Shown here: positions 1 through 64,000 of the stretch, piece after piece | Position numbering within the stretch: the first letter of the stretch is position 1 | How the letters are laid out: each line of letters begins with the position of its first letter | DNA from: Calothrix sp. NIES-3974 | Lineage (GTDB): Bacteria > Cyanobacteriota > Cyanobacteriia > Cyanobacteriales > Nostocaceae | Length of the DNA: 64,000 nucleotides | Direction: 5' to 3' | NCBI RefSeq assembly: GCF_002368395.1 | Contig: NZ_AP018254.1 | Coordinates: forward strand, 62,001 to 126,000 | Notes under the pieces: model-generated | Told to the model about the DNA's origin: nothing | Databases searched by the model: none | The model's input: the letters and a program-made list of their open reading frames with translations, nothing else | Made by a program: the position numbers and the translations under genes

Positions 1-96
1 AATACACAACTTAAATTGGCAACAGCTTATTATTAAAGATGGTGAAGTTTTGTTTTAAAGGATGGCAAGATCACAAATGTATTCAGAAGCAGTATG

Positions 97-146
97 TATC
101 CTGTATTCTGTCAACCGTATTCTGTCTTCTGTATCCTGTATTCTAT
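97..146. repeat. Short degenerate direct repeats (TATCCTGTATTCT)
   Basis: The motif TATCCTGTATTCT occurs at about 97 and 131, with degenerate copies between. The same kind of tract recurs at 24325-24375, 37348-37370 and, on the other strand, 38780-38805. It resembles the short tandem repeats common between genes of filamentous cyanobacteria. The rest of the first 165 bases shows no gene. Confidence 0.6.
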
Positions 147-165
147 TCCTGATATATAAAAAAAT

Positions 166-657
166 ATGAAATACTGGTATCAAATTACTCGTAAGTCCCT
201 ATACCGTCTGAGTTTAGGATTATTAGTACCAGCAGTGATGATTGGTGCGATCGCAATGGAACCGAAATCAGAACCTGTCCATGCACAAACGGCAAATCAG
301 GGGAGACCCTTACAAATCAAGTCGGATATTCAAGAATACGACGCGAGAAACCAAATAGTCACAGCACGGGGTAATGTACAAATGCTGTATGCAGCAAGAG
401 GAATAAAAGCTACAGCTGCCCAAGCTCAATATTTTAGCCGAGAACGACAAATTGTGCTGAGTGGGAATGTTTATATTCTTCAAGCGGGAGGTAACAGTAT
501 TCGCGGTGAACGGGTGACATATTTGATTGACCAAGGTCGATTTATCGCTCAACCTCGGCAAAATCAACAAGTGGAATCGATTTATTTCGTGGATGATGCC
601 AATATTGCTCCCACTGGAAACAACACTCCCCCCCAAACACCCCAATTACGACGTTAA
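166..657 (+). CDS. lptA: LptA/OstA-like LPS transport protein
   Basis: This 163-residue protein has a hydrophobic N-terminus (about residues 10-31) ending near a VHAQ signal-peptidase-like site, so it is probably exported to the periplasm. The rest alternates short beta-type segments (DIQEYDARNQIVTARGNVQM, then a similar GNVYILQAGGNSIRGERVTY stretch), the pattern of the OstA/LptA beta-jellyroll fold. In other bacteria LptA bridges lipopolysaccharide from the inner to the outer membrane. An LptB ATPase follows after 22 bases and an LptF/G permease lies further on, which supports the role. The family is assigned from pattern and context; no LptC is seen here. Confidence 0.85.
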   Translation: MKYWYQITRKSLYRLSLGLLVPAVMIGAIAMEPKSEPVHAQTANQGRPLQIKSDIQEYDARNQIVTARGNVQMLYAARGIKATAAQAQYFSRERQIVLSGNVYILQAGGNSIRGERVTYLIDQGRFIAQPRQNQQVESIYFVDDANIAPTGNNTPPQTPQLRR

Positions 658-679
658 CTTTGAAGATAAACAGTGAACC

Positions 680-1408
680 GTGAAGATTGTTTTAGAAAAT
701 ATTCAAAAATCCTACGGTAAAAGGGTAATTGTCAACCGCGTCAATGTTTGTGTTGGTCAGGGGGAGGTGGTTGGCTTACTCGGTCCCAATGGGGCGGGGA
801 AAACCACCACCTTTTATATTACCACCGGGTTAGAAAAACCTGACCAGGGAAGGGTGTGGTTAGATAATCTGGATATTACCTCCCTACCGATGCATCGACG
901 AGCAAGACTAGGAATTGGTTATCTTGCTCAAGAAGCTAGCGTTTTTCGGCAGTTGACCGTGCGGGATAATTTACTATTGGTGATGGAGCAAACCCAGGTT
1001 CCGCGGTGGGAATGGGCTATGCGGATGGATAATTTATTGCGGGAATTCCGCTTAGAAAAGGTGGCTAATAGTAAGGGAATACAGCTATCCGGAGGAGAAA
1101 GACGACGTACCGAATTAGCGAGAGCTTTAGCTGCTGGTCGCGAAGGTCCAAAATTTTTGTTGCTGGATGAACCCTTTGCTGGGGTTGATCCGATTGCGGT
1201 GGCCGAAATTCAGCAAATAGTGGATAAATTACGCGATCGCAATATGGGTATTCTCATTACTGACCACAATGTGCGGGAAACTTTAGCCATCACAGACCGC
1301 GCTTATATCATGCGGGAAGGACAAATTCTTGCATCCGGTGGTGCTGACGAACTGTATGCTAATCCCCTTGTGCGTCAGTACTATTTAGGTGATAATTTCC
1401 AAGCTTAA
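680..1408 (+). CDS. lptB: LPS export ABC transporter ATPase LptB
   Basis: A 242-residue ABC ATPase starting with GTG. Walker A is GPNGAGKTTT (residues 35-44), the signature is LSGGERRR, Walker B is FLLLDEPFAGVDP and the switch histidine lies in ITDHN. Length and the FAGVDPIAVAEIQ stretch after Walker B are typical of LptB (YhbG), the cytoplasmic ATPase that drives lipopolysaccharide extraction from the inner membrane through LptF/G. It lies 22 bases after the LptA-like gene and is probably co-transcribed with it; the permease gene follows after a 409-base spacer. Confidence 0.93.
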   Translation: MKIVLENIQKSYGKRVIVNRVNVCVGQGEVVGLLGPNGAGKTTTFYITTGLEKPDQGRVWLDNLDITSLPMHRRARLGIGYLAQEASVFRQLTVRDNLLLVMEQTQVPRWEWAMRMDNLLREFRLEKVANSKGIQLSGGERRRTELARALAAGREGPKFLLLDEPFAGVDPIAVAEIQQIVDKLRDRNMGILITDHNVRETLAITDRAYIMREGQILASGGADELYANPLVRQYYLGDNFQA

Positions 1409-1817
1409 TCTGGGAAGAGGGAGTAGAGACGACTCGGTGGGTCATCTTACGACTCGGTGGGTCGTCTTTCAGGGAGTGGGAAAATCAACTACTTCCCAGA
1501 TTGCTATACTGGGAACGGTTGGTTTTTCGTGATGATTTTTTTAATTTTTATTTAATATTTGAATTTTATATATACCAAAAAGGGTGAGAAATTAGACTTT
1601 CCAAATTCCCCTGGGATTATTTGATATAGCTAACCGCTTGCAGTAACATCAACCACCAATACTGAGAACTGTGAATTGAATCTGATACCCATTAAGGAGG
1701 AGTAATAATTCGGTCAAGACAAAATTTATGACCCTGAATACCTTTTATTTATTTTATTCACTTTATTTATTTTCTCATTTTCTCTAACTTTCCCACTTCA
1801 GCTCACACCAAATTTCA
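1409..1817. other. Intergenic spacer with a duplicated motif
   Basis: No gene is seen. GACTCGGTGGGTC occurs twice in tandem (about 1430 and 1451), next to GTAGAGACGAC and GTCGTCT. This is a degenerate copy of the GAGACG/CGTCTC hairpin family found across the window. The remainder is AT-rich. Confidence 0.5.
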
Positions 1818-2987
1818 ATGGCAAAGTTCAAGTCGCTATATACCCTTAACTCCCTAATTCCCTTCTCGCGAATGGATCGATATTTATTACGCGAGTTACT
1901 CCCACCTTTTTTATTCGGTGTCGGTGCATTTGCTTCCCTGGTTTTGGCAATCGATAGTTTAATGGAATTAATGCGTAAGCTAGTGGAATCTGGTTTACCT
2001 ATTGGTGTAGCAGTTAAAGTCGTGTTTTTGCAACTGCCGAAAAGTGTGGTATTTGCCTTTCCCATGTCCACACTGCTAGCAACTTTGATGACCTATAGTA
2101 AACTCTCTAGCGAAAGCGAATTAATTGCTTTACGTAGTTGTGGTGTTAGTGTTTACCGCATGGTCGTGACGGCGGTGATGTTAAGTTTAATGGTTACGGG
2201 GTTAACGTTTGTTTTTAATGAACAAATTGTTCCTGCGGCTAATTTTGAAGCTGCGACAACTTTGGATGCAGCTTTAAAATCAGAGCGACCAAGTTTTAAA
2301 AGGGAAAATATTTATTATCCCGAATATCGGCAATTTCGCGATGAACAAGGTAATAAACAAAGGATTCTTACCCGTCTATTTTATGCTGACCAATTTGATG
2401 GTCAACGGATGAAAGGTTTAACAATTATTGACCGCTCCCAGGAAGGTTTAAATCAGATTATTGTTGCGGAGTCCGGTGAGTGGAACCCTACGGAAAATAT
2501 TTGGGATTTCTATAATGGTACAGCCTATCTTGTGTCTCCAGATCGTTCCTATCGCAATATCGTTCGCTTCCAACATCAAAAAGTAGAATTACCCTCCGCA
2601 CCTCTAGATTTAGCCCAGCGTAGTCGTGATTATGAAGAAATGAATATTGCCCAATCCCTGGAGCAGTTAGAATTGGAAAGGTTAGCTGGTGACGAACAAA
2701 AAATTCGCAAACTCAAGGTAAGGATTCAGCAAAAAATGGCCCTTCCCTTTGCTTGTTTGGTATTTGGTTTAGTGGGTTCCGCAGTGGGAACAATTCCCCA
2801 AAGAACTGGGAGAGCAGCTAGTTTTGGTTTAAGTTTGGTGGTAATTTTTACTTACTATTTAGCTTTAGTCACCACCCGTGCTTTGGGTGATGGGGGTATA
2901 CTTTCCCCGATTGTTGCTGCTTGGAGTCCAAATGTATTTGGGTTAACTGCTGGATTGTTTTTATTGGTGAGAATTGCGAATCGGTGA
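1818..2987 (+). CDS. LptF/LptG-family LPS export permease
   Basis: A 389-residue YjgP/YjgQ-family membrane protein. Three hydrophobic segments lie in the N-terminal third (LLPPFLFGVGAFASLVLAI, then VVFLQLP...FPMSTLLATL, then MVVTAVMLSLMVTGLTFVF). A soluble beta-rich middle follows (about 130-290), and the C-terminal third is hydrophobic again (MALPFACLVFGLVGSAVG to GLTAGLFLLVRI). This is the 3+3 helix layout of LptF/LptG, the inner-membrane partners of LptB. The GLVGSAVGTIPQRTGRAASFG loop also fits. Cyanobacteria commonly have a single such permease, so F versus G is left open. An internal ATG at 1872 (MDRYLLREL) is an alternative start. Confidence 0.9.
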   Translation: MAKFKSLYTLNSLIPFSRMDRYLLRELLPPFLFGVGAFASLVLAIDSLMELMRKLVESGLPIGVAVKVVFLQLPKSVVFAFPMSTLLATLMTYSKLSSESELIALRSCGVSVYRMVVTAVMLSLMVTGLTFVFNEQIVPAANFEAATTLDAALKSERPSFKRENIYYPEYRQFRDEQGNKQRILTRLFYADQFDGQRMKGLTIIDRSQEGLNQIIVAESGEWNPTENIWDFYNGTAYLVSPDRSYRNIVRFQHQKVELPSAPLDLAQRSRDYEEMNIAQSLEQLELERLAGDEQKIRKLKVRIQQKMALPFACLVFGLVGSAVGTIPQRTGRAASFGLSLVVIFTYYLALVTTRALGDGGILSPIVAAWSPNVFGLTAGLFLLVRIANR

Positions 2988-3267
2988 TTTTCAAGGGGTA
3001 GGGAGTAGTTTTAACCCATCAATTCTACTTTTCATTGGTTCCCAAAAATTACAGATGCAAGGTTTTGCTGCGAAGTTTTTTCTTACTCCCTACCTGTACA
3101 AATAATTTTCCAAATCAAAGCGGATTCCTATATTCAGGATTGAAACTAAAAATGAATATTTTTTTTATCTCAAACCGATGTCAAAATGTTGGCGACACAT
3201 TTAGAAGATGAGAGGTAGCAATGCTATGTCTCTACAAAATTTGTATAGTCTTCCCAAATAATTCCTA

Positions 3268-5763
3268 TTAGGAATTGGAAAATTTTCCCATCCCTCCCAT
3301 AAAGACTAACCAAACCATAACAACAATCCAGTGGATGAAAACGATTGTCCAGAGGGAACCAGTGAGTGCGTAGGTGATGGTGCAGGTGATTCCTAATAAT
3401 GTTGCTAAACTGAAAAATATCGGGTGAGAAAATATCGCTCTAGCTGCTAAAGATAAATATTTAGCGGTGATTTGATGATAAATAATAAATAAAAATAAAC
3501 CGAAAATCCCCCACATTCCCCATATATACCAGTTGGTGGTTTCGATGGGGTGGGGTAGTAATAAAACTCGAAAAAATAGCTCTTCTAATAAAGCTGGTAA
3601 AAAGAGACAACGTAGACTAAGTAGAAGTTTTTGTAGCCAATTCCCTGACCAATATTGAAGGTGGAGAAAGTTAAATTTAAAACCGATGGGAATGGTGATA
3701 ACAGAGAAAAAGATTAACGCGATCGCAACAATTCCCAAGTCCCTGGTTGTCGGAATTAATAGGGAGGCTAACAAACGATTGAGAAGAACTGGTAAGGGGG
3801 AAATATCGGTTTGTGGTATTTTAATTTGTCCAAAAAATACCGTTGGTGCGAGGGGTTTGATGGTTGATTGCCAACCACCCACCTGATTGGTACGGAGGAA
3901 TTGGAGGGTGGCTCCCTGTTGCAGAAATATACGGGCAATGTCATCATGGGATTGACGGGGCATCATTGTTCGCCATGTGGTCAAACCAGCCCAGATACTG
4001 CCATCGCGAAAGGGTTGAATGTCTTCTCCCCTACCCGTACCTGCAAGCATACTTGCTTGACTTTGCCAATCTGCACGGATAATTCCTAGGGGTGTGAGTT
4101 GTTGTTCTAGGGATTGACCTAATTGGACTAGCTGTTGGAAGCGTTGAGTTTGCGGGTGGTCAGGATTGGTTTGTAACCAGGTTTGAATTTGGGGGTTGGT
4201 AGCGATTTGCTGTTTAATCACCTGAATGGTGGCATATAGTGCTTGATTAGAATCTTGAACACAGGAAGTTGCTGGTGATACCGTTGCTCCCCCCGTACCA
4301 TCACCTGTACGATAACGGGCGATCGCAATTTGTAATTGTTTTTGGAATTCTTGGATGGGTGAGAGTTTCACTCCGTCAAAATCGTAATCTTGGGTGACTG
4401 GTGCAAATTTAATCAGAACATCGGAGACGGGACGGGTATGTAACCATCCGTGTTGTAGATTTCCCATGTAATAATCCCAGTTGTGGATTCCGGAGATAAT
4501 TCCATCGGGATTATGGGCATAGATTTGATAATATTTAATATCAAAACGTAACTTATTGGTAAATTCATCCCGAATCACCTCAGCAATCCCAAAGGCAAAG
4601 TGTCCAGTAATAGTTTCCACTACCCCCAAGGGTTCGGCTTTTTCTCCCCCAATTCCTCCAAATAGGTGCAGAACAATGGCTTTATCACCTTCTTGCCAAG
4701 TAGTTGCGGATTGGTCGTCGGGTAAAACCAGGACTGTATTTAATTTTCCTTTTTGATTAGGAGTATTGCGCCAATTGAGGTGTTTAATATAATTAATGCC
4801 TGCTTCCGTACCGACAATGGTTTGCCGGGGTGAAAGAGCAAACAAAGTAGCAGGTACGATCGCTCTAGCAACAAAAATATTATTGACATCCTTAGCTCCG
4901 TAGATATACCAGCCATCCGTACCCCCAGGGGATTTTTCTATCTGTCGAGGTGTGGAAGGAGCGAATCCCCTGGTATCGATGGTTTGTTGGGGTATGCGGA
5001 TGATTTCTGTAGTTCCGTCAAATTTTTGGGAGGTGGGGTTGTAATGTTGAACAAGAAAGTATTCCGGGGATGGCTTTTGATGGGATTTAGCAGAATTCTG
5101 GAAAACTGGTGATGGAACAGGTTTAATAATTTTGACTAAACCATAAAATCTTGCTGCTACTAAAACAGGTTCACTATCAATTTCTAAGATGGGTGTGTTC
5201 GTTTTCGACTCTGCATCCTGAATTACAACCGTATTTCCCCTGAAAGCGACAATTGCATCATCCAGGGGATTTGCACCAGCAAGGGAACGTAATACCCCCA
5301 CATTTCGCACCTGATTTAATCGGGAAGGGTGAATAATTCCCTGTTGTTGACTTTGAATTACCGACTCTGAGAAATTAATATCCCTCCTCACCCCTTGTAA
5401 ATAGGTCTCCAAATCCGGATTTTTTTGCCATTGCAACCGCACCACCTTCCCCACTAAACCGCTTGCAGACCCTGGAGCAGATTCCACCTCCATCCACACC
5501 CAATCCAAACCATCCCCTAATTCTTCCCTTGTGGGGAGAATCAAACGACCAACCCAGTCAGCAACAGGTTTATAATGGGAACCAGGATTTTGATTCAGGG
5601 GATAAAAACCAGATTGATTAAAATCCCTAGCAATATGTACAGCGTAATTACTTTGCTTGGCTTGCGATCGCGCTACACTCACAGACAACAACCAAATTAG
5701 CAAAATAGTCAGCAAAATGAGTATGCTAAATCGCAGCGATGGTTTTCGAGTTACAGGAAACAC
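3268..5763 (-). CDS. Large protein with C-terminal CPBP intramembrane protease domain
   Basis: An 831-residue protein starting with GTG. Residues about 12-33 form an N-terminal membrane segment, followed by about 600 residues of soluble sequence I cannot assign. Several hydrophobic segments follow from about residue 660. The C-terminus carries the CPBP (Abi/Rce1-type) motifs EELFFR (E727, E728, R732), FIIYH (H763) and FIHW (H811), which form the active site of this glutamate/histidine intramembrane protease family. Substrate is unknown. The usual CPBP domain is about 200-250 residues, so this is a fusion with a large sensor or substrate-binding part, probably on the outer face of the membrane. 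Transcription is opposite to the flanking genes. Confidence 0.8.
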   Translation of the reverse strand: MFPVTRKPSLRFSILILLTILLIWLLSVSVARSQAKQSNYAVHIARDFNQSGFYPLNQNPGSHYKPVADWVGRLILPTREELGDGLDWVWMEVESAPGSASGLVGKVVRLQWQKNPDLETYLQGVRRDINFSESVIQSQQQGIIHPSRLNQVRNVGVLRSLAGANPLDDAIVAFRGNTVVIQDAESKTNTPILEIDSEPVLVAARFYGLVKIIKPVPSPVFQNSAKSHQKPSPEYFLVQHYNPTSQKFDGTTEIIRIPQQTIDTRGFAPSTPRQIEKSPGGTDGWYIYGAKDVNNIFVARAIVPATLFALSPRQTIVGTEAGINYIKHLNWRNTPNQKGKLNTVLVLPDDQSATTWQEGDKAIVLHLFGGIGGEKAEPLGVVETITGHFAFGIAEVIRDEFTNKLRFDIKYYQIYAHNPDGIISGIHNWDYYMGNLQHGWLHTRPVSDVLIKFAPVTQDYDFDGVKLSPIQEFQKQLQIAIARYRTGDGTGGATVSPATSCVQDSNQALYATIQVIKQQIATNPQIQTWLQTNPDHPQTQRFQQLVQLGQSLEQQLTPLGIIRADWQSQASMLAGTGRGEDIQPFRDGSIWAGLTTWRTMMPRQSHDDIARIFLQQGATLQFLRTNQVGGWQSTIKPLAPTVFFGQIKIPQTDISPLPVLLNRLLASLLIPTTRDLGIVAIALIFFSVITIPIGFKFNFLHLQYWSGNWLQKLLLSLRCLFLPALLEELFFRVLLLPHPIETTNWYIWGMWGIFGLFLFIIYHQITAKYLSLAARAIFSHPIFFSLATLLGITCTITYALTGSLWTIVFIHWIVVMVWLVFMGGMGKFSNS

Positions 5764-6188
5764 AGTAGATAGGAGTAGGTAGTAGGTAGTAGAGACGTAA
5801 CATGTTACGTCTTCAGTTAGTACAGAGACATAACCATGTTACGTCTTCAGTTAGTACAGAGACATAACATGTTAAATCTACTAGACAGGGATTTCCAATC
5901 CCCTTGTGGACAGCAAAGTAGTTGAGTAATACCAATTATTTAAAATTAGGCAATAGTATAGAATCGACAAAATCCTTACTATATCTAGCTTTTTGAATTG
6001 CGTAGCTTACTTCTCCCCAAGGGTATCTAGGTAAACGCGTAGCAGCTTGCCTTATACTATTACGAATTAGTTCCCTGTCTCCTCCCCTCACAAACACGAA
6101 ACCAGAAAATTTACAAATCCACCCGGTTTTTTCCTTATTGATAGAAATATATAGTTGCAGAAAGTCTAGAATTTATTTTGAGGCAGTC
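5764..6188. repeat. Spacer with tandem GAGACATAACATGTTA palindromes
   Basis: Between about 5789 and 5880 a unit containing AGAGACRTAACATGTTA(CGTCT) is present three times, separated by TCAGTTAGTAC. Each unit is nearly self-complementary. The rest of the spacer has degenerate GCGTAGC-type repeats (about 5999-6055). No promoter is clear. The small photosystem gene psbZ, often found before ribH in cyanobacteria, is not here. Confidence 0.65.
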
Positions 6189-6758
6189 ATGGCAGTTTTC
6201 GAGGGAAACTTTACTTCCAGTCAATCACTACGGTTTGCCCTGGTTATTGGTCGTTTTAATGATTTAATCACCACAAAATTACTCGAAGCGTGTCAAGATT
6301 GTTTAAAGCGCCACGGCGTTGATGTCAATCCCCACGGTCAACAGGTAGATTATGTCTGGGTTCCCGGTAGCTTTGAAATTCCCCTAGTTGCGCGTCAACT
6401 AGCCCTTTCCCAAAAATACGACGCAATCATTTGTCTGGGTGCGGTGATTCGCGGACAAACACCCCATTTTGATTACGTATCGGCGGAAGTTTCCAAGGGA
6501 ATTGCAGCAGCGAGCTTTCAGACAGGGGTTCCTGTTGTCTTTGGTGTCCTCACCACAGATACCATGCAACAAGCCCTAGAAAGGGCTGGAATTAAAGGTA
6601 ATCACGGTTGGGATTATGCCATGACCGCCTTGGAAATGGCAACCCTCATGCGGCAAATCCGTAAAGGTATGGGTAATAATGCATACCCCAATCCCCAATC
6701 CCTCCCAGCATCCTTTACTGCTAATTACGACTCGATTGCAACTGAGTCAAAAGAGTAA
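6189..6758 (+). CDS. ribH: 6,7-dimethyl-8-ribityllumazine synthase
   Basis: Lumazine synthase condenses 5-amino-6-ribitylaminouracil with 3,4-dihydroxy-2-butanone 4-phosphate, the penultimate step of riboflavin synthesis. Family blocks are clear: [10 protein letters not shown] near the N-terminus, [32 protein letters not shown], then [23 protein letters not shown] chose the ATG at 6189 (MAVFEGNF) because the frame upstream (17 more residues from 6138) does not look like the family. The protein has 189 residues, with a tail of about 20 residues beyond the usual end. It stands alone, with repeat-rich spacers on both sides. Confidence 0.95.
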
Positions 6759-6827
6759 TACGATTTTGGATTGTGAAAGATTTGCTGTATAACCTTGTTA
6801 TATCGAAATCTGCCTCAATCATTTTTA

Positions 6828-6996
6828 GGTATTGCTGAATTTGGGCATGAATTATATTTGTTTAGGTTTTGTATTAAAACCAAAATCACCGTAGAGACGC
6901 GATATATACCGTAGAGACGCGATATATACCGTAGAGACGCGATATATCGCGTCTCTACACAATGTCCAATTTTCAATTCATATTTTTAGCAACGCC
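6828..6996. repeat. Family A inverted-repeat element with triplicated hairpin arm
   Basis: The ends are inverted: GGTATTGCTGAATT at the left and a degenerate AGCAACGCC at the right. Inside, ACCGTAGAGACGCGATATAT is repeated three times in tandem (6891-6950), and the last copy reads on into CGCGTCTCTAC, making a perfect 28-bp palindrome. The left arm includes GGTTTTGTATTAAAACC. Other family copies lie at 8812, 11288, 28788 and 49663. Confidence 0.8.
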
Positions 6997-7084
6997 TTTC
7001 AAATATCCAGTAAATACGACCCGTAGACGCGCTAAACGCGGCTTCTCCTAGAGTAGTCGCTTCTTCTGTCTCCTGTACTCTCAA

Positions 7085-8812
7085 ATGAATTTTCGTAATG
7101 TCAACGAAGTTTGGGGATATGTCTTTGCGGAAGTGTTGTTTCGGTTGGGTTTGCGAACTGTGGTGATTTGTCCTGGGTCGCGTTCCACTCCGTTAACGAT
7201 GGCTTTCGCTGGACATCCGCAAATCGAGGCTATTCCTGTGTTAGATGAACGTTCTGGGGCTTTTTTGGCTTTAGGACGGGGTTTAGTGACGGGTGTACCA
7301 ACAGCTGTGGTTTGTACTTCGGGAACCGCGGGAGCTAATTTTTATCCTGCGGTGATTGAAGCGTCTGAAAGTCGGGTTCCGCTGTTGTTATTAACTGCTG
7401 ACCGTCCCCCGGAATTACGGTTTTGTCATTCTGGACAAACCATTGATCAAGTAAAATTGTTCGGTAATTATCCGAATTGGTATGGGGAGTTAAATATCCC
7501 AGGGGTTGACCGGGAGAATCTCACCTGTTTACGTCAGACGTTGGTTTATGCTTGGGAAAGGTGTTTATTGCCGATTCCGGGGGTGGTACATTTAAATGTT
7601 CCCTTCCGTGACCCCTTAGCACCCGTTGGAGATGGGGTGGATTTAAGAGGGGTGGAAAAGGTTTTAGATGATGACTTTTTTCAGCATTTAAATTTACAGG
7701 ATGTTCCCGTTAACTTTCCTACTAAATTACCCCTATCTGTAGTTGGGGAGTGGAAAAAAGTTCAGCGAGGTATAATTATTGCCGGAGTAGCGCGTCCCCA
7801 ACATCCGGAACAATATTGCCAAGCGATCGCGGGTTTTTCTCGATTTCTGAATTTTCCGGTTTTAGCTGAGGGTTTGTCTCCAGTTCGCAATCACGCAGAT
7901 TTGTTTGATCATCTAGTTTGTAGCTACGATTCAATTCTCCGTCGTCCCGATTTTGCCAATTCGTTAGTTCCAGATGTGGTGATTCAGGTTGGTGAGTTAC
8001 CAACTAGTAAGGTGTTGCGTGGATGGTTACAAAAACATCAATGTCGAACCTGGGTAATTGACCCAACCTATCACAATTTAGATGCTTTACATAATCCCAC
8101 CACCCATTTACGAATTCATGTAGAGGAGATTGCATTACCAGATATCGACACAGATAATTCGGGTGCTGATAACTTTGATTACCAACAAAAATGGTTAGAA
8201 TTAGAGTTCAAAACTCAGCAACATCTTCAGCAAATTATCTCCCAAACCACAGATTTATTTGCAGGAAAAGCCCCTTGGTTACTATCCCAATATTTACCAC
8301 CAAACACAAATATTTTTATTGCCAATAGTATGGCTGTGCGGGATGTGGAGTTTTTTTGGCAACCGAATTCCAGCCGCTTGCGACCCTTTTTTAATCGCGG
8401 TGCTAATGGGATTGACGGGACTTTATCCACAGCTTTAGGTGTTGCTCACCGTCAATCCAGCAGTGTGTTATTAACTGGTGATTTAGCCCTATTACACGAT
8501 ACCAATGGGTTTTTAATTCGCCACCAATTTATTGGTCATCTGACAATTATTTTGATTAACAATAACGGTGGAGGTATTTTTGAAATGCTACCTATTTCCC
8601 AATTCGACCCCCCCTTTACCGATTATTTTCTCACCCCGCAACAAATTGATTTTTCCCTACTTTGTCAAACCTACGGGGTCGAGTATCACCTCATTACATC
8701 TTGGTCAGATTTTCAAACCAAATTAAACCCTTTACCAACCCAAGGAATACGTGTGTTAGAGTTACCCACTAATGGTAAATTTGATGCAAATTGGCGCAGG
8801 GAATATTTATAG
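7085..8812 (+). CDS. menD: SEPHCHC synthase MenD
   Basis: A 575-residue thiamine-diphosphate enzyme that joins isochorismate and 2-oxoglutarate, the first committed step toward phylloquinone, the photosystem I quinone. The N-terminus (FAEVLFRLGLRTVVICPGSRSTPL) and the DERSGAFLALG block, with the catalytic glutamate, are typical. The ThDP-binding motif is GDLALLHDTNGFL...NNNGGGIFEMLP. The length is normal. The TAG stop shares its last base with the start of a family A hairpin (8812), so the 3' end of the gene touches a repeat that could act as terminator. Confidence 0.96.
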   Translation: MNFRNVNEVWGYVFAEVLFRLGLRTVVICPGSRSTPLTMAFAGHPQIEAIPVLDERSGAFLALGRGLVTGVPTAVVCTSGTAGANFYPAVIEASESRVPLLLLTADRPPELRFCHSGQTIDQVKLFGNYPNWYGELNIPGVDRENLTCLRQTLVYAWERCLLPIPGVVHLNVPFRDPLAPVGDGVDLRGVEKVLDDDFFQHLNLQDVPVNFPTKLPLSVVGEWKKVQRGIIIAGVARPQHPEQYCQAIAGFSRFLNFPVLAEGLSPVRNHADLFDHLVCSYDSILRRPDFANSLVPDVVIQVGELPTSKVLRGWLQKHQCRTWVIDPTYHNLDALHNPTTHLRIHVEEIALPDIDTDNSGADNFDYQQKWLELEFKTQQHLQQIISQTTDLFAGKAPWLLSQYLPPNTNIFIANSMAVRDVEFFWQPNSSRLRPFFNRGANGIDGTLSTALGVAHRQSSSVLLTGDLALLHDTNGFLIRHQFIGHLTIILINNNGGGIFEMLPISQFDPPFTDYFLTPQQIDFSLLCQTYGVEYHLITSWSDFQTKLNPLPTQGIRVLELPTNGKFDANWRREYL

Positions 8813-8886
8813 TAGAGACGTTGCAATGCAACGTCTCTACATTACGATTAATTTTGGTTTTAATCATGTTCAAATTCAGCAACACC
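8812..8886. repeat. Family A element, right half, starting in the menD stop codon
   Basis: GTAGAGACGTTGCAA followed by TGCAACGTCTCTAC forms a near-perfect 29-base hairpin (8812-8840). The conserved right arm of family A follows, ending ATTCAGCAACACC. The left arm is missing, because the hairpin begins in the final base of the menD stop codon. The region up to 9138 has no gene that I can support. Confidence 0.75.
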
Positions 8887-9138
8887 GGAAACGCTACACA
8901 TCACAAGAGGTTTTCAATTCAAAACCCTATTTAGGATATATATCTGTTGATAGAACACAAATAATCTCCAGAGTTAATTCCAACTATAACACTGACCCCT
9001 TGAGATAATCCATCTTGGTTCTCTGGGTAGAGCAAATAATCTCCTGACTGCCTTTACTATAAGCTTAATTGCAATCGGAAAACAAGAAAAACTAAAGTTT
9101 TCAGCTTAAGTGCAAGTTCAAGAAAGGAGAAATAAATT

Positions 9139-9417
9139 ATGGATATCATCGCTTGGTTAGTGTTAGGTTTAATTGCTGGTGCATTGGCTAAATTATTTTA
9201 TCCCGGTCGTCAGGGTGGTGGCATTATCTCCACAATCGCTCTCGGTATTTTTGGAGCTTTAATTGGTGGTTATTTAGGTCAAGTTCTGTTTGGAAGTGGC
9301 GCTGCGGCGGCAGCTTCAGCTGGGGCATTGTCCCTTGGTAGTATCTTTTTCGCCGTTTTAGGTGCGATGTTACTCATCTTTATTTGGGGTTTATTAACCC
9401 GTCGGACTACAGTTTAA
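9139..9417 (+). CDS. GlsB/YeaQ/YmgE-family membrane protein
   Basis: A 92-residue protein with three hydrophobic segments: IIAWLVLGLIAGALAKL, a glycine-rich IISTIALGIFGALIGGYLG, and SIFFAVLGAMLLIFIWGLL. The PGRQGGG loop between the first two is typical of this transglycosylase-associated/stress-response family. Function is not established; several members respond to envelope or general stress. A good ribosome site (AGAAAGGAG, about 9121) precedes the ATG. It is the first of three stress-type genes ahead of a two-component pair. Confidence 0.85.
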   Translation: MDIIAWLVLGLIAGALAKLFYPGRQGGGIISTIALGIFGALIGGYLGQVLFGSGAAAAASAGALSLGSIFFAVLGAMLLIFIWGLLTRRTTV

Positions 9418-9423
9418 TGGTAT

Positions 9424-9485
9424 CTCTTCCTGCAATGGAAGAGTATTATCAATTCAATTAATTGGAGTTTATCTAATTAATTGAA
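9424..9485. promoter_or_regulatory. Two inverted repeats between stress genes
   Basis: CTCTTCC-TGCAAT-GGAAGAG (9424-9443) is followed by TTCAATTAATT (9453-9463) and its exact complement AATTAATTGAA (9475-9485), separated by 11 bases. The first could be a weak terminator or attenuator after the GlsB-like gene; no T-run follows. The second could be an operator for the next gene. Both readings are inference. Confidence 0.4.
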
Positions 9486-9656
9486 AGTGACAGGTGGAGC
9501 CAAAACGCCCAAATAGACGGTTATTTATAGCCTCAAGTCAGTAATACTGGATAAGCCATCTTTGGGTAAATTTAATCCATAAATTTTCATGATTAAATTG
9601 GCAACTTGAGGTATGTGGCTCCTGTATTTTTTTTACTATCAAAAAAGGTGATAAAA

Positions 9657-10604
9657 ATGGAACAACATCAACGAGCAGTGGGAGCTTTTGCACGACATAC
9701 AGACACAAAATTAGCTTTGACGGAATTACAGCAAGCTAATTTTCCAATGGATAAGGTGTCCGTAATTGCGAAGGATGCGAAAAACAAAGACGATATTGCT
9801 GGGGTGGAGGTGAAGGAGCATATCGGAAATAAAGCTGATGAGGGTGCTGTTGCTGGTGCTGTTGCTGGGGGAACCGTTGGTGGTGTAACTGGTTTGCTGG
9901 TTGGGTTGGGACTTTTGGCAATTCCGGGAATTGGTCCAATTATGTTAGCTGGTGCTGAAGCTACCGCGATCGCATCTGCTTTAGCTGGTGGTGCAATTGG
10001 TACTGCTGCGGGTAGTTTGACTGGTGCTTTAATCGGTTTGGGTATCCCCGATGATAAAGCGAAGGTTTACAGCGATTTGGTTGATAATGGTTATTATCTC
10101 ATCATTGTGAATGGTGACAGTCGGGAAATTGCGATCGCGGAAATGATTCTACGCAATCGCGGTATTGAACATTGGGATACTTTTCATCCGGTTCCTTCCG
10201 CAAATGCAAATAATTCATCTGCTACTTTGAATGGTCGTTATAAGTATGCTGTCGGACATTTTTTCCTGCGTCAAGATGCAGAAAAGGCTGTGACAGAATT
10301 GCGGATGAACGATTTCCCGATGCAAAATGTCAGCATTTTTGCCAAACCTTCTGTGGGAGTTAGTGAGATTCACGAGATTCCTATAACTACTTCTAATTAC
10401 GATTTTGCTGTCTTGGAAATCCCCCATCATCAGATTGAAAATTACCAGCGTCGTGTGGAATTAGGTGATTATTTACTAGCGTTACACGGTACGGATATTC
10501 AGTTAGCCGCAGCTCAAAATATTCTCCAAAGAAACGGGATTCAAAATTACGAAGTCTTCACTCCTAAAGTGACTAATCAGACTGCTCCCGCAGGAACTAT
10601 TTAG
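9657..10604 (+). CDS. General stress protein 17M-type (YflT-like) two-repeat protein
   Basis: A 315-residue protein. I chose ATG 9657 because AAAAAGGTGAT lies just upstream; the frame is open from 9606. Two copies of one domain flank a hydrophobic centre: residues about 6-40 (VGAFARHTDTKLALTELQQA...) and about 199-235 (AVGHFFLRQDAEKAVTELRM...). Between them is a glycine/alanine zipper stretch (about 64-130) that could insert in or lie on a membrane. The repeats resemble the general stress protein 17M/YflT domain. Molecular function is unknown. The neighbours (GlsB-like, BON lipoprotein) suggest an envelope or osmotic stress role. Confidence 0.75.
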   Translation: MEQHQRAVGAFARHTDTKLALTELQQANFPMDKVSVIAKDAKNKDDIAGVEVKEHIGNKADEGAVAGAVAGGTVGGVTGLLVGLGLLAIPGIGPIMLAGAEATAIASALAGGAIGTAAGSLTGALIGLGIPDDKAKVYSDLVDNGYYLIIVNGDSREIAIAEMILRNRGIEHWDTFHPVPSANANNSSATLNGRYKYAVGHFFLRQDAEKAVTELRMNDFPMQNVSIFAKPSVGVSEIHEIPITTSNYDFAVLEIPHHQIENYQRRVELGDYLLALHGTDIQLAAAQNILQRNGIQNYEVFTPKVTNQTAPAGTI

Positions 10605-10820
10605 GAAGAGAATACAGGGTGAAATAAGCCGTCATGCATTGAAATTGTATATCCACCCATTGCTGACAATTAACCGCAACACCTTTGACAGTCAACAGTC
10701 AACATTTCCCCTTCTCCCCGTTTACGGACTTTTTTGTCAGAGTTCTTCCGTTGACGATCAACACTTAACAGTCAACATTTCCCTACTCCCCATACACTTA
10801 ATTTTATCGGAGTACAAATT

Positions 10821-11288
10821 ATGAAAAAATCAATAATTTTAATTTTTAGCAGTTTTTTATTCCTTGGTCTTGCGGGTTGTGATACCTTCAGAACTGCTAC
10901 CAATGCACCGGATCGCGTCACCGATGAAGTCCAAGCACCAACAGCACAGGAAGCTCAAGATGCACAAGCTGATGCAACTAGCGAAACCCGTCGTAGACAA
11001 TTAGATGCAGATATCCAAGCACGGGAAGAACGTAATAATCTTCTGAATGATGGTGCTGCAACCAATCGTAGTGATAGTGACTTAGCTAGCCAAGTTCGCA
11101 GTAAATTAGAAGCAAATCTACCTGCTAGTGCTTTGGTGGTTGAATCGGAAAATGGTAATGTTACCATTAGTGGGACAGTGCCAACTCAACAACAGTATGA
11201 GCGTATTCCCAATTTAGCCAAGGAAATTAAAGGTGTGAATAATGTGACGTTGAATGTCGCTGTTGCACCTGCACAACCGGAAAATTAG
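10821..11288 (+). CDS. BON-domain lipoprotein
   Basis: A 155-residue predicted lipoprotein. The N-terminus has a charged start, a hydrophobic stretch and the lipobox LAGC, with Cys20 as the lipidated residue. A low-complexity Ala/Gln/Asp/Arg linker follows (about 35-75). The C-terminal BON domain (about 83-150) contains LASQVRSKLEANLPAS, VVESENGNVTISGTVPTQQQ and IKGVNNVTLNVAV. BON domains bind phospholipid or periplasmic partners (as in OsmY). It is probably anchored in a membrane facing the periplasm. It lies in the same direction as the stress genes before it and the two-component pair after it. Confidence 0.85.
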   Translation: MKKSIILIFSSFLFLGLAGCDTFRTATNAPDRVTDEVQAPTAQEAQDAQADATSETRRRQLDADIQAREERNNLLNDGAATNRSDSDLASQVRSKLEANLPASALVVESENGNVTISGTVPTQQQYERIPNLAKEIKGVNNVTLNVAVAPAQPEN

Positions 11289-11400
11289 GGTGTTGAACAC
11301 AAATACAAATACGAATTGAATATTTGATGTTGTGTCATTACAGTGCAGAGACGTAGCATTGCTACGTCTCTACGATTATTTTGGTTTTAATACAAATTTA
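11288..11400. repeat. Family A element
   Basis: It contains the hairpin CAGAGACGTAGCA / TTGCTACGTCTCTA (about 11345-11374) and the right-arm words ATTTTGGTTTTAATACAAATT shared with copies at 8812 and 49663. The left arm (GGTGTTGAACACAAATAC) is diverged. It starts right at the stop codon of the BON gene. Confidence 0.7.
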
Positions 11401-11438
11401 TGCAAAAATAATATCTACATCAAAAACCTAAGTACTGT

Positions 11439-12911
11439 ATGAAAATCTTGGTAGAAGCCCGAACACGGATTTTATTATGGTATCTGTTGTTGATGTCGGT
11501 TTTTATTGGCATTGCCATCCCCACGATTCGTCAACGATTGTATCTCAAAGTGCAGGAGCGGGTGGAGCATGATTTGAGAGACGAAATTGAAGATTTTGAG
11601 AATGTTGTCAAGAATGGGTTTCAGGCTGAAGACGAGCAAGATATCGAAAAGTTAAAAAGGTTAAGAGCGGATAAAATTATTTGGACTCCCCCTAAAAATA
11701 AAGAAGAACTTCGGGAAGTGTTTGATATTCACTTTGCGGAAGAATTGCCGGAAGATGATGTGTATTTTATTGCTATTATCAACGGTGAATTCTATAAATC
11801 TACTCCCCGCGCATTGCCGGAAATAATCGATCGCAGGTCTGATTTTATGCAAAAATGGAAACGACTTCAACAGCGATCGCAAAATGAAATTCAAGTTAAT
11901 GACCCTCAGATAGAGAGTATTCTTTACATTGCCCATCCATTCCGTATACCCGATGGAACTACGGGTGTGTTTGTGGTTGCCCATGTGACTGCTGGGGAAC
12001 GGAAAGAAGCTCGAGAAGCGCTCCAGGTGATGATGGAGGTCGTGGCCATAGTGTTTATTTTGGCTTCCTTTATGGCTTGGTGGGTGGCAGGCAGGGTATT
12101 AAAACCATTACGGACTTTAAGGGAAACTGCTCAATCCATTAGTGAAACAAATTTGACTAAACGCATCCCAATTCACGGTCAAGGAGAAATTGCTGACCTG
12201 GCTAAAACCTTCAATGGGATGATGGATCGCTTGGAATTAACCTTTGCCGCTCAACGGGACTTTATTAATGACGCGGGTCATGAACTGCGCACCCCGATTA
12301 CCATTATTCGCGGTCATCTGGAATTGATGGGGGATGACCCCCAGGAACAACGGGAAACCATAGCTTTGGTAATGGATGAACTCGACCGCATGAATCGGTT
12401 TGTGGATGACCTGTTATTACTGGCAAAAGCAGAACGTCCCGACTTTCTCCAGCTAGAAACGGTGAATGTGGCAAATTTTACGGAGGAATTATTTCTCAAA
12501 GCCACAGCCCTTGCACCTCGCAACTGGAAACTAGGTGGTATTGGTAGAGGTAATGTGGTGATTGACCGACAACGAATTACGCAGGCAGTTATGAATCTGG
12601 CACAAAATGCGACACAGTACACCAGTAAGGACGATAATATTACCATTGGTTCAGGGGTGTCTAAGGGAAAAGTTCGTTTTTGGGTCGCAGATACGGGGGC
12701 TGGTATCCCATCCGCAGACCAGAAACGTATTTTTGAACGGTTTGCCCGGGGAACTAGTGGTCGTCGTCGTTCGGAAGGGGCTGGTTTAGGTTTGGCTATT
12801 GTTAAGGTTGTCGCGGAAGCACACAGAGGTCAAGTGTATTTAAAAAGCCAGTTAGGCACAGGCTCAACTTTTACGATTGTGATGCCAGTGGAACCACCAC
12901 CGGAGGTTTAA
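11439..12911 (+). CDS. Membrane sensor histidine kinase (HAMP, HisKA, HATPase)
   Basis: A 490-residue kinase. A first membrane segment (about 12-28) and a second (about 196-216) enclose a sensor loop of about 165 residues that is rich in acidic and basic residues and matches no domain I can name. A HAMP region follows (about 217-270). The H box is DAGHELRTPI (His near 281), the N box MNLAQNATQYT, and the G boxes DTGAGIP and GAGLGLAIVK. It phosphorylates a partner regulator in response to an unknown periplasmic signal. The response-regulator gene begins five bases after the stop codon, so the two are an operon pair. The adjacent stress genes are possible targets, by inference. Confidence 0.93.
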   Translation: MKILVEARTRILLWYLLLMSVFIGIAIPTIRQRLYLKVQERVEHDLRDEIEDFENVVKNGFQAEDEQDIEKLKRLRADKIIWTPPKNKEELREVFDIHFAEELPEDDVYFIAIINGEFYKSTPRALPEIIDRRSDFMQKWKRLQQRSQNEIQVNDPQIESILYIAHPFRIPDGTTGVFVVAHVTAGERKEAREALQVMMEVVAIVFILASFMAWWVAGRVLKPLRTLRETAQSISETNLTKRIPIHGQGEIADLAKTFNGMMDRLELTFAAQRDFINDAGHELRTPITIIRGHLELMGDDPQEQRETIALVMDELDRMNRFVDDLLLLAKAERPDFLQLETVNVANFTEELFLKATALAPRNWKLGGIGRGNVVIDRQRITQAVMNLAQNATQYTSKDDNITIGSGVSKGKVRFWVADTGAGIPSADQKRIFERFARGTSGRRRSEGAGLGLAIVKVVAEAHRGQVYLKSQLGTGSTFTIVMPVEPPPEV

Positions 12912-12915
12912 GGTT

Positions 12916-13584
12916 ATGAACCGTATACTCATTGCAGAAGATGAATCCCGAATTGCTGCTTTTCTGGAAAAGGGATTGCGATCGCACAATTTTACTACCA
13001 CAGTGGCGGAGGATGCGGACTCTGCAAGTAATATGGCCATGAGTGGGGAATTTGACCTATTAATTTTAGACTTAGGTTTACCAGGCAAAGATGGCTTGGA
13101 GGTGTTAGAGGAGGTACGCGGTCAAGGGGAAAAAATACCCGTAATTATATTAACAGCTCGCGACGACATCCAAGACAAAGTTGCTGGTTTTGAAGCTGGT
13201 GCAGACGATTATTTAACTAAGCCATTTCGATTTGAAGAATTATTAATGCGGGTCAAAGCCAGGTTACGCAACCATAACGACAACCAAAGACAGGAAGAAT
13301 TAGTATTAAGGGTTGGAGATATTATATTAGACGTGCGATCGCGCAAAGTCAAAATCAAAGGACGCAGCACCGAACTCCCAGCAAGAGAATTTACCCTTGC
13401 AGAAACATTTTTCCGTCATCCCGGACAAATCTTCAGTCGAGAACAATTACTAGACCGGGTTTGGGGTTATGATTACGACCCAGGTTCCAACATCGTCGAT
13501 GTCTACGTGGGATATCTACGTAAAAAATTAGGTAACGATTTAATTGAAACAGTACGCGGAATCGGCTATCGCCTGCGAACATGA
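12916..13584 (+). CDS. OmpR/PhoB-family response regulator
   Basis: A 222-residue two-domain regulator. The receiver (1-115) has the acidic pair E8/D9, the phosphoacceptor D52 (LLILDLGLPGKDG), the ILTARD threonine and the KPF lysine. The C-terminal winged helix (about 127-221) ends with the family motif SNIVDVYVGYLRKKLG...VRGIGYRL, which binds DNA. It is the partner of the histidine kinase encoded immediately upstream. No binding site can be named from the sequence. Confidence 0.95.
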   Translation: MNRILIAEDESRIAAFLEKGLRSHNFTTTVAEDADSASNMAMSGEFDLLILDLGLPGKDGLEVLEEVRGQGEKIPVIILTARDDIQDKVAGFEAGADDYLTKPFRFEELLMRVKARLRNHNDNQRQEELVLRVGDIILDVRSRKVKIKGRSTELPAREFTLAETFFRHPGQIFSREQLLDRVWGYDYDPGSNIVDVYVGYLRKKLGNDLIETVRGIGYRLRT

Positions 13585-13837
13585 TTGAGTTGTGGTGTTA
13601 TGACCAATTTAGTCATAGCCTACAGCAAACCGCTACGCGTCTACATGTAGGTGCAGCCTTCTCGTAGAAAACTTTTGTACACAACCAAACAAGAAAAAAG
13701 ATAATTGAATAGTTTGAGCGTTTTGATTAGTCTTGCGATCGCTTCTGGCAATGGCTGAAATTGGGTTTTTCCCCGGTGTTTTCATGGTCAAAAGTGGCTT
13801 GAGAGACAAAAGCGCGACTACGAACCTTTTTGAACCA

Positions 13838-14635
13838 TCAGGTGGTAAATGGTTGGTAGGCATAAATTTCCTCAATCACCTGTACCCACCCATCCGAGAC
13901 GGACTCAAGGATGCGATCGCCTTTTTCTTTACTAGCTGTGGTTGGGTCGCCAATTACCCCACTTTTACTGATGTCACGGGTTGCCCAGGATACAGGTAAA
14001 TTTCTTTCCCAACTCAGTAATTTGCCAGGGGAAGGGGGATATTCAGCAACAGCCCTCTCTATCCGTACCTGTTCTGGTAGTAGGGACATAATAATACTAG
14101 TTTCTGCATCTCCAGCGTGCATTCCTTCTTGAGCTTCCTGGGTTGTGAGTAATTCTTTAGTAATATTTGGTACGCGCCAGGTGAAGAGGGGAAATACGGT
14201 GAAGTCGGCGTATTTAATGTGTAAATCACGGGCAACCATTTGCATAACTTGCGGTTGACCACCGTGGGAGTTCATTAATACTAGTTTTCTGAATCCGGCT
14301 CGGTATATACTATCAGCAACTTCCATTAGTGTCGCGGATAGAGTTTCTGTACTTAAGGTGATTGTACCGGGGAAATGCCAGTGTTCGTTAGATTTTCCGT
14401 AATATAGGGAAGGTAGGGCATAGGCAGGAATGTGGGGAGGTAGTTTCGCCAAGGCTTTCCCTAGTACACCCATACCAATCGCCGCATCGACGATAATCGG
14501 TAAGTGGGGTCCATGTTGTTCAATCGCACCGACTGGCTGAATGATGACAACATTTTCCTTGTCTGACATGGTGTCAATATCTGTCCAAGTCAGGTAGGGG
14601 AAGAAACGGTGAGGGGGAATGAAGTTGTGCATCAT
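13838..14635 (-). CDS. Creatininase-family amidohydrolase
   Basis: The protein has about 265 residues from ATG 14635 (MMHNFIPPHRFF); a TTG at 14671 would extend it by 12 residues. Metal-binding landmarks of the creatininase family are present: VGAIEQHGPHLPIIVDA, NSHGGQPQ and GMHAGDAETSIIM. Members cleave cyclic amides or related C-N bonds with two divalent metals (creatininase, F420 and cofactor biosynthesis enzymes). The substrate here is unknown. No neighbour points to a pathway: the NACHT gene lies upstream on the same strand and a two-component pair lies downstream. The start region is duplicated (see the repeat at 14620). Confidence 0.85.
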   Translation of the reverse strand: MMHNFIPPHRFFPYLTWTDIDTMSDKENVVIIQPVGAIEQHGPHLPIIVDAAIGMGVLGKALAKLPPHIPAYALPSLYYGKSNEHWHFPGTITLSTETLSATLMEVADSIYRAGFRKLVLMNSHGGQPQVMQMVARDLHIKYADFTVFPLFTWRVPNITKELLTTQEAQEGMHAGDAETSIIMSLLPEQVRIERAVAEYPPSPGKLLSWERNLPVSWATRDISKSGVIGDPTTASKEKGDRILESVSDGWVQVIEEIYAYQPFTT

Positions 14636-14761
14636 GGGGAGGTAGGAGACAGGAGGGGAAGGGTAATCCAACTTTCATAATTATCCCATTTTCTCTGAAT
14701 CAGTGAAGTTGTGTATCATGGGGAAGTAGGAGACAGGAGGGGAGAAGAATGATCCAACTTT
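14620..14761. repeat. Direct duplication over the creatininase start
   Basis: A block of about 56 bases (14620-14675) recurs at 14704-14761 with few changes, offset 84. Both copies contain GAAGTTGTG, ATCATGGGG and GTAGGAGACAGGAGGGG. On the minus strand the second copy carries its own ATG (14719), opening a 12-codon frame (MIHNFTDSEKMG) that ends before the gene and resembles the true start (MMHNF). A small upstream frame or a by-product of duplication are both possible. Confidence 0.7.
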
Positions 14762-14916
14762 ACATAGGGATTGCTGAAAATTTGATAAACCATAGGTTAA
14801 AACTATTCCCTACTCCCTGTTCCCGACCCTCACGAAAAGACTTTTGCCGCAGACCCGACATAATTATCCCATTTTCCCTTGGGGAACAGGCATCCCTACC
14901 TGTTTTGATATTTACT

Positions 14917-17900
14917 TCACACTTCTTGCTCGTAGTTATTAACGACAGTTTCGTCTTCATATTCTTCTTCGCTGAGGATTTCCCCTTCACTGGTTTCAAT
15001 GGCAACCATACCGGATACACCCATCCAGATGGAGGTGCTATGGCCGTATTCGGAAGCGTAGGAAGATAGCTCATGCTGGGAAAGTAGGCGTTTGATGACA
15101 AAGAAGTCTTCTTGAGAAAAAATTGCACCTTGAAGACGGGCTGTTTCGCGATCGCTCTCACTCAGAATTGCTCCTGCTAAACAGGCATTTGTCAGATTCG
15201 TTGTATTGAATATGACTTCCGTGAGGTTAGCTCCGCTTAAGTTAGCTCCAATCAAGTTTGTGTGACTCAGGTTAGCTCCGGTGAGGTTGGCTCCGGTGAG
15301 GTTAGCGTTGGTGAGGTCTGCTCCGGTGAGGTCTGCTCCGGTGAGGTTGGTATCGGTTAAATTGGCATTGGATAGATTTACGGAGTTGAGGTGGGCAAAA
15401 TTCAGAAGGGTTCCCGATAGGTTCATGTGGGATAAATCCACTGCTTGCAAACCATTAGCATGGGTGCGATCGCTAAAGGTGTGAATCGCAATTAAGTTTG
15501 TACGAGCAATTAGTTCAGCGATCGCGTGGGGATTAAAGTCGCTGGTGTTGGGGATTCCCCCAGGGAAAAAGGTGGTTTTTGTTTCCTGGTGTAGACTACT
15601 CAGGAGAAAGAAGGTATTAATACCGACATAAGCATGGATGGCTTCGATCTGGGTGGAATTACCGTATTTGTGATATTTTTCCAGGGTTCTATGGGCAATT
15701 CCTTGATCTAACCAGGTACTACGTTGATATTCTTGCCAAAATTCTAGCAATTTTTCCCGTAAAATCGCCAAAATACCGTGACGTGGTGGTTGACGACGCA
15801 ATGTTTCCAGGATTAATTCCTGCAATTCCCAATCAATGAGATGACAACCAAATAGGTCATAACAGAATTGCGCGTAGTCCTTGGGGTCAGCTTGAGGATG
15901 GATAGTGGTGGATAATTCACTGGCGATCGCGGTTGCGGTAATTAGTTTTTGCAGGTAAGGATGGCTAAATTCGATCTGTTGGGGATGGGTGGGAGAATGC
16001 TGTAGGAGGAAGTTGGGAAGGAGAAACTGTTGGTCAGGGGTGGTAATGTAACGTTGTGATCGCCAATTTTGTAAAGCTAGTTGCTGAATCCACCTGTAGA
16101 GTTGACGGGCTTGGGAATAATTATATAACCTGTTGTGAGGATATGTGTTTCCGTAGATATGGGCCATCCCTTCCCGAACTAGAGCCGTTTTCACTCCCCC
16201 ATTTTCCGGATAGCCTAATAACCAACGTTGTAATCTCATCCCTATTTCCCAGAGGAAAAATCCACCGCGATGTTTGGCTGTGGTGGTTGCTGTTTGCAGC
16301 AAAGTTTCTTCTAGTAAACCTTCCCGATGTAAAACCGCTAACAGGTACAACATCAAGGGTTGGGAAACGAAAACCATTATTTGTGGTAGGGAAGAACGTT
16401 CAGCATGTATACTGGTAAAAGCGCCAACGGTTTTTAAAAACCCAAAAAAACCTTGAGCAATATTCAACGACTGCACCTTAGCCCAATTTTGAAACCACTG
16501 TTTCCACTCTTCTTGCTGAAATGGCTGGATCAAAACTCGCCTTACCAGGGTCAAATTAGTTGTTTGTTCCAGTTGCTCAAATTCTCCACAACGGGCGGTA
16601 ATTGCAAATTTGTGTAATGAATGGGACTGGAATTGCAATAGCTGTCTAACGAGGATTTGTCGTTGTTTTTTCGGTAATTCCTCTAAACCATCAAGTAATA
16701 CTAAACACTTGATACTTTCTGAATCTAGCCAAAATTGCACCTGTTCAGCCAGGGTTTCTGGAAATCCAGAGGCAATACTTGCCAGAAAATCAGTACCAAT
16801 CTGTATATCACGTAATCGTACCACAATCGGCATCCATTCGGGATAGAGATGGCGAGCGACATGAGCTGCAAACATCCGCAGGAAAGAGGTTTTCCCGCAT
16901 CCCGATTCTGCTTCGATCCAAGTAATACTGCGAAAATCAGCCAATTCCCCTTGCAACCACGCAAACAAATCCACAGACGAAATTGGCAGACCAGAAATGG
17001 TTGTTTCTCCTATAGGTACACCCTTGGGAGGAACGTAGATATCTGGTAAAGCGAAAAATTCCCCGTACAAAGGTTTAGCTAAATCTCGAATTAATTGACC
17101 ACGGTAGCGCTCCCGTGGTAAATCAATCCAATCACCCTGCATTCCCCCAGGTTGAACCCTGCGGTTAGCCTTGGCGATAAAGTTTACAGGGACTTGGTTT
17201 CGGGGACAGATATTACCTAAGCGTAAAAACTTCTGCAACTGCGGTAAAGCAGCCGCATTTTCCGCAACAACAGTTAATAAATGACCAGTCAGCGCGATCG
17301 CAATTCGTTGACTAATTAGTTTTGCCTCCATCTCCTCCGCACCATTGGCAATTAACCAAGTGATGACAGCATTTTGCATCTGCTGGGCTAAAAGAGAATC
17401 GGATAGCAATTCCAGTGCTTGTTCGGCTTGGGTATCGGTGAGTTTGCCAGGATACAGGGTTTTTAATACCGCCACCAGACGGGGATGTTCTAACTTGACT
17501 GGTGGTTGTAAACTAATTCCCGTAGTTGTTGCATTCGTCACTTCCCTAGGAAATAAAGCCCGATCCAACCAGGATTTTTGCTGCTGGATTTCCACCTGTA
17601 ATACTTCTGCCAAGGCTTTGAGGTAAGCTATTTGGAAGGCTAACCAAGTCCCCTCATTCCGAGTTAAAGTCTTTTTACGACTGAATGCTCGTAATAATTG
17701 CAACGTTAACTCTGTGTAGGCAGGAATTTCAGCCCAAGCCAATTCCAGAGGTTGTTCCAGAACTTCCGCAAAACTACAGATATCAAATATCACTAAGCTT
17801 TTCGCCTCCATATCCCGGATAATCCGTATAGAGACTCCGGAGGCATCTGCCGATAAGAATAATAATAAATTTGCCCTAGGACGATAATGTTCGCCTAACC

Positions 17901-17922
17901 AGTTACGGAGATTCAAGTTCAT
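14917..17922 (-). CDS. NACHT-type NTPase with C-terminal pentapeptide repeats
   Basis: The protein has 1001 residues from ATG 17922 (MNLNLRNWLG); a GTG at 17973 would add 17. An N-terminal region of about 320 residues is unassigned. The NTPase follows with Walker A ESGCGKTS (about residue 340) and Walker B CLVLLDGLEELP (about 407), the Asp-Gly-Leu-Asp/Glu-Glu style of NACHT/STAND proteins. A helical region follows. Residues about 830-925 hold about 18 pentapeptide repeats (A(N/D)LTG type), forming a right-handed beta helix, then a short acidic tail. Such proteins are signal-responsive switches; some STAND NTPases act in phage defence. Role and trigger here are unknown. It appears to be transcribed alone. 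Confidence 0.88.
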   Translation of the reverse strand: MNLNLRNWLGEHYRPRANLLLFLSADASGVSIRIIRDMEAKSLVIFDICSFAEVLEQPLELAWAEIPAYTELTLQLLRAFSRKKTLTRNEGTWLAFQIAYLKALAEVLQVEIQQQKSWLDRALFPREVTNATTTGISLQPPVKLEHPRLVAVLKTLYPGKLTDTQAEQALELLSDSLLAQQMQNAVITWLIANGAEEMEAKLISQRIAIALTGHLLTVVAENAAALPQLQKFLRLGNICPRNQVPVNFIAKANRRVQPGGMQGDWIDLPRERYRGQLIRDLAKPLYGEFFALPDIYVPPKGVPIGETTISGLPISSVDLFAWLQGELADFRSITWIEAESGCGKTSFLRMFAAHVARHLYPEWMPIVVRLRDIQIGTDFLASIASGFPETLAEQVQFWLDSESIKCLVLLDGLEELPKKQRQILVRQLLQFQSHSLHKFAITARCGEFEQLEQTTNLTLVRRVLIQPFQQEEWKQWFQNWAKVQSLNIAQGFFGFLKTVGAFTSIHAERSSLPQIMVFVSQPLMLYLLAVLHREGLLEETLLQTATTTAKHRGGFFLWEIGMRLQRWLLGYPENGGVKTALVREGMAHIYGNTYPHNRLYNYSQARQLYRWIQQLALQNWRSQRYITTPDQQFLLPNFLLQHSPTHPQQIEFSHPYLQKLITATAIASELSTTIHPQADPKDYAQFCYDLFGCHLIDWELQELILETLRRQPPRHGILAILREKLLEFWQEYQRSTWLDQGIAHRTLEKYHKYGNSTQIEAIHAYVGINTFFLLSSLHQETKTTFFPGGIPNTSDFNPHAIAELIARTNLIAIHTFSDRTHANGLQAVDLSHMNLSGTLLNFAHLNSVNLSNANLTDTNLTGADLTGADLTNANLTGANLTGANLSHTNLIGANLSGANLTEVIFNTTNLTNACLAGAILSESDRETARLQGAIFSQEDFFVIKRLLSQHELSSYASEYGHSTSIWMGVSGMVAIETSEGEILSEEEYEDETVVNNYEQEV

Positions 17923-18077
17923 TTTAAAACTAAGTGTATATTCTCCCAGAGCAATTATGAACCATGAGGACACTCCTAGGAATCGGTGAAAATCAGAGTT
18001 ATTGTCATGAGTTCAGGTTTATGATTGGGAAAAATCCTGGTATAAATACCCGTTTGTCTGATTATATTTTGAATTAG

Positions 18078-18332
18078 CTCAGAGCTTTTGAGGAAACTCT
18101 TGCTTCTCATCAAAACTTCTCGGCAGGGCTTGCTGAAAAATTTAGAGGTATTTTAGTTCCAGAAAGTGCAAATAAACAAGTGCTAGAAGCTCAAGAACCT
18201 AACATCTGTAGTTTTTTTGGACCTTGTGAAAAGAAGTGGAATCCGTTTCCGCAGATCCTGGGTAAGAACTTCAGCCTTTATAACTCATCGAACTCATGGT
18301 CAAACCAAGTAGTAGTATTACAAATTACGTAG
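18078..18332 (+). pseudogene. Possible coding relic, unidentified
   Basis: A frame between stops reads as fluent protein (for example NFSAGLAEKFRGILVPESA) for 84 codons but has no ATG; the only good start inside is a GTG near 18178. Its last part runs into a repeat (GTAGCTTGC...TAGCGGGT) also seen at about 20580-20612. I do not recognise the family. It could be the remains of a gene cut by repeat insertion. Confidence 0.25.
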
Positions 18333-18372
18333 CTTGCACACCAAGTAGCGGGTATTAGGAATTAGGAATTAG

Positions 18373-19362
18373 TCAAACAACTTTACATTTACGCAAATAA
18401 GCTGTTTGCCTACCCTTACGCATAGAATCTAAAGCTTTGCGGAGGATTCGCCATTGTAAAGGAGCTTGATTAGACATGGCTCCCTGGGGCTTTAACCAGT
18501 TTGCCACATCGGGATGGGTTTGCTCTAAGCAATTGATGAAGGTGTCCCAAAACCACGGCCACATGGCATCATGGTAATGAATAATTTTTGCCGCTTGGAG
18601 ATATTCCTGCACATACCATGTATCATGGGTTTTGCTACCCATCGCGTAATTATGGGATTCGGGAAGACTACGCCACCTTAAACCAGCCTTAAACATCGCC
18701 AATCCCAGGGATATTTGCTCATTAAAGAACACTCCGGAATTTTGGGACGCGATTTGAGCATCAAAAACTTGTAAACAGGTGTCTAAGTAATGCTGGGCAA
18801 ATTGGCAACTACGACGGTAAGCAAATACACCACCATTCCAATACAGACGGATATTGGCTCCTTCCCTTTCGGTGGTAATCCAGGGTAAGGCTTCGATATC
18901 AATTCCGGTCGCTTGACAAACGCTGCGCCAATAGGGTTCATTGGGGTCATTGACACCGGTTGTACCGATATTGCGGTCAGATGCACAAGCGACAAAATCC
19001 TCATTTTCCCCCAAGTGGAGTAAATGGGGTTCATCCACAATTAACAAATCGCCGTCTAACCAGATAATTGAATCAGTTTGGAAATGGTTTTCTGCGGTGA
19101 GGACAGCATAGGGTTTATTGAGAAACTTATCCCAAGGATAGCGATCGCGGTTTTTTAACCACACATGTTCGACTTGCAACTGCTCAAATGCTGCTAAGGT
19201 GCTACGGGATAGGGGTGGTCCAAAACGGGGTATCACGGCTAAAACTGGTGCATCTGCAAATACTCCCCCCCAGCGACGCAAACTCTCAATCATCCTAATT
19301 GTTTGGCATTCTAACCAACCTGATTCCACGCAACAAACAATTGCATGTTGATGTGTTGTCAT
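18373..19362 (-). CDS. Glycosyltransferase-like protein (GT-A type, DxD)
   Basis: A 329-residue protein starting MTTHQHAIVCCVESGWLE. SIIWLDGDLLIV, at about residues 98-109, looks like the DxD metal/nucleotide-sugar site of GT-A enzymes. YWNGGVFAYRR and FFNEQISLGLAM resemble the acceptor-side blocks of nucleotide-diphospho-sugar transferases (GT8-like). No membrane segment is seen. It is divergent from the GT2 gene at 19547 and belongs to a polysaccharide cluster reaching to 23955. Donor and acceptor are unknown. Confidence 0.7.
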   Translation of the reverse strand: MTTHQHAIVCCVESGWLECQTIRMIESLRRWGGVFADAPVLAVIPRFGPPLSRSTLAAFEQLQVEHVWLKNRDRYPWDKFLNKPYAVLTAENHFQTDSIIWLDGDLLIVDEPHLLHLGENEDFVACASDRNIGTTGVNDPNEPYWRSVCQATGIDIEALPWITTEREGANIRLYWNGGVFAYRRSCQFAQHYLDTCLQVFDAQIASQNSGVFFNEQISLGLAMFKAGLRWRSLPESHNYAMGSKTHDTWYVQEYLQAAKIIHYHDAMWPWFWDTFINCLEQTHPDVANWLKPQGAMSNQAPLQWRILRKALDSMRKGRQTAYLRKCKVV

Positions 19363-19546
19363 AATTTACCCTGGTGCAAAATAACTTTACTGGATTTATA
19401 CAATGACTTTACAAAATTTTTATATCATCACAAATAATTAGTGTGATGATGTTGCTGGGTTGGCATAATCCACAAAAAGCATACCGTAAAATCACAGAGT
19501 AATTGCCGGAAAATTCTGAGCCGTTGATCAAGGATTAGGAGTATAA

Positions 19547-20557
19547 ATGAAATCGCTGGGTGTGGTTGTGATTGGCAGAAATGAGGGGATGCGATTAGTC
19601 CGGTGCTTAGAATCCCTGTTAGCGGAAAATTCCCCGAATTTAAATCTACACATTGTCTATGTGGATTCCGGTTCCACCGATGGTAGTATTATCCAAGCTC
19701 AAAGTTTAGGGGTCGAAGTGGTTGAATTGGATTTATCCATACCTTTCACCGCCGCTCGAGCAAGGAATGCCGGATTAGAATTTTTAGTTTGTCGCCATCC
19801 CCAGTTGGAATTTGTGCAATTTGTCGATGGGGATTGTCGAATTGCACCCGGTTGGTTAGAACGGGGTATAAAAGAGTTAGAAAAGCATCCCGAAATAGTG
19901 GTTGTTTGTGGTCGCAGACGGGAAGAATACCCGGAAAAATCGATTTATAACCGTTTATGCGATATTGAATGGAACACACCCGTCGGTGAAGCAAAAAGCT
20001 GCGGGGGTGATGCGATGATGCGAGTGACAGCCTTGCAAAGGGTAGGAGGCTTTAATCCCAGTTTAATCGCGGGAGAAGAACCGGAATTGTGTGTACGTCT
20101 GCGGGAAGCTGGGGGAAAAATTTGGCGCATTGATGGGGATATGACCTACCATGACGCACAAATGACAAAATTCTCCCAATGGTGGAAGCGATCGCTGCGG
20201 GCTGGTCATGCCTATGCCGAGGGAGCATGGTTACATGGTAACACCTCCCAGCGTCACTGGCTGAAGGAAACCGTGAGTATTTGGATTTGGGGGTTTGTGA
20301 TTCCCTGTCTAGCCATGATCACAGCTTGGTGGACTCAGGGATGGAGCTTGGTATTACTACTAGTAGCCTACATCTGGTTAGGGTACAAAGTTTATCGCTC
20401 CACCCGCGATCGCAGCTTTAACCGTACCGATGCATGTTATTATGCGATCGCCTGTACGGTTGGTAAATTTCCCCAAATCCAAGGACAAATTCAATTTTTC
20501 CTATCTCGTATTCTCAATCGTCAAAACACCTTAGTTGAGTATAAAAGTGCTTCTTGA
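19547..20557 (+). CDS. Family 2 glycosyltransferase
   Basis: A 336-residue GT2 enzyme. The N-terminal GT-A domain begins VVVIGRNEGMRLVRCLESLL, with IVYVDSGSTDGS (first nucleotide-binding block) and VQFVDGDCRI (the metal-binding DGD). Residues about 165-200 (LQRVGGFNPSLIAGEEPELCVRL) carry the ED-type catalytic region. Two hydrophobic segments (about 243-280) anchor the C-terminus in the membrane. It likely adds a sugar to a lipid-linked or polysaccharide precursor. Neighbours are another transferase, a GT4 enzyme and a flippase. Confidence 0.92.
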   Translation: MKSLGVVVIGRNEGMRLVRCLESLLAENSPNLNLHIVYVDSGSTDGSIIQAQSLGVEVVELDLSIPFTAARARNAGLEFLVCRHPQLEFVQFVDGDCRIAPGWLERGIKELEKHPEIVVVCGRRREEYPEKSIYNRLCDIEWNTPVGEAKSCGGDAMMRVTALQRVGGFNPSLIAGEEPELCVRLREAGGKIWRIDGDMTYHDAQMTKFSQWWKRSLRAGHAYAEGAWLHGNTSQRHWLKETVSIWIWGFVIPCLAMITAWWTQGWSLVLLLVAYIWLGYKVYRSTRDRSFNRTDACYYAIACTVGKFPQIQGQIQFFLSRILNRQNTLVEYKSAS

Positions 20558-20572
20558 ATCTATTTTTAATTC

Positions 20573-20612
20573 GTAATACCCGCTACGCGGGAAGCAAGCT
20601 ACGTAATTTGTA
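20573..20612. repeat. CGTAATACCCGCTACGCGG repeat
   Basis: The word series AATACCCGCTACGCGG, GCAAGCTACGTAATTTGTAAT is the reverse complement of a diverged copy at about 18313-18352. Such GCTACGCG/TTCGTAAT tracts are common spacer repeats in this window. Confidence 0.55.
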
Positions 20613-20730
20613 ATAGCCTGTGGTAAGGCTACGCCTACGTAATTCGTAATTATTGGATTAGAGACTATGGGTGTTATGTTTGATTTTTTTTGTGTAGCCT
20701 GTGTTCAACAAAACCAAGTACACTACTATT

Positions 20731-20945
20731 AGAGGATGTTTGTCAAGTTTCCATAAATACTTTATTAACCACATTAACCACCTCTTGAAGACAGACAATA
20801 GGTTAACAGTATATTTACAGTATATTTGTTGTTATCGATTACTCCCGATTCCCTTACAGACGCGACATGTATCGTCTCTTCCCACTCCCAAAAAACGAGA
20901 TTGTTCAGTATTAAAATCTTAAAATCGACTTGTAAAACATCCTCT
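20731..20945. repeat. Family C inverted-repeat element (AGAGGATGTTT ends)
   Basis: Left end AGAGGATGTTTGTCAAG and right end CTTGTAAAACATCCTCT are inverted copies, 215 bases apart. The right half, read on the minus strand, runs AAGTCGATTTTAAGATTTTA... then GGAAGAGACGATACATGTCG and CGTCTGTAAGGG, matching the element at 62295-62380 almost word for word. Some short open frames cross it, but none looks real. Confidence 0.75.
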
Positions 20946-21035
20946 TAGAACCGTTTGCAGTATCACCAAAATTTCACCCATCCTCTACTGATAAATATTC
21001 TAGTTTAATCACTCCTCACAGCTATTCAGATTTGC

Positions 21036-22244
21036 ATGAAAATTGCCTATTTAGTGAATCAATATCCGAAAGTTAGCCACAGCTTTATTCGTCGGGAAAT
21101 TGAAGCGATTGAAACCCATAATGTTGAGGTATTCCGTTTTTCTATTCGCTCCTGTGCGACCGAATTAGTTGACCCTTTAGACCAAGAAGAGTTAAGCAAA
21201 ACTAAGGTTATTTTAGAACGGGGAGTTTGGGGCTTATTCACCGCCTTTATTTTTGTTTTTCTCACCCGTCCTCTTGCCTTTTTTCCAGCTTTGCAACTAG
21301 CAGTTAAATTAGGTTGGCGTTCAGATGTTGGTATTCTCAAACACCTCATCTATTTCGCTGAAGCTTGTGTGTTATTCCGGTGGTTAAAACCGATTCAAGT
21401 CAGTCATTTACATGTTCATTTTGGTACTAACTCCACCACCGTTGCTCTATTATGTCATCGATTAGGTGGTCCAAAGTATAGTTTTACAGCTCATGGACCA
21501 GAGGAATTTGACCGTGCCCGGAGTATTAGCTTGTCGGAAAAAATACATGATGCCCGATTTGTTGTCGCCATTAGCGAATTTGGTCGTAGCCAACTGTATC
21601 GTTACTGTGATTACACCCAATGGGAGAAAACTCACGTAATTAGATGTGGCTTAAATTCAGAATTATTCCAAACATCAGCTACTCCTGTACCGGATAATTA
21701 TCACCTTGTTTGTGTTGGACGCTTATGTGAACAAAAAGGACAATTATTATTAATAAATGCTGTCCAAAAATTGCGTGAGCAAGGGATAATTGTTTACCTA
21801 ACTTTAGTGGGAGATGGGGAAATGCGTCAACCCATCGAAGCATTGATTATGACTCTTAATTTACAACAACAAGTGAAAATTACTGGTTGGGCAAATCAAA
21901 CTCAAGTGCAAGAATATATCAGAGATAGTCGTGTATTTGTCTTACCCAGTTTTGCGGAAGGACTTCCCGTTGTCATTATGGAAGCATTTTTGATGGAACG
22001 TCCTGTGATTAGTACCTATGTTGCGGGAATTCCGGAATTAGTCAAAAATCAGTTCAACGGTTGGTTAGTTCCCCCTGGTTCGGTGACAGCATTGGTGGAT
22101 GCAATTAAAAAAGCAATAAACACATCTCCCGAAGAATTACAAAAAATGGGGAATATGGGTAAGCAAGCTGTGTTAGAAAATCATGATATTCGTCATACAG
22201 CTAAACAGTTGATTGAATTATTTAAAAGGGGGGAAAATAGATGA
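21036..22244 (+). CDS. Family 4 glycosyltransferase
   Basis: A 402-residue GT-B enzyme of the GT4 type. The N-terminal domain begins MKIAYLVNQYPKVSHSFIRREI, the start typical of colanic-acid-type GT4 enzymes. It contains VSHLHVHFGTNSTTVALL and FTAHGPEEF. The C-terminal donor domain starts at LVCVGRLCEQKGQ and carries the E-x7-E motif region SFAEGLPVVIMEAFLMERPV followed by GIPELV. It transfers a sugar from a nucleotide donor during exopolysaccharide or O-chain assembly. A flippase gene follows on the same strand. Confidence 0.93.
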   Translation: MKIAYLVNQYPKVSHSFIRREIEAIETHNVEVFRFSIRSCATELVDPLDQEELSKTKVILERGVWGLFTAFIFVFLTRPLAFFPALQLAVKLGWRSDVGILKHLIYFAEACVLFRWLKPIQVSHLHVHFGTNSTTVALLCHRLGGPKYSFTAHGPEEFDRARSISLSEKIHDARFVVAISEFGRSQLYRYCDYTQWEKTHVIRCGLNSELFQTSATPVPDNYHLVCVGRLCEQKGQLLLINAVQKLREQGIIVYLTLVGDGEMRQPIEALIMTLNLQQQVKITGWANQTQVQEYIRDSRVFVLPSFAEGLPVVIMEAFLMERPVISTYVAGIPELVKNQFNGWLVPPGSVTALVDAIKKAINTSPEELQKMGNMGKQAVLENHDIRHTAKQLIELFKRGENR

Positions 22245-22602
22245 TAAGTCGATAGGTCGCATTCAAACAATACGGAAAACTTTTTTCGGCTGATGAGAGA
22301 CAATGATTTACAACAGATTGTCGTTTTTCAGGGTTGTGTTGTTGAAATTTTCAAAGCTTGTGAGAAGCTGCTTTTATCGAACAAGTGAAAAAGCAAAATT
22401 TAAAAGGAACTAATAATTTACTTTTGCTTATTTATTTTAATAATTATGTTTGAACACTCAATTATATATATGTAATAAAATCTCATACCAAGACGCATTA
22501 TGCAAGTTTTTTGGGCGTAAATAAGTAAAATAGTCAAGTTAATCTGATATAAATTCAGCTGTATCTTATATCTAAAATCAAACATCCACAATCCCAAATG
22601 AT
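22245..22602. other. AT-rich spacer
   Basis: I see no gene, tandem repeat or clear terminator in this 358-base spacer. It is AT-rich and probably holds the flippase promoter, but I cannot point to boxes with confidence. Confidence 0.4.
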
Positions 22603-23955
22603 ATGGTCACAAAACTTAAATCTAAAACAGTTCGCGGTGCTGCATGGACAATTGCCGGTTATGGTACAAGTCAGTTGATTAGATTTGGTGGAAATATTAT
22701 TCTCACCCGCTTACTTGCACCCCAATATTTTGGATTTATGGCAGTTGTGAATACTCTGCTAATTGGGATTGAATTGCTATCGGATCTAGGAATTGGTCAA
22801 AGTATTATTCAGCATAAACGGGGGGATGACCCGGAGTTTTTAAATACTGCTTGGACGCTACAAATAGTCCGTGGTGTGGGGATTTGGTTATTGTGTTTAG
22901 CCATGACAATTCCGGTCACAAATTACTATGGAGATAGACGGTTATTGTGGATGTTTCCTTTGATGGGTTTGGGTTCAGTAATTTTAGGATTTATGTCTAC
23001 AGCCTATGTCCAACTGAATCGTCACATGGATTTACGCAAGGTTGTCTCTTTTGACATTACAATACAAACTTTATCCTTGGGGATTTTAATTATACTGGCA
23101 TTTTTCTTTAAAAATATTTGGATTTTCGCCGTTGCTGGTTTAGCCGGAAATATTTTGCGAACTCTGGGTAGTCATTGGATGATTGCTGGTAAATTACCTC
23201 GTTTTGCGTGGGAAAAAGATGCTTTGAGGGATTTAATTTCCTTTGGAAAATGGATGTTTGTGGCAACAGCTTTAATGTTTTTAGCTGAACAATCAGATAA
23301 ATTAATTGTAGGGAAATTACTCTCATTAGAGGTTTTAGGAGTTTACTCAATCGCCGCAACTTTGGCCAATATGCCCAGGGAAGTAATTAAATCCCTAAGT
23401 TACCGGGTGATTTTTCCGACAATTTCTGCACAGACAGATTTATCCCGTAGCGAATTACGGACAAAAATTGCTCAAAAACGCCAAAAAGCTTTACTTGCGG
23501 TAGCAATTGGCTTGGCATTATTAGTAAATATCGGTGATGGGGTGATAGCCTTCCTCTATGACCAGCGCTATACCGCAGCTATTTGGATGATGCCTATATT
23601 ATGTAGTGGAATTTGGTTTTCTGTTTTGTTTTATACTCTCAGTCCTGCCCTCGTTGCTCTCGGACAACCTGTTTATGTTGCTCAAAGTAACCTGATGCGA
23701 TTTTTGATGATTAGTGTGGGTTTACCATTAGCATACACACAATGGGGTGTAGTAGGCGCGATCGCCACCATTGCGTTGAGTGATTTTCCTTTATATCTGG
23801 CGATTAATTACGGACTATGGCGGGAAAAGTTATCATGTTTCCGTCAGGATATGCAAAGTACTTTGGTTTATATTGCAGCTTTGTTAATTTTCATGTTGAT
23901 ACGGGTTGTCTGCGGTTTAGGTACTCCCTTCGACTCAATTCCACCCTTGAGTTGA
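22603..23955 (+). CDS. Oligosaccharide flippase (Wzx/MOP family)
   Basis: A 450-residue integral membrane protein with about 12 hydrophobic segments. The N-terminus (VRGAAWTIAGYGTSQLIRFGGNIILTRLLAPQYFG) and ELLSDLGIGQSIIQ are characteristic of RfbX/Wzx-type flippases, which move lipid-linked sugar units across the cytoplasmic membrane. Context supports this: it closes a cluster of glycosyltransferase genes. The C-terminus ends abruptly (LGTPFDSIPPLS) next to a GGGAGTAGGGAG repeat tract, so the last few residues may derive from repeat sequence. Confidence 0.92.
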   Translation: MVTKLKSKTVRGAAWTIAGYGTSQLIRFGGNIILTRLLAPQYFGFMAVVNTLLIGIELLSDLGIGQSIIQHKRGDDPEFLNTAWTLQIVRGVGIWLLCLAMTIPVTNYYGDRRLLWMFPLMGLGSVILGFMSTAYVQLNRHMDLRKVVSFDITIQTLSLGILIILAFFFKNIWIFAVAGLAGNILRTLGSHWMIAGKLPRFAWEKDALRDLISFGKWMFVATALMFLAEQSDKLIVGKLLSLEVLGVYSIAATLANMPREVIKSLSYRVIFPTISAQTDLSRSELRTKIAQKRQKALLAVAIGLALLVNIGDGVIAFLYDQRYTAAIWMMPILCSGIWFSVLFYTLSPALVALGQPVYVAQSNLMRFLMISVGLPLAYTQWGVVGAIATIALSDFPLYLAINYGLWREKLSCFRQDMQSTLVYIAALLIFMLIRVVCGLGTPFDSIPPLS

Positions 23956-24046
23956 AAATTGAGGGAGTAGGGAGAAACGACCCACCATGTCGTTTGGACA
24001 CAACTAAGTAGGTAAGCACGGAAATTTTCCGCTATGTAACAAAGTC

Positions 24047-24229
24047 TTAACCTGATGGATTAGAGTTAAATTTTACACGCAGTGTACTATGATTGCTTTT
24101 TTCCCCTCTAGCTTGAACGCCATTGATTACAGCCTAAGCAAGGTCTAGTTCATCATCAAATGTTTGACCAGATAACTCCGATTTTTTATATATCTTAACA
24201 TAGCTGACTTTTTTGCTGCCTACCTACTT
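24047..24229 (-). pseudogene. Coding relic inside an AAGTAGGTA inverted-repeat element
   Basis: On the minus strand one frame reads fluently through SYVKIYKKSELSGQTFDDEL, DLA, one TAG stop (about 24134), then AVINGVQARGEKSNHSTLRV and KFNSNPSG before TAA. The stretch has no ATG. It is bounded by TAAGTAGGTA (24005) and TACCTACTTA (to 24230), inverted ends like those of family B. It may be an old gene fragment or the coding part of a decayed small mobile element. I do not know the family. Confidence 0.4.
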
Positions 24230-24422
24230 AAACAGAAAATAGTTTATTTCGACTCTCCACTCCCCACTCTCTATTTTCTAGCGAGGTAATATACTCGGTT
24301 TCCTTTAATTACGCTTTTACTTTCCTCCTGTATCCTGTATTCTGTATCTTGTCTTCTGTATCCTGTATTCTGCTCAAACTATGTAGTTAGTTGAAGTGTA
24401 AGGAGTGCAGGTAAAATCGATT

Positions 24423-25250
24423 ATGAATAGTCCAGAACCCGAACGATATGTAAATCAAAACCTACGTCGTCGTTCTTTCCGGGGGGAAAATCTCCGCAAT
24501 GCTGATTTTCGAGGTGCAGATTTGCGGGGTTGTGATTTTAGTTACTGTAATTTAACGGGGGCAAATTTGAGTCGTGTTCGTGTCGGTAAGACCCCCGCAG
24601 ATGCTCTGTTGGTTACAGTTATAACCCTAATTGTGGTGATTGCGGCTTTCCACGCGATGAGTCAAATGTTATTTGCGGTAATGGGACTCACCCCTGAAGA
24701 TGATTCATGGAAATATGTTTTAGCCCTCATAATTAGTTTAGCGATCGCAGTTATTTTTGCTGCCATGAGACACTGGTTAGAATATCGCCGGATTGCGACG
24801 ATTTTATCAGGGGCTGCATCTAGTGCTTTGCTAGGATTTTATTATGGCGGTGTCTTCAGCAACAAAAATCTGCAAATTGCGGCCATTACTGCGGCTATTT
24901 CGGCGATTATCATCGCTGTATTTAGTTATTTTGGTAGTGGATTAGTGGCGATCGCAGTTAGTGTAGCTGGTTGCGTTGCTTCCTATGGATTAACCTTTTT
25001 TGTTGGTGTTTGGGCAATTATACACCTGAGCGGACAAAGTTGGTTGTGGGGTATTTGCTTGAGCTTACTGACTTTAATTTTGATGGCGATCGCTCTTGTC
25101 AACCTGTTATTAGCATATAGGGAAATCAGCCATTTTCGCATCACCTCATTCCGGGGTGCAAACCTGACCAATACCAACTTTGAAGGTGTCAACCTCTCCC
25201 ATGCTAATACTTCTGGGGCCATATTCAGCAAGCACGGAAGTATCGGTTAA
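24423..25250 (+). CDS. Pentapeptide-repeat membrane protein
   Basis: The protein has 275 residues from ATG 24423 (MNSPEPERYV); a GTG at 24405 is possible. Residues about 16-50 form pentapeptide repeats (SFRGENLRNADFRGADLRGC, then NLTGANL). About six hydrophobic segments follow (about 60-235). A second short pentapeptide run (SFRGANLTNTNFEGVNLSHAN) closes the protein. The layout, repeat-membrane-repeat, is familiar in cyanobacteria but has no known function. The last residues (SKHGSIG) meet the start of a family B element. Confidence 0.8.
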   Translation: MNSPEPERYVNQNLRRRSFRGENLRNADFRGADLRGCDFSYCNLTGANLSRVRVGKTPADALLVTVITLIVVIAAFHAMSQMLFAVMGLTPEDDSWKYVLALIISLAIAVIFAAMRHWLEYRRIATILSGAASSALLGFYYGGVFSNKNLQIAAITAAISAIIIAVFSYFGSGLVAIAVSVAGCVASYGLTFFVGVWAIIHLSGQSWLWGICLSLLTLILMAIALVNLLLAYREISHFRITSFRGANLTNTNFEGVNLSHANTSGAIFSKHGSIG

Positions 25251-25372
25251 GTGAGTAGGTGGGTCGTACAAATTGTCGTTGAGGGAGTACAGACGACCCG
25301 TCAGGGAGTAGAGACGACCCGACGGGTTCTCTCTACGCCAAATTATCGGTTACGTTGCGCTTTTATCAGTAA
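25247..25372. repeat. Family B element carrying an inserted hairpin
   Basis: Left arm AAGTGAGTAGGTGGGTCGTA...AATTGTCGTTG and right arm CCAAATTATCGGTTACGTTG...TTTTATCAGTAATT match, in reverse orientation, the two halves of the compact element at 30205-30288. Between them lie about 55 extra bases with GTAGAGACGACCCGACGGGT and a CTCTCTAC end, the hairpin module. The 30205 copy has no such insert. Confidence 0.75.
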
Positions 25373-25419
25373 TTTTATCTCCCATACTAGTTACAGCTTT
25401 TATCCACCACTACTTTCAT

Positions 25420-25875
25420 TTGCTTTTAAATCGCTTTTTACCAAAAATCCAAGCACCAGAAGTGATGGGAGTCAAGGGAACCTTTCCCACTCTAGTGAGT
25501 TGGTGGGAAGGTTTGTACTCTTGGTTGGTGATGGTAATGTCTTTTTTGATGACTTTTACTTTTGTCATTCCCGCAGTACCTATCTTGAATGAATCTAGAG
25601 ATTCCAGTTTGATTTCAGGACAACTGGGTATGATATTCCCTCTGTTATGGCTATTCAGTGCAGCTTTTTTATTCCAAGTAGAATACCTATACAAGAATTT
25701 GCTGATTCAATCCTATACAAATCATCAAAACCAGTCAAAGAAATCTAGGTTGTCAAATCCAGATAGTTCGCATTTAATTGAACAAGAATTAAATCAGATG
25801 CGTACCAACTTGGGAATGACTGTTGTCCACAAAAAAAATCAACCAAATCAAACAAATAGACATACCCAGAAATAA
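25420..25875 (+). CDS. Small membrane protein, unknown
   Basis: From a TTG at 25420 the frame gives 151 residues with two membrane segments (about 34-50 and 67-89), a loop containing PAVPILNESRDSS and a polar Asn/Gln/Lys-rich tail. I do not recognise the family. The frame stays open upstream to 25312 and would add a hydrophobic stretch (IIGYVALLSVILSPILVTA), but it has no ATG, GTG or TTG there and part of it lies in a family B repeat. The true N-terminus may have been replaced by the repeat. The 3' end is 25 bases before the aminotransferase start. Confidence 0.5.
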   Translation: MLLNRFLPKIQAPEVMGVKGTFPTLVSWWEGLYSWLVMVMSFLMTFTFVIPAVPILNESRDSSLISGQLGMIFPLLWLFSAAFLFQVEYLYKNLLIQSYTNHQNQSKKSRLSNPDSSHLIEQELNQMRTNLGMTVVHKKNQPNQTNRHTQK

Positions 25876-25900
25876 AATAATCCAAAATCTAAAATCCCAC

Positions 25901-26713
25901 GTGAAACAGTACTACTGGTACAAAGGCAAACTTGTTAACTCTTCCCAGATCCAAATCTCCCTTGATAATCCCGGTTTACTCTACGGAGCAACGGTATTTA
26001 CAACCCTACGAGTTTACGAACATAACCTTGACCACCACCTCACTGATTGGTCTAGTCATTGCGAAAGGATTAAAAATTCCTTAAATTTTTTTGGTTGGAA
26101 CCAACCGGACTGGAAACAGGTAAGGAATGGGGCAAAATTATTACAGGAATATTTTCCCGTACTGCGCATTACCATCTTTCCCGATGGAGGGGAACTGATT
26201 ACGGGTCGGGTTTTACCCCAGAATTTACCGCAAATGCAAACAGATGGTATCGCTGCTAGGATGGTAGATGGGAGCCTATACCGTTCCTTTCCCCAGCATA
26301 AAACAGGTAACTATTTAGCTGCTTGGTGGGCAAAAATCAGTGTCTGCAATTCCCAGCCAAATTGTCAAGAAGCAATTTTGATTGATGAAGTGGGTAATTG
26401 GCTAGAAACTAGTACCGGGAATTTGTGGGGATGGGGTCAGGGTTGTTGGTGGACACCTCCACTCACAGGGAAAATTTTACCAGGAATTGGGCGATCGCAT
26501 ATCTATTCCTATCTGCAAACCCAAAACCAAACCATCCGGGAAAACCCCTGGACACCAGAAATTATCAATCAACTGGAAACTTTGGCCTACACTAACAGCG
26601 TTGTGGAAATTATCCCCATCCATACGGTTATCCACCCTTGTCAACAGCTACAATATAATCCTCACCATGCTAGTCTGGAAATTTTACGGAGATTTTTTAC
26701 TACATCAACCTGA
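25901..26713 (+). CDS. pabC: Aminotransferase class IV, probably aminodeoxychorismate lyase
   Basis: The protein has 270 residues from GTG 25901 (MKQYYWYKGKLV); the longer TTG frame from 25823 overlaps the previous gene and adds non-family sequence. Class IV landmarks are DNPGLLYGATVFTTLRVY, the PLP lysine in HKTGNYLAAWWAK, EAILIDEVGNWLETSTGNLW and the C-terminal TNSVVEIIPI. PabC releases pyruvate from aminodeoxychorismate to give 4-aminobenzoate for folate. Branched-chain or D-amino-acid aminotransferases share the fold; the short form and the HKTGNYL lysine site favour PabC, without proof. Confidence 0.8.
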   Translation: MKQYYWYKGKLVNSSQIQISLDNPGLLYGATVFTTLRVYEHNLDHHLTDWSSHCERIKNSLNFFGWNQPDWKQVRNGAKLLQEYFPVLRITIFPDGGELITGRVLPQNLPQMQTDGIAARMVDGSLYRSFPQHKTGNYLAAWWAKISVCNSQPNCQEAILIDEVGNWLETSTGNLWGWGQGCWWTPPLTGKILPGIGRSHIYSYLQTQNQTIRENPWTPEIINQLETLAYTNSVVEIIPIHTVIHPCQQLQYNPHHASLEILRRFFTTST

Positions 26714-26830
26714 AAATCGAATTCAAAGCAGATGAGAATAGCTTAAAATAAGTTAACATTATGTTTAATAATACCCTTCTCTAAGCAGACGCGAAGCGAA
26801 CGGACAAGAACACAGGAGGATTAATCGGGC

Positions 26831-28675
26831 GTGAATAACAAACGATGGAGAAATGCAGGGTTGTATGCGCTATTATTTATAGTTGTCATTGCGTTAGGTA
26901 CAGCGTTTTTTGACAAACAAGCCCCTAGTCGGGAAACATGGCGCTACAGCGAATTTATTCAACAGGTAGAAAATAATAAAGTTGCTCAGGTTCGTCTTAG
27001 TGCCGATCGTTCTACGGCAATTGCCAAAACTGAAAGTGGTAATCAGGTTTTTGTTAACCTAATTGAAGATGACCCAACCTTAATTGATACTTTGACAAAG
27101 CACGGGGTTGATATTAGTGTTTTACCTCCAAGTGATGAGGGGGCTTGGTTTAAGGTATTAAGCAGCTTCTTTTTCCCAGTATTATTACTTGTGGGTTTAT
27201 TCTTTTTGTTACGTCGGGCCCAGAGTGGGCCTGGTAGCCAAGCGATGAACTTTGGCAAATCGCGAGCTAGGGTACAAATGGAACCACAAACCCAAGTAAC
27301 CTTTGGGGATGTGGCAGGAATTGACCAAGCCAAATTAGAATTAAACGAAGTTGTAGACTTCTTAAAAAATGCGGATCGCTTCACTGCGGTAGGGGCGAAA
27401 ATACCCAAAGGTGTGTTACTCGTTGGTCCTCCTGGAACTGGTAAAACCCTACTAGCGCGTGCAGTTGCTGGAGAAGCGGGAGTACCTTTCTTTTCTATCT
27501 CTGGTTCGGAATTTGTGGAAATGTTCGTAGGTGTGGGTGCGTCCCGTGTCCGCGACCTGTTTGAGCAAGCCAAATCCAATGCACCTTGTATCGTCTTTAT
27601 CGACGAGATTGACGCAGTTGGTCGGCAACGGGGTGCAGGTTTAGGTGGTGGTAACGACGAACGGGAACAAACCCTGAACCAGTTATTGACGGAGATGGAT
27701 GGTTTTGAAGGCAATACTGGTATTATTATCATTGCGGCAACAAACCGTCCCGATGTGTTGGATGCAGCATTATTGCGTCCCGGTCGTTTCGACCGTCAAG
27801 TAGTGGTAGATAGACCTGACTACAGTGGACGGGTAGAAATTCTCCGCGTCCATGCACGGGGTAAAACCTTAGCCAAAGACGTGGATATTGAGCGGATTGC
27901 ACGACGTACCCCTGGATTTACCGGTGCAGATTTGTCTAACTTGCTCAACGAAGCAGCAATTTTGGCAGCACGTCGCAACTTAACAGAAATTTCGATGGAT
28001 GAAATTAATGATGCGATCGACCGGGTGTTAGCTGGACCAGAGAAGAAAGATCGGGTGATGAGCGATCGCCGCAAAAAATTAGTAGCCTATCATGAAGCTG
28101 GTCATGCTTTAGTGGGTGCGTTAATGCCTGATTATGACCCGGTGCAGAAAATTAGTATTATTCCCCGTGGTCGTGCAGGTGGTTTAACCTGGTTTACCCC
28201 CAGCGAAGACCGGATGGATAGTGGACTATTCAGTCGTTCCTATCTGGAAAATCAGATGGCGGTTGCTTTAGGTGGACGAATTGCCGAAGAATTAGTATTT
28301 GGTGAGGAAGAAGTGACTACCGGTGCGTCCGGTGACTTACAACAAGTCGCACGGGTTGCGAAACAAATGGTAACTCGATATGGGATGAGCGATCGCCTGG
28401 GTCAAGTTGCTTTAGGTCGTCAACAGGGTAATATGTTCCTCGGACGGGACATCATGTCTGAAAGGGACTTTTCGGAAGAAACTGCCGCAGCAATTGATGA
28501 GGAAGTTCGCAAGTTGGTAGATATTGCCTATAATCGGGCGAAGGAAGTTCTGGTGAAGAACAGACATATCCTCGATAAACTTGCTGAGATGTTAGTAGAA
28601 AAAGAAACAGTTGATGCGGAAGAATTACAGGAATTACTGGCAAGTAATGATGTACAAACTGCTTCTTTTGCTTAA
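26831..28675 (+). CDS. ftsH: ATP-dependent zinc metalloprotease FtsH
   Basis: A 614-residue membrane-bound AAA protease. GTG start with a strong AGGAGGA ribosome site about nine bases upstream. Membrane segments lie at about 9-25 and 108-126, with a periplasmic/lumenal domain between. The AAA module has Walker A GPPGTGKT (about 199-206), Walker [12 protein letters not shown] and the second-region-of-homology arginines (LRPGRFDR). The zinc site is HEAGH (about 420). The N-terminus ([18 protein letters not shown]) resembles the FtsH3/Slr1604 branch, which acts with FtsH2 or FtsH1 in thylakoid or cytoplasmic membranes on damaged proteins such as D1; this subtype is inference. A strong terminator follows. 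Confidence 0.97.
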
Positions 28676-28737
28676 GTTGTTTTGATATTTTGATGGTTAA
28701 CTGTTACGGTTAACTGGTGAATCTTAGTTTACTTAGT

Positions 28738-28765
28738 AAAAAGGTGGGTATTACCCACCTTTTTT
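28738..28765 (+). terminator. Rho-independent terminator of ftsH
   Basis: AAAAAGGTGGGTA (28738-28750) is followed after one base by its exact complement TACCCACCTTTTT, giving a GC-core stem and a T-run. It lies 62 bases after the ftsH stop codon. The flanking A-run allows function on both strands. Confidence 0.9.
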
Positions 28766-28787
28766 GATTTGATACTAAAGGTTTTCC

Positions 28788-28887
28788 GGCATTGTTGAAT
28801 TTGGACATGAATTATAGTAGAGACGTAGCGATGCTACGTCTCTACAAAACGTCGAATTTTCAATTCATATTTGTATTCAGCAACACC
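28788..28887. repeat. Family A inverted-repeat element, complete
   Basis: This is the clearest full copy: left end GGCATTGTTGAATTTGGACA, hairpin GTAGAGACGTAGC / GATGCTACGTCTCTAC (28814-28843), and a right arm ending ATTCAGCAACACC. The ends are inverted copies, and the total length is 100 bases. Confidence 0.8.
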
Positions 28888-28910
28888 GGTTTTTCAAATC
28901 AAAAATCCTC

Positions 28911-29123
28911 CTACTTGACTGGTTTTAAAAACAACCACGCGACAAAAAATGTTGCAGCAGTAAACAACTGGGTTAAATCAAGAGCGGAAAGATACCCATC
29001 TGCAAAGGAAGCAATACTGCGGTCGGTGATTCCAAACATCCAGGAGGAAACCCCAAAAAACCATACTCCTTGCTTCAGATTCCCGACAAATTGCTTGCGG
29101 TCTAAGGTTTTCTCATTATTCAT
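28911..29123 (-). CDS. Small membrane protein, hypothetical
   Basis: A 70-residue frame with ATG start (MNNEKTLDRKQFVGNL). It has two hydrophobic stretches, VWFFGVSSWMFGI (about 20-32) and LDLTQLFTAATFFVAWLFL (about 48-66), and a basic end (KPVK). Composition looks like a real small membrane protein rather than a shadow, since no gene overlaps it. No good ribosome site precedes the ATG. I do not recognise the family. Confidence 0.5.
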   Translation of the reverse strand: MNNEKTLDRKQFVGNLKQGVWFFGVSSWMFGITDRSIASFADGYLSALDLTQLFTAATFFVAWLFLKPVK

Positions 29124-29464
29124 AATCTTTGTGTGCCTGTTCGACTTGGTTAATACTGAAATGGGTCTAAAATATTATGGAGGGAAGAAAATTACTGATA
29201 TAACTTTCTTTCCTGTGTGCCTAAACCGAATCAAAAAACAAAATTCACCATTAAATACTGGTGTTAGATTTGACTTTTAACTTTTACGTGTTTGATTGAC
29301 TGGTAGTTTATGCTCAAAAGCAAAAATATCCAGCCTACATATCACAAATTTGCGTATACAGCAATCTACGTAATATATCTATATATTAATAAATATTTTC
29401 AAAAAATGGTTTGTCGCTAGTTATACAAATTACTTGGGGTTAGGGAAGTAGCGAGGATTATTTA

Positions 29465-29812
29465 TTATGAAGCGAATCTCACTTTATTTTCCGTCACGAC
29501 AACAAATTGCTCAGAGAGTCTATCAGCGTGATATGTCAGTAAGAATTGAAGTCCTTTAATTTTATTGATAGCTCTTTCATCCTCTAATCATAAGAAAACT
29601 ATACCCCTGTGTATACAACCTTCTCTAAATATTTTTTCACCAAAATCTCTATCATTGGTGATTAAAATCCAGTTTTCAATCAACGCTTTTTGTAGAATTT
29701 TATCATCGCTAATACCCCTTGCTTCGTCATACACGGAAAAAACTTCATCACCTTGCTCACGTAACCAAGCAGCAACTATTGAACCAGTACATTCGTCTAC
29801 AAGAAAGCGCAT
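29465..29812 (-). pseudogene. DUF5615 PIN-like toxin gene with a nonsense codon
   Basis: The frame begins MRFLVDECTG with the DUF5615 landmarks LVDE (first acidic site), GISDDKIL and LITNDRDFGE. It stops at TGA (29588-29590) after 74 residues. The same frame then continues at once with LEDERAINKIKGLQFLLTYH, ADRLSEQFVVVTENKVRFAS and TAA at 29465. These are the usual C-terminal blocks of the family (L-R-LEDER...RFVVVTE). Read through, the length is 115 residues, normal for the family. The stop replaces what is usually an arginine codon, consistent with CGA to TGA. A DUF433 partner lies upstream. The 74-residue product would lack the last acidic region. Confidence 0.85.
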
Positions 29813-29839
29813 TTAAACCTTTAATCCCGTAGACTTCAT

Positions 29840-30091
29840 TTAAGTATTTTCAATTAGCAGTGGCATAAAAGTTATATTCGAGAGGGATTTACTGGCAAAT
29901 AGGATGCAAGCTTGAATATCTTCAGGACTCAACCCGTTGTATTCTCTGAGAATTTCTGTACTGCTTGCTCCATGAGCAAGTAGATTGAGAATATACTTAA
30001 CGCTTAATCGAGTTCCTTTAATAACAGGCTTTCCAGCGAGAACTTTTGGGTTAACAACTATACGTTCTAGTAATTGTTGATCTGTCATCAT
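29840..30091 (-). CDS. DUF433 antitoxin-like protein
   Basis: An 83-residue protein with family signature RIVVNPKVLAGKPVIKGTRLSVKYILNLLAHG followed by SSTEILREYNGLSPEDIQACILFA. DUF433 proteins hold a small helix-turn-helix and are commonly encoded just before a DUF5615 PIN-like protein, in a toxin-antitoxin-type pair. Here the partner starts 27 bases downstream but is interrupted by a stop codon. The start could be either of two consecutive ATGs. If the toxin is dead, the antitoxin may be under little constraint. Confidence 0.88.
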   Translation of the reverse strand: MMTDQQLLERIVVNPKVLAGKPVIKGTRLSVKYILNLLAHGASSTEILREYNGLSPEDIQACILFASKSLSNITFMPLLIENT

Positions 30092-30204
30092 GGGAAATAT
30101 CTAGGTATTGAATTCATTTTGATTTTATCGGACTAGCCATATTGTCACAATTTTTTTGTGGAACAGTTTGAAGCTCCACATTCAGAAATGAAATACAAGT
30201 CCTA

Positions 30205-30288
30205 ATAAGTAGGTAGGTGTAATTAAACGTAAAACAACAATGTAACCCATCATTCGGCAACGACAATTTTCACCACCCACCTACTTAT
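30205..30288. repeat. Family B element, compact (empty) form
   Basis: The ends ATAAGTAGGTAGGTG and CACCCACCTACTTAT are inverted copies in an 84-base element. Inner words (AATTAAACGTAAAACAACAA, CATTCGGC, AACGACAATTTTCACC) match both halves of the copy at 25247 and the right half of the composite at 62384. It has no GAGACG hairpin. Confidence 0.75.
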
Positions 30289-30478
30289 CTGATAAAGACT
30301 AATACAATTCACTGCTCAAAAATTATTCAAGGCTTCATGATCGAGAGGGTGACGCGATCGCACAGTCAAGGTTAGGATAGGTTTATCGGATTATTTGATA
30401 CTTTTATCCCCGTGTAAGTACTGATGTGACTCCGGCAGCTTCTAGAGAAGATGAGACGAGTGTAAATAAATTTGCGAG

Positions 30479-31498
30479 ATGCAATCGGGGGTAGATGGGG
30501 TTAACTTTCAAACAAATGGTGCTATTGTCATGCCTAACCGTCGTTATTCTTCCGCCTATTTTCGCTACTTTAAAGCTAGAATGTTGAACTTTACACGTCC
30601 AGCTTTTTGGGGGACAGCGATTTTTCTGTCAATCACGGGGTTGGCAATTCGGGAATTTTGGGCTAATCCAGATGTGTTAACGGGGAACAGGGGTAGGGAG
30701 ACAACGGGAAACACCAATTCCCGCTTATCACCAGAAGAACGCGCGATCGCCGCTGATATAGATAATCTTCCGGTATTGTTTTTTGACTTTGAGCAAGCTG
30801 TTTTACCGACCCTAAATGCAGCAAAAGCTCAAAACAACCAACGTGGTCAGAATACGAATAGGAAAGTACAGGAGTCAAAAAATCAAGAGAGGAAAACTAG
30901 TTCCATTCCCAGAGATGGGGGGAAAGCGGTGAATGTGAGTGTAGATAATCAATTCCTGAAGCAAGCAGAAAATCTCCTCAAATTAGAATCACTCCAAACA
31001 GGGATAAATAGAAGCAGTAATAATCAATTCACCGGTGATCGAGTTACGGTAAATCCCTTAGAAGCGGAATTAAATCCGTCAGCCTATCCTCAATACTCTC
31101 GACTCACCGGAAAAGCAACAACACCAACCTATCTAGAACAAGCTCTCCATCAGTCTTCAAATTCCAACTGGAAAACAGCAACAGGATTCACAACTGCTCC
31201 AGCAAACTTGACGAATAATTCTACCCTAAATCAAGTTAGTAACACCCACTTCAATAACACCACTTATTCTAGCGACTCCCAAACATTCCCCAATCAAAAT
31301 AACCCCATTAATAACCAAACCTATTACTCAAACCCGATGACAAATATTCCACAGCCAAATCCAGTTTCCCCGAATTATCAAAATTTTGATAGCTACGGGG
31401 TTAATCCTCAAAACAATAACCAAGTTAATCTGAATTCTCCCCAACCGATTCCTGAACCTGCACCAATTAATTATGCTCCCATACCAACCGGGAGATAG
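30479..31498 (+). CDS. Asn/Gln/Pro-rich single-span protein, hypothetical
   Basis: A 339-residue frame; ATG 30530 (MPNRRYSSAYF) is a plausible alternative start that begins closer to a basic, membrane-anchoring end. One hydrophobic segment lies at about 39-55 (FWGTAIFLSITGLAI). The rest, about 270 residues, is polar and low in complexity, rich in Asn, Gln, Thr, Ser and Pro. The topology is probably one N-terminal membrane span with an extended exported tail. No domain is recognised. It is not in an obvious operon; the next gene is convergent and 18 bases away. Confidence 0.65.
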   Translation: MQSGVDGVNFQTNGAIVMPNRRYSSAYFRYFKARMLNFTRPAFWGTAIFLSITGLAIREFWANPDVLTGNRGRETTGNTNSRLSPEERAIAADIDNLPVLFFDFEQAVLPTLNAAKAQNNQRGQNTNRKVQESKNQERKTSSIPRDGGKAVNVSVDNQFLKQAENLLKLESLQTGINRSSNNQFTGDRVTVNPLEAELNPSAYPQYSRLTGKATTPTYLEQALHQSSNSNWKTATGFTTAPANLTNNSTLNQVSNTHFNNTTYSSDSQTFPNQNNPINNQTYYSNPMTNIPQPNPVSPNYQNFDSYGVNPQNNNQVNLNSPQPIPEPAPINYAPIPTGR

Positions 31499-31516
31499 TT
31501 TACATATATTGCACCT

Positions 31517-32065
31517 TTAGTGGTTTACCACCCAAATATCAGATGCAACATTTATTTCTCCCAAGGCTTCACGACAAAACTCTTCGTACCAAGTTTTGAG
31601 TAGTTCCCTTTCATCTTCCGTAACCAGACATAATTCTCCAGGGACAGAATTAGGTGCTTCAACTCTGGTCAGTTGCAAAATACGGGTAGCTCTTTTAGGT
31701 TGATAGGTATTACCGGTATAATTACGCCAGGCTTGGGCAAATGCTAATGATTCACGGGATGGTGCATTGACTCCTGGTAAGGTTTGATAGTAATCATGCA
31801 CGTCCCTAATAATTAAAGGTATAGCATCGGGATTTGTTATCGTTGACAACAACAAACCAAAGGGGGGTGTTCTCATCACCACGCCAATAATGGTATCGTC
31901 ATCTTCAATGGAAGCTAAATAGTTATCTAAAGGGTATTGGTCAGTACTACGAATTAAGCGATCGCATATCCCTAAATTCAGGTTATGGGTCGCTTCCTGT
32001 CGCAACAAGTAATCCTGGACATGTTTGTAAAATTGGTGGGGGTCTGGGATGCGGTGGATTTTCAT
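31517..32065 (-). pseudogene. GNAT acetyltransferase, C-terminally truncated
   Basis: The 182-residue frame matches the N-terminal half of a GNAT-type protein (ATHNLNLGICDRLIRS, IIGVVMRTPPFGLLLS, WRNYTGNTYQPKRATRILQL, then ELLKTWYEEFCREALGE). Family members of this type usually continue for about 100 residues with the acetyl-CoA-binding domain (RGRGYA-type loop). Here the frame stops at once (SDIWVVNH) and no remainder is found before the convergent gene 18 bases on. It is therefore probably non-functional as an acetyltransferase. An IS630 copy lies 79 bases upstream of the start. Confidence 0.65.
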
Positions 32066-32159
32066 AAATTACGATTTGGCTGTCATATCCTCATATATTC
32101 AAGGCTTTGAGGACAGTTTTCGTATATTTACTACACATTGAATACAGCAGATTCGAGGT

Positions 32160-32822
32160 TTATGAGGTACAGTAGCAACAATTAGTAAACCAATTTTTTA
32201 GATGCTTTGGATCAACTAATGTCAGTGCAATTTTAATTAAACCATCAACTACAGATGCACTTTTAGGAGAAAACTGTTTTAAGAACGCTTTTAATTGTGA
32301 CCACCAATGTTCAATTGGATTAAATTCAGGGGAATAAGGAGATAGATAAAGAACACTTGCTCCTACAGATTCAATCAAAGGCTTAATCTCTTCGACTTTA
32401 TGTGCTGGCAGATTATCCATTACAACGACTGCACCAACCCATAATTGTGGAAGTAAAAAATGCTCTACAAAAACTTTATAAGCTTCTCCATTCATTGAGC
32501 CATTTAAAGTCATCACAGCTAAGACTTTTTTGAAGCTAATTCCTCCAATTACACTTATTTTTGCACCTCGGTAATATGGTTTAAAATCATAAGCTCTACT
32601 CCCGCGATCGCTTCGAGCATGAGTTCTAGTCAAACCAAGCAAAACACCCATTTCGTCTATAAACACAAGGTTTTCTGGGTCTATGTGTTTTACTTTCTCC
32701 CAATATTCTAATCTCAGTTTTTGGACTCTTTCTGTTTTCGCTTGGCTGCTACGTAAAGTCTTTTTTTTCGAGTTAATTCTTGTTTTTGCAATGCACAACA
32801 CATCACACTTGCACACACCCAA
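32160..32822 (-). CDS. IS630 transposase, catalytic frame (OrfB)
   Basis: A 220-residue frame with the DDE catalytic triad of IS630 enzymes: VFIDEMG (first Asp), VVMDNLPAHK (second Asp) and SPEFNPIEHWW (Glu). The part before about residue 20 overlaps OrfA and is probably not translated from its own start; the catalytic part is expected as an OrfAB fusion through the A8 slip site at 32761-32768. The frame is intact to its stop, 15 bases inside the left end of the element. Confidence 0.85.
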   Translation of the reverse strand: MGVCKCDVLCIAKTRINSKKKTLRSSQAKTERVQKLRLEYWEKVKHIDPENLVFIDEMGVLLGLTRTHARSDRGSRAYDFKPYYRGAKISVIGGISFKKVLAVMTLNGSMNGEAYKVFVEHFLLPQLWVGAVVVMDNLPAHKVEEIKPLIESVGASVLYLSPYSPEFNPIEHWWSQLKAFLKQFSPKSASVVDGLIKIALTLVDPKHLKNWFTNCCYCTS

Positions 32823-33106
32823 ATGTTATATTTTTCTCCAAAATACTCGCAATATTCCAATAAAGTTAAATCCGGGTAACTTTGAACCATTTCTGCTAAT
32901 TCGCTACCGTAATCATCTAGCTTACCCTTCATTGCTCCACCTTGCTTTTTGGGTTCTAGATGCCCTTCCAATCTTTTTTGCCTGATTAGCTTCTGCACAT
33001 AGCTTTTTGCTATACCAAACTGCACAGCTACTCCTCGAATTGATGTATCACCCTTTTCGTAAGCACTTACTATTTTTTCTCGTAAATCGATTGAGTAGGG
33101 TTTCAT
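32714..33106 (-). CDS. IS630 transposase, N-terminal frame (OrfA)
   Basis: A 130-residue frame starting MKPYSIDLREKIVSAYEKGD, the usual start of IS630-type transposases. The helix-turn-helix region (SIRGVAVQFGIAKSYVQKLI) recognises the inverted ends. It overlaps OrfB by about 109 bases. Near its end, a run of eight A (minus strand, 32761-32768) read as CGA-AAA-AAA-AGA offers a -1 slip into the OrfB frame, so a fused transposase is probably made by programmed frameshifting. Confidence 0.85.
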   Translation of the reverse strand: MKPYSIDLREKIVSAYEKGDTSIRGVAVQFGIAKSYVQKLIRQKRLEGHLEPKKQGGAMKGKLDDYGSELAEMVQSYPDLTLLEYCEYFGEKYNIWVCASVMCCALQKQELTRKKRLYVAAKRKQKESKN

Positions 33107-33358
33107 TTTAATTTTTGATGCACTAATAACAAGTGTACCTCATTTACCTCGAAAGTGCTGTATCTCGTCCCTATGCTACGCGTGGGGACGCATTCCACGA
33201 GGCTTTACCTCTACATTCTTCAACCCAACCTACCCAATAATCAGGTTTCTAAGCCTAACTGAACTGTATTGCGATATAAACAGAAACATAAAACCTTTGT
33301 GAATGAAGCGACTTGGCGTGGGTTTTTTATAGGGATGTAAAAGAATATTATATAATTA

Positions 33359-33463
33359 TAGCAATCCGATTTAAGTAGTGAAAAATAGCGTGCTGATGAC
33401 CCTCAACCGTTAACAATCAACAAACCTACATGTAACATTTTACAAATCCCGCTCGGACTGCGA
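33359..33463. repeat. Family D repeat (minus orientation)
   Basis: Read on the minus strand it runs CGCAGTCC, TTTGTAAAATGTTACATGTA, GGTTTGTTGATTGTTAACGG, then TTTTTCACTACTTAAATCGG and ATTGCTAT. Matching copies lie at 35549-35656 and 42811-42926. The remaining spacer from 33161 holds GCTACGCGTGGGGACGC-type repeats and no gene. Confidence 0.7.
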
Positions 33464-33505
33464 GAATTACTACTTAGTTTTTAAAAACCAACAAAACCAT
33501 CAAAT

Positions 33506-34156
33506 CTAAGACCATAAACTTCCCAGAAAAATCTGCTGTGCTGTCAAATTCAATTCCGGAAAGACAGTAGAAATAATCCGCTCATCATTTCTAAATTGGG
33601 AAACTTCATATTCACCATTAATTAATTGGTAAACTGATACAGTAGGACGCTTAGGGTTGCCAATAAATTTTCTCCCACCTAAACCTAAATAATCAACAAT
33701 CCAATATTCCCTGATTCCCAGGTATTCGTATTCATCCATCTTGAGTGCATAATCGTCACTCCAATTAGTAAAAACAACCTCAATAATCAAAGGAATAGAA
33801 TCGCCACGGATAATAATTGATTCCTTTTGCCACCGAGGTTCATTCTGCTGAACCTGATTTTTATCCAACACTATTACATCCGGTTCATAACTCGAATTTT
33901 CAATGGCAACTATACACTCTTTGGGAATCGAAAAAGGTAGTTTTAAGCGCAAAATTTCCATAAATAAAATACCAGCGATAAAACCTGCAACATCAGAGTG
34001 CATACCAGTTGGTTTAGGCATTTCAATGATTATCCCATCGTGTAATTCATACCTTTTACCATCATGAGGATACCAAGCAATGAACTCATCAAAGCTATAT
34101 AACTTCGATTCTCCTTGAGTTGGGAGCAAATTTACCATTTTCACTAACTCACTCAT
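33506..34156 (-). CDS. Uma2-family (DUF820) putative endonuclease
   Basis: The protein has 216 residues from ATG 34156 (MSELVKMVNLL); an upstream ATG at 34219 adds repeat-like sequence. Family blocks are YELHDGIIIEMPKPTGMHSD, YEPDVIVLDKNQ (the Asp of the PD-(D/E)xK-like core), IPLIIEVVFTNWSDDYALKM (E-x-V with the downstream Lys) and REYWIVDYLG. Uma2 proteins are very numerous in cyanobacteria, and their function is unproven. No neighbour suggests a specific role. Confidence 0.88.
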   Translation of the reverse strand: MSELVKMVNLLPTQGESKLYSFDEFIAWYPHDGKRYELHDGIIIEMPKPTGMHSDVAGFIAGILFMEILRLKLPFSIPKECIVAIENSSYEPDVIVLDKNQVQQNEPRWQKESIIIRGDSIPLIIEVVFTNWSDDYALKMDEYEYLGIREYWIVDYLGLGGRKFIGNPKRPTVSVYQLINGEYEVSQFRNDERIISTVFPELNLTAQQIFLGSLWS

Positions 34157-34823
34157 AAATAGGGAGTAGGGAGTGGGGAATAGAAATGCAAGCGCTTGGG
34201 ATTGCTTCTCTAGACCCATCCATGCTTTGCTTCACAATGACGCAAATAATTTGCGTACCCACTTAAATGCTACCATTCCTGACCAAACCTTTCTTACAGA
34301 TGCACCTAGCGCAACTTCCCACAAACATTAGTCCAGAGCAAGCTGATTGATCCGTGGAATCACCCCAAAATCTATAGACCCCAGAACTAGTCTACGATAA
34401 CGCTGTGCCTACCGTTCTATCCCATAGGTTATGATTCCTATAAGGCGCTACAGCATTACTACGTGCCTTTTTCACAAAGTAATCCAAAATTCAACATCAG
34501 ATGACCTAATCTCTTATCTTTGTTTACATATCTACATAAAAAATAAAATATTTTAAGATATTTGCTTAATTTTTAAGGTCAAAATGACTTGACAAACGGA
34601 CTCTATGTTCTACAGGCTGAGAAAATAGTGTCAAAAATTACAAATTGTTGCAATTTTCCAATAAATGATGGTAATTGTTAGCAAATAGATTTACTGTAGC
34701 CTTTTAGTAGTGTTTATTTCCGGTGAGGCTGTGTCGGTATTTGGAAGTCAAAACCTGAACAACAGAACTCCCACCTCAAAATTAAAAATTACTTAGCCTG
34801 GTTTTACAGTTGAGAAATTTAGC
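34157..34823. other. Long AT-rich spacer upstream of ho1
   Basis: There is no gene in these 667 bases. The half nearest ho1 is AT-rich and probably carries its promoter and leader, but no box can be named. GGAGTAGGGAGTGGGGAATAG-type words at about 34160-34180 are spacer repeats. Confidence 0.4.
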
Positions 34824-35546
34824 ATGAGCAGCAATTTAGCAAGCAAATTACGTGTGGGTACAAAAAAAGCGCACACAATGGCAGAAAATGTTGGTTTTGT
34901 CAAATGCTTTTTAAAGGGTGTTGTTGAGAAAAACTCCTATCGCAAATTAGTAGCAAATCTTTACTTTGTCTACACAGCGATGGAAGAGGAAATGGAAAAA
35001 CTCAGCCACCACCCAATTGTTTCTCAAATCAATTTTAAAGAGTTATATCGCGGTCGCAGTTTAGAACAAGATTTAGCCTACTATTACGGTTCTAATTGGC
35101 GCGAACAAATTCAATTATCCCCTGCTGGTGCAGCCTATGTACAACGAATTCGCGAAATTGCTGCAACTCAACCGGAATTGCTGATAGCTCACTCCTACAC
35201 TCGTTATTTAGGAGACTTATCCGGTGGACAAATCCTAAGAAATATAGCTGTCACCGGAATGAATTTGACCGATGGAAATGGAACTGCATTTTACGAGTTT
35301 GCAGATATTCCCGATGAAAAAGCTTTTAAAAATCAATATCGACAAACCCTAGATGAATTACCAATTGATGATGCAATGGCTGACCGGATTGTGGATGAAG
35401 CCAATGCAGCTTTTGGGATGAATATGAAGATGTTCCAGGAACTAGAAGGAAATCTGATTAAAGCAATTGGACAAATGTTATTTAATTCCTTAACCCGTCG
35501 TCGGACACGGGGTAGTACGGAAGGGGAATTAGCAACTGCTGAGTAA
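34824..35546 (+). CDS. ho1: Heme oxygenase
   Basis: A 240-residue biliverdin-producing heme oxygenase. It opens heme with ferredoxin electrons to make biliverdin IX-alpha, CO and iron, feeding phycobilin synthesis for phycobilisomes and phytochromes. The N-terminal KLRVGTKKAHTMAENVGFVK carries the proximal histidine (H17). The distal helix LIAHSYTRYLGDLSGGQIL holds the glycine-rich heme-covering motif. Length equals the cyanobacterial HO1 type. It stands alone, followed by a family D repeat and a hairpin terminator. Confidence 0.96.
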   Translation: MSSNLASKLRVGTKKAHTMAENVGFVKCFLKGVVEKNSYRKLVANLYFVYTAMEEEMEKLSHHPIVSQINFKELYRGRSLEQDLAYYYGSNWREQIQLSPAGAAYVQRIREIAATQPELLIAHSYTRYLGDLSGGQILRNIAVTGMNLTDGNGTAFYEFADIPDEKAFKNQYRQTLDELPIDDAMADRIVDEANAAFGMNMKMFQELEGNLIKAIGQMLFNSLTRRRTRGSTEGELATAE

Positions 35547-35548
35547 CT

Positions 35549-35656
35549 ACCGCAGTCCTAAATAATTTGTGAAATCTTACATATAGGGTTGTTAACGGTT
35601 GACGGTCATCAGTTAACGGCAAGCGATTTTTCACTACTTAAATCCGATTACTATAG
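35549..35656. repeat. Family D repeat after ho1
   Basis: It contains TACCGCAGTCCTAAATAATT, TGTGAAATCTTACATATAGG, GTTAACGGTTGACGGTCATC and TTTTTCACTACTTAAATCCG. It begins two bases after the ho1 stop codon. The word order is identical to the copies at 33359 (reverse) and 42811. Confidence 0.7.
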
Positions 35657-35659
35657 TTA

Positions 35660-35696
35660 TGACCTACAGATATATCTTTGGTATATCTGTGGGTTT
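35660..35696 (+). terminator. Likely ho1 terminator
   Basis: ACCTACAGATATA (35662-35674) pairs with TATATCTGTGGGT (35681-35693) with a single G-U wobble, followed by TTTTAAT. It lies about 115 bases after ho1, just beyond the family D repeat. Confidence 0.65.
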
Positions 35697-35741
35697 TAAT
35701 CTAATTTTAAATTTAGCATTTGCTTCTAAATTTTGGCAGGT

Positions 35742-36008
35742 TTAGAGATTACCGTTTGGAATTTCATGGGTACTTAGAAATCTTTCTCCATTGAAATGAA
35801 TCATGTGATCAAGTTGGTCGGCAACCCAAACTTCTGTTTCCCAAGCAATTTCCGCTAGATATCGGGTCATTTGTTTGCGATTAGGAAAAGCCGTGAGAAA
35901 AACTAATCCTTTTTGGCTGGATTGAAATAATTTTTTTAATTCATTGCGACGTTTTAAATTGACTGGACCGTGACTAGTTACAGCTTCGATTAAAACAAAC
36001 CAAATGTT
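35742..36008 (-). pseudogene. 3' remnant of a BsuBI/PstI-type restriction endonuclease
   Basis: The minus-strand frame reads NIWFVLIEAVTSHGPVNLKR, then RNELKKLFQSSQKGLVFLTA, FPNRKQMTRYLAEIAWETEV and WVADQLDHMIHFNGERFLST before TAA. These are the C-terminal blocks of the BsuBI/PstI restriction enzyme family (LIEAVTSHGPV and the WETEVWVA...HFNG-RFL end). Only about 88 residues remain and there is no start codon. Upstream the frame hits a stop within 15 bases, and a different 25-codon frame (MRKHHIHLAWRSQNF..., 36007-36084) abuts it. No methyltransferase is seen nearby. Confidence 0.8.
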
Positions 36009-36138
36009 AAGGTTTTATTTGAGCTAGCAAGTGATGGTCAAAATTTTGACTTCTCCAAGCTAAATGAATATGGTGTTTTCTCATGAATCATTCCGGACTG
36101 CTATATTGCGTCCTTACTATTTTTCAACCAGCCATAAA

Positions 36139-36162
36139 TAAACACGGCTGAAACCGTGCTTG
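36139..36162 (-). terminator. Possible yggT terminator
   Basis: On the minus strand AAGCACGG-TTTCAG-CCGTGTTT forms a 7-8 bp stem with one wobble, followed by a T-rich stretch (TTTATTTATGG). It lies about 36 bases after the end of the YggT gene. Confidence 0.55.
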
Positions 36163-36197
36163 TTGGTAATTATTGATTTATGGATTTATCGAAAAAC

Positions 36198-36482
36198 TTA
36201 GCCGAAAGGAGCGACAGCAAAAGCTGCACTACGAATCAAATTTCCCGCGATATTCAACACAAAAATCGCTAAAATAGGCGAGAAATCCATCCCACCCAAA
36301 GGAGGGATAATCGAGCGAAAAATGTTTAGGTAGGGGTCAGTAATTTGGCTGAGGGCACTAAAGGGTTGATTATACCAGTTAACATTCGGAAACCAAGTTA
36401 ACAAAATCCGAATAATTAACAAAGCGCTATAAAGTTGAATGAAGGTTGAAAGGGTTGTGATTAATAGGACGATTGAATTCAT
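36198..36482 (-). CDS. YggT/YlmG-family membrane protein
   Basis: A 94-residue protein with two hydrophobic segments (about 6-28 and 72-90) and the family signature between them: LLIIRILLTWFPNVNW, SQITDPYLNIFRSIIPPLGGMDFSPILAIF. YggT/YlmG (Ycf19-like) proteins affect nucleoid or thylakoid organisation in cyanobacteria and plastids and cell-division related traits in other bacteria; the mechanism is unclear. It starts with ATG. No operon partner is near; a hairpin follows the stop codon. Confidence 0.92.
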   Translation of the reverse strand: MNSIVLLITTLSTFIQLYSALLIIRILLTWFPNVNWYNQPFSALSQITDPYLNIFRSIIPPLGGMDFSPILAIFVLNIAGNLIRSAAFAVAPFG

Positions 36483-36805
36483 GGATGAGGTATATTTTTA
36501 GGTGTTTCGTTGGCGACTTGTATTTAATTTTAAATCAGGAGGCATATCCAGGAACGGGGAATTACCACACTTGGGGTGTTACCAGAACTGCCAATACCAG
36601 AGAAAAACAGGTTTAATCTACTTGTTCCCTACCTTGAGATATTTATCGACTTTAGGGGGTTGATAGTCACCGTACCCAATCAGAAGGCCAAAAACAATAC
36701 ATATTTATCGAAATTATCTCAAGTCATAAACTTTAGCTTTCCCAGAGGATACAGTTAACACCCAGCAACCCTAGCAAATAAAGATCCACCCGAACCATAG
36801 CTCAA
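36483..36805. other. Spacer without recognised content
   Basis: A 60-residue frame (from 36576) crosses this spacer but has no family features or ribosome site. I support nothing else here. Confidence 0.4.
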
Positions 36806-37144
36806 CTAATTAGACATGCGATCGCTGACTGTGGGGTTAGAATTTCCATTCACACTACCCAGCTGTTCCCGTACTTCATCTATTGTGGCATTTAATTGAG
36901 CAATTTTATCCTCCAGCGATCGCCGAGCCATTTCCATTGTTTCCGAATCGCTGAGTTTGACAGTTTTGCGTTTACCAGCACTTGGTTTACCATCCAAGGA
37001 ACGGCCATTTCGTTGACCATCCCCATCATTTGACAGTTCCCCATCTCGACGCGAAGCCACCAGCGCACCTAATACACCACCAACAATACCGCCGATAATA
37101 GCACCAGTAAAAAAACCACTAGCGAATCCATCACGTTGACTCAT
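36806..37144 (-). CDS. Small single-span protein with coiled-coil tail, hypothetical
   Basis: A 112-residue protein. Residues about 8-30 (GFFTGAIIGGIVGGVLGALVA) form a glycine-zipper membrane span, like the YtxH/gas-vesicle-type short anchors. A polar linker follows. The helix MEMARRSLEDKIAQLNATIDEVREQLG (about 70-98) could form a coiled coil. It is probably a membrane-tethered soluble helix. Function is unknown. ATG start. Confidence 0.75.
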   Translation of the reverse strand: MSQRDGFASGFFTGAIIGGIVGGVLGALVASRRDGELSNDGDGQRNGRSLDGKPSAGKRKTVKLSDSETMEMARRSLEDKIAQLNATIDEVREQLGSVNGNSNPTVSDRMSN

Positions 37145-37386
37145 AAAATTACCGCCTTAAAAATGCTGCGATTTTGATCGATTAATCGAATTTTCGGTCT
37201 TGAACATAACTTCCAGTATCAAGCTACTTGGATTTGAACAGACAAGAATACAGGGGGTTTAAAGGGAAGAGGGGTGATAGGGAAGCTCAGATCACCATTA
37301 TATCCTGTAAATACTTCAGTATCCTTGACCCCATCTTCTCCCTGTTTTATATCCTGTATCCTGTCTCCTACCCCTTGCATGGTAGC

Positions 37387-38037
37387 TCATGTTCCAAAAG
37401 TGCGATCGCCCGCATCACCCAAACCTGGAACAATAAACCCTTGGTTGTTGACTACCTCGTCAATAGCCGCAGTGTAAACTATCAAACCAGGAAAGGCATT
37501 ATTCAATTTTTGCAAAGCTGGAGGAGCAGCCACGACACTGACAATTCGTGTTAAACTGGGGTCTACACCCCTTTGTGTCAATTCTGACATCGCTGCCACC
37601 ATTGAACCACCCGTTGCCAACATTGGATCGGTTATCAACACCCTGGTTCCGGGAGCAAATTGTTCAGGTAGCTTGTTCAAATAGCATAATGGCTGTAAAG
37701 TCGATTCATCACGCACTAAACCCAAATGGTAAACTGATGCCAAAGGTAACAACGTTTGTGCCCCTTCCAGCAACCCTAAACCAGCCCTCAGAATCGGAAT
37801 TACCGCAATTGGTACCTCAGCATTCACAAAAGTCGCCGGAGATTGCCCCAAGGGTGATTCAACCACCGCATCATAGGTAGGCAACCATTCACGCACAGCT
37901 TCATAGGTTAACCACCGTCCCAACTCAGTCATCGCACTCCGAAATAAAACTGAGGGAGTTGCTGCATCACGAGCAACCGCAAGCCAATGCTGAATTAGGG
38001 GGTGGGGGGGGACATAGACCTTTAATTGTAGCGGCAT
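37387..38037 (-). CDS. upp: Uracil phosphoribosyltransferase
   Basis: A 216-residue enzyme that makes UMP from uracil and PRPP in pyrimidine salvage. The PRPP loop is LITDPMLATGGSM and the uracil-contacting C-terminal part is IVYTAAIDEVVNNQGFIVPGLGDAGDR, both diagnostic of Upp. VAVIPILRAGLGLL-like (AVIPILRAGLGLLEG) is also present. The N-terminus QLKVYVPPHPLIQHWLAVAR is normal. ATG start; transcribed alone. Confidence 0.96.
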   Translation of the reverse strand: MPLQLKVYVPPHPLIQHWLAVARDAATPSVLFRSAMTELGRWLTYEAVREWLPTYDAVVESPLGQSPATFVNAEVPIAVIPILRAGLGLLEGAQTLLPLASVYHLGLVRDESTLQPLCYLNKLPEQFAPGTRVLITDPMLATGGSMVAAMSELTQRGVDPSLTRIVSVVAAPPALQKLNNAFPGLIVYTAAIDEVVNNQGFIVPGLGDAGDRTFGT

Positions 38038-38293
38038 AATCTAGAATTTTGCGCACTCCTCATTAGAATATTTAACCGAGAACATCATCATACTCCTTCT
38101 GTGTCGATGACGACAGCATAAAATCTATTCACTGAAATTATCGAAAATTTTTCTCATCAATAGTTGACATAGATTCTCAATCAATTGTATATTTAAATTT
38201 AGTGTTCTCCTCTCTTTAAGGAACGGCAGATGGGATTAGTCGGCAGGTATAGCAGACTTGTCCCTCTTTTTATTTACCACCTTTATGGGAAAA

Positions 38294-38764
38294 TTATTCA
38301 GAATTAGTTTGGGGATTTACCAGTTCGAGAATTTTGTGGGCAACCATTGGTATAATTGGCATCACCGACAGTCGATTACCTTTTTTGACTAGCATTAACT
38401 CCTCCTCTGTGAACTGTTGTTTGAGTAGGGATAATTCCAAGATATGGGGGAAAATCTGAACAAACTCGACCATAACTGTTTGCCAGCGAGGGGAGTCGGG
38501 AGTAGATTTAGGGTCATAATAATCACTTTTAGGGTCAAATTGGGTGGGGTCAGGGAGATTTTTTTCTACAATACGCATCAAGCCAACAATTCCAGGAGGA
38601 TTGGTATTGGAATGGTAAAAAAACGCCAAATCACCAGGTTGCATCAATCGCATAAAATTACGCGCTTGATAATTGCGGACACCATCCCAAATAGTTCGAT
38701 GTTGTCGTTGTAAATCTGTAATACTATAGGTATCTGGTTCCGACTTCATCAACCAGTAGTTCAT
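38294..38764 (-). CDS. EVE-domain protein
   Basis: A 156-residue single EVE domain: MNYWLMKSEPDTYSITDLQ, TIWDGVRNYQARNFMR, MQPGDLAFFYHSNTNPPGIV and the C-terminal NRLSVMPI. EVE domains are PUA-like folds that bind modified bases in DNA or RNA; bacterial ones are often stand-alone, with unknown targets. There is no restriction or methylase neighbour (the BsuBI/PstI remnant is 2.3 kb away). ATG start and normal length. Confidence 0.92.
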   Translation of the reverse strand: MNYWLMKSEPDTYSITDLQRQHRTIWDGVRNYQARNFMRLMQPGDLAFFYHSNTNPPGIVGLMRIVEKNLPDPTQFDPKSDYYDPKSTPDSPRWQTVMVEFVQIFPHILELSLLKQQFTEEELMLVKKGNRLSVMPIIPMVAHKILELVNPQTNSE

Positions 38765-39217
38765 TATCTTTGAGAATGTAGGATACAGGAGACAGAATAC
38801 AGGAGATGGGGAAAAGGATGAGATATCTCGGCAATTTATAAGTCATATTCCCAAGCAATTTCAGAATCTCAGAGATAGGATGCAGGATGCAAAAGACAAG
38901 AAGGTGTATCTCGGAAATTTGAAATAACATCCTCTACCCACAAATTCAAGTATTCTGTAAAATTGATGTTGACGGATTAAAGAACAAGGAAGAAATATCC
39001 TTCAAAGGAAGCTTGACGCTCTACGAAAGTTTTAGAAGCGTTTTCAAGCTCATCCGTAATCAAAGCAGGAATTTTCCTTCCCCATTGTAAACCCATAGTT
39101 GCTTCTCACAGATTCAGAAGGAGGCAATTTCCTATATCGTGACCAAGAAATACCTGATCAAACTGGATCGAGTTTCGTGAGTATTTCTGGAAAGCAACCT
39201 TGTCTCCATATCTCCCT

Positions 39218-39486
39218 TGTATTCCCAATCCAAAATCCCCACTCCCTCTCCCTACATTTCTCACAAATTTCTAAAACTTACAGGGAGTGGGGAGTAGGGA
39301 ATAGTGAGTAGAAGGAAAATTAATCCGTCACTCAAGACTTATAACTTACTTGTAATAAATCCGGGTCTCGTATTCCCAATCCAAAATCCCCACTCCCCTC
39401 CCCCATTCCCAATCCAAAATCTAAAATCCAAAATCCCCACTCCCCTCCCCCATTCCCAATCCAAAATCCAAAATCCAAAATCCCCA
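39218..39486. repeat. CCAATCCAAAATCCCC low-complexity repeats
   Basis: ATTCCCAATCCAAAATC followed by CCCACTCCC occurs at about 39220, 39372, 39408 and 39453, with shorter AATCYAAAATC units inserted. The tract ends exactly at the rlmN start codon (ATG 39488), so it forms the leader of that gene. Frames crossing it on both strands are artefacts of low complexity. The stretch 38931-39217 shows nothing recognised. Confidence 0.7.
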
Positions 39487-39487
39487 G

Positions 39488-40546
39488 ATGCCAAAATTAA
39501 ATTTACCACCCTTACTAGGCGCATCATTGCCAGAATTAACCGCTTGGGTGCAAACCCAAGGACAACCCAGTTACCGGGGTAAACAGTTACATGATTGGAT
39601 TTATTATAAAGGCGTAAGGTCGTTGACGGAAATTACAGCTTTTCCCAAAAGTTGGCGTGAACAACTTAGTCATGTTCCAATTGGTAGAGCGGATATCCAT
39701 TACAAAGCGATCGCAACCGATGGAACCATTAAATATCTATTGCGTTTAGATGATGGTCAAATCATCGAAACCGTAGGTATACCCATTGATAATCGCTTAA
39801 CAGTGTGTGTATCCACCCAAGTTGGTTGTCCAATGGCTTGTGACTTCTGTGCAACAGGAAAAGGTGGATTTCAACGTAATTTAGCCCGTCATGAAATTGT
39901 TGATCAAGTTTTAACTGTTCAACAAGACTTTCAACGTCGGGTCAGTCACATCGTGTTTATGGGGATGGGAGAACCCTTACTCAACCTGGAACAGGTGTTA
40001 GCAGCAATTCGTTCCCTAAACCAGGATATTGGTATTGGAGCGAGAAATATTACCGTTTCCACAGTAGGCATACCGGGAAGAATTCGTCAATTTGCCCAAC
40101 ATCACCTACAAGTCACCCTTGCAGTTAGTTTACACGCTTCCAATCAAACAATACGCGAACAACTAATCCCTAGCGCTCGTCCCTACCCCCTTGCTGATTT
40201 ACTCAACGAATGTCGAGAATACGTAGAAATTACCGGACGTAGAGTCACCTTTGAATATATTCTATTAGCAGGTGTGAACGACCTCAGTGAACATGCTCAC
40301 GAATTGAGCAAACATTTACGGGGATTCCAAAGTCACGTGAACTTAATACCTTATAATCCAATTAGTGAAGCCGATTACCAAAGACCATCACGCGATCGCA
40401 TCGATAACTTTGTCAAAATCCTTAAACAACAACACATCGCCGTCAGTGTCCGCTATTCACGAGGTTTAGATGCAGATGCAGCTTGTGGTCAACTTCGAGC
40501 AACTGTAAATCAGTCCTCCATGTCCTTTAGACATAGCCAAAAATGA
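39488..40546 (+). CDS. rlmN: Dual-specificity RNA methyltransferase RlmN
   Basis: A 352-residue radical-SAM enzyme that methylates C2 of A2503 in 23S rRNA and A37 of some tRNAs. The iron-sulphur cluster motif is CPMACDFC (C114, C118, C121). The catalytic cysteines are C107 ([10 protein letters not shown]) and the one in DADAACGQL near the C-terminus. [11 protein letters not shown] and ISTVG-like [11 protein letters not shown] are present. The ATG lies directly after a repeat tract with no clear ribosome site, so the start is chosen by family length. Confidence 0.96.
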
Positions 40547-40835
40547 CGACTCCACCACTCCCTATTTCCTATTTTCTCGCGATTAATCTATCTGTGCCCA
40601 TAAAAAACAAATATCGCAACCATCAGATAAATTGATATTTCAATACATGTAGATTTTCAGTCAACCTGGCAGAATCCGACTAGATTCTGTTATACCTGAT
40701 AGTTGGGTGTAAATCATTCATCGGCGCGTAGATCGTCGTTTATAGAAGCAATCCGACCCTTAGAAATCGTTCGAGGGTAATCTTTATACACCCATAGGAG
40801 TGCTTCTGTTGAAGTAACTTATAATTCAAAATCAA

Positions 40836-42329
40836 ATGGCCAATAGTACTCTTTCTCAACCACTAATAGCCAAACTCCTCAGCCTTGGCGAATGTCATGG
40901 GACTGAGTTCGCATGGAGCCAATATAGCACTAATTTACACTTAAATGATGAGGATATTCCTGATTTAATTCAAATTGCCATCGATCAAGATTTAAATCAT
41001 CTATCCATCGAGCATTTAGAAGCATCTGCACCAATCCATGCTCGACGAGCGCTCGGTCAGCTAAAAGCAACTGCTGCCATTGAACCACTAATGGAATTAT
41101 TTCACAAGCTTGAAGATAATGAGTGGGTAAATGAGGAATTACCGAAAATTTATGGAATGATCGGTGCGGAGGCAATTTTACCTTTACAGGATTACTTAGG
41201 AAATAATGCTTACCAGCTATTTCCCCGTTTGAGTGCCCTAAACAGTTTAGAAGAAATTGCTCGACAAAATCCAGACCAAGAAACCAAGGTAGCTGCTGTT
41301 TTAGTCCAGCAATTACAAAAATGTTTAGATTATCTCCCTGAATTAAATGCTTTTATAATCACCTCATTAATCAACTTGCAAGCAGTTCAATCAGGGTTGG
41401 TTATTAAACACGCTTTTGACAATCACTGTGTTGCCGATGATATTATCGGTGACTGGGAATTAGTGCGTAGTCAGTTAGGAATTAATACCGATGATGAATT
41501 ACTCAGCTGGGAAAATCTAGAGGAATTTTATCAAATAGCAAAAATACCCCCCGAATCTTCTATCGCTGAGGAAATAGCAGAATCTTCCATCGATGAGGAA
41601 ACAGCGATCGCAGCAACACCAGAATCTTCCACAAGTGAGGAAATACCAGAATCTTCCACAGATGAGGAAATCGCGATCGCATCAACACCTGAATCTTCTA
41701 TAGCTGAGGAAATACCAGAATCTTCTACAGATGAGGAAATCGCGATCGCAGCAACACCAGAATCTTCCACAAGTGAGGAAATACCAGAATCTTCTACAGA
41801 TGAGGAAATTGCGATCGCAGCAACACCAGAATCTTCCACAAGTGAGGAAATACCAGAATCTTCTACAGATGAGGAAATTGCGATCGCATCAACACCTGAA
41901 TCTTCTATAGCTGAGGAAATACCAGAATCTTCTACAGATGAGGAAACAGCGATCGCAGCAACACCAGAATCTTCCACAAGTGAGGAAATACCAGAATCTT
42001 CCACAGATGGGGAAATTGCGATCGCAGCAACACCTGAATCTTCTACAGATGGGGAAATACCAGAATCTTCTATAGCTGAGGAAATCGAAGCAACCCAACC
42101 AGAAACCTTAGAAAGCAAAGAAGCACAAGCAGAAAAATCGATAATCGAATTATCTCCACCTCAAACAACAAATCATCACCAACCCACCATCAAATTCGTA
42201 GAGGAAGATATAACATCCCAAAAAAATCAGACACAAACTGACACCGAAAAAACAAAAGCCAACAAAACAACTAAAGGATTTGGAATTACGAATCAAAAAC
42301 CAAAAACCCCTAAAAAGAAAAAGAAATAG
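40836..42329 (+). CDS. HEAT-like repeat protein with Ser/Glu coding minisatellite
   Basis: A 497-residue protein. Residues 1-235 are helical, with HEAT/PBS-lyase-like units (SAPIHARRALGQLKATAAIEPLMELF, then YGMIGAEAILPLQDYL, LFPRLSALNSLEEIA). Residues about 240-418 consist of a 23-residue unit of the form (E)SSTSEEIPESSTDEEIAIA + xTP, about seven copies plus a partial, very acidic and probably disordered. The C-terminus is Lys/Thr-rich (TPKKKKK). HEAT regions bind protein partners. The N-terminal part resembles cyanobacterial HEAT-repeat proteins in general; a specific role is unknown. ATG start, alone. Confidence 0.8.
   Translation: MANSTLSQPLIAKLLSLGECHGTEFAWSQYSTNLHLNDEDIPDLIQIAIDQDLNHLSIEHLEASAPIHARRALGQLKATAAIEPLMELFHKLEDNEWVNEELPKIYGMIGAEAILPLQDYLGNNAYQLFPRLSALNSLEEIARQNPDQETKVAAVLVQQLQKCLDYLPELNAFIITSLINLQAVQSGLVIKHAFDNHCVADDIIGDWELVRSQLGINTDDELLSWENLEEFYQIAKIPPESSIAEEIAESSIDEETAIAATPESSTSEEIPESSTDEEIAIASTPESSIAEEIPESSTDEEIAIAATPESSTSEEIPESSTDEEIAIAATPESSTSEEIPESSTDEEIAIASTPESSIAEEIPESSTDEETAIAATPESSTSEEIPESSTDGEIAIAATPESSTDGEIPESSIAEEIEATQPETLESKEAQAEKSIIELSPPQTTNHHQPTIKFVEEDITSQKNQTQTDTEKTKANKTTKGFGITNQKPKTPKKKKK
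41553..42086 (+). repeat. 69-bp coding tandem repeat with HIP1 in each unit
   Basis: Seven full 69-base units and a partial one encode the acidic tail of the HEAT protein. Nearly every unit carries GCGATCGCA, the HIP1 octamer, in the same reading frame (Ala-Ile-Ala). Units differ at few sites (STSEE versus SIAEE, ATP versus STP), so array expansion seems recent. Confidence 0.9.
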
Positions 42330-43196
42330 CTGATTGAAAATAAAATCAGTAAATTTTGATAATTATTGACCTTATTATCAACTAATGATTCAGAGTTACG
42401 ACCAGCTCTAGCTTAAATAATCCTTTATATAAAAGGCTTTTAGCCTCTAAAATCTGTTGAACTCACGTTAAATAAATAGATGAATGCCATTATCTCCACT
42501 CTTCTCCAGAGGGTGGTAAACTGCTACACAGCTAAAACTACTCAGTTTCTTGAAAGAGCTACCGCAGTCCTAAATAAACGTGAATTTGACGGATTGTAAA
42601 CGCTACAACCCCTGTGAATCAATGATTTTGAACTTTAAGGTTTAAAGTAACCTCATCCATTAGTTGAGAACAAAGTCAATAACTGACTTATTCCAGGTTT
42701 AAGGATTTTCTTCTCAACATCATACTTGGAGGTTTTTAAAAACTTTTATTTCCTACGAATGATACTGGACAAAAGTTTCAGGCTTTATAGATCATCGAAC
42801 TCACGTTAAACAATTTGTGAAATCTTACATATAGGGTTGTTACCGGTTGACAGTTGACGGTTAACAGTCACCAGTCATCAGTTAACGGCACACTATATTT
42901 TCACTACTTAAATCGGATTGCTATATAATAATTAGGCGTAGTGAATAGCCTACATGTCCTACTTACTTCCGAAACAATGGAAGTGGTTTTTCCCTACTCA
43001 CTTTCCAATTAAAGATTATAGACTGTTGATATACTCCTCATCCTGAAGTACGGAGATTCTGTGTTCAAACATACAGTTGCAGGTCTACCCTGTCTTACTT
43101 ATCTTGACCGACAGACTACCAATCCTGCCTGCCCTACCATTCTATCAGCAAGCTGTTCTTAAAGGACATTGCTCTATACCCATCTTATTGTCGGTA
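42330..43196. repeat. Long spacer with a family D copy
   Basis: No gene is seen. A family D copy lies at 42811-42926 (CAATTTGTGAAATCTTACAT, GGTTGACAGTTGACGG, TTTTCACTACTTAAATCGG). The D head TACCGCAGTCCTAAATAA stands alone at 42560, about 250 bases ahead, so this copy looks split by insertion. GAACTCACGTTAAA also occurs twice (about 42460 and 42797). Confidence 0.6.
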
Positions 43197-43309
43197 AATA
43201 TACTTTATACTGTCAATAGGTGAGCTTTTTGTTAAGATGGTTAGTGTTTGAAGGTCAGCTGTCAAAAAAGCCAAAAAGGAAATATATCAGCGTATAAAGT
43301 TGTATATTA
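43197..43309. repeat. Family E inverted-repeat element
   Basis: The order ATATACTTTATACTGTCAAT, AGCTTTTTGTTAAGATGGTT, then CCAAAAAGGAAATATATCAG, CGTATAAAG, TATATT is shared with 51073-51206. It ends 16 bases before the next gene and so forms its leader. Confidence 0.7.
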
Positions 43310-43324
43310 GCCAAGGATGGTAAT

Positions 43325-43540
43325 ATGTTTTTAGATGAACTAAAGCCCCTATTTCAGCAATTTACTAAACATCCAGCCTCATTTATGGGTGGATTTGTCT
43401 CCGGTGTATTACGCTTAAGTCTAAAAGATGAACCTGTTAAGTCCTGGTTAAGTCAAAAAGTGACAACTAACTCTACTTCCAACAACCAAGATCACCATAA
43501 CGGTAAAGGTAGTGGACCACAATCAATTTCGATTGACTAG
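43325..43540 (+). CDS. Small conserved-looking protein, hypothetical
   Basis: A 71-residue protein: MFLDELKPLFQQFTKHPASF, then MGGFVSGVLRLSLKDEPVKS and a polar Asn/Ser/Gly tail. The first 50 residues look like an amphipathic helical domain of a kind I believe is common in cyanobacteria, though I cannot name it. A family E repeat lies just upstream, and the ATG is preceded by AAGGATGGTAAT. Confidence 0.65.
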   Translation: MFLDELKPLFQQFTKHPASFMGGFVSGVLRLSLKDEPVKSWLSQKVTTNSTSNNQDHHNGKGSGPQSISID

Positions 43541-44205
43541 TAACGACTACGTATATCTACTGAGAATACTCCCGATAACCGAAAAAAACTTGTCTTTTAA
43601 AGTATAAACGTGACTGTGTTGCTTGAAGGCATTTAAGCAACTGAATTTTTGAAATGTTTTTTAATTAGAGATAAAATAAACCTCTTCACCAAGACACATT
43701 TCATACTTTTTACTTATGTCTACCCTTGAGGGAAGTACATAGTAAATATAGTTACAAGGTAAAATCTCTGTCTTGAAGGAAAGCAAAATATTAAGTAGCT
43801 AAATCCCATACGTGTGAATAACTTCAGGACTTTTCCTGCCGATAGAAGTTCCCAATCGGTAAAATTATTTATGCTGTAAATACAACATTTCCCACTGAAG
43901 ATAAGAATATTAAATCTATAAGTGACACTGATTTCAACTTCCTATCCTTTGTAAAATCTCATACCTTGAAAATCATCATCATCAGCTATGATTATGAATG
44001 TATGCGAAGCTCAACCTAACTAGATAGTTAAGCTATTAAAAATACGACTTAATAGTTGTGAGCTAATTGCGATACCAGTTTCGGCTGAGTCAAACAGACT
44101 GCATGAAACAAAAGTTACTTAAATTGATTAACAACCAATTACAAGCAACTAAGTTTCTTGCCGAATCAAAATCATCGCCTTCAATTGACATTTAATGCAA
44201 TTCAC
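43541..44205. other. Long leader region before the RNA-binding protein gene
   Basis: Nothing coding is seen in 665 bases. Genes for RRM-type cyanobacterial RNA-binding proteins often have long cold-responsive leaders, so part of this may be transcribed; no specific structure could be established by eye. Confidence 0.35.
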
Positions 44206-44505
44206 ATGACTATTTACGTTGGAAATCTCTCTTACCGCGCGACTGAAGCTGATCTGAAAGCAGTTTTTACTGATTATGGTGAGGTGACTCGCGTTGAACT
44301 TCCCACCGACCGCGAATCTGGAAGAATGCGTGGTTTTGCCTTTGTCGATTTAAGCGATGAAGCTCACGAAGATGTTGCGATCGCAGAATTAGATGGAGCA
44401 GAATGGATGGGTAGACAAATCCGTGTCAATAAAGCTAAACCACGGGACGAAAGTGGCAATCGAAGAATTAACAGGGTCAAAAAACAAGAATCATTCGATG
44501 AATAG
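44206..44505 (+). CDS. RRM-type RNA-binding protein (Rbp)
   Basis: A 99-residue single RRM protein. RNP2 is IYVGNL (residues 3-8) and RNP1 is RGFAFVDL (about 46-53). A short basic, Arg/Asn/Lys tail follows (KPRDESGNRRINRVKK). The ATG at 44206 fits the family start (MTIYVGNLSYRATEADLKAVF); a TTG upstream at 44158 would add 16 unrelated residues. Cyanobacterial Rbps bind mRNA, some respond to cold, and others help locate photosystem mRNAs at the thylakoid. A strong hairpin lies 70 bases downstream. The rpsU gene that often follows rbp is absent. Confidence 0.93.
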   Translation: MTIYVGNLSYRATEADLKAVFTDYGEVTRVELPTDRESGRMRGFAFVDLSDEAHEDVAIAELDGAEWMGRQIRVNKAKPRDESGNRRINRVKKQESFDE

Positions 44506-44575
44506 CATTAAGCTATAGTACAATATAAAGCCTAGTTTAGGCAAGAAATATTTATAAAAACTGAATAGCCGCAGC

Positions 44576-44618
44576 GCCGACATGTCGCCAATGATTATAG
44601 TCATGGCGGTGTGTCGGC
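44576..44618 (+). terminator. Strong hairpin between rbp and fbp
   Basis: GCCGACATGTCGCCA pairs with TGGCGGTGTGTCGGC over 15 bp with only G-U wobbles in the middle. The stem extends inward through ATGA/TCAT around a TTATAG loop. There is no long T-run, so it could be a terminator, an RNA-stabilising hairpin or a processed structure. Confidence 0.6.
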
Positions 44619-44884
44619 TTTGCGTGCAATTAGGATTGCAACATACACAAGCTACAGATTAATTTCTTTAGTTTATCTAAAATCACGTTTAAGTTGGGAG
44701 ATTAGGTTTCTAAGATAGAGATGAGCAGATTATTACTGTCGGCAGGCTCAAAACGGTGTCAAAGAATTTACCTAAAATCACATCGACCTGCAACAGACGA
44801 TTGGGAAGCGACGTTGAATTGAACCGCAGCCACACGAGTCTGAACAAAATACCATTCGCGCCAATAGCGACGGAGGAATACATA

Positions 44885-45931
44885 ATGACCACTACGTCCG
44901 ATTCATCTCAACAGTCGATTCGCGAAACACGACCAAGCCTAGAAAGGGATTGCATGACCCTATCCCGTCATGTACTCCAGCACTTACAAAGTTTTGCTAG
45001 TGATGCTCAAGATTTAAGCGCCTTAATGAATCGAATTGCCTTGGCAGGAAAATTAATATCCCGTCATTTAAGTCGTGCGGGATTGATGGAAGGAGTGCTA
45101 GGGTTTACTGGAGAGGTTAACGTTCAAGGCGAATCCGTAAAAAAAATGGATGTTTACGCCAATGATGTATTTATTGCCGTATTTGAACAAAGCGGATTAG
45201 TATGTCGGTTGGCATCCGAAGAAATGGACAAACCCTACTACATCCCAGAAAACTGCCCAATTGGTAGATATACCCTTCTTTATGACCCTATTGATGGCTC
45301 ATCCAACACCGATACCAACCTGAGTTTAGGATCAATTTTTGCCATTCGCCGCCAAGAAGGTGACGATATTGATGGTACAGCCCAGGATTTACTAGCCCCA
45401 GGACGCAAACAAATCGGTGCAGGGTATATTTTATATGGACCTAGTACCATGCTCGTTTACACCCTTGGTCGAGGAGTTCATTCCTTCACCCTTGACCCCA
45501 GTTTAGGAGAATTTATCCTCACCGAAGAAAACATCCAAATGCCAGAACATGGCTCTATTTATAGCGTCAATGAAGGTAACTTTTGGCAATGGGATGAACC
45601 AATTCGCGAATATGTCCGTTACGTCCATCGTACCGAAGGATACACAGCCCGTTACAGTGGAGCAATGGTCAGTGATATCCATCGCGTTTTGCTACAGGGA
45701 GGCGTTTTTCTCTATCCTGGAACCCGGCAAAAACCCGAAGGGAAACTACGTCTATTATATGAAAGTGCGCCCCTCGCTTACATCATCGAACAAGCGGGGG
45801 GAAGGGCAACCACAGGGCATACAAATATCTTAGATGTAGTGCCGACAAAACTTCATCAACGCACCCCGTTAATTATTGGTAGCAAGCAAGATGTCGCCAA
45901 AGTAGAATCATTTATTCAAAACGGACATTAA
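44885..45931 (+). CDS. fbp: Class I fructose-1,6-bisphosphatase
   Basis: A 348-residue enzyme removing the C1 phosphate of fructose-1,6-bisphosphate (gluconeogenesis, Calvin cycle support). Metal and substrate motifs are [21 protein letters not shown] (metal-binding DPIDGSS), [15 protein letters not shown] and [13 protein letters not shown] 44885 is preceded by GGAGGAAT; the frame is open further upstream to 44756 but that part lacks family sequence. In Nostoc and Anabaena this gene heads fbp-tal-zwf-opcA; here zwf follows after 564 bases without tal. Confidence 0.96.
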
Positions 45932-46495
45932 AGATATTGGAAATGTCGCCAAGTTCAAGTTGGGGGTAAGAACTAGACATAGCTAGTTAAAAAAGTTCAG
46001 AAAGTGAAGAGATTTAGAAGCAGTAAACCCGGATTTCCCACAAATTCCTAAAACTTTCAAGGAGTAGGGAACAGAAAGATAATTAAGCCCTGACTTCAGA
46101 CCTACCATTCGCTCGTGAGAAATACAGGTAAAATTCCTCCCTGAATATGAAAGGGTGGAAACATGGAAAATATCCTTGGGTTAGGCTGCATAGCGAACCA
46201 CTCCCAGTATAAATCCGATTACTTAGTAGTCCCCATCACCATGCGGAGAAAAAGGCAACCATTAACATTGAGATGAAAGCCATTCTGAGAAAATGCATCT
46301 GACAGAACTCAGCCAGCAATTATCCCTTGATGTGAGCAATTATGCATACAAATTGCCAATTGACTGCCAAAGTTGATAGTTAACGGTTGATTACCCAATT
46401 CCCATTTCCCAAGTTTCAGTAGATCAAACCTGAGTCAGTAAATTTACTCACTCAGTTTCCAGATGTAATCCTTGTATCGCAAATAAATAATTGTT
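45932..46495. other. Spacer between fbp and zwf, no tal gene
   Basis: No frame matching transaldolase or any other protein is present. The spacer has AT-rich sequence, a GGAGTAGGGAACAG word and GTTGATAGTTAACGGTTGA-type words. It may hold a separate promoter for zwf. Confidence 0.5.
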
Positions 46496-48025
46496 ATGGT
46501 CAGTTTGCTAGAAAATCCCCTACGCGTTGGTTTACAACAACAAGGGATGCCCGAACCCCAAATAATCGTGATTTTTGGCGCATCAGGAGACCTGACCTGG
46601 CGCAAACTCGTTCCCGCCCTCTATAAATTGCGCAAAGAACGACGCATCCCTCCCGAAACAACCATTGTCGGTGTCGCTCGTCGTGATTGGAGTCACGAAT
46701 ACTTCCGCGAACAAATGCGTAAAGGCATGGAAGAAGTTCACGGAGGTGTACACCCAGAAGAACTGTGGCAAGATTTTTGCCAAGGTCTATTTTACTGTTC
46801 TGGTAACATCGACAACACAGAAGATTACCAAAAACTCAAAAATTTCCTGGCTGAGTTAGATGAAAAACGGGGAACGCGGGGAAATAGAATGTTTTACCTA
46901 TCGGTTGCTCCCAATTTCTTCCCAGAGGCAATTCGTCAGTTAGGTACAGCCAAGATGCTGGAAGACCCCTACAAACATCGTCTGGTGATTGAAAAACCCT
47001 TCGGTCGAGATTTAGCCTCTGCGAAAAGCCTCAACGTGGTGGTGCAAAAATACTGTAAAGAGAACCAAGTTTACCGGATTGACCACTACCTAGGGAAGGA
47101 AACCGTTCAAAACCTGTTAGTATTTCGGTTTGCCAATGCGATTTTTGAACCATTGTGGAATCGCAGCTACGTTGACCATGTGCAAATTACCGTCGCCGAA
47201 ACAGTGGGAGTGGAAGACCGGGCTGGATATTACGAAACTTCAGGTGCTTTGCGGGATATGTTGCAGAATCACCTGATGCAGCTATTTTGTTTGACGGCGA
47301 TGGAACCACCGAACTCAATGGACGCGGATAGTATCCGCACGGAGAAGGTAAAAGTATTACAAGCAACTAGACTTGCAGATGTAAATAACCTAGATTTGTC
47401 GGCAATTCGCGGACAGTACAGCGCTGGATGGATGAAAGGGAAACCAGTTCCTGGGTATCATGAAGAACCTGGTGTTAACCCCCAATCAACAACACCGACA
47501 TTTGTGGCCATGAAATTCATGGTGGATAGCTGGCGTTGGCAAGGTGTACCGTTTTATTTGCGGACAGGGAAACGAATGCCGAAAAAAGTCAGCGAAATTT
47601 CCATCCATTTTCGTGATGTCCCCTCCAGGATGTTCCAATCTGCGGCTCAACAGAAAAATGCCAATGTGTTGGCCATGCGAATTCAACCGAATGAAGGGAT
47701 TAACTTGCGGTTCGACGTGAAAATGCCAGGAGCAGAATTTCGCACCCGTTCGGTAGATATGGACTTTACCTATGGTTCGTTTGGGATTCAAGCTACGGGA
47801 GATGCCTACGACCGTTTGTTTTTGGATTGTATGATGGGGGATCAAACCCTATTTACACGCGGTGACGAAGTAGAAGCTGCATGGCAAGTTGTCACCCCAG
47901 CCTTGAGTGTGTGGGATGCGCCCGCCGATCCGAATAGTATTCCTAAGTATGAAGCTGGAACTTGGGAACCTGTAGAAGCCGAGTTATTACTGAATCGAGA
48001 CGGACGACGGTGGAGAAGACTTTAG
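46496..48025 (+). CDS. zwf: Glucose-6-phosphate 1-dehydrogenase
   Basis: A 509-residue NADP-dependent enzyme that starts the oxidative pentose phosphate pathway, the main source of reductant in darkness and in heterocysts. The coenzyme motif is [20 protein letters not shown]. The substrate/catalytic motif is [13 protein letters not shown], and [13 protein letters not shown] is also present. The C-terminal [16 protein letters not shown] is typical. opcA follows 146 bases later on the same strand, so both are likely one unit. Confidence 0.97.
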
Positions 48026-48171
48026 GAAAAGAGATCGGAAACAGGAGAAAAAAAGAGATTTATTTTTCTTCTTTGCTGTTTGTCTTCTCCCTACTCCCCA
48101 AATTGGATTTGATTTTTTTGACTAACAAGATTTCACAGCAAACTCACGTATTGTATTATTGACGTATTATT

Positions 48172-49533
48172 ATGGTTTCCCAAGCTCCGACGATTTACTC
48201 ACTGCAACCGCCCAAGGATATTTCTCTCAGCGATATTGAGGCTGAATTAAGTCAAATTTGGCAAAGTTATGGCATTGCAGGTGAGGAAGGTACACTTCCG
48301 GCTGCCACTAGGGCAACAACTTTTACCCTAATTGTTTATGAGCCAGAAGAAACCCAGCAATTGCTGGCGGCTCTAGGTTTTTATACTGGACCAATTGATG
48401 GAATTCTCGGGCCACAAACAGAATCAGCCCTACGGGAGGCTCAAAAAGCGTTTCATATTCCTGAAACGGGTAAGGCAACTCCGGATACGGTGACGGTGTT
48501 AAGGGGTGAAGTTGCTAAACTCAAAGCGGCGGGAAAGGTTGCCACTAATGTGAGTGCAGATAGTAAAAGTCCCCGAATTGCCGACGAAATTGCCCTGCGT
48601 AACCCTTGTCGAATTGTCACCCTATCGCCAATGGCGGGGGATGATGAAGGGGTAAAGGCACAAGTTGCTGCCTATTGTCCGATTCAAAAGCAACAATCTA
48701 GTACTTTGATTTGTTGTGAATATATTACCTTGACTGGTACAGCAACGGCTTTGGAACGGATTGGTGGTATGGTTCCAGCCTTGTTGATTGGTGGTTTGCC
48801 GAAGTTTTTATGGTGGAAGGCGACTCCCAATCCGAATAATCCCCTATTTAAGCGGTTGGCGGCTGTTTGTAATAACGTGATTGTGGATTCGTGCAATTTC
48901 AACGAACCAGAAAGCGATTTAATTAATTTACAGACTTTAGTGGAAAGTGGTATTCCGGTGGCGGATTTGAATTGGCGCAGATTGGCTGCTTGGCAGGAAT
49001 TAACTGCCGAGGCTTACGACCCACCCCAACGTCGAGCCGGTTTATTGGAGGTGGATCGGGTAAATTTGGATTACGAAAAGGGTAATCCAGCCCAGGCGTT
49101 TTTATATTTGGGTTGGTTGGCTAGTCGTTTGAATTGGCATCCGGTTGCCTATGAGCGGGAAATCGGTGATTACGATATTACCCGTGTCCGCTTTGTCGCC
49201 AAAGACCAACGCCAGATTGAAGCGGAATTAGTGGGTGTACCCGTGGGTGATGCGGGGGAAATTCCTGGAGATTTGACTGCATTACGTTTAAATTCGACTA
49301 ATTCCCAGGCGAATTGCAGTACGGTGATTTGCTCAGAAACCGGTGGCTGTATGCGCATGGAAACCCAAGGTGGTGCCCAGTCTGCGGGTTTATTCCAGCA
49401 GGTGACATCTTTGTCGGAACAAAAAGCTGAAGCTTTGTTAAGTCAACAGGTGCAACGTTGGGGACATGAAACTTTATTTGAGGAAAGTTTACATGTGACA
49501 GCCCAGTTTCTCAAATTAGGGGTTTCTAAATAG
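48172..49533 (+). CDS. opcA: Glucose-6-phosphate dehydrogenase assembly protein OpcA
   Basis: A 453-residue allosteric activator of G6PDH that also links it to redox control by thioredoxin. A peptidoglycan-binding-like module lies at about 60-115 (QQLLAALGFYTGPIDGILG then TESALREAQKAFHIPETG), followed by the OpcA domain: NPCRIVTLSPMAGD, CCEYITLTGTATALERIGGMVPALLIGGLPKFLWWKA-type block, VIVDSCNFNEPE and the C-terminal VICSETGGCMRMETQG with two cysteines. No signal peptide is seen, so the PG-binding-like module is probably used as a protein-contact fold in the cytoplasm. Confidence 0.93.
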   Translation: MVSQAPTIYSLQPPKDISLSDIEAELSQIWQSYGIAGEEGTLPAATRATTFTLIVYEPEETQQLLAALGFYTGPIDGILGPQTESALREAQKAFHIPETGKATPDTVTVLRGEVAKLKAAGKVATNVSADSKSPRIADEIALRNPCRIVTLSPMAGDDEGVKAQVAAYCPIQKQQSSTLICCEYITLTGTATALERIGGMVPALLIGGLPKFLWWKATPNPNNPLFKRLAAVCNNVIVDSCNFNEPESDLINLQTLVESGIPVADLNWRRLAAWQELTAEAYDPPQRRAGLLEVDRVNLDYEKGNPAQAFLYLGWLASRLNWHPVAYEREIGDYDITRVRFVAKDQRQIEAELVGVPVGDAGEIPGDLTALRLNSTNSQANCSTVICSETGGCMRMETQGGAQSAGLFQQVTSLSEQKAEALLSQQVQRWGHETLFEESLHVTAQFLKLGVSK

Positions 49534-49662
49534 GGTCTGCTGTTCGCGAAGCGCAGCCCTAGCTGTAAAAGCCTTTGAGTGAGGGTAGGGAACAGTCCGT
49601 GATGGAAGTAGGGAATAGTTTTTACCCAACTATTCCACTTTTCACAAGACCCAATAAATTAT

Positions 49663-49756
49663 GGCGCTGCTGAATACAATATGAATTAAAAATTTTACGT
49701 TGTGTAGAGACGTAGCATCGCTACGTCTCTACGACGATTATGGTTTCAATACAAAA
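49663..49756. repeat. Family A element
   Basis: Left arm GGCGCTGCTGAATACAATAT, hairpin GTAGAGACGTAGCATC / GCTACGTCTCTAC (about 49703-49731), then ACGATTATGGTTTCAATACA. The right terminus is diverged. It sits between opcA and a convergent aminotransferase gene and could act as a shared terminator. Confidence 0.7.
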
Positions 49757-49816
49757 TGTAAACATTATATACACCAGTTGGGTGGGTGAGGACGCTAGTT
49801 CTTAACCCACCATTGT

Positions 49817-50986
49817 TTATTGGGTTTTGAGGAATTCGCTGATTTGGTGAGCAGCTTGTTCGAGAACAGAGGGTGGTTGGACGAGGGCAAAGCGAACGTA
49901 GCCTTCACCGTGTTTGCCAAATCCTGCACCGGGGGAAGCGGCGATACCGGTTTTTATGACGAGGTTGGTGCAAAATTCGATGGAGCGATCGCACCATTTT
50001 GATGGTAAGGGAAACCAGACGTACATGGTGGCTGGGGGTGAGGGTAGATTCCAACCATGATGATGGAGAGCGTTGAGGAATGCGTCACGACGTTGACGGA
50101 AAATGGCTGTAGATTGGCTAACTCCCGTTTGGGGTCCGGTGAGGGCAGCGATCGCACCGTTTAGTATACCGAGGTATTGGTTGAAGTCAACGGTGGCTTT
50201 GACCTGTTTGAGGGCTGTGATTAATTTTGCATTACCGATGGCATAACCAATTCGGAATCCACCCATGTTGTAGGATTTGGAAAGGGTAAAAAATTCTATC
50301 GAGGTTTGTTTGTCCCGGTCTGCTTGGAAGATGGATGGGGCGACACCAGTAAATACTAGGTCTACGTAGGGAAAATCGTGGACAAGTACGATATTATGTT
50401 GTAGACAAAATTCAACGGCGGTTTGGAAAAATTCCAGAGGTGCGATCGCAGTTGTGGGATTATGGGGATAACTCAATACCATCATCCTCGCTTTATTTAA
50501 TACCTGCCCAGGTATTTCCGTTAAATCAGGTAAAAATTTATTTTCTGCTCGCAGTGGCATGGGATAAATTAAACCACTGGCGAGGTAAACTCCCCCAGCG
50601 TGGGAGGGATAACCAGGGTCAAGTAGTAGGGCATAGTCACCCGGATTGAGGATGGCAAGGGGTAAATGGGCTGTACCCTCCTGGGAACCAATCAAGGGTA
50701 AAACTTCAGTCTCCGGGTCAACAGGGATACCAAACCTTTGTTCGTACCAATTGGCAACCGCCTGACGAAAGGCTTGCGTACCGTTAAACAGAAGATAACC
50801 GTGGGTTGTCGGGTCTGATAGGGATTGGGCGATCGCGTTAATTATATGACTGGACACTGGCAAATCAGAAGAACCCATAGACAAATCAATGATTTGCTGT
50901 CCTGCTGCTCTTGCCAATCCTTTAGCCCGATCCATATCGGCAAAAACATTGGACTGCAAGGGTTCTAAACGGTGCGCAAACTGCAT
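49817..50986 (-). CDS. Class I/II aminotransferase (LL-DAP aminotransferase-like)
   Basis: The protein has 389 residues from ATG 50986 (MQFAHRLEPLQSNVF); a more distal start at 51010 adds eight residues. It is a fold-type I PLP enzyme: IIDLSMGSSDLPVSSHI, YPSHAGGVY, SYPHNPTTAIAP, DFPYVDL and the PLP lysine in TLSKSYNMGGFRIGYAIG. The SKSYNM lysine context is shared with bacterial aspartate and LL-diaminopimelate-type aminotransferases. Substrate cannot be fixed from sequence alone. Transcribed alone, opposite to opcA. Confidence 0.9.
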   Translation of the reverse strand: MQFAHRLEPLQSNVFADMDRAKGLARAAGQQIIDLSMGSSDLPVSSHIINAIAQSLSDPTTHGYLLFNGTQAFRQAVANWYEQRFGIPVDPETEVLPLIGSQEGTAHLPLAILNPGDYALLLDPGYPSHAGGVYLASGLIYPMPLRAENKFLPDLTEIPGQVLNKARMMVLSYPHNPTTAIAPLEFFQTAVEFCLQHNIVLVHDFPYVDLVFTGVAPSIFQADRDKQTSIEFFTLSKSYNMGGFRIGYAIGNAKLITALKQVKATVDFNQYLGILNGAIAALTGPQTGVSQSTAIFRQRRDAFLNALHHHGWNLPSPPATMYVWFPLPSKWCDRSIEFCTNLVIKTGIAASPGAGFGKHGEGYVRFALVQPPSVLEQAAHQISEFLKTQ

Positions 50987-51072
50987 TTTTTTAATGGTGT
51001 ATTCAATCAAAAGTGAAAATATAAGGCGGAGGGGATACAGGTAGCTAATAATATTATTCGCAAAATCAAGTA

Positions 51073-51206
51073 TGTATACTTTAATCTGTCAATAGGTCAG
51101 CTTTTTGTTGAGATGGTTAACGCTGGAAGGGACATCACATTGCCATTTCTCTACTATTAACTATCAACAAACCAAAAAGGAAATATATCAGCGTGCAAAG
51201 TATACA
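51073..51206. repeat. Family E inverted-repeat element
   Basis: The ends TGTATACTTTAATCTG and GCGTGCAAAGTATACA are inverted around TGTCAATAGGTCAGC...CCAAAAAGGAAATATATCAG. It is the second copy of the element at 43197, with a different centre (ACATTGCCATTTCTCTACTA). Confidence 0.75.
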
Positions 51207-51254
51207 TGTTATTTTTTACCCATCTCCTCCGCTTGCAATCAGAAAAATCCCTGA

Positions 51255-51587
51255 TTAACCCTCCAAATGGGGGGCAATCAAATTGATAATTTTATCTTTA
51301 GTGAGTGCGCCTTCAGAGGAAACTAAAACCTTTTCTCCCTGAAGAAGTCGTAAAGCTGGTACGCCTTCCACTTGATATTGCTTAACAGCGACGGGATTAG
51401 GATCAACTTCCATTTTGACGACTTTGAGTTTTTCGGCATAGGTATCGGCAATGGAATTGATCTGGGGGGACATGAGTTGGCAAGGACCACACCATGATGC
51501 CCAAAAATAGACTAATACAGGCTGTTCAGATTTTAAAACTTCGGTTTCAAATTCTGCATCCGTTATGGTGAGAACACCCTTACTCAT
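51255..51587 (-). CDS. Thioredoxin
   Basis: The protein has 110 residues from ATG 51587 (MSKGVLTITDAEF); a further ATG at 51602 is less like the family. The active site is WCGPC (C33, C36), preceded by VLVYFWAS. The cis-proline loop is EGVPALRLLQG. It reduces disulphides in target enzymes in the cytoplasm. The partly divergent C-terminal half (VEVDPNPVAVKQYQ-like) suggests a minor thioredoxin isoform rather than the main m-type, by inference. Confidence 0.93.
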   Translation of the reverse strand: MSKGVLTITDAEFETEVLKSEQPVLVYFWASWCGPCQLMSPQINSIADTYAEKLKVVKMEVDPNPVAVKQYQVEGVPALRLLQGEKVLVSSEGALTKDKIINLIAPHLEG

Positions 51588-52012
51588 TGCTGTCTCCATC
51601 AACTTGTTTCAACAATCAAATTTACAGATTTGGCCGAGGTGGCACACCAATTAATCTATCCCAATCCGTTACCGTAAAACCACTGTGCCTGAAAATGAAC
51701 TGCACATTGTGGATTATCACCAAGTATGCCCTGAGACTATTATGGTTACATTCAATCCCTGATTCAACTGGGTTTTTACGTAGTTTGAGGTTGCGAGGAT
51801 AGTGGTTAATATCCCAGTTTCCAGGTTATCTCAGTATATTTTGGAATTCCTGTTAATTTCTGGTTTTTCGTCTTCCCAACATTGTGTAGAGTTTATTAAT
51901 TAACACTTACTTGATCAAGTTTATTCTCAAGTTCAATCGAGTCTATACGTGATTTGTCAGTCGTGCAAACCATCATTATCCTGTCTCATTGGTGAGTTTG
52001 AGTCATAAACAA
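51588..52012. other. Spacer between divergent genes
   Basis: No gene or clear element. It separates thioredoxin (minus) from the secreted basic protein (plus) and should hold two promoters. The small RNA Yfr1, often near trxA in cyanobacteria, was looked for by its ACTCCTCACAC core and not found here. Confidence 0.4.
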
Positions 52013-52444
52013 ATGCTAACAATCAACACTTCTAACACATTCAATAAATTATCTGGATTTGTAATTCCCTGCCTTGCCCTAGGTGGTGTAATTTCCGCAA
52101 CAACAACACCAGCTAATGCGAGGGAAAATACTTGCCAACCGGAATGTGAAAATGAAATAGGGGCATTACCAACTCTGACGAAATCCGGTCACAAAGATTG
52201 GCAAAAAAACTTTAAAAAACATCAAAGACAATGGATCAGAAATCAACAACAATGGCAGCAAACGTCAATTTATCGCCCTTCCCAAATTAACTGGTCATCC
52301 AATTACAATTACATATTCAAACCCCAACCGCAGTATAATTATTATCTACGGGAATTAGAACGCAATCAAAGGCGATCGCGCAAACAATATGAGCGCATTC
52401 TCAGGGAGCAGCAACGACAACTACGCAAAATTTGGGGTCTTTAA
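52013..52444 (+). CDS. Exported Arg/Gln-rich protein, hypothetical
   Basis: The protein has 143 residues from ATG 52013 (MLTINTSNTF). A signal peptide spans about residues 1-35, with a cleavage-like site TTPANA-RENT. Two cysteines follow closely (CQPEC). The mature part is strongly basic and rich in Gln, Arg, Tyr and Trp (KHQRQWIRNQQQWQQ; ELERNQRRSRKQYERILREQ), which suggests a long helix. No family is recognised. The export prediction is by eye. Confidence 0.65.
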   Translation: MLTINTSNTFNKLSGFVIPCLALGGVISATTTPANARENTCQPECENEIGALPTLTKSGHKDWQKNFKKHQRQWIRNQQQWQQTSIYRPSQINWSSNYNYIFKPQPQYNYYLRELERNQRRSRKQYERILREQQRQLRKIWGL

Positions 52445-52572
52445 TTATCGCGAGACCGGATTTTAGTTCACCCTGTCTGTAACCTCCGTCAAGGGATCAC
52501 CTTTGCTGACTTTAAGCCACATCAGTCACTGCGATCGCGAATTGCGTCCGATGCAGAGGTGACAACAAACGC

Positions 52573-53073
52573 TTACTGTAATTCCCTAACTTGCCTCAGA
52601 GCCTCATTATAAACCTGCTGACTCAAGCGAAACTTAGCCGCAGTTTGCAAGGCATCAAGCTGTTCTTGCAAGTTAAAAATCACTCCTTGCCGTTTTGCCC
52701 AAATCAGGAGACCTAAAGTACCCAGTATCGGCAAATTCATGCGTCGTGCAACTTGTCGCGCTTTCTTCTCATCCAACAACAAAGCTTCTGAAGGTTGCTC
52801 AAGCCATAAGGTGATCGCCTCCGCTTCACCTTGATCCAAATTTTGTTGCAGCACTGATATTAACGTCTTGTTCTCCGCTTCTTGGATGGACAGCCAAGTG
52901 TTTAAGCCTGCTGCAACTTCTACCGCTCCTGTTCGCCCTGCTCCAGTTTCCACAACTTCGCACCACACTGCTCGTGGAATCAGAATTCCGTCTGGAAATC
53001 GCTGTGTTAACACAGATAGTTGCCCAATGCTACTCAGGGCAATCAAGACAGAAGAGTTGCTAATAGCTCTCAA
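52573..53073 (-). CDS. DUF3368 PIN-like toxin candidate
   Basis: A 166-residue protein. PIN-like residues are visible in SNSSVLIALS (near N-terminus), LDQGEAEAI (Glu) and ALLLDEKKAR (Asp), the pattern of DUF3368 proteins, which are PIN-related and paired with UPF0175 antitoxins. The first motif has Asn-Ser-Ser where PIN enzymes usually have an Asp. It starts at TTG 53073, overlapping the antitoxin stop (TTGA), so translation is probably coupled. RNase activity is inference. Confidence 0.8.
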   Translation of the reverse strand: MRAISNSSVLIALSSIGQLSVLTQRFPDGILIPRAVWCEVVETGAGRTGAVEVAAGLNTWLSIQEAENKTLISVLQQNLDQGEAEAITLWLEQPSEALLLDEKKARQVARRMNLPILGTLGLLIWAKRQGVIFNLQEQLDALQTAAKFRLSQQVYNEALRQVRELQ

Positions 53074-53330
53074 TCTAACTGCTCCAACGTATTTAAGTCA
53101 CTTTCTAGTTCTTCTAAATCGTAACTACGCTCGATTCCCTCATCTCCAAGTAGCGAGTGAAACTCCCATTTTGTCATTTGTGCTAGCTCACGCGCCTTTC
53201 CAAAAGAGAGCAATCCCTTTTGGTATAATCGAATTGCTAATTCTCGTTGCACACGAGAGAGGCGTTCTGAAGGTGGAAGTTGAAGAGACTCCGCAACCTC
53301 GTTTGAAATCTCAAGAACTAGTCTGCTCAC
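53070..53330 (-). CDS. UPF0175 antitoxin-like protein
   Basis: An 86-residue protein starting with GTG (MSRLVLEISNEVAESLQLPP). The UPF0175 pattern is clear: RVQRELAIRLYQKGLLSFGKARELAQMTKWEFHSLLG, a ribbon-helix-helix-like or small helical DNA-binding module. It ends in a TTGA overlap with the downstream DUF3368 gene, as usual for this toxin-antitoxin-type pair. It probably represses its own operon, by analogy. Confidence 0.85.
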   Translation of the reverse strand: MSRLVLEISNEVAESLQLPPSERLSRVQRELAIRLYQKGLLSFGKARELAQMTKWEFHSLLGDEGIERSYDLEELESDLNTLEQLD

Positions 53331-53454
53331 CCTTGCCTCCTAAGTCTTGACCTAATTTTAAGTATATCCTGAAAATTGCCATCTGGGTAATAGGCTCTGC
53401 ACTTCGAGACAGACTTGCTTAATATACAAACTGAATACTCCTTTAGACCTGTAA

Positions 53455-53667
53455 ACTCTGCAAATCTCCATCAGTGGAATAATTCATACTGACGAAGCCA
53501 GACTGGACTTTTTCTCTAATGCGGTCGATATTATTACTCGGTGTATTGATTTAAATTACCCAATTTTCGAGGTAAATACAAGCCTTTTAGTGCATTCCTC
53601 GCGCATATCCCGAAATTTTCCGGATATTTTTACCCTGAAACCAGTTTACGAAAATTATCCGAGTTGA
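53455..53667 (+). pseudogene. Coding relic, unidentified
   Basis: A 70-codon frame without ATG reads TLQISISGIIHTDEARLDFF, SNAVDIITRCIDLNYPIFEV, NTSLLVHSSRISRNFPDIFT, LKPVYENYPS, then TGA. It looks like the end of a real protein, but no start or upstream part is found. The rest of 53331-53808 has no gene. Confidence 0.35.
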
Positions 53668-53808
53668 GCGATCGTAGCGAAGGGTATAGCTAGCTATTTA
53701 CTGAGATTTTGCTGACCAATTCAATTATATACCAAGATATTTCCGCAGTCCGCTCCAAGTGAATCATTAGCCCATAAAATTTAGACCCTATTGCTTGAGA
53801 GCTATATT

Positions 53809-54417
53809 CTACAAACCATTATTTGAAGCTAAAGTTGCGACTACAGTAGGAGTATTTTGGAAATATCCTTGATTTTGCTGGGGTTGTCGTTGAGGATCTT
53901 GATCTGAAGTCTGCTGTCCACAAAATGCTAATAGAAATATAATGATTAACCCCAGCACCCAACACCCAATCGGAGGAGGATCTGAACCTTCTAACATCTC
54001 TATTGCTGATCGAGTATGACGCTTGATCTCTGATAAATGCCCGTTCAAACCCAAATGATCCTCTGTAACTTGAAGAGATCGGTTATTCACAGTATAGTTC
54101 ACAGGATAGTTTAGTATTTCATAATTCCATCTTTGAGGGCCAATCTTATGTAAAGAGTCGTTGATGACTGTATTCTCTTCAGAATCTATAACAAATCTAG
54201 ATTGACTTTTTGTATAAATATTTTCTGAATCTACTTTTATATGTGGTATGTGTGGTGGGAGCTGAACTTCATGTTGAAGCTTGATTTTGCCAGCTATGGG
54301 AAATTGATTCTCAGAAATACGAGATGCAGCTTCTGCATGTCGCAGAATTGCTTCTAAATGATCCCGTAGGTTTGGACTCCCAGTGTATTGTGAAAAGCTA
54401 AACTCTCGCGGTTTCAT
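53809..54417 (-). CDS. C-tail-anchored-like protein, hypothetical
   Basis: A 202-residue frame with ATG start (MKPREFSFSQYTGSPNLRDH). It is soluble and polar to about residue 148. One hydrophobic segment follows (about 150-168, GCWVLGLIIIFLLAFCG), then a Gln/Pro-rich tail of about 35 residues. The central part (DHLGLNGHLSEIKRHTRSAIEML) may be helical. No family is recognised. It is probably a membrane-anchored protein with its N-terminal domain in one compartment. Confidence 0.65.
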   Translation of the reverse strand: MKPREFSFSQYTGSPNLRDHLEAILRHAEAASRISENQFPIAGKIKLQHEVQLPPHIPHIKVDSENIYTKSQSRFVIDSEENTVINDSLHKIGPQRWNYEILNYPVNYTVNNRSLQVTEDHLGLNGHLSEIKRHTRSAIEMLEGSDPPPIGCWVLGLIIIFLLAFCGQQTSDQDPQRQPQQNQGYFQNTPTVVATLASNNGL

Positions 54418-54691
54418 ACTGACTTCTCCTCTTAGCTAAAGAAGTGCTCCACCCTTAGATTAGCTCTTTTGGGTGAGTAGAAGTGCTTATGTAACAAAAA
54501 TCAAAGTGTTAACTTGCAAATGTGCTTTCTACAGAATGCTCTGGTGGGTTTCTTCGCGTCTACTTCAAGCTGTAACCTGAAAAATTGCTTATATTTTCAA
54601 ATCTCAAATGATTGCAAACTCAGTGCTGCGGCTTTTTCAAGCAAACTTGGGTATAACTGTTGACAGGGTTTTAAGCTTAGTTTTCCGATAA

Positions 54692-54719
54692 AATACCGTC
54701 TTCCGAGGAAAACGGTATT
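54692..54719 (-). terminator. Vipp1 terminator
   Basis: On the minus strand AATACCGT and ACGGTATT form an 8-bp stem around TTTCCTCGGAAG, whose TTCC/GGAA can extend the fold. A TTTTAT run follows. It lies 33 bases after the vipp1 stop codon. Confidence 0.7.
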
Positions 54720-54751
54720 CATTAAATATACTTAATATCTAGATACTTAAT

Positions 54752-55540
54752 TTACATTTGGTCAAGTTGTTTACGTAACTCTTCCAATTCCTTATCTACC
54801 ACTTGGTTAGATTGGGATGCTGGTTGGGAGGGGGTGGTGGTAGCTTCTGTTTGAGCTTGGGGTAATGCTTGTTGTTCCGGTGCGGGAGCAAGGGAAGCTT
54901 TCAGAGCTGCGAGTTCGTCGTCAATATCGCTACCCGATTCTAGGGCTGCAAATTGCATTTCCAGGTCATTACTAGCTAGTTCCGCAGCCGATTGCGCTCG
55001 TGCTTCCTGCATGAGGACTTTTTCTTCCATCCGCTCGAATGCAGCCATCGCGCTATTGGTATTCATACTCTGCACCATACCCTGTAGTTGCTCTTGGGCT
55101 TTGGCGGAGGTAATACGGGCTTTGAGCATTTCTTTCTTGGTTTTTGCTTCGGAAATTTTGCTCTCTAGCTGAATTAGGTTGCGTTTGAGGGATTCAACCT
55201 GGACGATTTGTTGATCTAAACTAGCTTTGAGGGCAGCTGAGGATTCGGTAAAGGTTTTTTTGCGCTCCAGAGCTTGTCGGGCTAAATTCTCATCACCTTT
55301 TTGGATAGCTAATTGGGCATTACGCTGCCACTTATTAATTTCACTTTGGGCATCATTATATTGCTTTTCTGTGCGTTTTTGGGCTGCGATCGCCTGTGCA
55401 ACTCCTTGACGCAGTTGGACTAAATCCTCCTGCATTTCCAGAATCGCTTGCTCCAGCATCTTTTCTGGGTCTTCAGCCTTACTAACCAAATCATTTAAAT
55501 TCGCACTAACGACCCGTTTAATCCGATCAAATAATCCCAT
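54752..55540 (-). CDS. vipp1: Vipp1/IM30, thylakoid membrane maintenance protein
   Basis: A 262-residue ESCRT-III/PspA-family protein. N-terminal amphipathic helix MGLFDRIKRVVSANLNDLV, then long coiled coils with EDPEKMLEQAILEMQEDLVQLRQ. After about 220 a flexible Gln/Pro/Thr-rich linker leads to a final helix (VVDKELEELRKQLDQM). That extra C-terminal helix separates Vipp1 from PspA. It forms rings and rods that bind and remodel thylakoid and plasma membranes. A pspA paralogue lies 176 bases upstream on the same strand. Confidence 0.93.
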   Translation of the reverse strand: MGLFDRIKRVVSANLNDLVSKAEDPEKMLEQAILEMQEDLVQLRQGVAQAIAAQKRTEKQYNDAQSEINKWQRNAQLAIQKGDENLARQALERKKTFTESSAALKASLDQQIVQVESLKRNLIQLESKISEAKTKKEMLKARITSAKAQEQLQGMVQSMNTNSAMAAFERMEEKVLMQEARAQSAAELASNDLEMQFAALESGSDIDDELAALKASLAPAPEQQALPQAQTEATTTPSQPASQSNQVVDKELEELRKQLDQM

Positions 55541-55716
55541 AATTTATTCTTTCCTTATCTCCGATTTACCAACCACCAGGGCTGTTTACATTGCTACTAT
55601 ACTAACTCTAAATATTAACTAGTTAGGGGAAGAAGAGGGCAAGAGGATAGGTTAACAATATCTTGTGAGTATTCCAGTATTATTAATTATTTCCTTTTGC
55701 CTTCGACATAACTACC

Positions 55717-56385
55717 CTACTGACTATTCTCCAAGTTCTGTTTTAGGGTAGCCAATTCTTGGTCAATATTAGCACCTCCTTCGAGAGCAGCGATTTTTTC
55801 CTCTAATTCATCCTTCCCAGCTAGTTCTAAAACCTCATTTTTGGCTTCTAGTTGTAAGATTTTATCTTCCACTTTTGCAAATACACTAGTGGTAGTACTT
55901 TTACCGGAAATCTCATCGAGAAGTTCTTGCAAGCGTACGGAAGCCTCAGCCGACCGCAGTCGAGCAATATACATTTCTTTTTTAGTTTTAATTTCGGTAA
56001 TTTTTAACTCCAAGCCGCGCATATCTTTTTTTAGTTTAGCGATTACTTCCCGTTGTTGGGCAATTTCCGAGTTTAATGTGTTGGCGGTATCTTGGTAGGA
56101 TTTGCGTTTGGTAAGGGCTTCGCGGGCTAAAGGTTCATTTCCCTGTTGTATTGCCAATTGAGCGCGTTTGTACCATTCATCAGCCGTCATTTGGGCATTA
56201 GCGATTTGTCTTTCAGTGCGTTTGTGGGTAGCGATCGCACTGGCTATTCCCTGACGTAATTCTACCAGTCGATCTTGCATCTCCAGTAAGCTTTGTGCTA
56301 ATACTTTTTCCGGGTCTTCGGCTTGATTGGCAAAACTGTGCAAATTTGCCCGTACAACTCGATTAAATCGCTCAAATAATCCCAT
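55717..56385 (-). CDS. pspA: PspA-family membrane stress protein
   Basis: A 222-residue paralogue of the adjacent Vipp1, with the same N-terminal amphipathic helix (MGLFERFNRVVRANLHSFAN) and coiled coils, but it ends without the C-terminal linker and helix. This length fits PspA proper. It binds stressed membranes to limit ion leakage. The side-by-side pair is a known cyanobacterial arrangement, explained by gene duplication. Regulators PspB/C/F are not seen. Confidence 0.92.
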   Translation of the reverse strand: MGLFERFNRVVRANLHSFANQAEDPEKVLAQSLLEMQDRLVELRQGIASAIATHKRTERQIANAQMTADEWYKRAQLAIQQGNEPLAREALTKRKSYQDTANTLNSEIAQQREVIAKLKKDMRGLELKITEIKTKKEMYIARLRSAEASVRLQELLDEISGKSTTTSVFAKVEDKILQLEAKNEVLELAGKDELEEKIAALEGGANIDQELATLKQNLENSQ

Positions 56386-56487
56386 TTTACCAACTCCACA
56401 ATCTCACAAATCATTTTTCTAGCCAACACAGAACAGGCAATCAGTCTGTTCCACAACACCAGATTCTTGCTTCTGTGTATAGCATAA

Positions 56488-57816
56488 CTAGGGTTGATAG
56501 GGACGAACATCTAAACCTTTGGCTTTGAGCTCTGCTAGGAGTTTTTTCGCTCGTTCTTTGGTGGAAACTGCACCGACATGAATATATTTGCGATCGCGTG
56601 ACAAATAGGCATCGGGTACTATTTTTCGCGCATTGGCTAGGGCTGTTTCTCCCTGATTTTCGACGACAAATTGATACATTCCGTTGGGAGATGGTTTCAA
56701 GTCAGCGTCTGTGATGGGTTGGGGTTGGGGGGTGGGTTGAACCGTTGGTTGGGGAGGGGTGGGAGGTACTGGATTAATTGGCTGTGCTGGTGCAACTGGT
56801 TGGGTTACGGGGTTGGGTTGCTGGTTGACGACGGGTGGAGATGTTGGAGATGGTTTGGGGGTTAACCCCACGATGTCATTAGGGTTTTTGACTTCGGGAA
56901 ATTCGTCGTTTGCGAGGTTCGGATATTGGGGAACTGGGGTAAGTTGGGGTTCGACGGGGGCTGAATTTGCTCCGGAAGATGGGTTATTTTCGCTGCTGTT
57001 GGTTTGGTTCCGAGGAAATAGTTTACTAAAGTTAAGTTCGGGAATAAATTTAGGTTGAAATAATACCATTCCCAAAATAGCACTTGCTACGACCAGTAGG
57101 AGCATGGAGCCAATCCCTAGTGGGGATAGAAGACTATTATTTTTCTGATTTTGCTGGGAACTGCTTGGGGATTGAGGTTCTGATTCGGTCAAACTGCGCA
57201 ATAGTGCTTCTGATGATTCGAGGTAATCATCGGGTTCGGATGTTCCTGGGACGGCAAATTTTGTATCTTTTGAGGTGGAGTTATTGTTGGTTTTACTTAC
57301 TGGGACAATACCGGCTGAATTTAATTGGGTTTCCTGTGTCGGTGCTGTTGCCAAGTTTTGTGGTTCTAATTCTGGATTCAATTCTGCTGAAGGGAAGGAA
57401 TTAGTTTCTATATTTGGGTTCGTCTCGGTTTGCGGTGGTGTGGAAATATTCAGGTTAGTTCCCGGTATTTCTGTTGGTGGTAGTTTACTTTCCCGGTTTG
57501 AATCAATGGAAGAATTTTCGTTGACTTCTGTGAATGATGGGGGGGTAGGTAAATCTGTTGCTAATGCTTGACTCGTTGCAGCCTGATTTTCCGGATTAGC
57601 TGCTAAGTTAGGGTTATCGACTACAAATGATGGTGGATTCGCACCAAATACAGGTGTGCGCATCCCTTGAGGACGAGTTCGACGATAACGGGCTAATTCC
57701 TGGTCTAGTTGCACCTCCAAACTGGCTAAAGCTGCTGCTAATTGGGGTTTGATTGGGGATGGTTTACTTGGTTGGGATGGGTAAGAACCTGGATAGGTGA
57801 GAGGATTTTGACTCAT
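56488..57816 (-). CDS. Single-span protein with C-terminal SPOR-like domain
   Basis: A 442-residue protein. A short helical N-terminus (LAAALASLEVQLDQELARYRR) leads to a Pro/Ser/Thr/Asn-rich region (about 55-225). One membrane segment follows (about 232-252, GIGSMLLLVVASAILGMVLF). A second Pro-rich linker (about 270-375) ends in a C-terminal domain of about 70 residues (YQFVVENQGETALANARKIV...HVGAVSTKERAKKLLAELKAKG) that resembles SPOR peptidoglycan-binding modules. It probably spans the cell wall space from the plasma membrane. It lies upstream of pspA/vipp1 on the same strand and may be co-transcribed. Confidence 0.75.
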   Translation of the reverse strand: MSQNPLTYPGSYPSQPSKPSPIKPQLAAALASLEVQLDQELARYRRTRPQGMRTPVFGANPPSFVVDNPNLAANPENQAATSQALATDLPTPPSFTEVNENSSIDSNRESKLPPTEIPGTNLNISTPPQTETNPNIETNSFPSAELNPELEPQNLATAPTQETQLNSAGIVPVSKTNNNSTSKDTKFAVPGTSEPDDYLESSEALLRSLTESEPQSPSSSQQNQKNNSLLSPLGIGSMLLLVVASAILGMVLFQPKFIPELNFSKLFPRNQTNSSENNPSSGANSAPVEPQLTPVPQYPNLANDEFPEVKNPNDIVGLTPKPSPTSPPVVNQQPNPVTQPVAPAQPINPVPPTPPQPTVQPTPQPQPITDADLKPSPNGMYQFVVENQGETALANARKIVPDAYLSRDRKYIHVGAVSTKERAKKLLAELKAKGLDVRPYQP

Positions 57817-58025
57817 GGCTGGTGTGGGGTGGATTTTTTCACAAGTTGATTGTATCTAGGAGGAGGTGAATCGGGAGATGGCGATCGCAAACTCCCTCTT
57901 GAAAATAGAAAGTAGGGAGTAGAGATGACCCGTAGATGCGCGTAGCACACCTTCCCCCAAAGTTGGGTTTTCTGTGAATGAAAGGAAGATAAATTGTAAA
58001 TTATAAATATATCTATGGGTGAATA

Positions 58026-58655
58026 ATGTATCCAAAAAGCCGTATGTCTTGGCAGTCTGTTAATGATATTTTAGACAAGTTAGAAATTCAAGCCCAAATT
58101 CGTGCCCAACCTTTCCAACGAGTCTTAAGTGTATGGAATGATGTTGTTGGCCTACCTGCTGCTGTCCACTCCCGTCCAATTTCGATGCAACGTCAAGTCT
58201 TACGTGTTGCTACATCCAGCGCTGCTTTTGCTCAAAATTTGATGTTTCAACGCCAGAAAATTCTTCAGGGTTTAAATTCCCACCTTGACCAACCTTTGAT
58301 TGATCTGCGTTGTTCGACTGCGGGTTGGCATCTCTCTCTAACTCCTACTCAGGAGCTAAAACCGTCTTTGCAGGAACATCCTAGCTATATCTATAATAGC
58401 AATCACCTCACTGAACAAACTTCTTCCCCAAGTCATATTGGTGCTGGATTAACCTCCCAGGAATTAACTTTTCGAGAAAATGTAAATACCGCTTTTGCAT
58501 CCTGGGCACAAAAAATTAAAGCACGCAGTCACAATTTACCCCTTTGTCCCCAGTGTCAAGCTCCTACTCCCCCCGGAGAGTTACAGCGTTGGGGTGTGTG
58601 TTCTTTGTGTGTTGCCAAGCAGTTTACCAATAATTTGGGGAATCATAGGGAGTAG
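58026..58655 (+). CDS. DUF721 (DciA-like) protein with zinc ribbon
   Basis: The protein has 209 residues from ATG 58026; ATG 58044 (MSWQSVNDIL) is also possible. The N-terminal DUF721 domain reads WQSVNDILDKLEI, FQRVLSVWNDVVGLPAAVHSRPIS and VLRVATSSAAFAQNL. The C-terminus has CPQCQAP and CSLC, a small zinc-ribbon-like pair. DUF721 includes DciA, which loads the replicative helicase DnaB in many bacteria; cyanobacterial members are candidates for this role. The assignment as DciA is inference. ATG start, alone. Confidence 0.85.
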   Translation: MYPKSRMSWQSVNDILDKLEIQAQIRAQPFQRVLSVWNDVVGLPAAVHSRPISMQRQVLRVATSSAAFAQNLMFQRQKILQGLNSHLDQPLIDLRCSTAGWHLSLTPTQELKPSLQEHPSYIYNSNHLTEQTSSPSHIGAGLTSQELTFRENVNTAFASWAQKIKARSHNLPLCPQCQAPTPPGELQRWGVCSLCVAKQFTNNLGNHRE

Positions 58656-59332
58656 GGAGTGGGAAAACTACTTTTTACACCCATCTGTTTTTGGTGTCAC
58701 CATTACATATCGGCTACTCCCAACTCAGAGGCTAGTACAAGTTGGCGGAAACATCCAGACCATTCGTCTGGTAACTATGCTCTACGTAGTTATCCAGTGC
58801 GTGAGGTCTACCGTCTTCATTCACGAGGTGGTTCCCACGCGGAGTATGGGAACTAGGGAAATGGTCGGCATATTTACGCCGTGGGGTAATAGTTTGAGGG
58901 ATTTTTGATGCCGCAGGAGAAAGAAAGTAATTATCTTTCGACATCTCCATCACAATTATATGGTAGCTTCATTCCCCTTTTTGACTAGCACCTTGAAATT
59001 CCCAGATTTACCTCTGAGGATTGATTTAATATCACCAAAAATCTCCTATTCAAGACTTTTTGAATTTGCTAGCTATATCCATAGCTGTTTTTTTTTGATT
59101 GATCCCCATTACGTTTTTTTCTATAAAGGCATATATTACCAAATGTAAATTTTCTATTTACTTACAACTATAATGATTGAAAAATATGACACAAAGATAA
59201 AAAAAAACTAAAACTAAAAATAGTCCCCATAGGGCTAAAACATATATAAAATCTAGTTTTCTTTCAGAAACACCGTATTTATGTCTAGTTAGAAAATATA
59301 TAGATATCGGTTCTGCCAAAGCGGCAAAAAAC
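58656..59332. other. Spacer with scattered repeats
   Basis: CTAGTACAAGTTGGCGGAAA (from about 58732) with CATCCAGACC recurs in diverged form at about 61749 (CTAGTACAAGTTGGCGGAGA). The 59150-59300 part is very AT-rich. Short frames crossing it look random. Confidence 0.45.
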
Positions 59333-59635
59333 ATGAAAGAGATAAAACAATTAACTTCTGCTTGTAGATATTGTCGTTATTATCAGCCTGAAGGTCGTCG
59401 CGGAGGAACTTGTAATCGCCTAGGAGCACCAGTTCTTAGCCATTGGAAGGCTTGTAGTTTAGCCTTACCACCTTTTGCTCCTTCTTGGGAGAGTTTGGAA
59501 AATGCTTGGAACTTAACTGAATCAATTGAATTACTTCCTTTAGCTACGAATTTAGAAAAATCTCCGTCCAAACATCGGGAAAGCCCGAATCCACGTAGTT
59601 TAACAACCGTTGCATCAAATGCTTCGGTCAAATAG
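59333..59635 (+). CDS. Small cysteine-rich protein, hypothetical
   Basis: A 100-residue protein (ATG start, MKEIKQLTSACRYCRYYQPE). The first 45 residues hold four cysteines in the order C-x2-C, then GRRGGTCNRLGAPVLSHWKAC, the look of a small metal site or disulphide unit. WESLENAW follows, then a polar tail. I believe such proteins are widespread in cyanobacteria but cannot name this one. A strong terminator hairpin follows. Confidence 0.75.
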   Translation: MKEIKQLTSACRYCRYYQPEGRRGGTCNRLGAPVLSHWKACSLALPPFAPSWESLENAWNLTESIELLPLATNLEKSPSKHRESPNPRSLTTVASNASVK

Positions 59636-59675
59636 TGGTCAATAAAAAATGATGGACATATTATCTTTATAATCC

Positions 59676-59703
59676 AAAAAGCGGGCTTTTTGGCCCGCAC
59701 TAT
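59676..59703. terminator. GC-rich terminator hairpin
   Basis: GCGGGC (59681-59686) pairs with GCCCGC (59693-59698) around TTTTTG, with AAAAA before it. It lies 46 bases after the Cys-rich gene. The strand with the clear T-run is the minus one, but it can work as an end for the plus gene. Confidence 0.65.
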
Positions 59704-59943
59704 CATATTTCGACAAGCTCGGTACAAGACATCCAGCAAAATCAGTTTGACGAACCAATAATCACCTGCTTCTAATTCTGATTCTAGGTGAATGTTATTA
59801 ACTGGTTGCCATACCATTTAACCTCTTGCTGATGAATATCCAATCAGGACTTACGCAAGGACAACGTAAACACCGTCATTGAACCAGACGCGTAGCGGAT
59901 CGACCGTAGGGTCGTGTTTTTCAATCAACTCGAACCCATAAAT

Positions 59944-60294
59944 TCAAATCTTCTTCTCTAACAGCAGTTCAAACTCATGCTTGAGTGCGTGAATATCTGC
60001 TAAACGAGCAACAAGTAAGTTATCTTTCCCCGCATCCTCTAAGCGTAATTTCCAGTAGCGAATACTCTCGGAGTTGTTCATCCAAAAGTTGATGACTGTA
60101 TTCATGATTTCATCTTCATCCCATCCCCATTTACTAGGTATGGGTTCTAGATAGGCTAGTAATGCATCCAATGTACAAACGGGTGAACCGACGTATTCTA
60201 TTCCTGCTTTTTGATGATTTTGTTGATTTTTTAACTGATGATCAAAAAAATTTAGGACAGGAGAAATTCCGACAATATCAAATGTATAGTTCAT
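59944..60294 (-). CDS. Uncharacterised 116-residue protein behind CIRCE-like operators
   Basis: The protein has 116 residues from ATG 60294 (MNYTFDIVGISPVLNFFDHQ); ATG 60312 would add six. It has no membrane segment, signal peptide or familiar motif. A central acidic Trp-containing stretch (PSKWGWDEDEIMNTVINFW) and a C-terminal helix (ALKHEFELLLEKK) are visible. I do not recognise it. Its upstream region carries a TATAAT box (60419-60424, minus) and two tandem CIRCE-like inverted repeats. If these are functional it is under HrcA heat-shock control. No partner gene follows in an operon. Confidence 0.75.
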   Translation of the reverse strand: MNYTFDIVGISPVLNFFDHQLKNQQNHQKAGIEYVGSPVCTLDALLAYLEPIPSKWGWDEDEIMNTVINFWMNNSESIRYWKLRLEDAGKDNLLVARLADIHALKHEFELLLEKKI

Positions 60295-60418
60295 GTAATT
60301 TTCCTGGTTCAATTGAATATTCTGAATTTAATTGAAGTACGGCACAGGAATTTTGCACGGTGCTAATGTTGGCAAAAACACTGTCCGCAAAGGATTTGAT
60401 AAATTACTCATGACTATA

Positions 60419-60424
60419 ATTATA
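60419..60424 (-). promoter_or_regulatory. -10 box for the gene at 60294
   Basis: TATAAT on the minus strand is a perfect -10 hexamer. The expected -35 position (60442-60447) reads ATTAAA, a poor match, and runs into CIRCE-like operator 1. The leader would be about 115 bases. Confidence 0.5.
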
Positions 60425-60446
60425 GCTAAAAAAAAGCTAGTTTTAA

Positions 60447-60473
60447 TTAGCACTAAGCATGTTTAAGTGCTAA
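60447..60473 (-). promoter_or_regulatory. CIRCE-like operator 1 (HrcA site)
   Basis: TTAGCACTA-N9-AAGTGCTAA, 16 of 18 arm positions as in the CIRCE consensus TTAGCACTC-N9-GAGTGCTAA, with the exact 9-base spacer. It lies about 23 bases upstream of the TATAAT box on the minus strand, touching the expected -35 position. Confidence 0.75.
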
Positions 60474-60489
60474 AGTTAGAGGCTTTTAA

Positions 60490-60516
60490 TTAGCACTAAA
60501 TCTACGAGAGTGCTAA
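60490..60516 (-). promoter_or_regulatory. CIRCE-like operator 2 (HrcA site)
   Basis: TTAGCACTA-N9-GAGTGCTAA, 17 of 18 arm positions as in the consensus, with a 9-base spacer. Its centre is 43 bases from that of operator 1, about four helical turns. A further half-site (GGTGCTAA) lies near 60359-60366. Confidence 0.8.
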
Positions 60517-60658
60517 TAGTAATTAGTGGCTTAATCTGGTTTTTAAAAATAGTTATAGTCCGTGAAAAAAAGTCTTTTCGTGAGGGTAGGGAACAGGGAG
60601 AGACGCGAGAGACACGACATGTCGCGTCTGTACGGTTTTTTGTAATTCTGTACTAAAT

Positions 60659-61708
60659 TTAATGGGAATAGTTTTCGCAGAATTGTTTGAGGATGGTGAT
60701 ACAATTTGCGATCGCACCGATATGAGCAATTTCGTAACCGTGGGTGTTTTGGGTGGGGAAGGATAAACATGCTCCCCTCGCAACATGACCGAATTTCATG
60801 GCAATTGATGCATCACTACCAAATCCACTGAGGGTGGCTATTTGGATGGGTATTTGGACTTGTTGAGCGCTGTGACGTAGTTGATTTGTTAGGTTTTCAT
60901 CATAAATACCGTAGCCATCTTGAATTAACAACACCGGTTTATCTCCGTCTTCAATGGGGTATTCAGGGGAAAGGGGACAAATTTCTAAGGCGATTAAGCC
61001 ATCTAGACGTTGATTCTGGGTAAAATATAAGGCTCCAATTGCTCCTACTTCTTCTTTCGCGGAAGCAACTAAATATACATCGACAGTAGGATTTTTCAGG
61101 ATTTGGGCTAATGTCAGTAGTATGGCTAGGGAAGCCTTGTTATCAAGGGTGTAACTGGCAATGTAGTTATTTAAACGGATGGGACGTTTGCGATGTTTAC
61201 CCACTACTACCCTTGTACCCGGACGAATTCCAGCAGTTTCTAACTCCGCAGTGGAGGATTTGGTTTCGACCCAGGATGTTTCCCAACGCACGGGGGTATT
61301 TTCCTGTTGAGCTTTTTGGGGTGATTCGTGGGAAACGTGACGGGAACCAAAACTGAGGATACCAGAAATAGTGGTATTATCACCAAGTAAATCTACTACT
61401 CCTTCACCGTAAACCCACGGATAAGCTCCACCAAGACGACGTACTTCCACCCGACCGTTTTCACCAAGGGATTTGACGATTGCACCGATTTCGTCTTTAT
61501 GAGCGGTAATCGCAATCGGATTAGCAGTAGATTGACCAGGGATTTTCGCAATAATATTATCAGCGCGATCGCACCACGTTTCAACCCCTATTTTTCCCAA
61601 TTCCTCCAGCAAAAATTGATTAATTTCCCCTTCGACTCCACTAGGAGAATGGCACATCACAAGTTGTTCAATCAGGGTAAATAGGTTGTCGTAGCTGGGG
61701 TTAGTCAT
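60659..61708 (-). CDS. M42-family metallopeptidase
   Basis: A 349-residue M42 aminopeptidase/endoglucanase-type protein. Metal and catalytic sites are visible: ITAHKDEIG (His, Asp), YTLDNKASLAIL (bridging Asp), VASAKEEVGAIGA (catalytic Glu pair) and the C-terminal GRGACLSFPTQNTHGYE-like block (HVARGACLSFPTQNTHGYE) with the last His. The N-terminus LIEQLVMCHSPSGVEGEIN is typical. M42 enzymes form large tetrahedral complexes trimming peptides in the cytoplasm. ATG start, normal length. Confidence 0.95.
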   Translation of the reverse strand: MTNPSYDNLFTLIEQLVMCHSPSGVEGEINQFLLEELGKIGVETWCDRADNIIAKIPGQSTANPIAITAHKDEIGAIVKSLGENGRVEVRRLGGAYPWVYGEGVVDLLGDNTTISGILSFGSRHVSHESPQKAQQENTPVRWETSWVETKSSTAELETAGIRPGTRVVVGKHRKRPIRLNNYIASYTLDNKASLAILLTLAQILKNPTVDVYLVASAKEEVGAIGALYFTQNQRLDGLIALEICPLSPEYPIEDGDKPVLLIQDGYGIYDENLTNQLRHSAQQVQIPIQIATLSGFGSDASIAMKFGHVARGACLSFPTQNTHGYEIAHIGAIANCITILKQFCENYSH

Positions 61709-61918
61709 ATGATTTTAGATTTTAGATTTTAGATGTTAGATTTGCTCGCACTAGTACAAGTTGGCGGAGATATCCAAACCTTAAGTACACTTAATCTTGT
61801 CCAATAGTAAAAATTGGCACAATAGTTAGATCGAAAATAAATCTTTTTCGCTAACATACTATCTGAATTGTGATTGATAGTTAATTATTTCACATTTATT
61901 CAATTACCAAAAACCCAA

Positions 61919-62266
61919 ATGTTGGAAATTAAGTACAGAAAAATCTTTCCAATTTTTATGTTGGCTGGTTGTGCTGTTATCTTTTGGTCTGCCTTTGTGA
62001 GTGGGTTTAAACTGAGTACAGTTATGGGCTTGATTCTGTTACCAGTCAGTATTTTAATGTTAACCAAAAATATAATTATTATCAAAACAGATTGTATTGA
62101 AATGAAAAATTTATTGGGGATGACGTTAAAGAAATATCCCTATAAATCTGAGCAAGTTTCCATTCGGAACAATAATTTGTATATAGATAATCAAAAAGTT
62201 TTTTCAACTATTTGGGCCGGTATTAGTAGTAAGCAATTAAAAGCATTTTTTATCAGTCAGCAGTAA
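61919..62266 (+). CDS. Two-span membrane protein, hypothetical
   Basis: The protein has 115 residues from ATG 61919 (MLEIKYRKIFPIF); the frame upstream to 61874 lacks a better start. Two hydrophobic segments form a hairpin (about 9-27 and 34-52). The soluble C-terminal 60 residues (IEMKNLLGMTLKKYPYKSEQ, IRNNNLYIDNQKVFSTIWAG) alternate beta-type segments, somewhat like bacterial PH-type domains. No family is assigned. AT-rich, alone. Confidence 0.6.
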   Translation: MLEIKYRKIFPIFMLAGCAVIFWSAFVSGFKLSTVMGLILLPVSILMLTKNIIIIKTDCIEMKNLLGMTLKKYPYKSEQVSIRNNNLYIDNQKVFSTIWAGISSKQLKAFFISQQ

Positions 62267-62294
62267 CTCCAGGATTTTGGATTTTGGATTACCC

Positions 62295-62466
62295 TGAGAG
62301 GATGTTTGAAAAGTCGATTTTAATACTTGAATTATCGTTTTTAGGAGCAGGAAGAGACGCGACATGTCGCGTCTGTACGGGGGTAGAGACGACCCGACGG
62401 GTCGTCTCTACGCCGAATGAACGGTTGCGTTGCGGTTTTATGTTTAATTGCACCTACCTACTTATG
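62295..62466. repeat. Composite of family C and family B half-elements with two hairpins
   Basis: The left part (GAGAGGATGTTTGAAAAG...CGATTTTAATACTTG) equals the right half of the element at 20731, read in reverse. Then come two hairpins back to back: GAGACGCGACATGTCGCGTC and GTAGAGACGACCC / GACGGGTCGTCTCTAC. The right part (GCCGAATGAACGGTTGCG...CACCTACCTACTTAT) equals a family B half. Confidence 0.75.
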
Positions 62467-62593
62467 TATAGTCTGATAGTGGTCTGATGATAAGTTATGA
62501 GGGGTTTGTAGTAGTGGCTTTAGCAACGAAAAATTTTTCAGATAAAATAAGGCGCTAAAGTGCTACTACGTGCCTAATTAATGTGGTGGACTA

Positions 62594-63580
62594 CTAGCTA
62601 TTTTTTTGACGACGGAGACGTTCAAGCTCTTGTTGAAGTTGTTCGAGTTGACGGCGCAGTTGTTCGGCTTCTGTGGTTTCGCTAGTAGTTTGATTTGGGG
62701 TAGCTGCATCCACATCAACAGCTCCTTCGGAGGGCGATCGCATATAATCTCCACGACGAATGCGTTGATATTCCTCGCTTTTTTCCCATTCACGGATGTA
62801 ATGTACCCTTTCCACAGGGAAGGGATGACTCATCATTGCTCCCAGCACACCCGTATACATGAGGATTTTATAGATTTGATTCAAACCATCCGTATCCAGG
62901 GCTTGATAACTTTCCGATTGTTGGATAAATTCTCGCAGGTGAAATTCATGGGCATATTTGTGGCTTCCCCCCGTTAATTTCATCATTGTCGTCATCACGG
63001 GATTAATATCATCAACGACTAATAGCGCCGCGCGATCGCATGATAACTCAGCTTTGCGTCGCCATTCATAAAAAGCCAGTAGTAATCCCTGACTAACGAT
63101 ATTACCTAATCCCAGGGTGGCACGGGCAAAATCAGAAGCTATTTGTCGCGCCCAAATCGCCATTTGAATCAAAATTGTATGGCCACATTTGATGTGACCA
63201 AGTTCGTGGGCAAGGACAGCCCTAATTTCTGTTTCATCCAGTAAATCCAGCAATCCCGAATTAATCACAATATAGGGATTATCCTTACCCAGGGCGTAAC
63301 TATTAGCAACAGCATTTTGCTCCACAAATAAAGCTGGTTCCGGATAGATATCTAAATCGCGGACACACTCGCGGAACATGTGGTAAATAGTAGAATATTG
63401 ACGTGGCCCAACTTGGATGGTGTTTCCCATCAAATACACATATTGTGGGCGTTCGGCAAAAAATTCAATAAATTTACGAGCCAAAAAATCAAAGCCAGGT
63501 AGACTGCGCAGTGCTTGTTCTGCTTGCGTATCTAGGGGATGACGAAAGGCTTCGCTGGAAATTCCGGGGTAGGTAGCCAT
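62594..63580 (-). CDS. M48-family metalloprotease
   Basis: A 328-residue zinc protease. The active site is AVLAHELGHIKCGH (HExxH), with the third ligand in ELSCDRAALLV. YIVINSGLLDLLDETEIRAVL before it is typical of M48 (HtpX/Oma1-like). No clear membrane span is seen, unlike HtpX. The C-terminus (about 285-325) is a Gln/Leu/Arg coiled coil (LRRQLEQLQQELERLRRQ). The N-terminus MATYPGISSEAFRHPLD has no signal peptide. It probably acts in protein quality control in the cytoplasm. ATG start. Confidence 0.93.
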   Translation of the reverse strand: MATYPGISSEAFRHPLDTQAEQALRSLPGFDFLARKFIEFFAERPQYVYLMGNTIQVGPRQYSTIYHMFRECVRDLDIYPEPALFVEQNAVANSYALGKDNPYIVINSGLLDLLDETEIRAVLAHELGHIKCGHTILIQMAIWARQIASDFARATLGLGNIVSQGLLLAFYEWRRKAELSCDRAALLVVDDINPVMTTMMKLTGGSHKYAHEFHLREFIQQSESYQALDTDGLNQIYKILMYTGVLGAMMSHPFPVERVHYIREWEKSEEYQRIRRGDYMRSPSEGAVDVDAATPNQTTSETTEAEQLRRQLEQLQQELERLRRQKNS

Positions 63581-63892
63581 AGTTTTTTGTGATTGATTTC
63601 AAATTTGATGACGGGTTGGGAATTGGTTGGGATTGAGTTGATTCTGATAATCCTGATCAAACCAGGTTTTTCCATCCAAAATCGAATTCAGGGTATGGGT
63701 TAGGATGAAATGGTTTGGGTAATTTTCCTCAAGAGAATAACACCCTGACAAACAAGCCTATACGTGGTTAATATAACAACTGCCACCTAGCAACCGACAA
63801 CTGTCAACCCGAAAAGGACTTTGAAAACATCCAATTCAACCCTATGCCCAATCTTGACAAAACTAACTTTTTGATATCGGGATGAAACTTAC
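63581..63892. other. Spacer between divergent protease and helicase genes
   Basis: No gene is seen. Short repeat-like words (CCGACAACTGTCAACCCG) near 63795 recall spacer repeats elsewhere. It should hold promoters for both flanking genes. Confidence 0.4.
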
Positions 63893-64000
63893 GTGATAGA
63901 AGCAGAAGTTCACTTGTCATTACATAACTTCCTGCGATCGCAGTCCGGTTTTCCGGCTTGGCATCACCATTTGACGATGGCGCGGTTAGTTGCGCGTGCT
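63893..64000 (+). CDS. Start of a DinG-like ATP-dependent helicase (partial)
   Basis: From GTG 63893 the frame reads VIEAEVHLSLHNFLRSQSGF, PAWHHHLTMARLVARA to the window edge (36 codons). This matches the N-terminus of a cyanobacterial helicase family related to DinG, as I remember it, where the Walker A region follows soon after. The identification rests on this short start only. Confidence 0.6.
   Translation, partial: MIEAEVHLSLHNFLRSQSGFPAWHHHLTMARLVARA

Follow-up and report, generated by a model that had tools for sequence, protein, structure and literature searches.

Which gene is served by two CIRCE-like inverted repeats that lie in front of a small open reading frame (ORF) in the cyanobacterium Calothrix sp. 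NIES-3974? In the parts of the literature available to us, CIRCE control in cyanobacteria is described for groESL, with its paralogue, and for groEL2; a review adds that HrcA may act on certain genes lacking CIRCE (PMC7760821). The repeats considered here are found within a 64,000-nucleotide stretch of DNA, analyzed whole and called the window below; an M42 peptidase gene ends on one side of them, and the ORF, for a 116-residue protein, starts on the other. From comparison of sequences, we consider it very probable that both repeats are HrcA operators and that the gene under their control is the 116-residue ORF, which would make it a conserved nonchaperonin member of the cyanobacterial HrcA regulon. 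A further conserved CIRCE gene would be a way into the needs of GroE, or of the stressed cell, in oxygenic phototrophs and a first handle on a protein covered by no Pfam or NCBIfam model; the operators shared with groE make this protein, in many cyanobacteria, a good candidate overlooked partner in stress protection.

The putative operators and the protein downstream

The features to which we refer are as follows, in the direction of transcription of the small gene.

60490 to 60516, minus strand: putative gene-distal CIRCE-like HrcA operator, reading TTAGCACTC-N9-TAGTGCTAA on the gene strand
60447 to 60473, minus strand: putative gene-proximal CIRCE-like HrcA operator
60441 to 60446, minus strand: weak candidate for a -35 hexamer, TTAAAA, immediately next to the proximal operator, from a scan at chance level
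60419 to 60424, minus strand: weak candidate for a -10 hexamer, TATAAT, at an offset of 22 nt from the proximal operator
60302 to 60305, minus strand: possible ribosome-binding sequence AGGA before the ATG, picked out by eye
59944 to 60294, minus strand: 116-residue protein, the likely HrcA-controlled gene, of a cyanobacterial family without a Pfam or NCBIfam match

Scored against the CIRCE consensus TTAGCACTC-N9-GAGTGCTAA, which has 18 arm positions, the site at 60447-60473 (TTAGCACTA-N9-AAGTGCTAA) has two arm mismatches and the site at 60490-60516 (TTAGCACTA-N9-GAGTGCTAA) has one, each with the exact 9-nt spacer. The first-pass annotation had put the matches at 17 and 16 of 18 and the separation of the operators at 43 bases, and both statements held, the start-to-start distance being 43 nt. 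These were the only two CIRCE matches at up to three mismatches in the 64-kb window, and the maximum number of matches in any of 100 dinucleotide-preserving shuffles of it was zero.

A perfect TATAAT, said by the same annotation to follow the operators on the minus strand, was indeed found at 60424-60419, and our promoter scan paired it with TTAAAA (10 of 12 letters, spacer of 16). However, such promoter-like pairs numbered two against a mean of 1.5 in shuffles, which is the chance level, and thus a promoter is not established. Among 118 distinct leaders, hexamers resembling TATAAT in at least five of six letters lay most commonly 13 nt after the proximal operator (29 leaders) and next most commonly 22 nt after it (24 leaders), and in the leaders of relatives they also peaked upstream of the operator; because the offsets are mixed and there are upstream peaks too, we claim no start site. 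Many single-operator leaders of the window's own family (labeled f1 below) share a conserved stretch, approximately TATGAYATAG and then ACTTTTT, between the proximal operator and the gene (21 aligned), a possible promoter or leader element. We asked whether a 27-codon minus-strand frame between the operators and the gene (about 60411-60328) might encode a leader peptide and dropped the idea, its counterpart in a close relative (L007) stopping a few codons earlier and no comparable frame being evident by eye in the other leaders displayed.

The ORF gives 116 residues from the ATG at 60294 and 122 from an alternative TTG at 60312. We found no family for the protein in Pfam, NCBIfam, or PHROGs, and it had no Pfam match to the chaperonins GroES and GroEL. 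When 20 family members were compared with Pfam, there were only weak matches of single members (best E value, 0.0037), and five distant members compared with NCBIfam gave one weak match, to csf3 (E value, 0.0024), far below its cutoff. Residues 31 to 100 bear a weak profile similarity to the YbaQ-like helix-turn-helix proteins (PDB 2eby; E values of 2.7e-4 in A1 and 9.6e-4 in A2), which differ from the window protein in that the latter lacks a Pfam match; we treat this similarity as a lead only. Two AlphaFold models, made from shallow input alignments, were poor (mean pLDDT of 59.7 and 41.9), and a Foldseek search with the better one returned nothing at an E value of 0.001 or less (best, 2.0). 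Among named records, an uncultured Calothrix assembly is nearest, its protein being 99% identical. Codon differences of the window from its closest relative number five synonymous and one nonsynonymous.

The family is widespread. It was present in 82 of 100 relatives, the genome of the window included, and a profile of 20 members matched 107 of 386 genomes in a phylum-wide draw, all of them within the window's class. In the group f41, whose genomes measure approximately 2 to 4 Mb and whose members we read as picocyanobacteria, it was found in 37 of the 121 genomes searched.

The genome of the window, a single contig of 5.99 Mb, encodes HrcA (PF01628 match; E value, 5.2e-56), as did 40 of 41 genomes tested, the exception being 88% complete. 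Across that contig, CIRCE occurs as two perfect sites, the pair at this gene, and one site with three mismatches. The perfect sites precede groES-groEL and a second groEL, genes that we identified by eye from the sequence; the lone three-mismatch site is at the level of chance, since a control with the reversed pattern gave two sites at up to three mismatches. The locus thus shares its operator sequence, spacer, upstream placement, and an hrcA gene in the genome with the CIRCE/HrcA control of cyanobacterial groESL1 and groEL2. It differs from that control in that the target is not a chaperonin, the operators are imperfect and often tandem (two or three copies at 26 of 81 loci), and, in the window, they lie approximately 150 to 220 nt before the ATG.

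Conservation of the putative operators with the gene family

We examined 81 orthologue loci out of an initial 82, the remaining one being in G068 (L236), where the gene is in two pieces approximately 1.5 kb apart and a perfect CIRCE is kept 99 nt upstream. Within 500 nt upstream of the gene at the 81 loci (40,500 bases), there were 94 sites at up to four mismatches (3, 36, 47, 5, and 3 sites with zero, one, two, three, and four mismatches, respectively), and the remaining 306,308 bases of the same loci contained no site at that threshold. The reversed CIRCE pattern gave no sites in these upstream stretches, and when the spacer was varied at up to two mismatches, a spacer of 9 gave 86 sites, a spacer of 10 gave one, and spacers of 5 to 8 and 11 to 13 gave none.

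The first-pass annotation had suggested looking for CIRCE ahead of orthologues of the small protein, and what we found depended on the lineage. Within f1, 64 of 65 loci had CIRCE within 500 nt of the gene: all 56 loci of a first set at up to two mismatches and eight of nine further genomes at up to one mismatch. At the ninth locus (L308, G307:C1:5503500-5510500), the upstream CIRCE is perfect but 1.5 kb distant, and a 399-residue ORF that looks by eye like a transposase lies in between, which may have cut the family gene off from its operator; there is no groE in the 7 kb of this locus. In f41, sites at up to four mismatches, at -103 to -128, were found at all 10 loci of a first set and at 22 of 30 later loci, the other eight having none at that threshold, so that 27 of 35 different genomes had a site (five genomes are in both sets). 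Likewise, 78 of 80 loci in named records had a site at up to four mismatches within 600 nt, the two without being L158 and L140, the latter with only 167 nt of upstream sequence. Elsewhere, the expectation failed more often than it held. Of 25 loci in the order's other families, 4 had CIRCE at up to two mismatches and 5 at up to four, and among 30 further loci outside f41 (a set that takes in G068 and also one locus, L237, that has no upstream sequence), the corresponding numbers were 8 and 9; G317, of another family and the same genome as L233, had no site. Because many orthologues outside f1 and f41 lack sites (at the two-mismatch threshold, 21 of the 25 loci and 22 of the 30), the association is not universal.

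On a tree of 81 family rows, in which f1 was thinned to locus numbers divisible by three and L236, L237, and the 30 later f41 loci were left out, the CIRCE label required 12 changes, against 27.3 in shuffles. The operator association is either old or repeatedly gained. One ancestral operator with later losses is possible, and it is put no more firmly because 39 of the 78 inner branches of the tree are open.

The number and form of the operators also varied. One site was present at 35 of the 81 loci, two at 19, three at 7, and none at 20, and 27 of the 33 distances between neighboring sites were 43 to 46 nt, which would be about four helical turns. Among 88 distinct sites, 16 of the 18 arm positions carried 1.49 to 2.0 bits and the other two carried 0.46 and 0.66, whereas spacer positions carried 0.05 to 0.69. 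The gene-distal arm is nearly fixed (80 to 88 of 88 at each position); the gene-proximal arm is relaxed at the inner positions 19 and 21, where 14 and 54 of the 88 sites, respectively, have the consensus letter, and because of this relaxation the affinity may be below that of the groE sites.

The f41 operators often have the arms TTGGCACTC/GAGTGCCAA or similar. In 16 f41 genomes, one of which had none, we counted 24 sites with the core motif, 23 of them at this gene (12) or at groES (11). The single site elsewhere (L287; G265:C4:49017-49039) has GGGGCACTC arms. Eight genomes had sites at both genes, and the 7-letter arm cores were the same in four (G332, G425, G265, and G433) and different in four (G468, G479, G247, and G388). 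The shared drift of the two genes is thus partial, the kind of change being common but not in step.

Competing explanations

The repeats might be true HrcA operators, but of a gene that answers chiefly to some other stress signal, such as light, and that HrcA merely modulates, so that heat or the loss of HrcA would change little. Such a role would suit operators that are imperfect where both groE sites of that genome are perfect, lie at some distance from the ATG, and are missing in many lineages, and according to the part of a review available to us, heat-shock genes still respond to heat to some extent when HrcA is missing (PMC7760821). However, the retention of the operator across the f1 loci and its presence in two or three copies at 26 of 81 loci argue for a main role, and we consider mere modulation improbable.

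Still less probable, in our judgment, is that the palindromes act not as HrcA operators but as RNA hairpins, whether as a terminator, a processing site, or an RNA thermometer. Being palindromic, CIRCE would fold into a stem in a transcript, and at the f41 loci all nine arm pairs often match; the letters of the arms are, however, conserved beyond the needs of pairing, and they equal those of the groE operators. The Synechocystis groES transcript starts inside the loop of CIRCE, according to the part of the report available (PMC2662882). Among 10 f41 loci, 6 have a same-strand gene whose end is 86 to 152 nt before the small gene, near the palindrome, but three f41 loci with no such upstream gene (L209, L216, and L217) keep the site. 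In the window region, moreover, there was no terminator-like site, and the one Rfam match was far below threshold.

With the repeats taken as HrcA operators, we asked which gene they serve. According to the first-pass annotation, only the 116-residue ORF is placed to respond, and this view gains from our comparison of neighbors. The M42 peptidase gene (60659-61708, minus strand) is read toward the operators, which follow its 3′ end. It is flanked by a pair of palindromic repeats (core, AGACGCGACATGTCGCGTCT) at 60590-60635 and 62344-62380, 1,745 nt apart and 96% alike over 28 nt. A divergent membrane transporter, which from inspection by eye we take to be an EamA-type permease, lies upstream at 42 of the 81 loci, and CIRCE (at up to three mismatches) is more frequent with it (38 of 42 loci) than without it (22 of 39). 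In the genome of the window, however, the transporter gene is at 5,340,554-5,341,444, at least 0.76 Mb from the window locus even on a circle, and the nearest CIRCE at up to three mismatches is 281 kb away from it; all 18 f1 loci with no transporter in range keep CIRCE, and the gene neighbors vary between lineages, f41 included. That the operators belong to the transporter or the peptidase, with the small ORF a bystander, is therefore largely refuted and scarcely credible.

Nor does groE lie close to the family: in 231 family loci, which share some genomes and extend 1.5 to 5 kb to a side, queries with GroES and GroEL had no match. In 60 relatives, among the matches listed, all 33 f1 genomes with the gene had at least three CIRCE sites and the three without it had two; among the matches listed for the 14 gene-less genomes of the same 60, 11 had two sites and 3 had three. 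These counts take in sites not assigned to any gene, for example in G061, which has the gene without CIRCE and, among the matches listed, two sites with two mismatches at other places.

Predicted regulation and a possible role

Reading the repeats as HrcA operators of the small gene, we infer binding and repression by HrcA and induction by heat from what is known of groE, where, in the parts of the literature available, HrcA represses and stress releases (PMC7760821, PMC2758279, PMC4390874, PMC4227741, and PMC5381637). In an unstressed cell, HrcA dimers on both operators would block a promoter that adjoins or overlaps them. HrcA would become inactive once GroEL is occupied by unfolded protein, and the small protein would then be made jointly with GroES and the GroEL proteins. 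Two to three tandem, slightly imperfect operators would be expected to give a tuned response, in which weaker single sites, offset by their number, might permit earlier or graded release.

A parallel is offered by wcw_0502 of the Chlamydiota, for which the portion of the report available describes a CIRCE conserved before homologues of a lineage-specific, nonchaperone protein, with HrcA placed at the site by ChIP-qPCR (PMC12038028). The protein and the phylum are unrelated to ours, and the chlamydial site differs in lying between two divergent genes. In the open literature, searched other than by locus tag, the matches listed do not report the gene as a CIRCE or HrcA target; RegPrecise and subscription papers, which are outside that scope, may list the association. 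One candidate report, of P9303_05031, was rejected, since in the part available it concerns a GroES (PMC7734504).

The first-pass annotation had raised the possibility of an unreported heat-shock or chaperone-linked factor. The operators kept in f1 and f41 orthologues support the view that the protein may be one, the link to chaperones being a matter of coregulation with groE only. For the same reason, it is a guess, made with low confidence, that the small protein assists, in cyanobacteria, in the upkeep of proteins that depends on chaperonins. A tentative and rather doubtful extension is to see in this family a chaperonin partner specific to cyanobacteria (a regulator of GroEL1/GroEL2, a client adaptor, or an alternative lid factor, for example) that predates the split of the filamentous forms and the picocyanobacterium-like f41 and has been kept under the repressor of groE.

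Elsewhere in the window, two adjacent genes on the minus strand, at 54752-55540 and 55717-56385, encode coiled-coil proteins that by eye we take to be PspA/VIPP1 paralogues.
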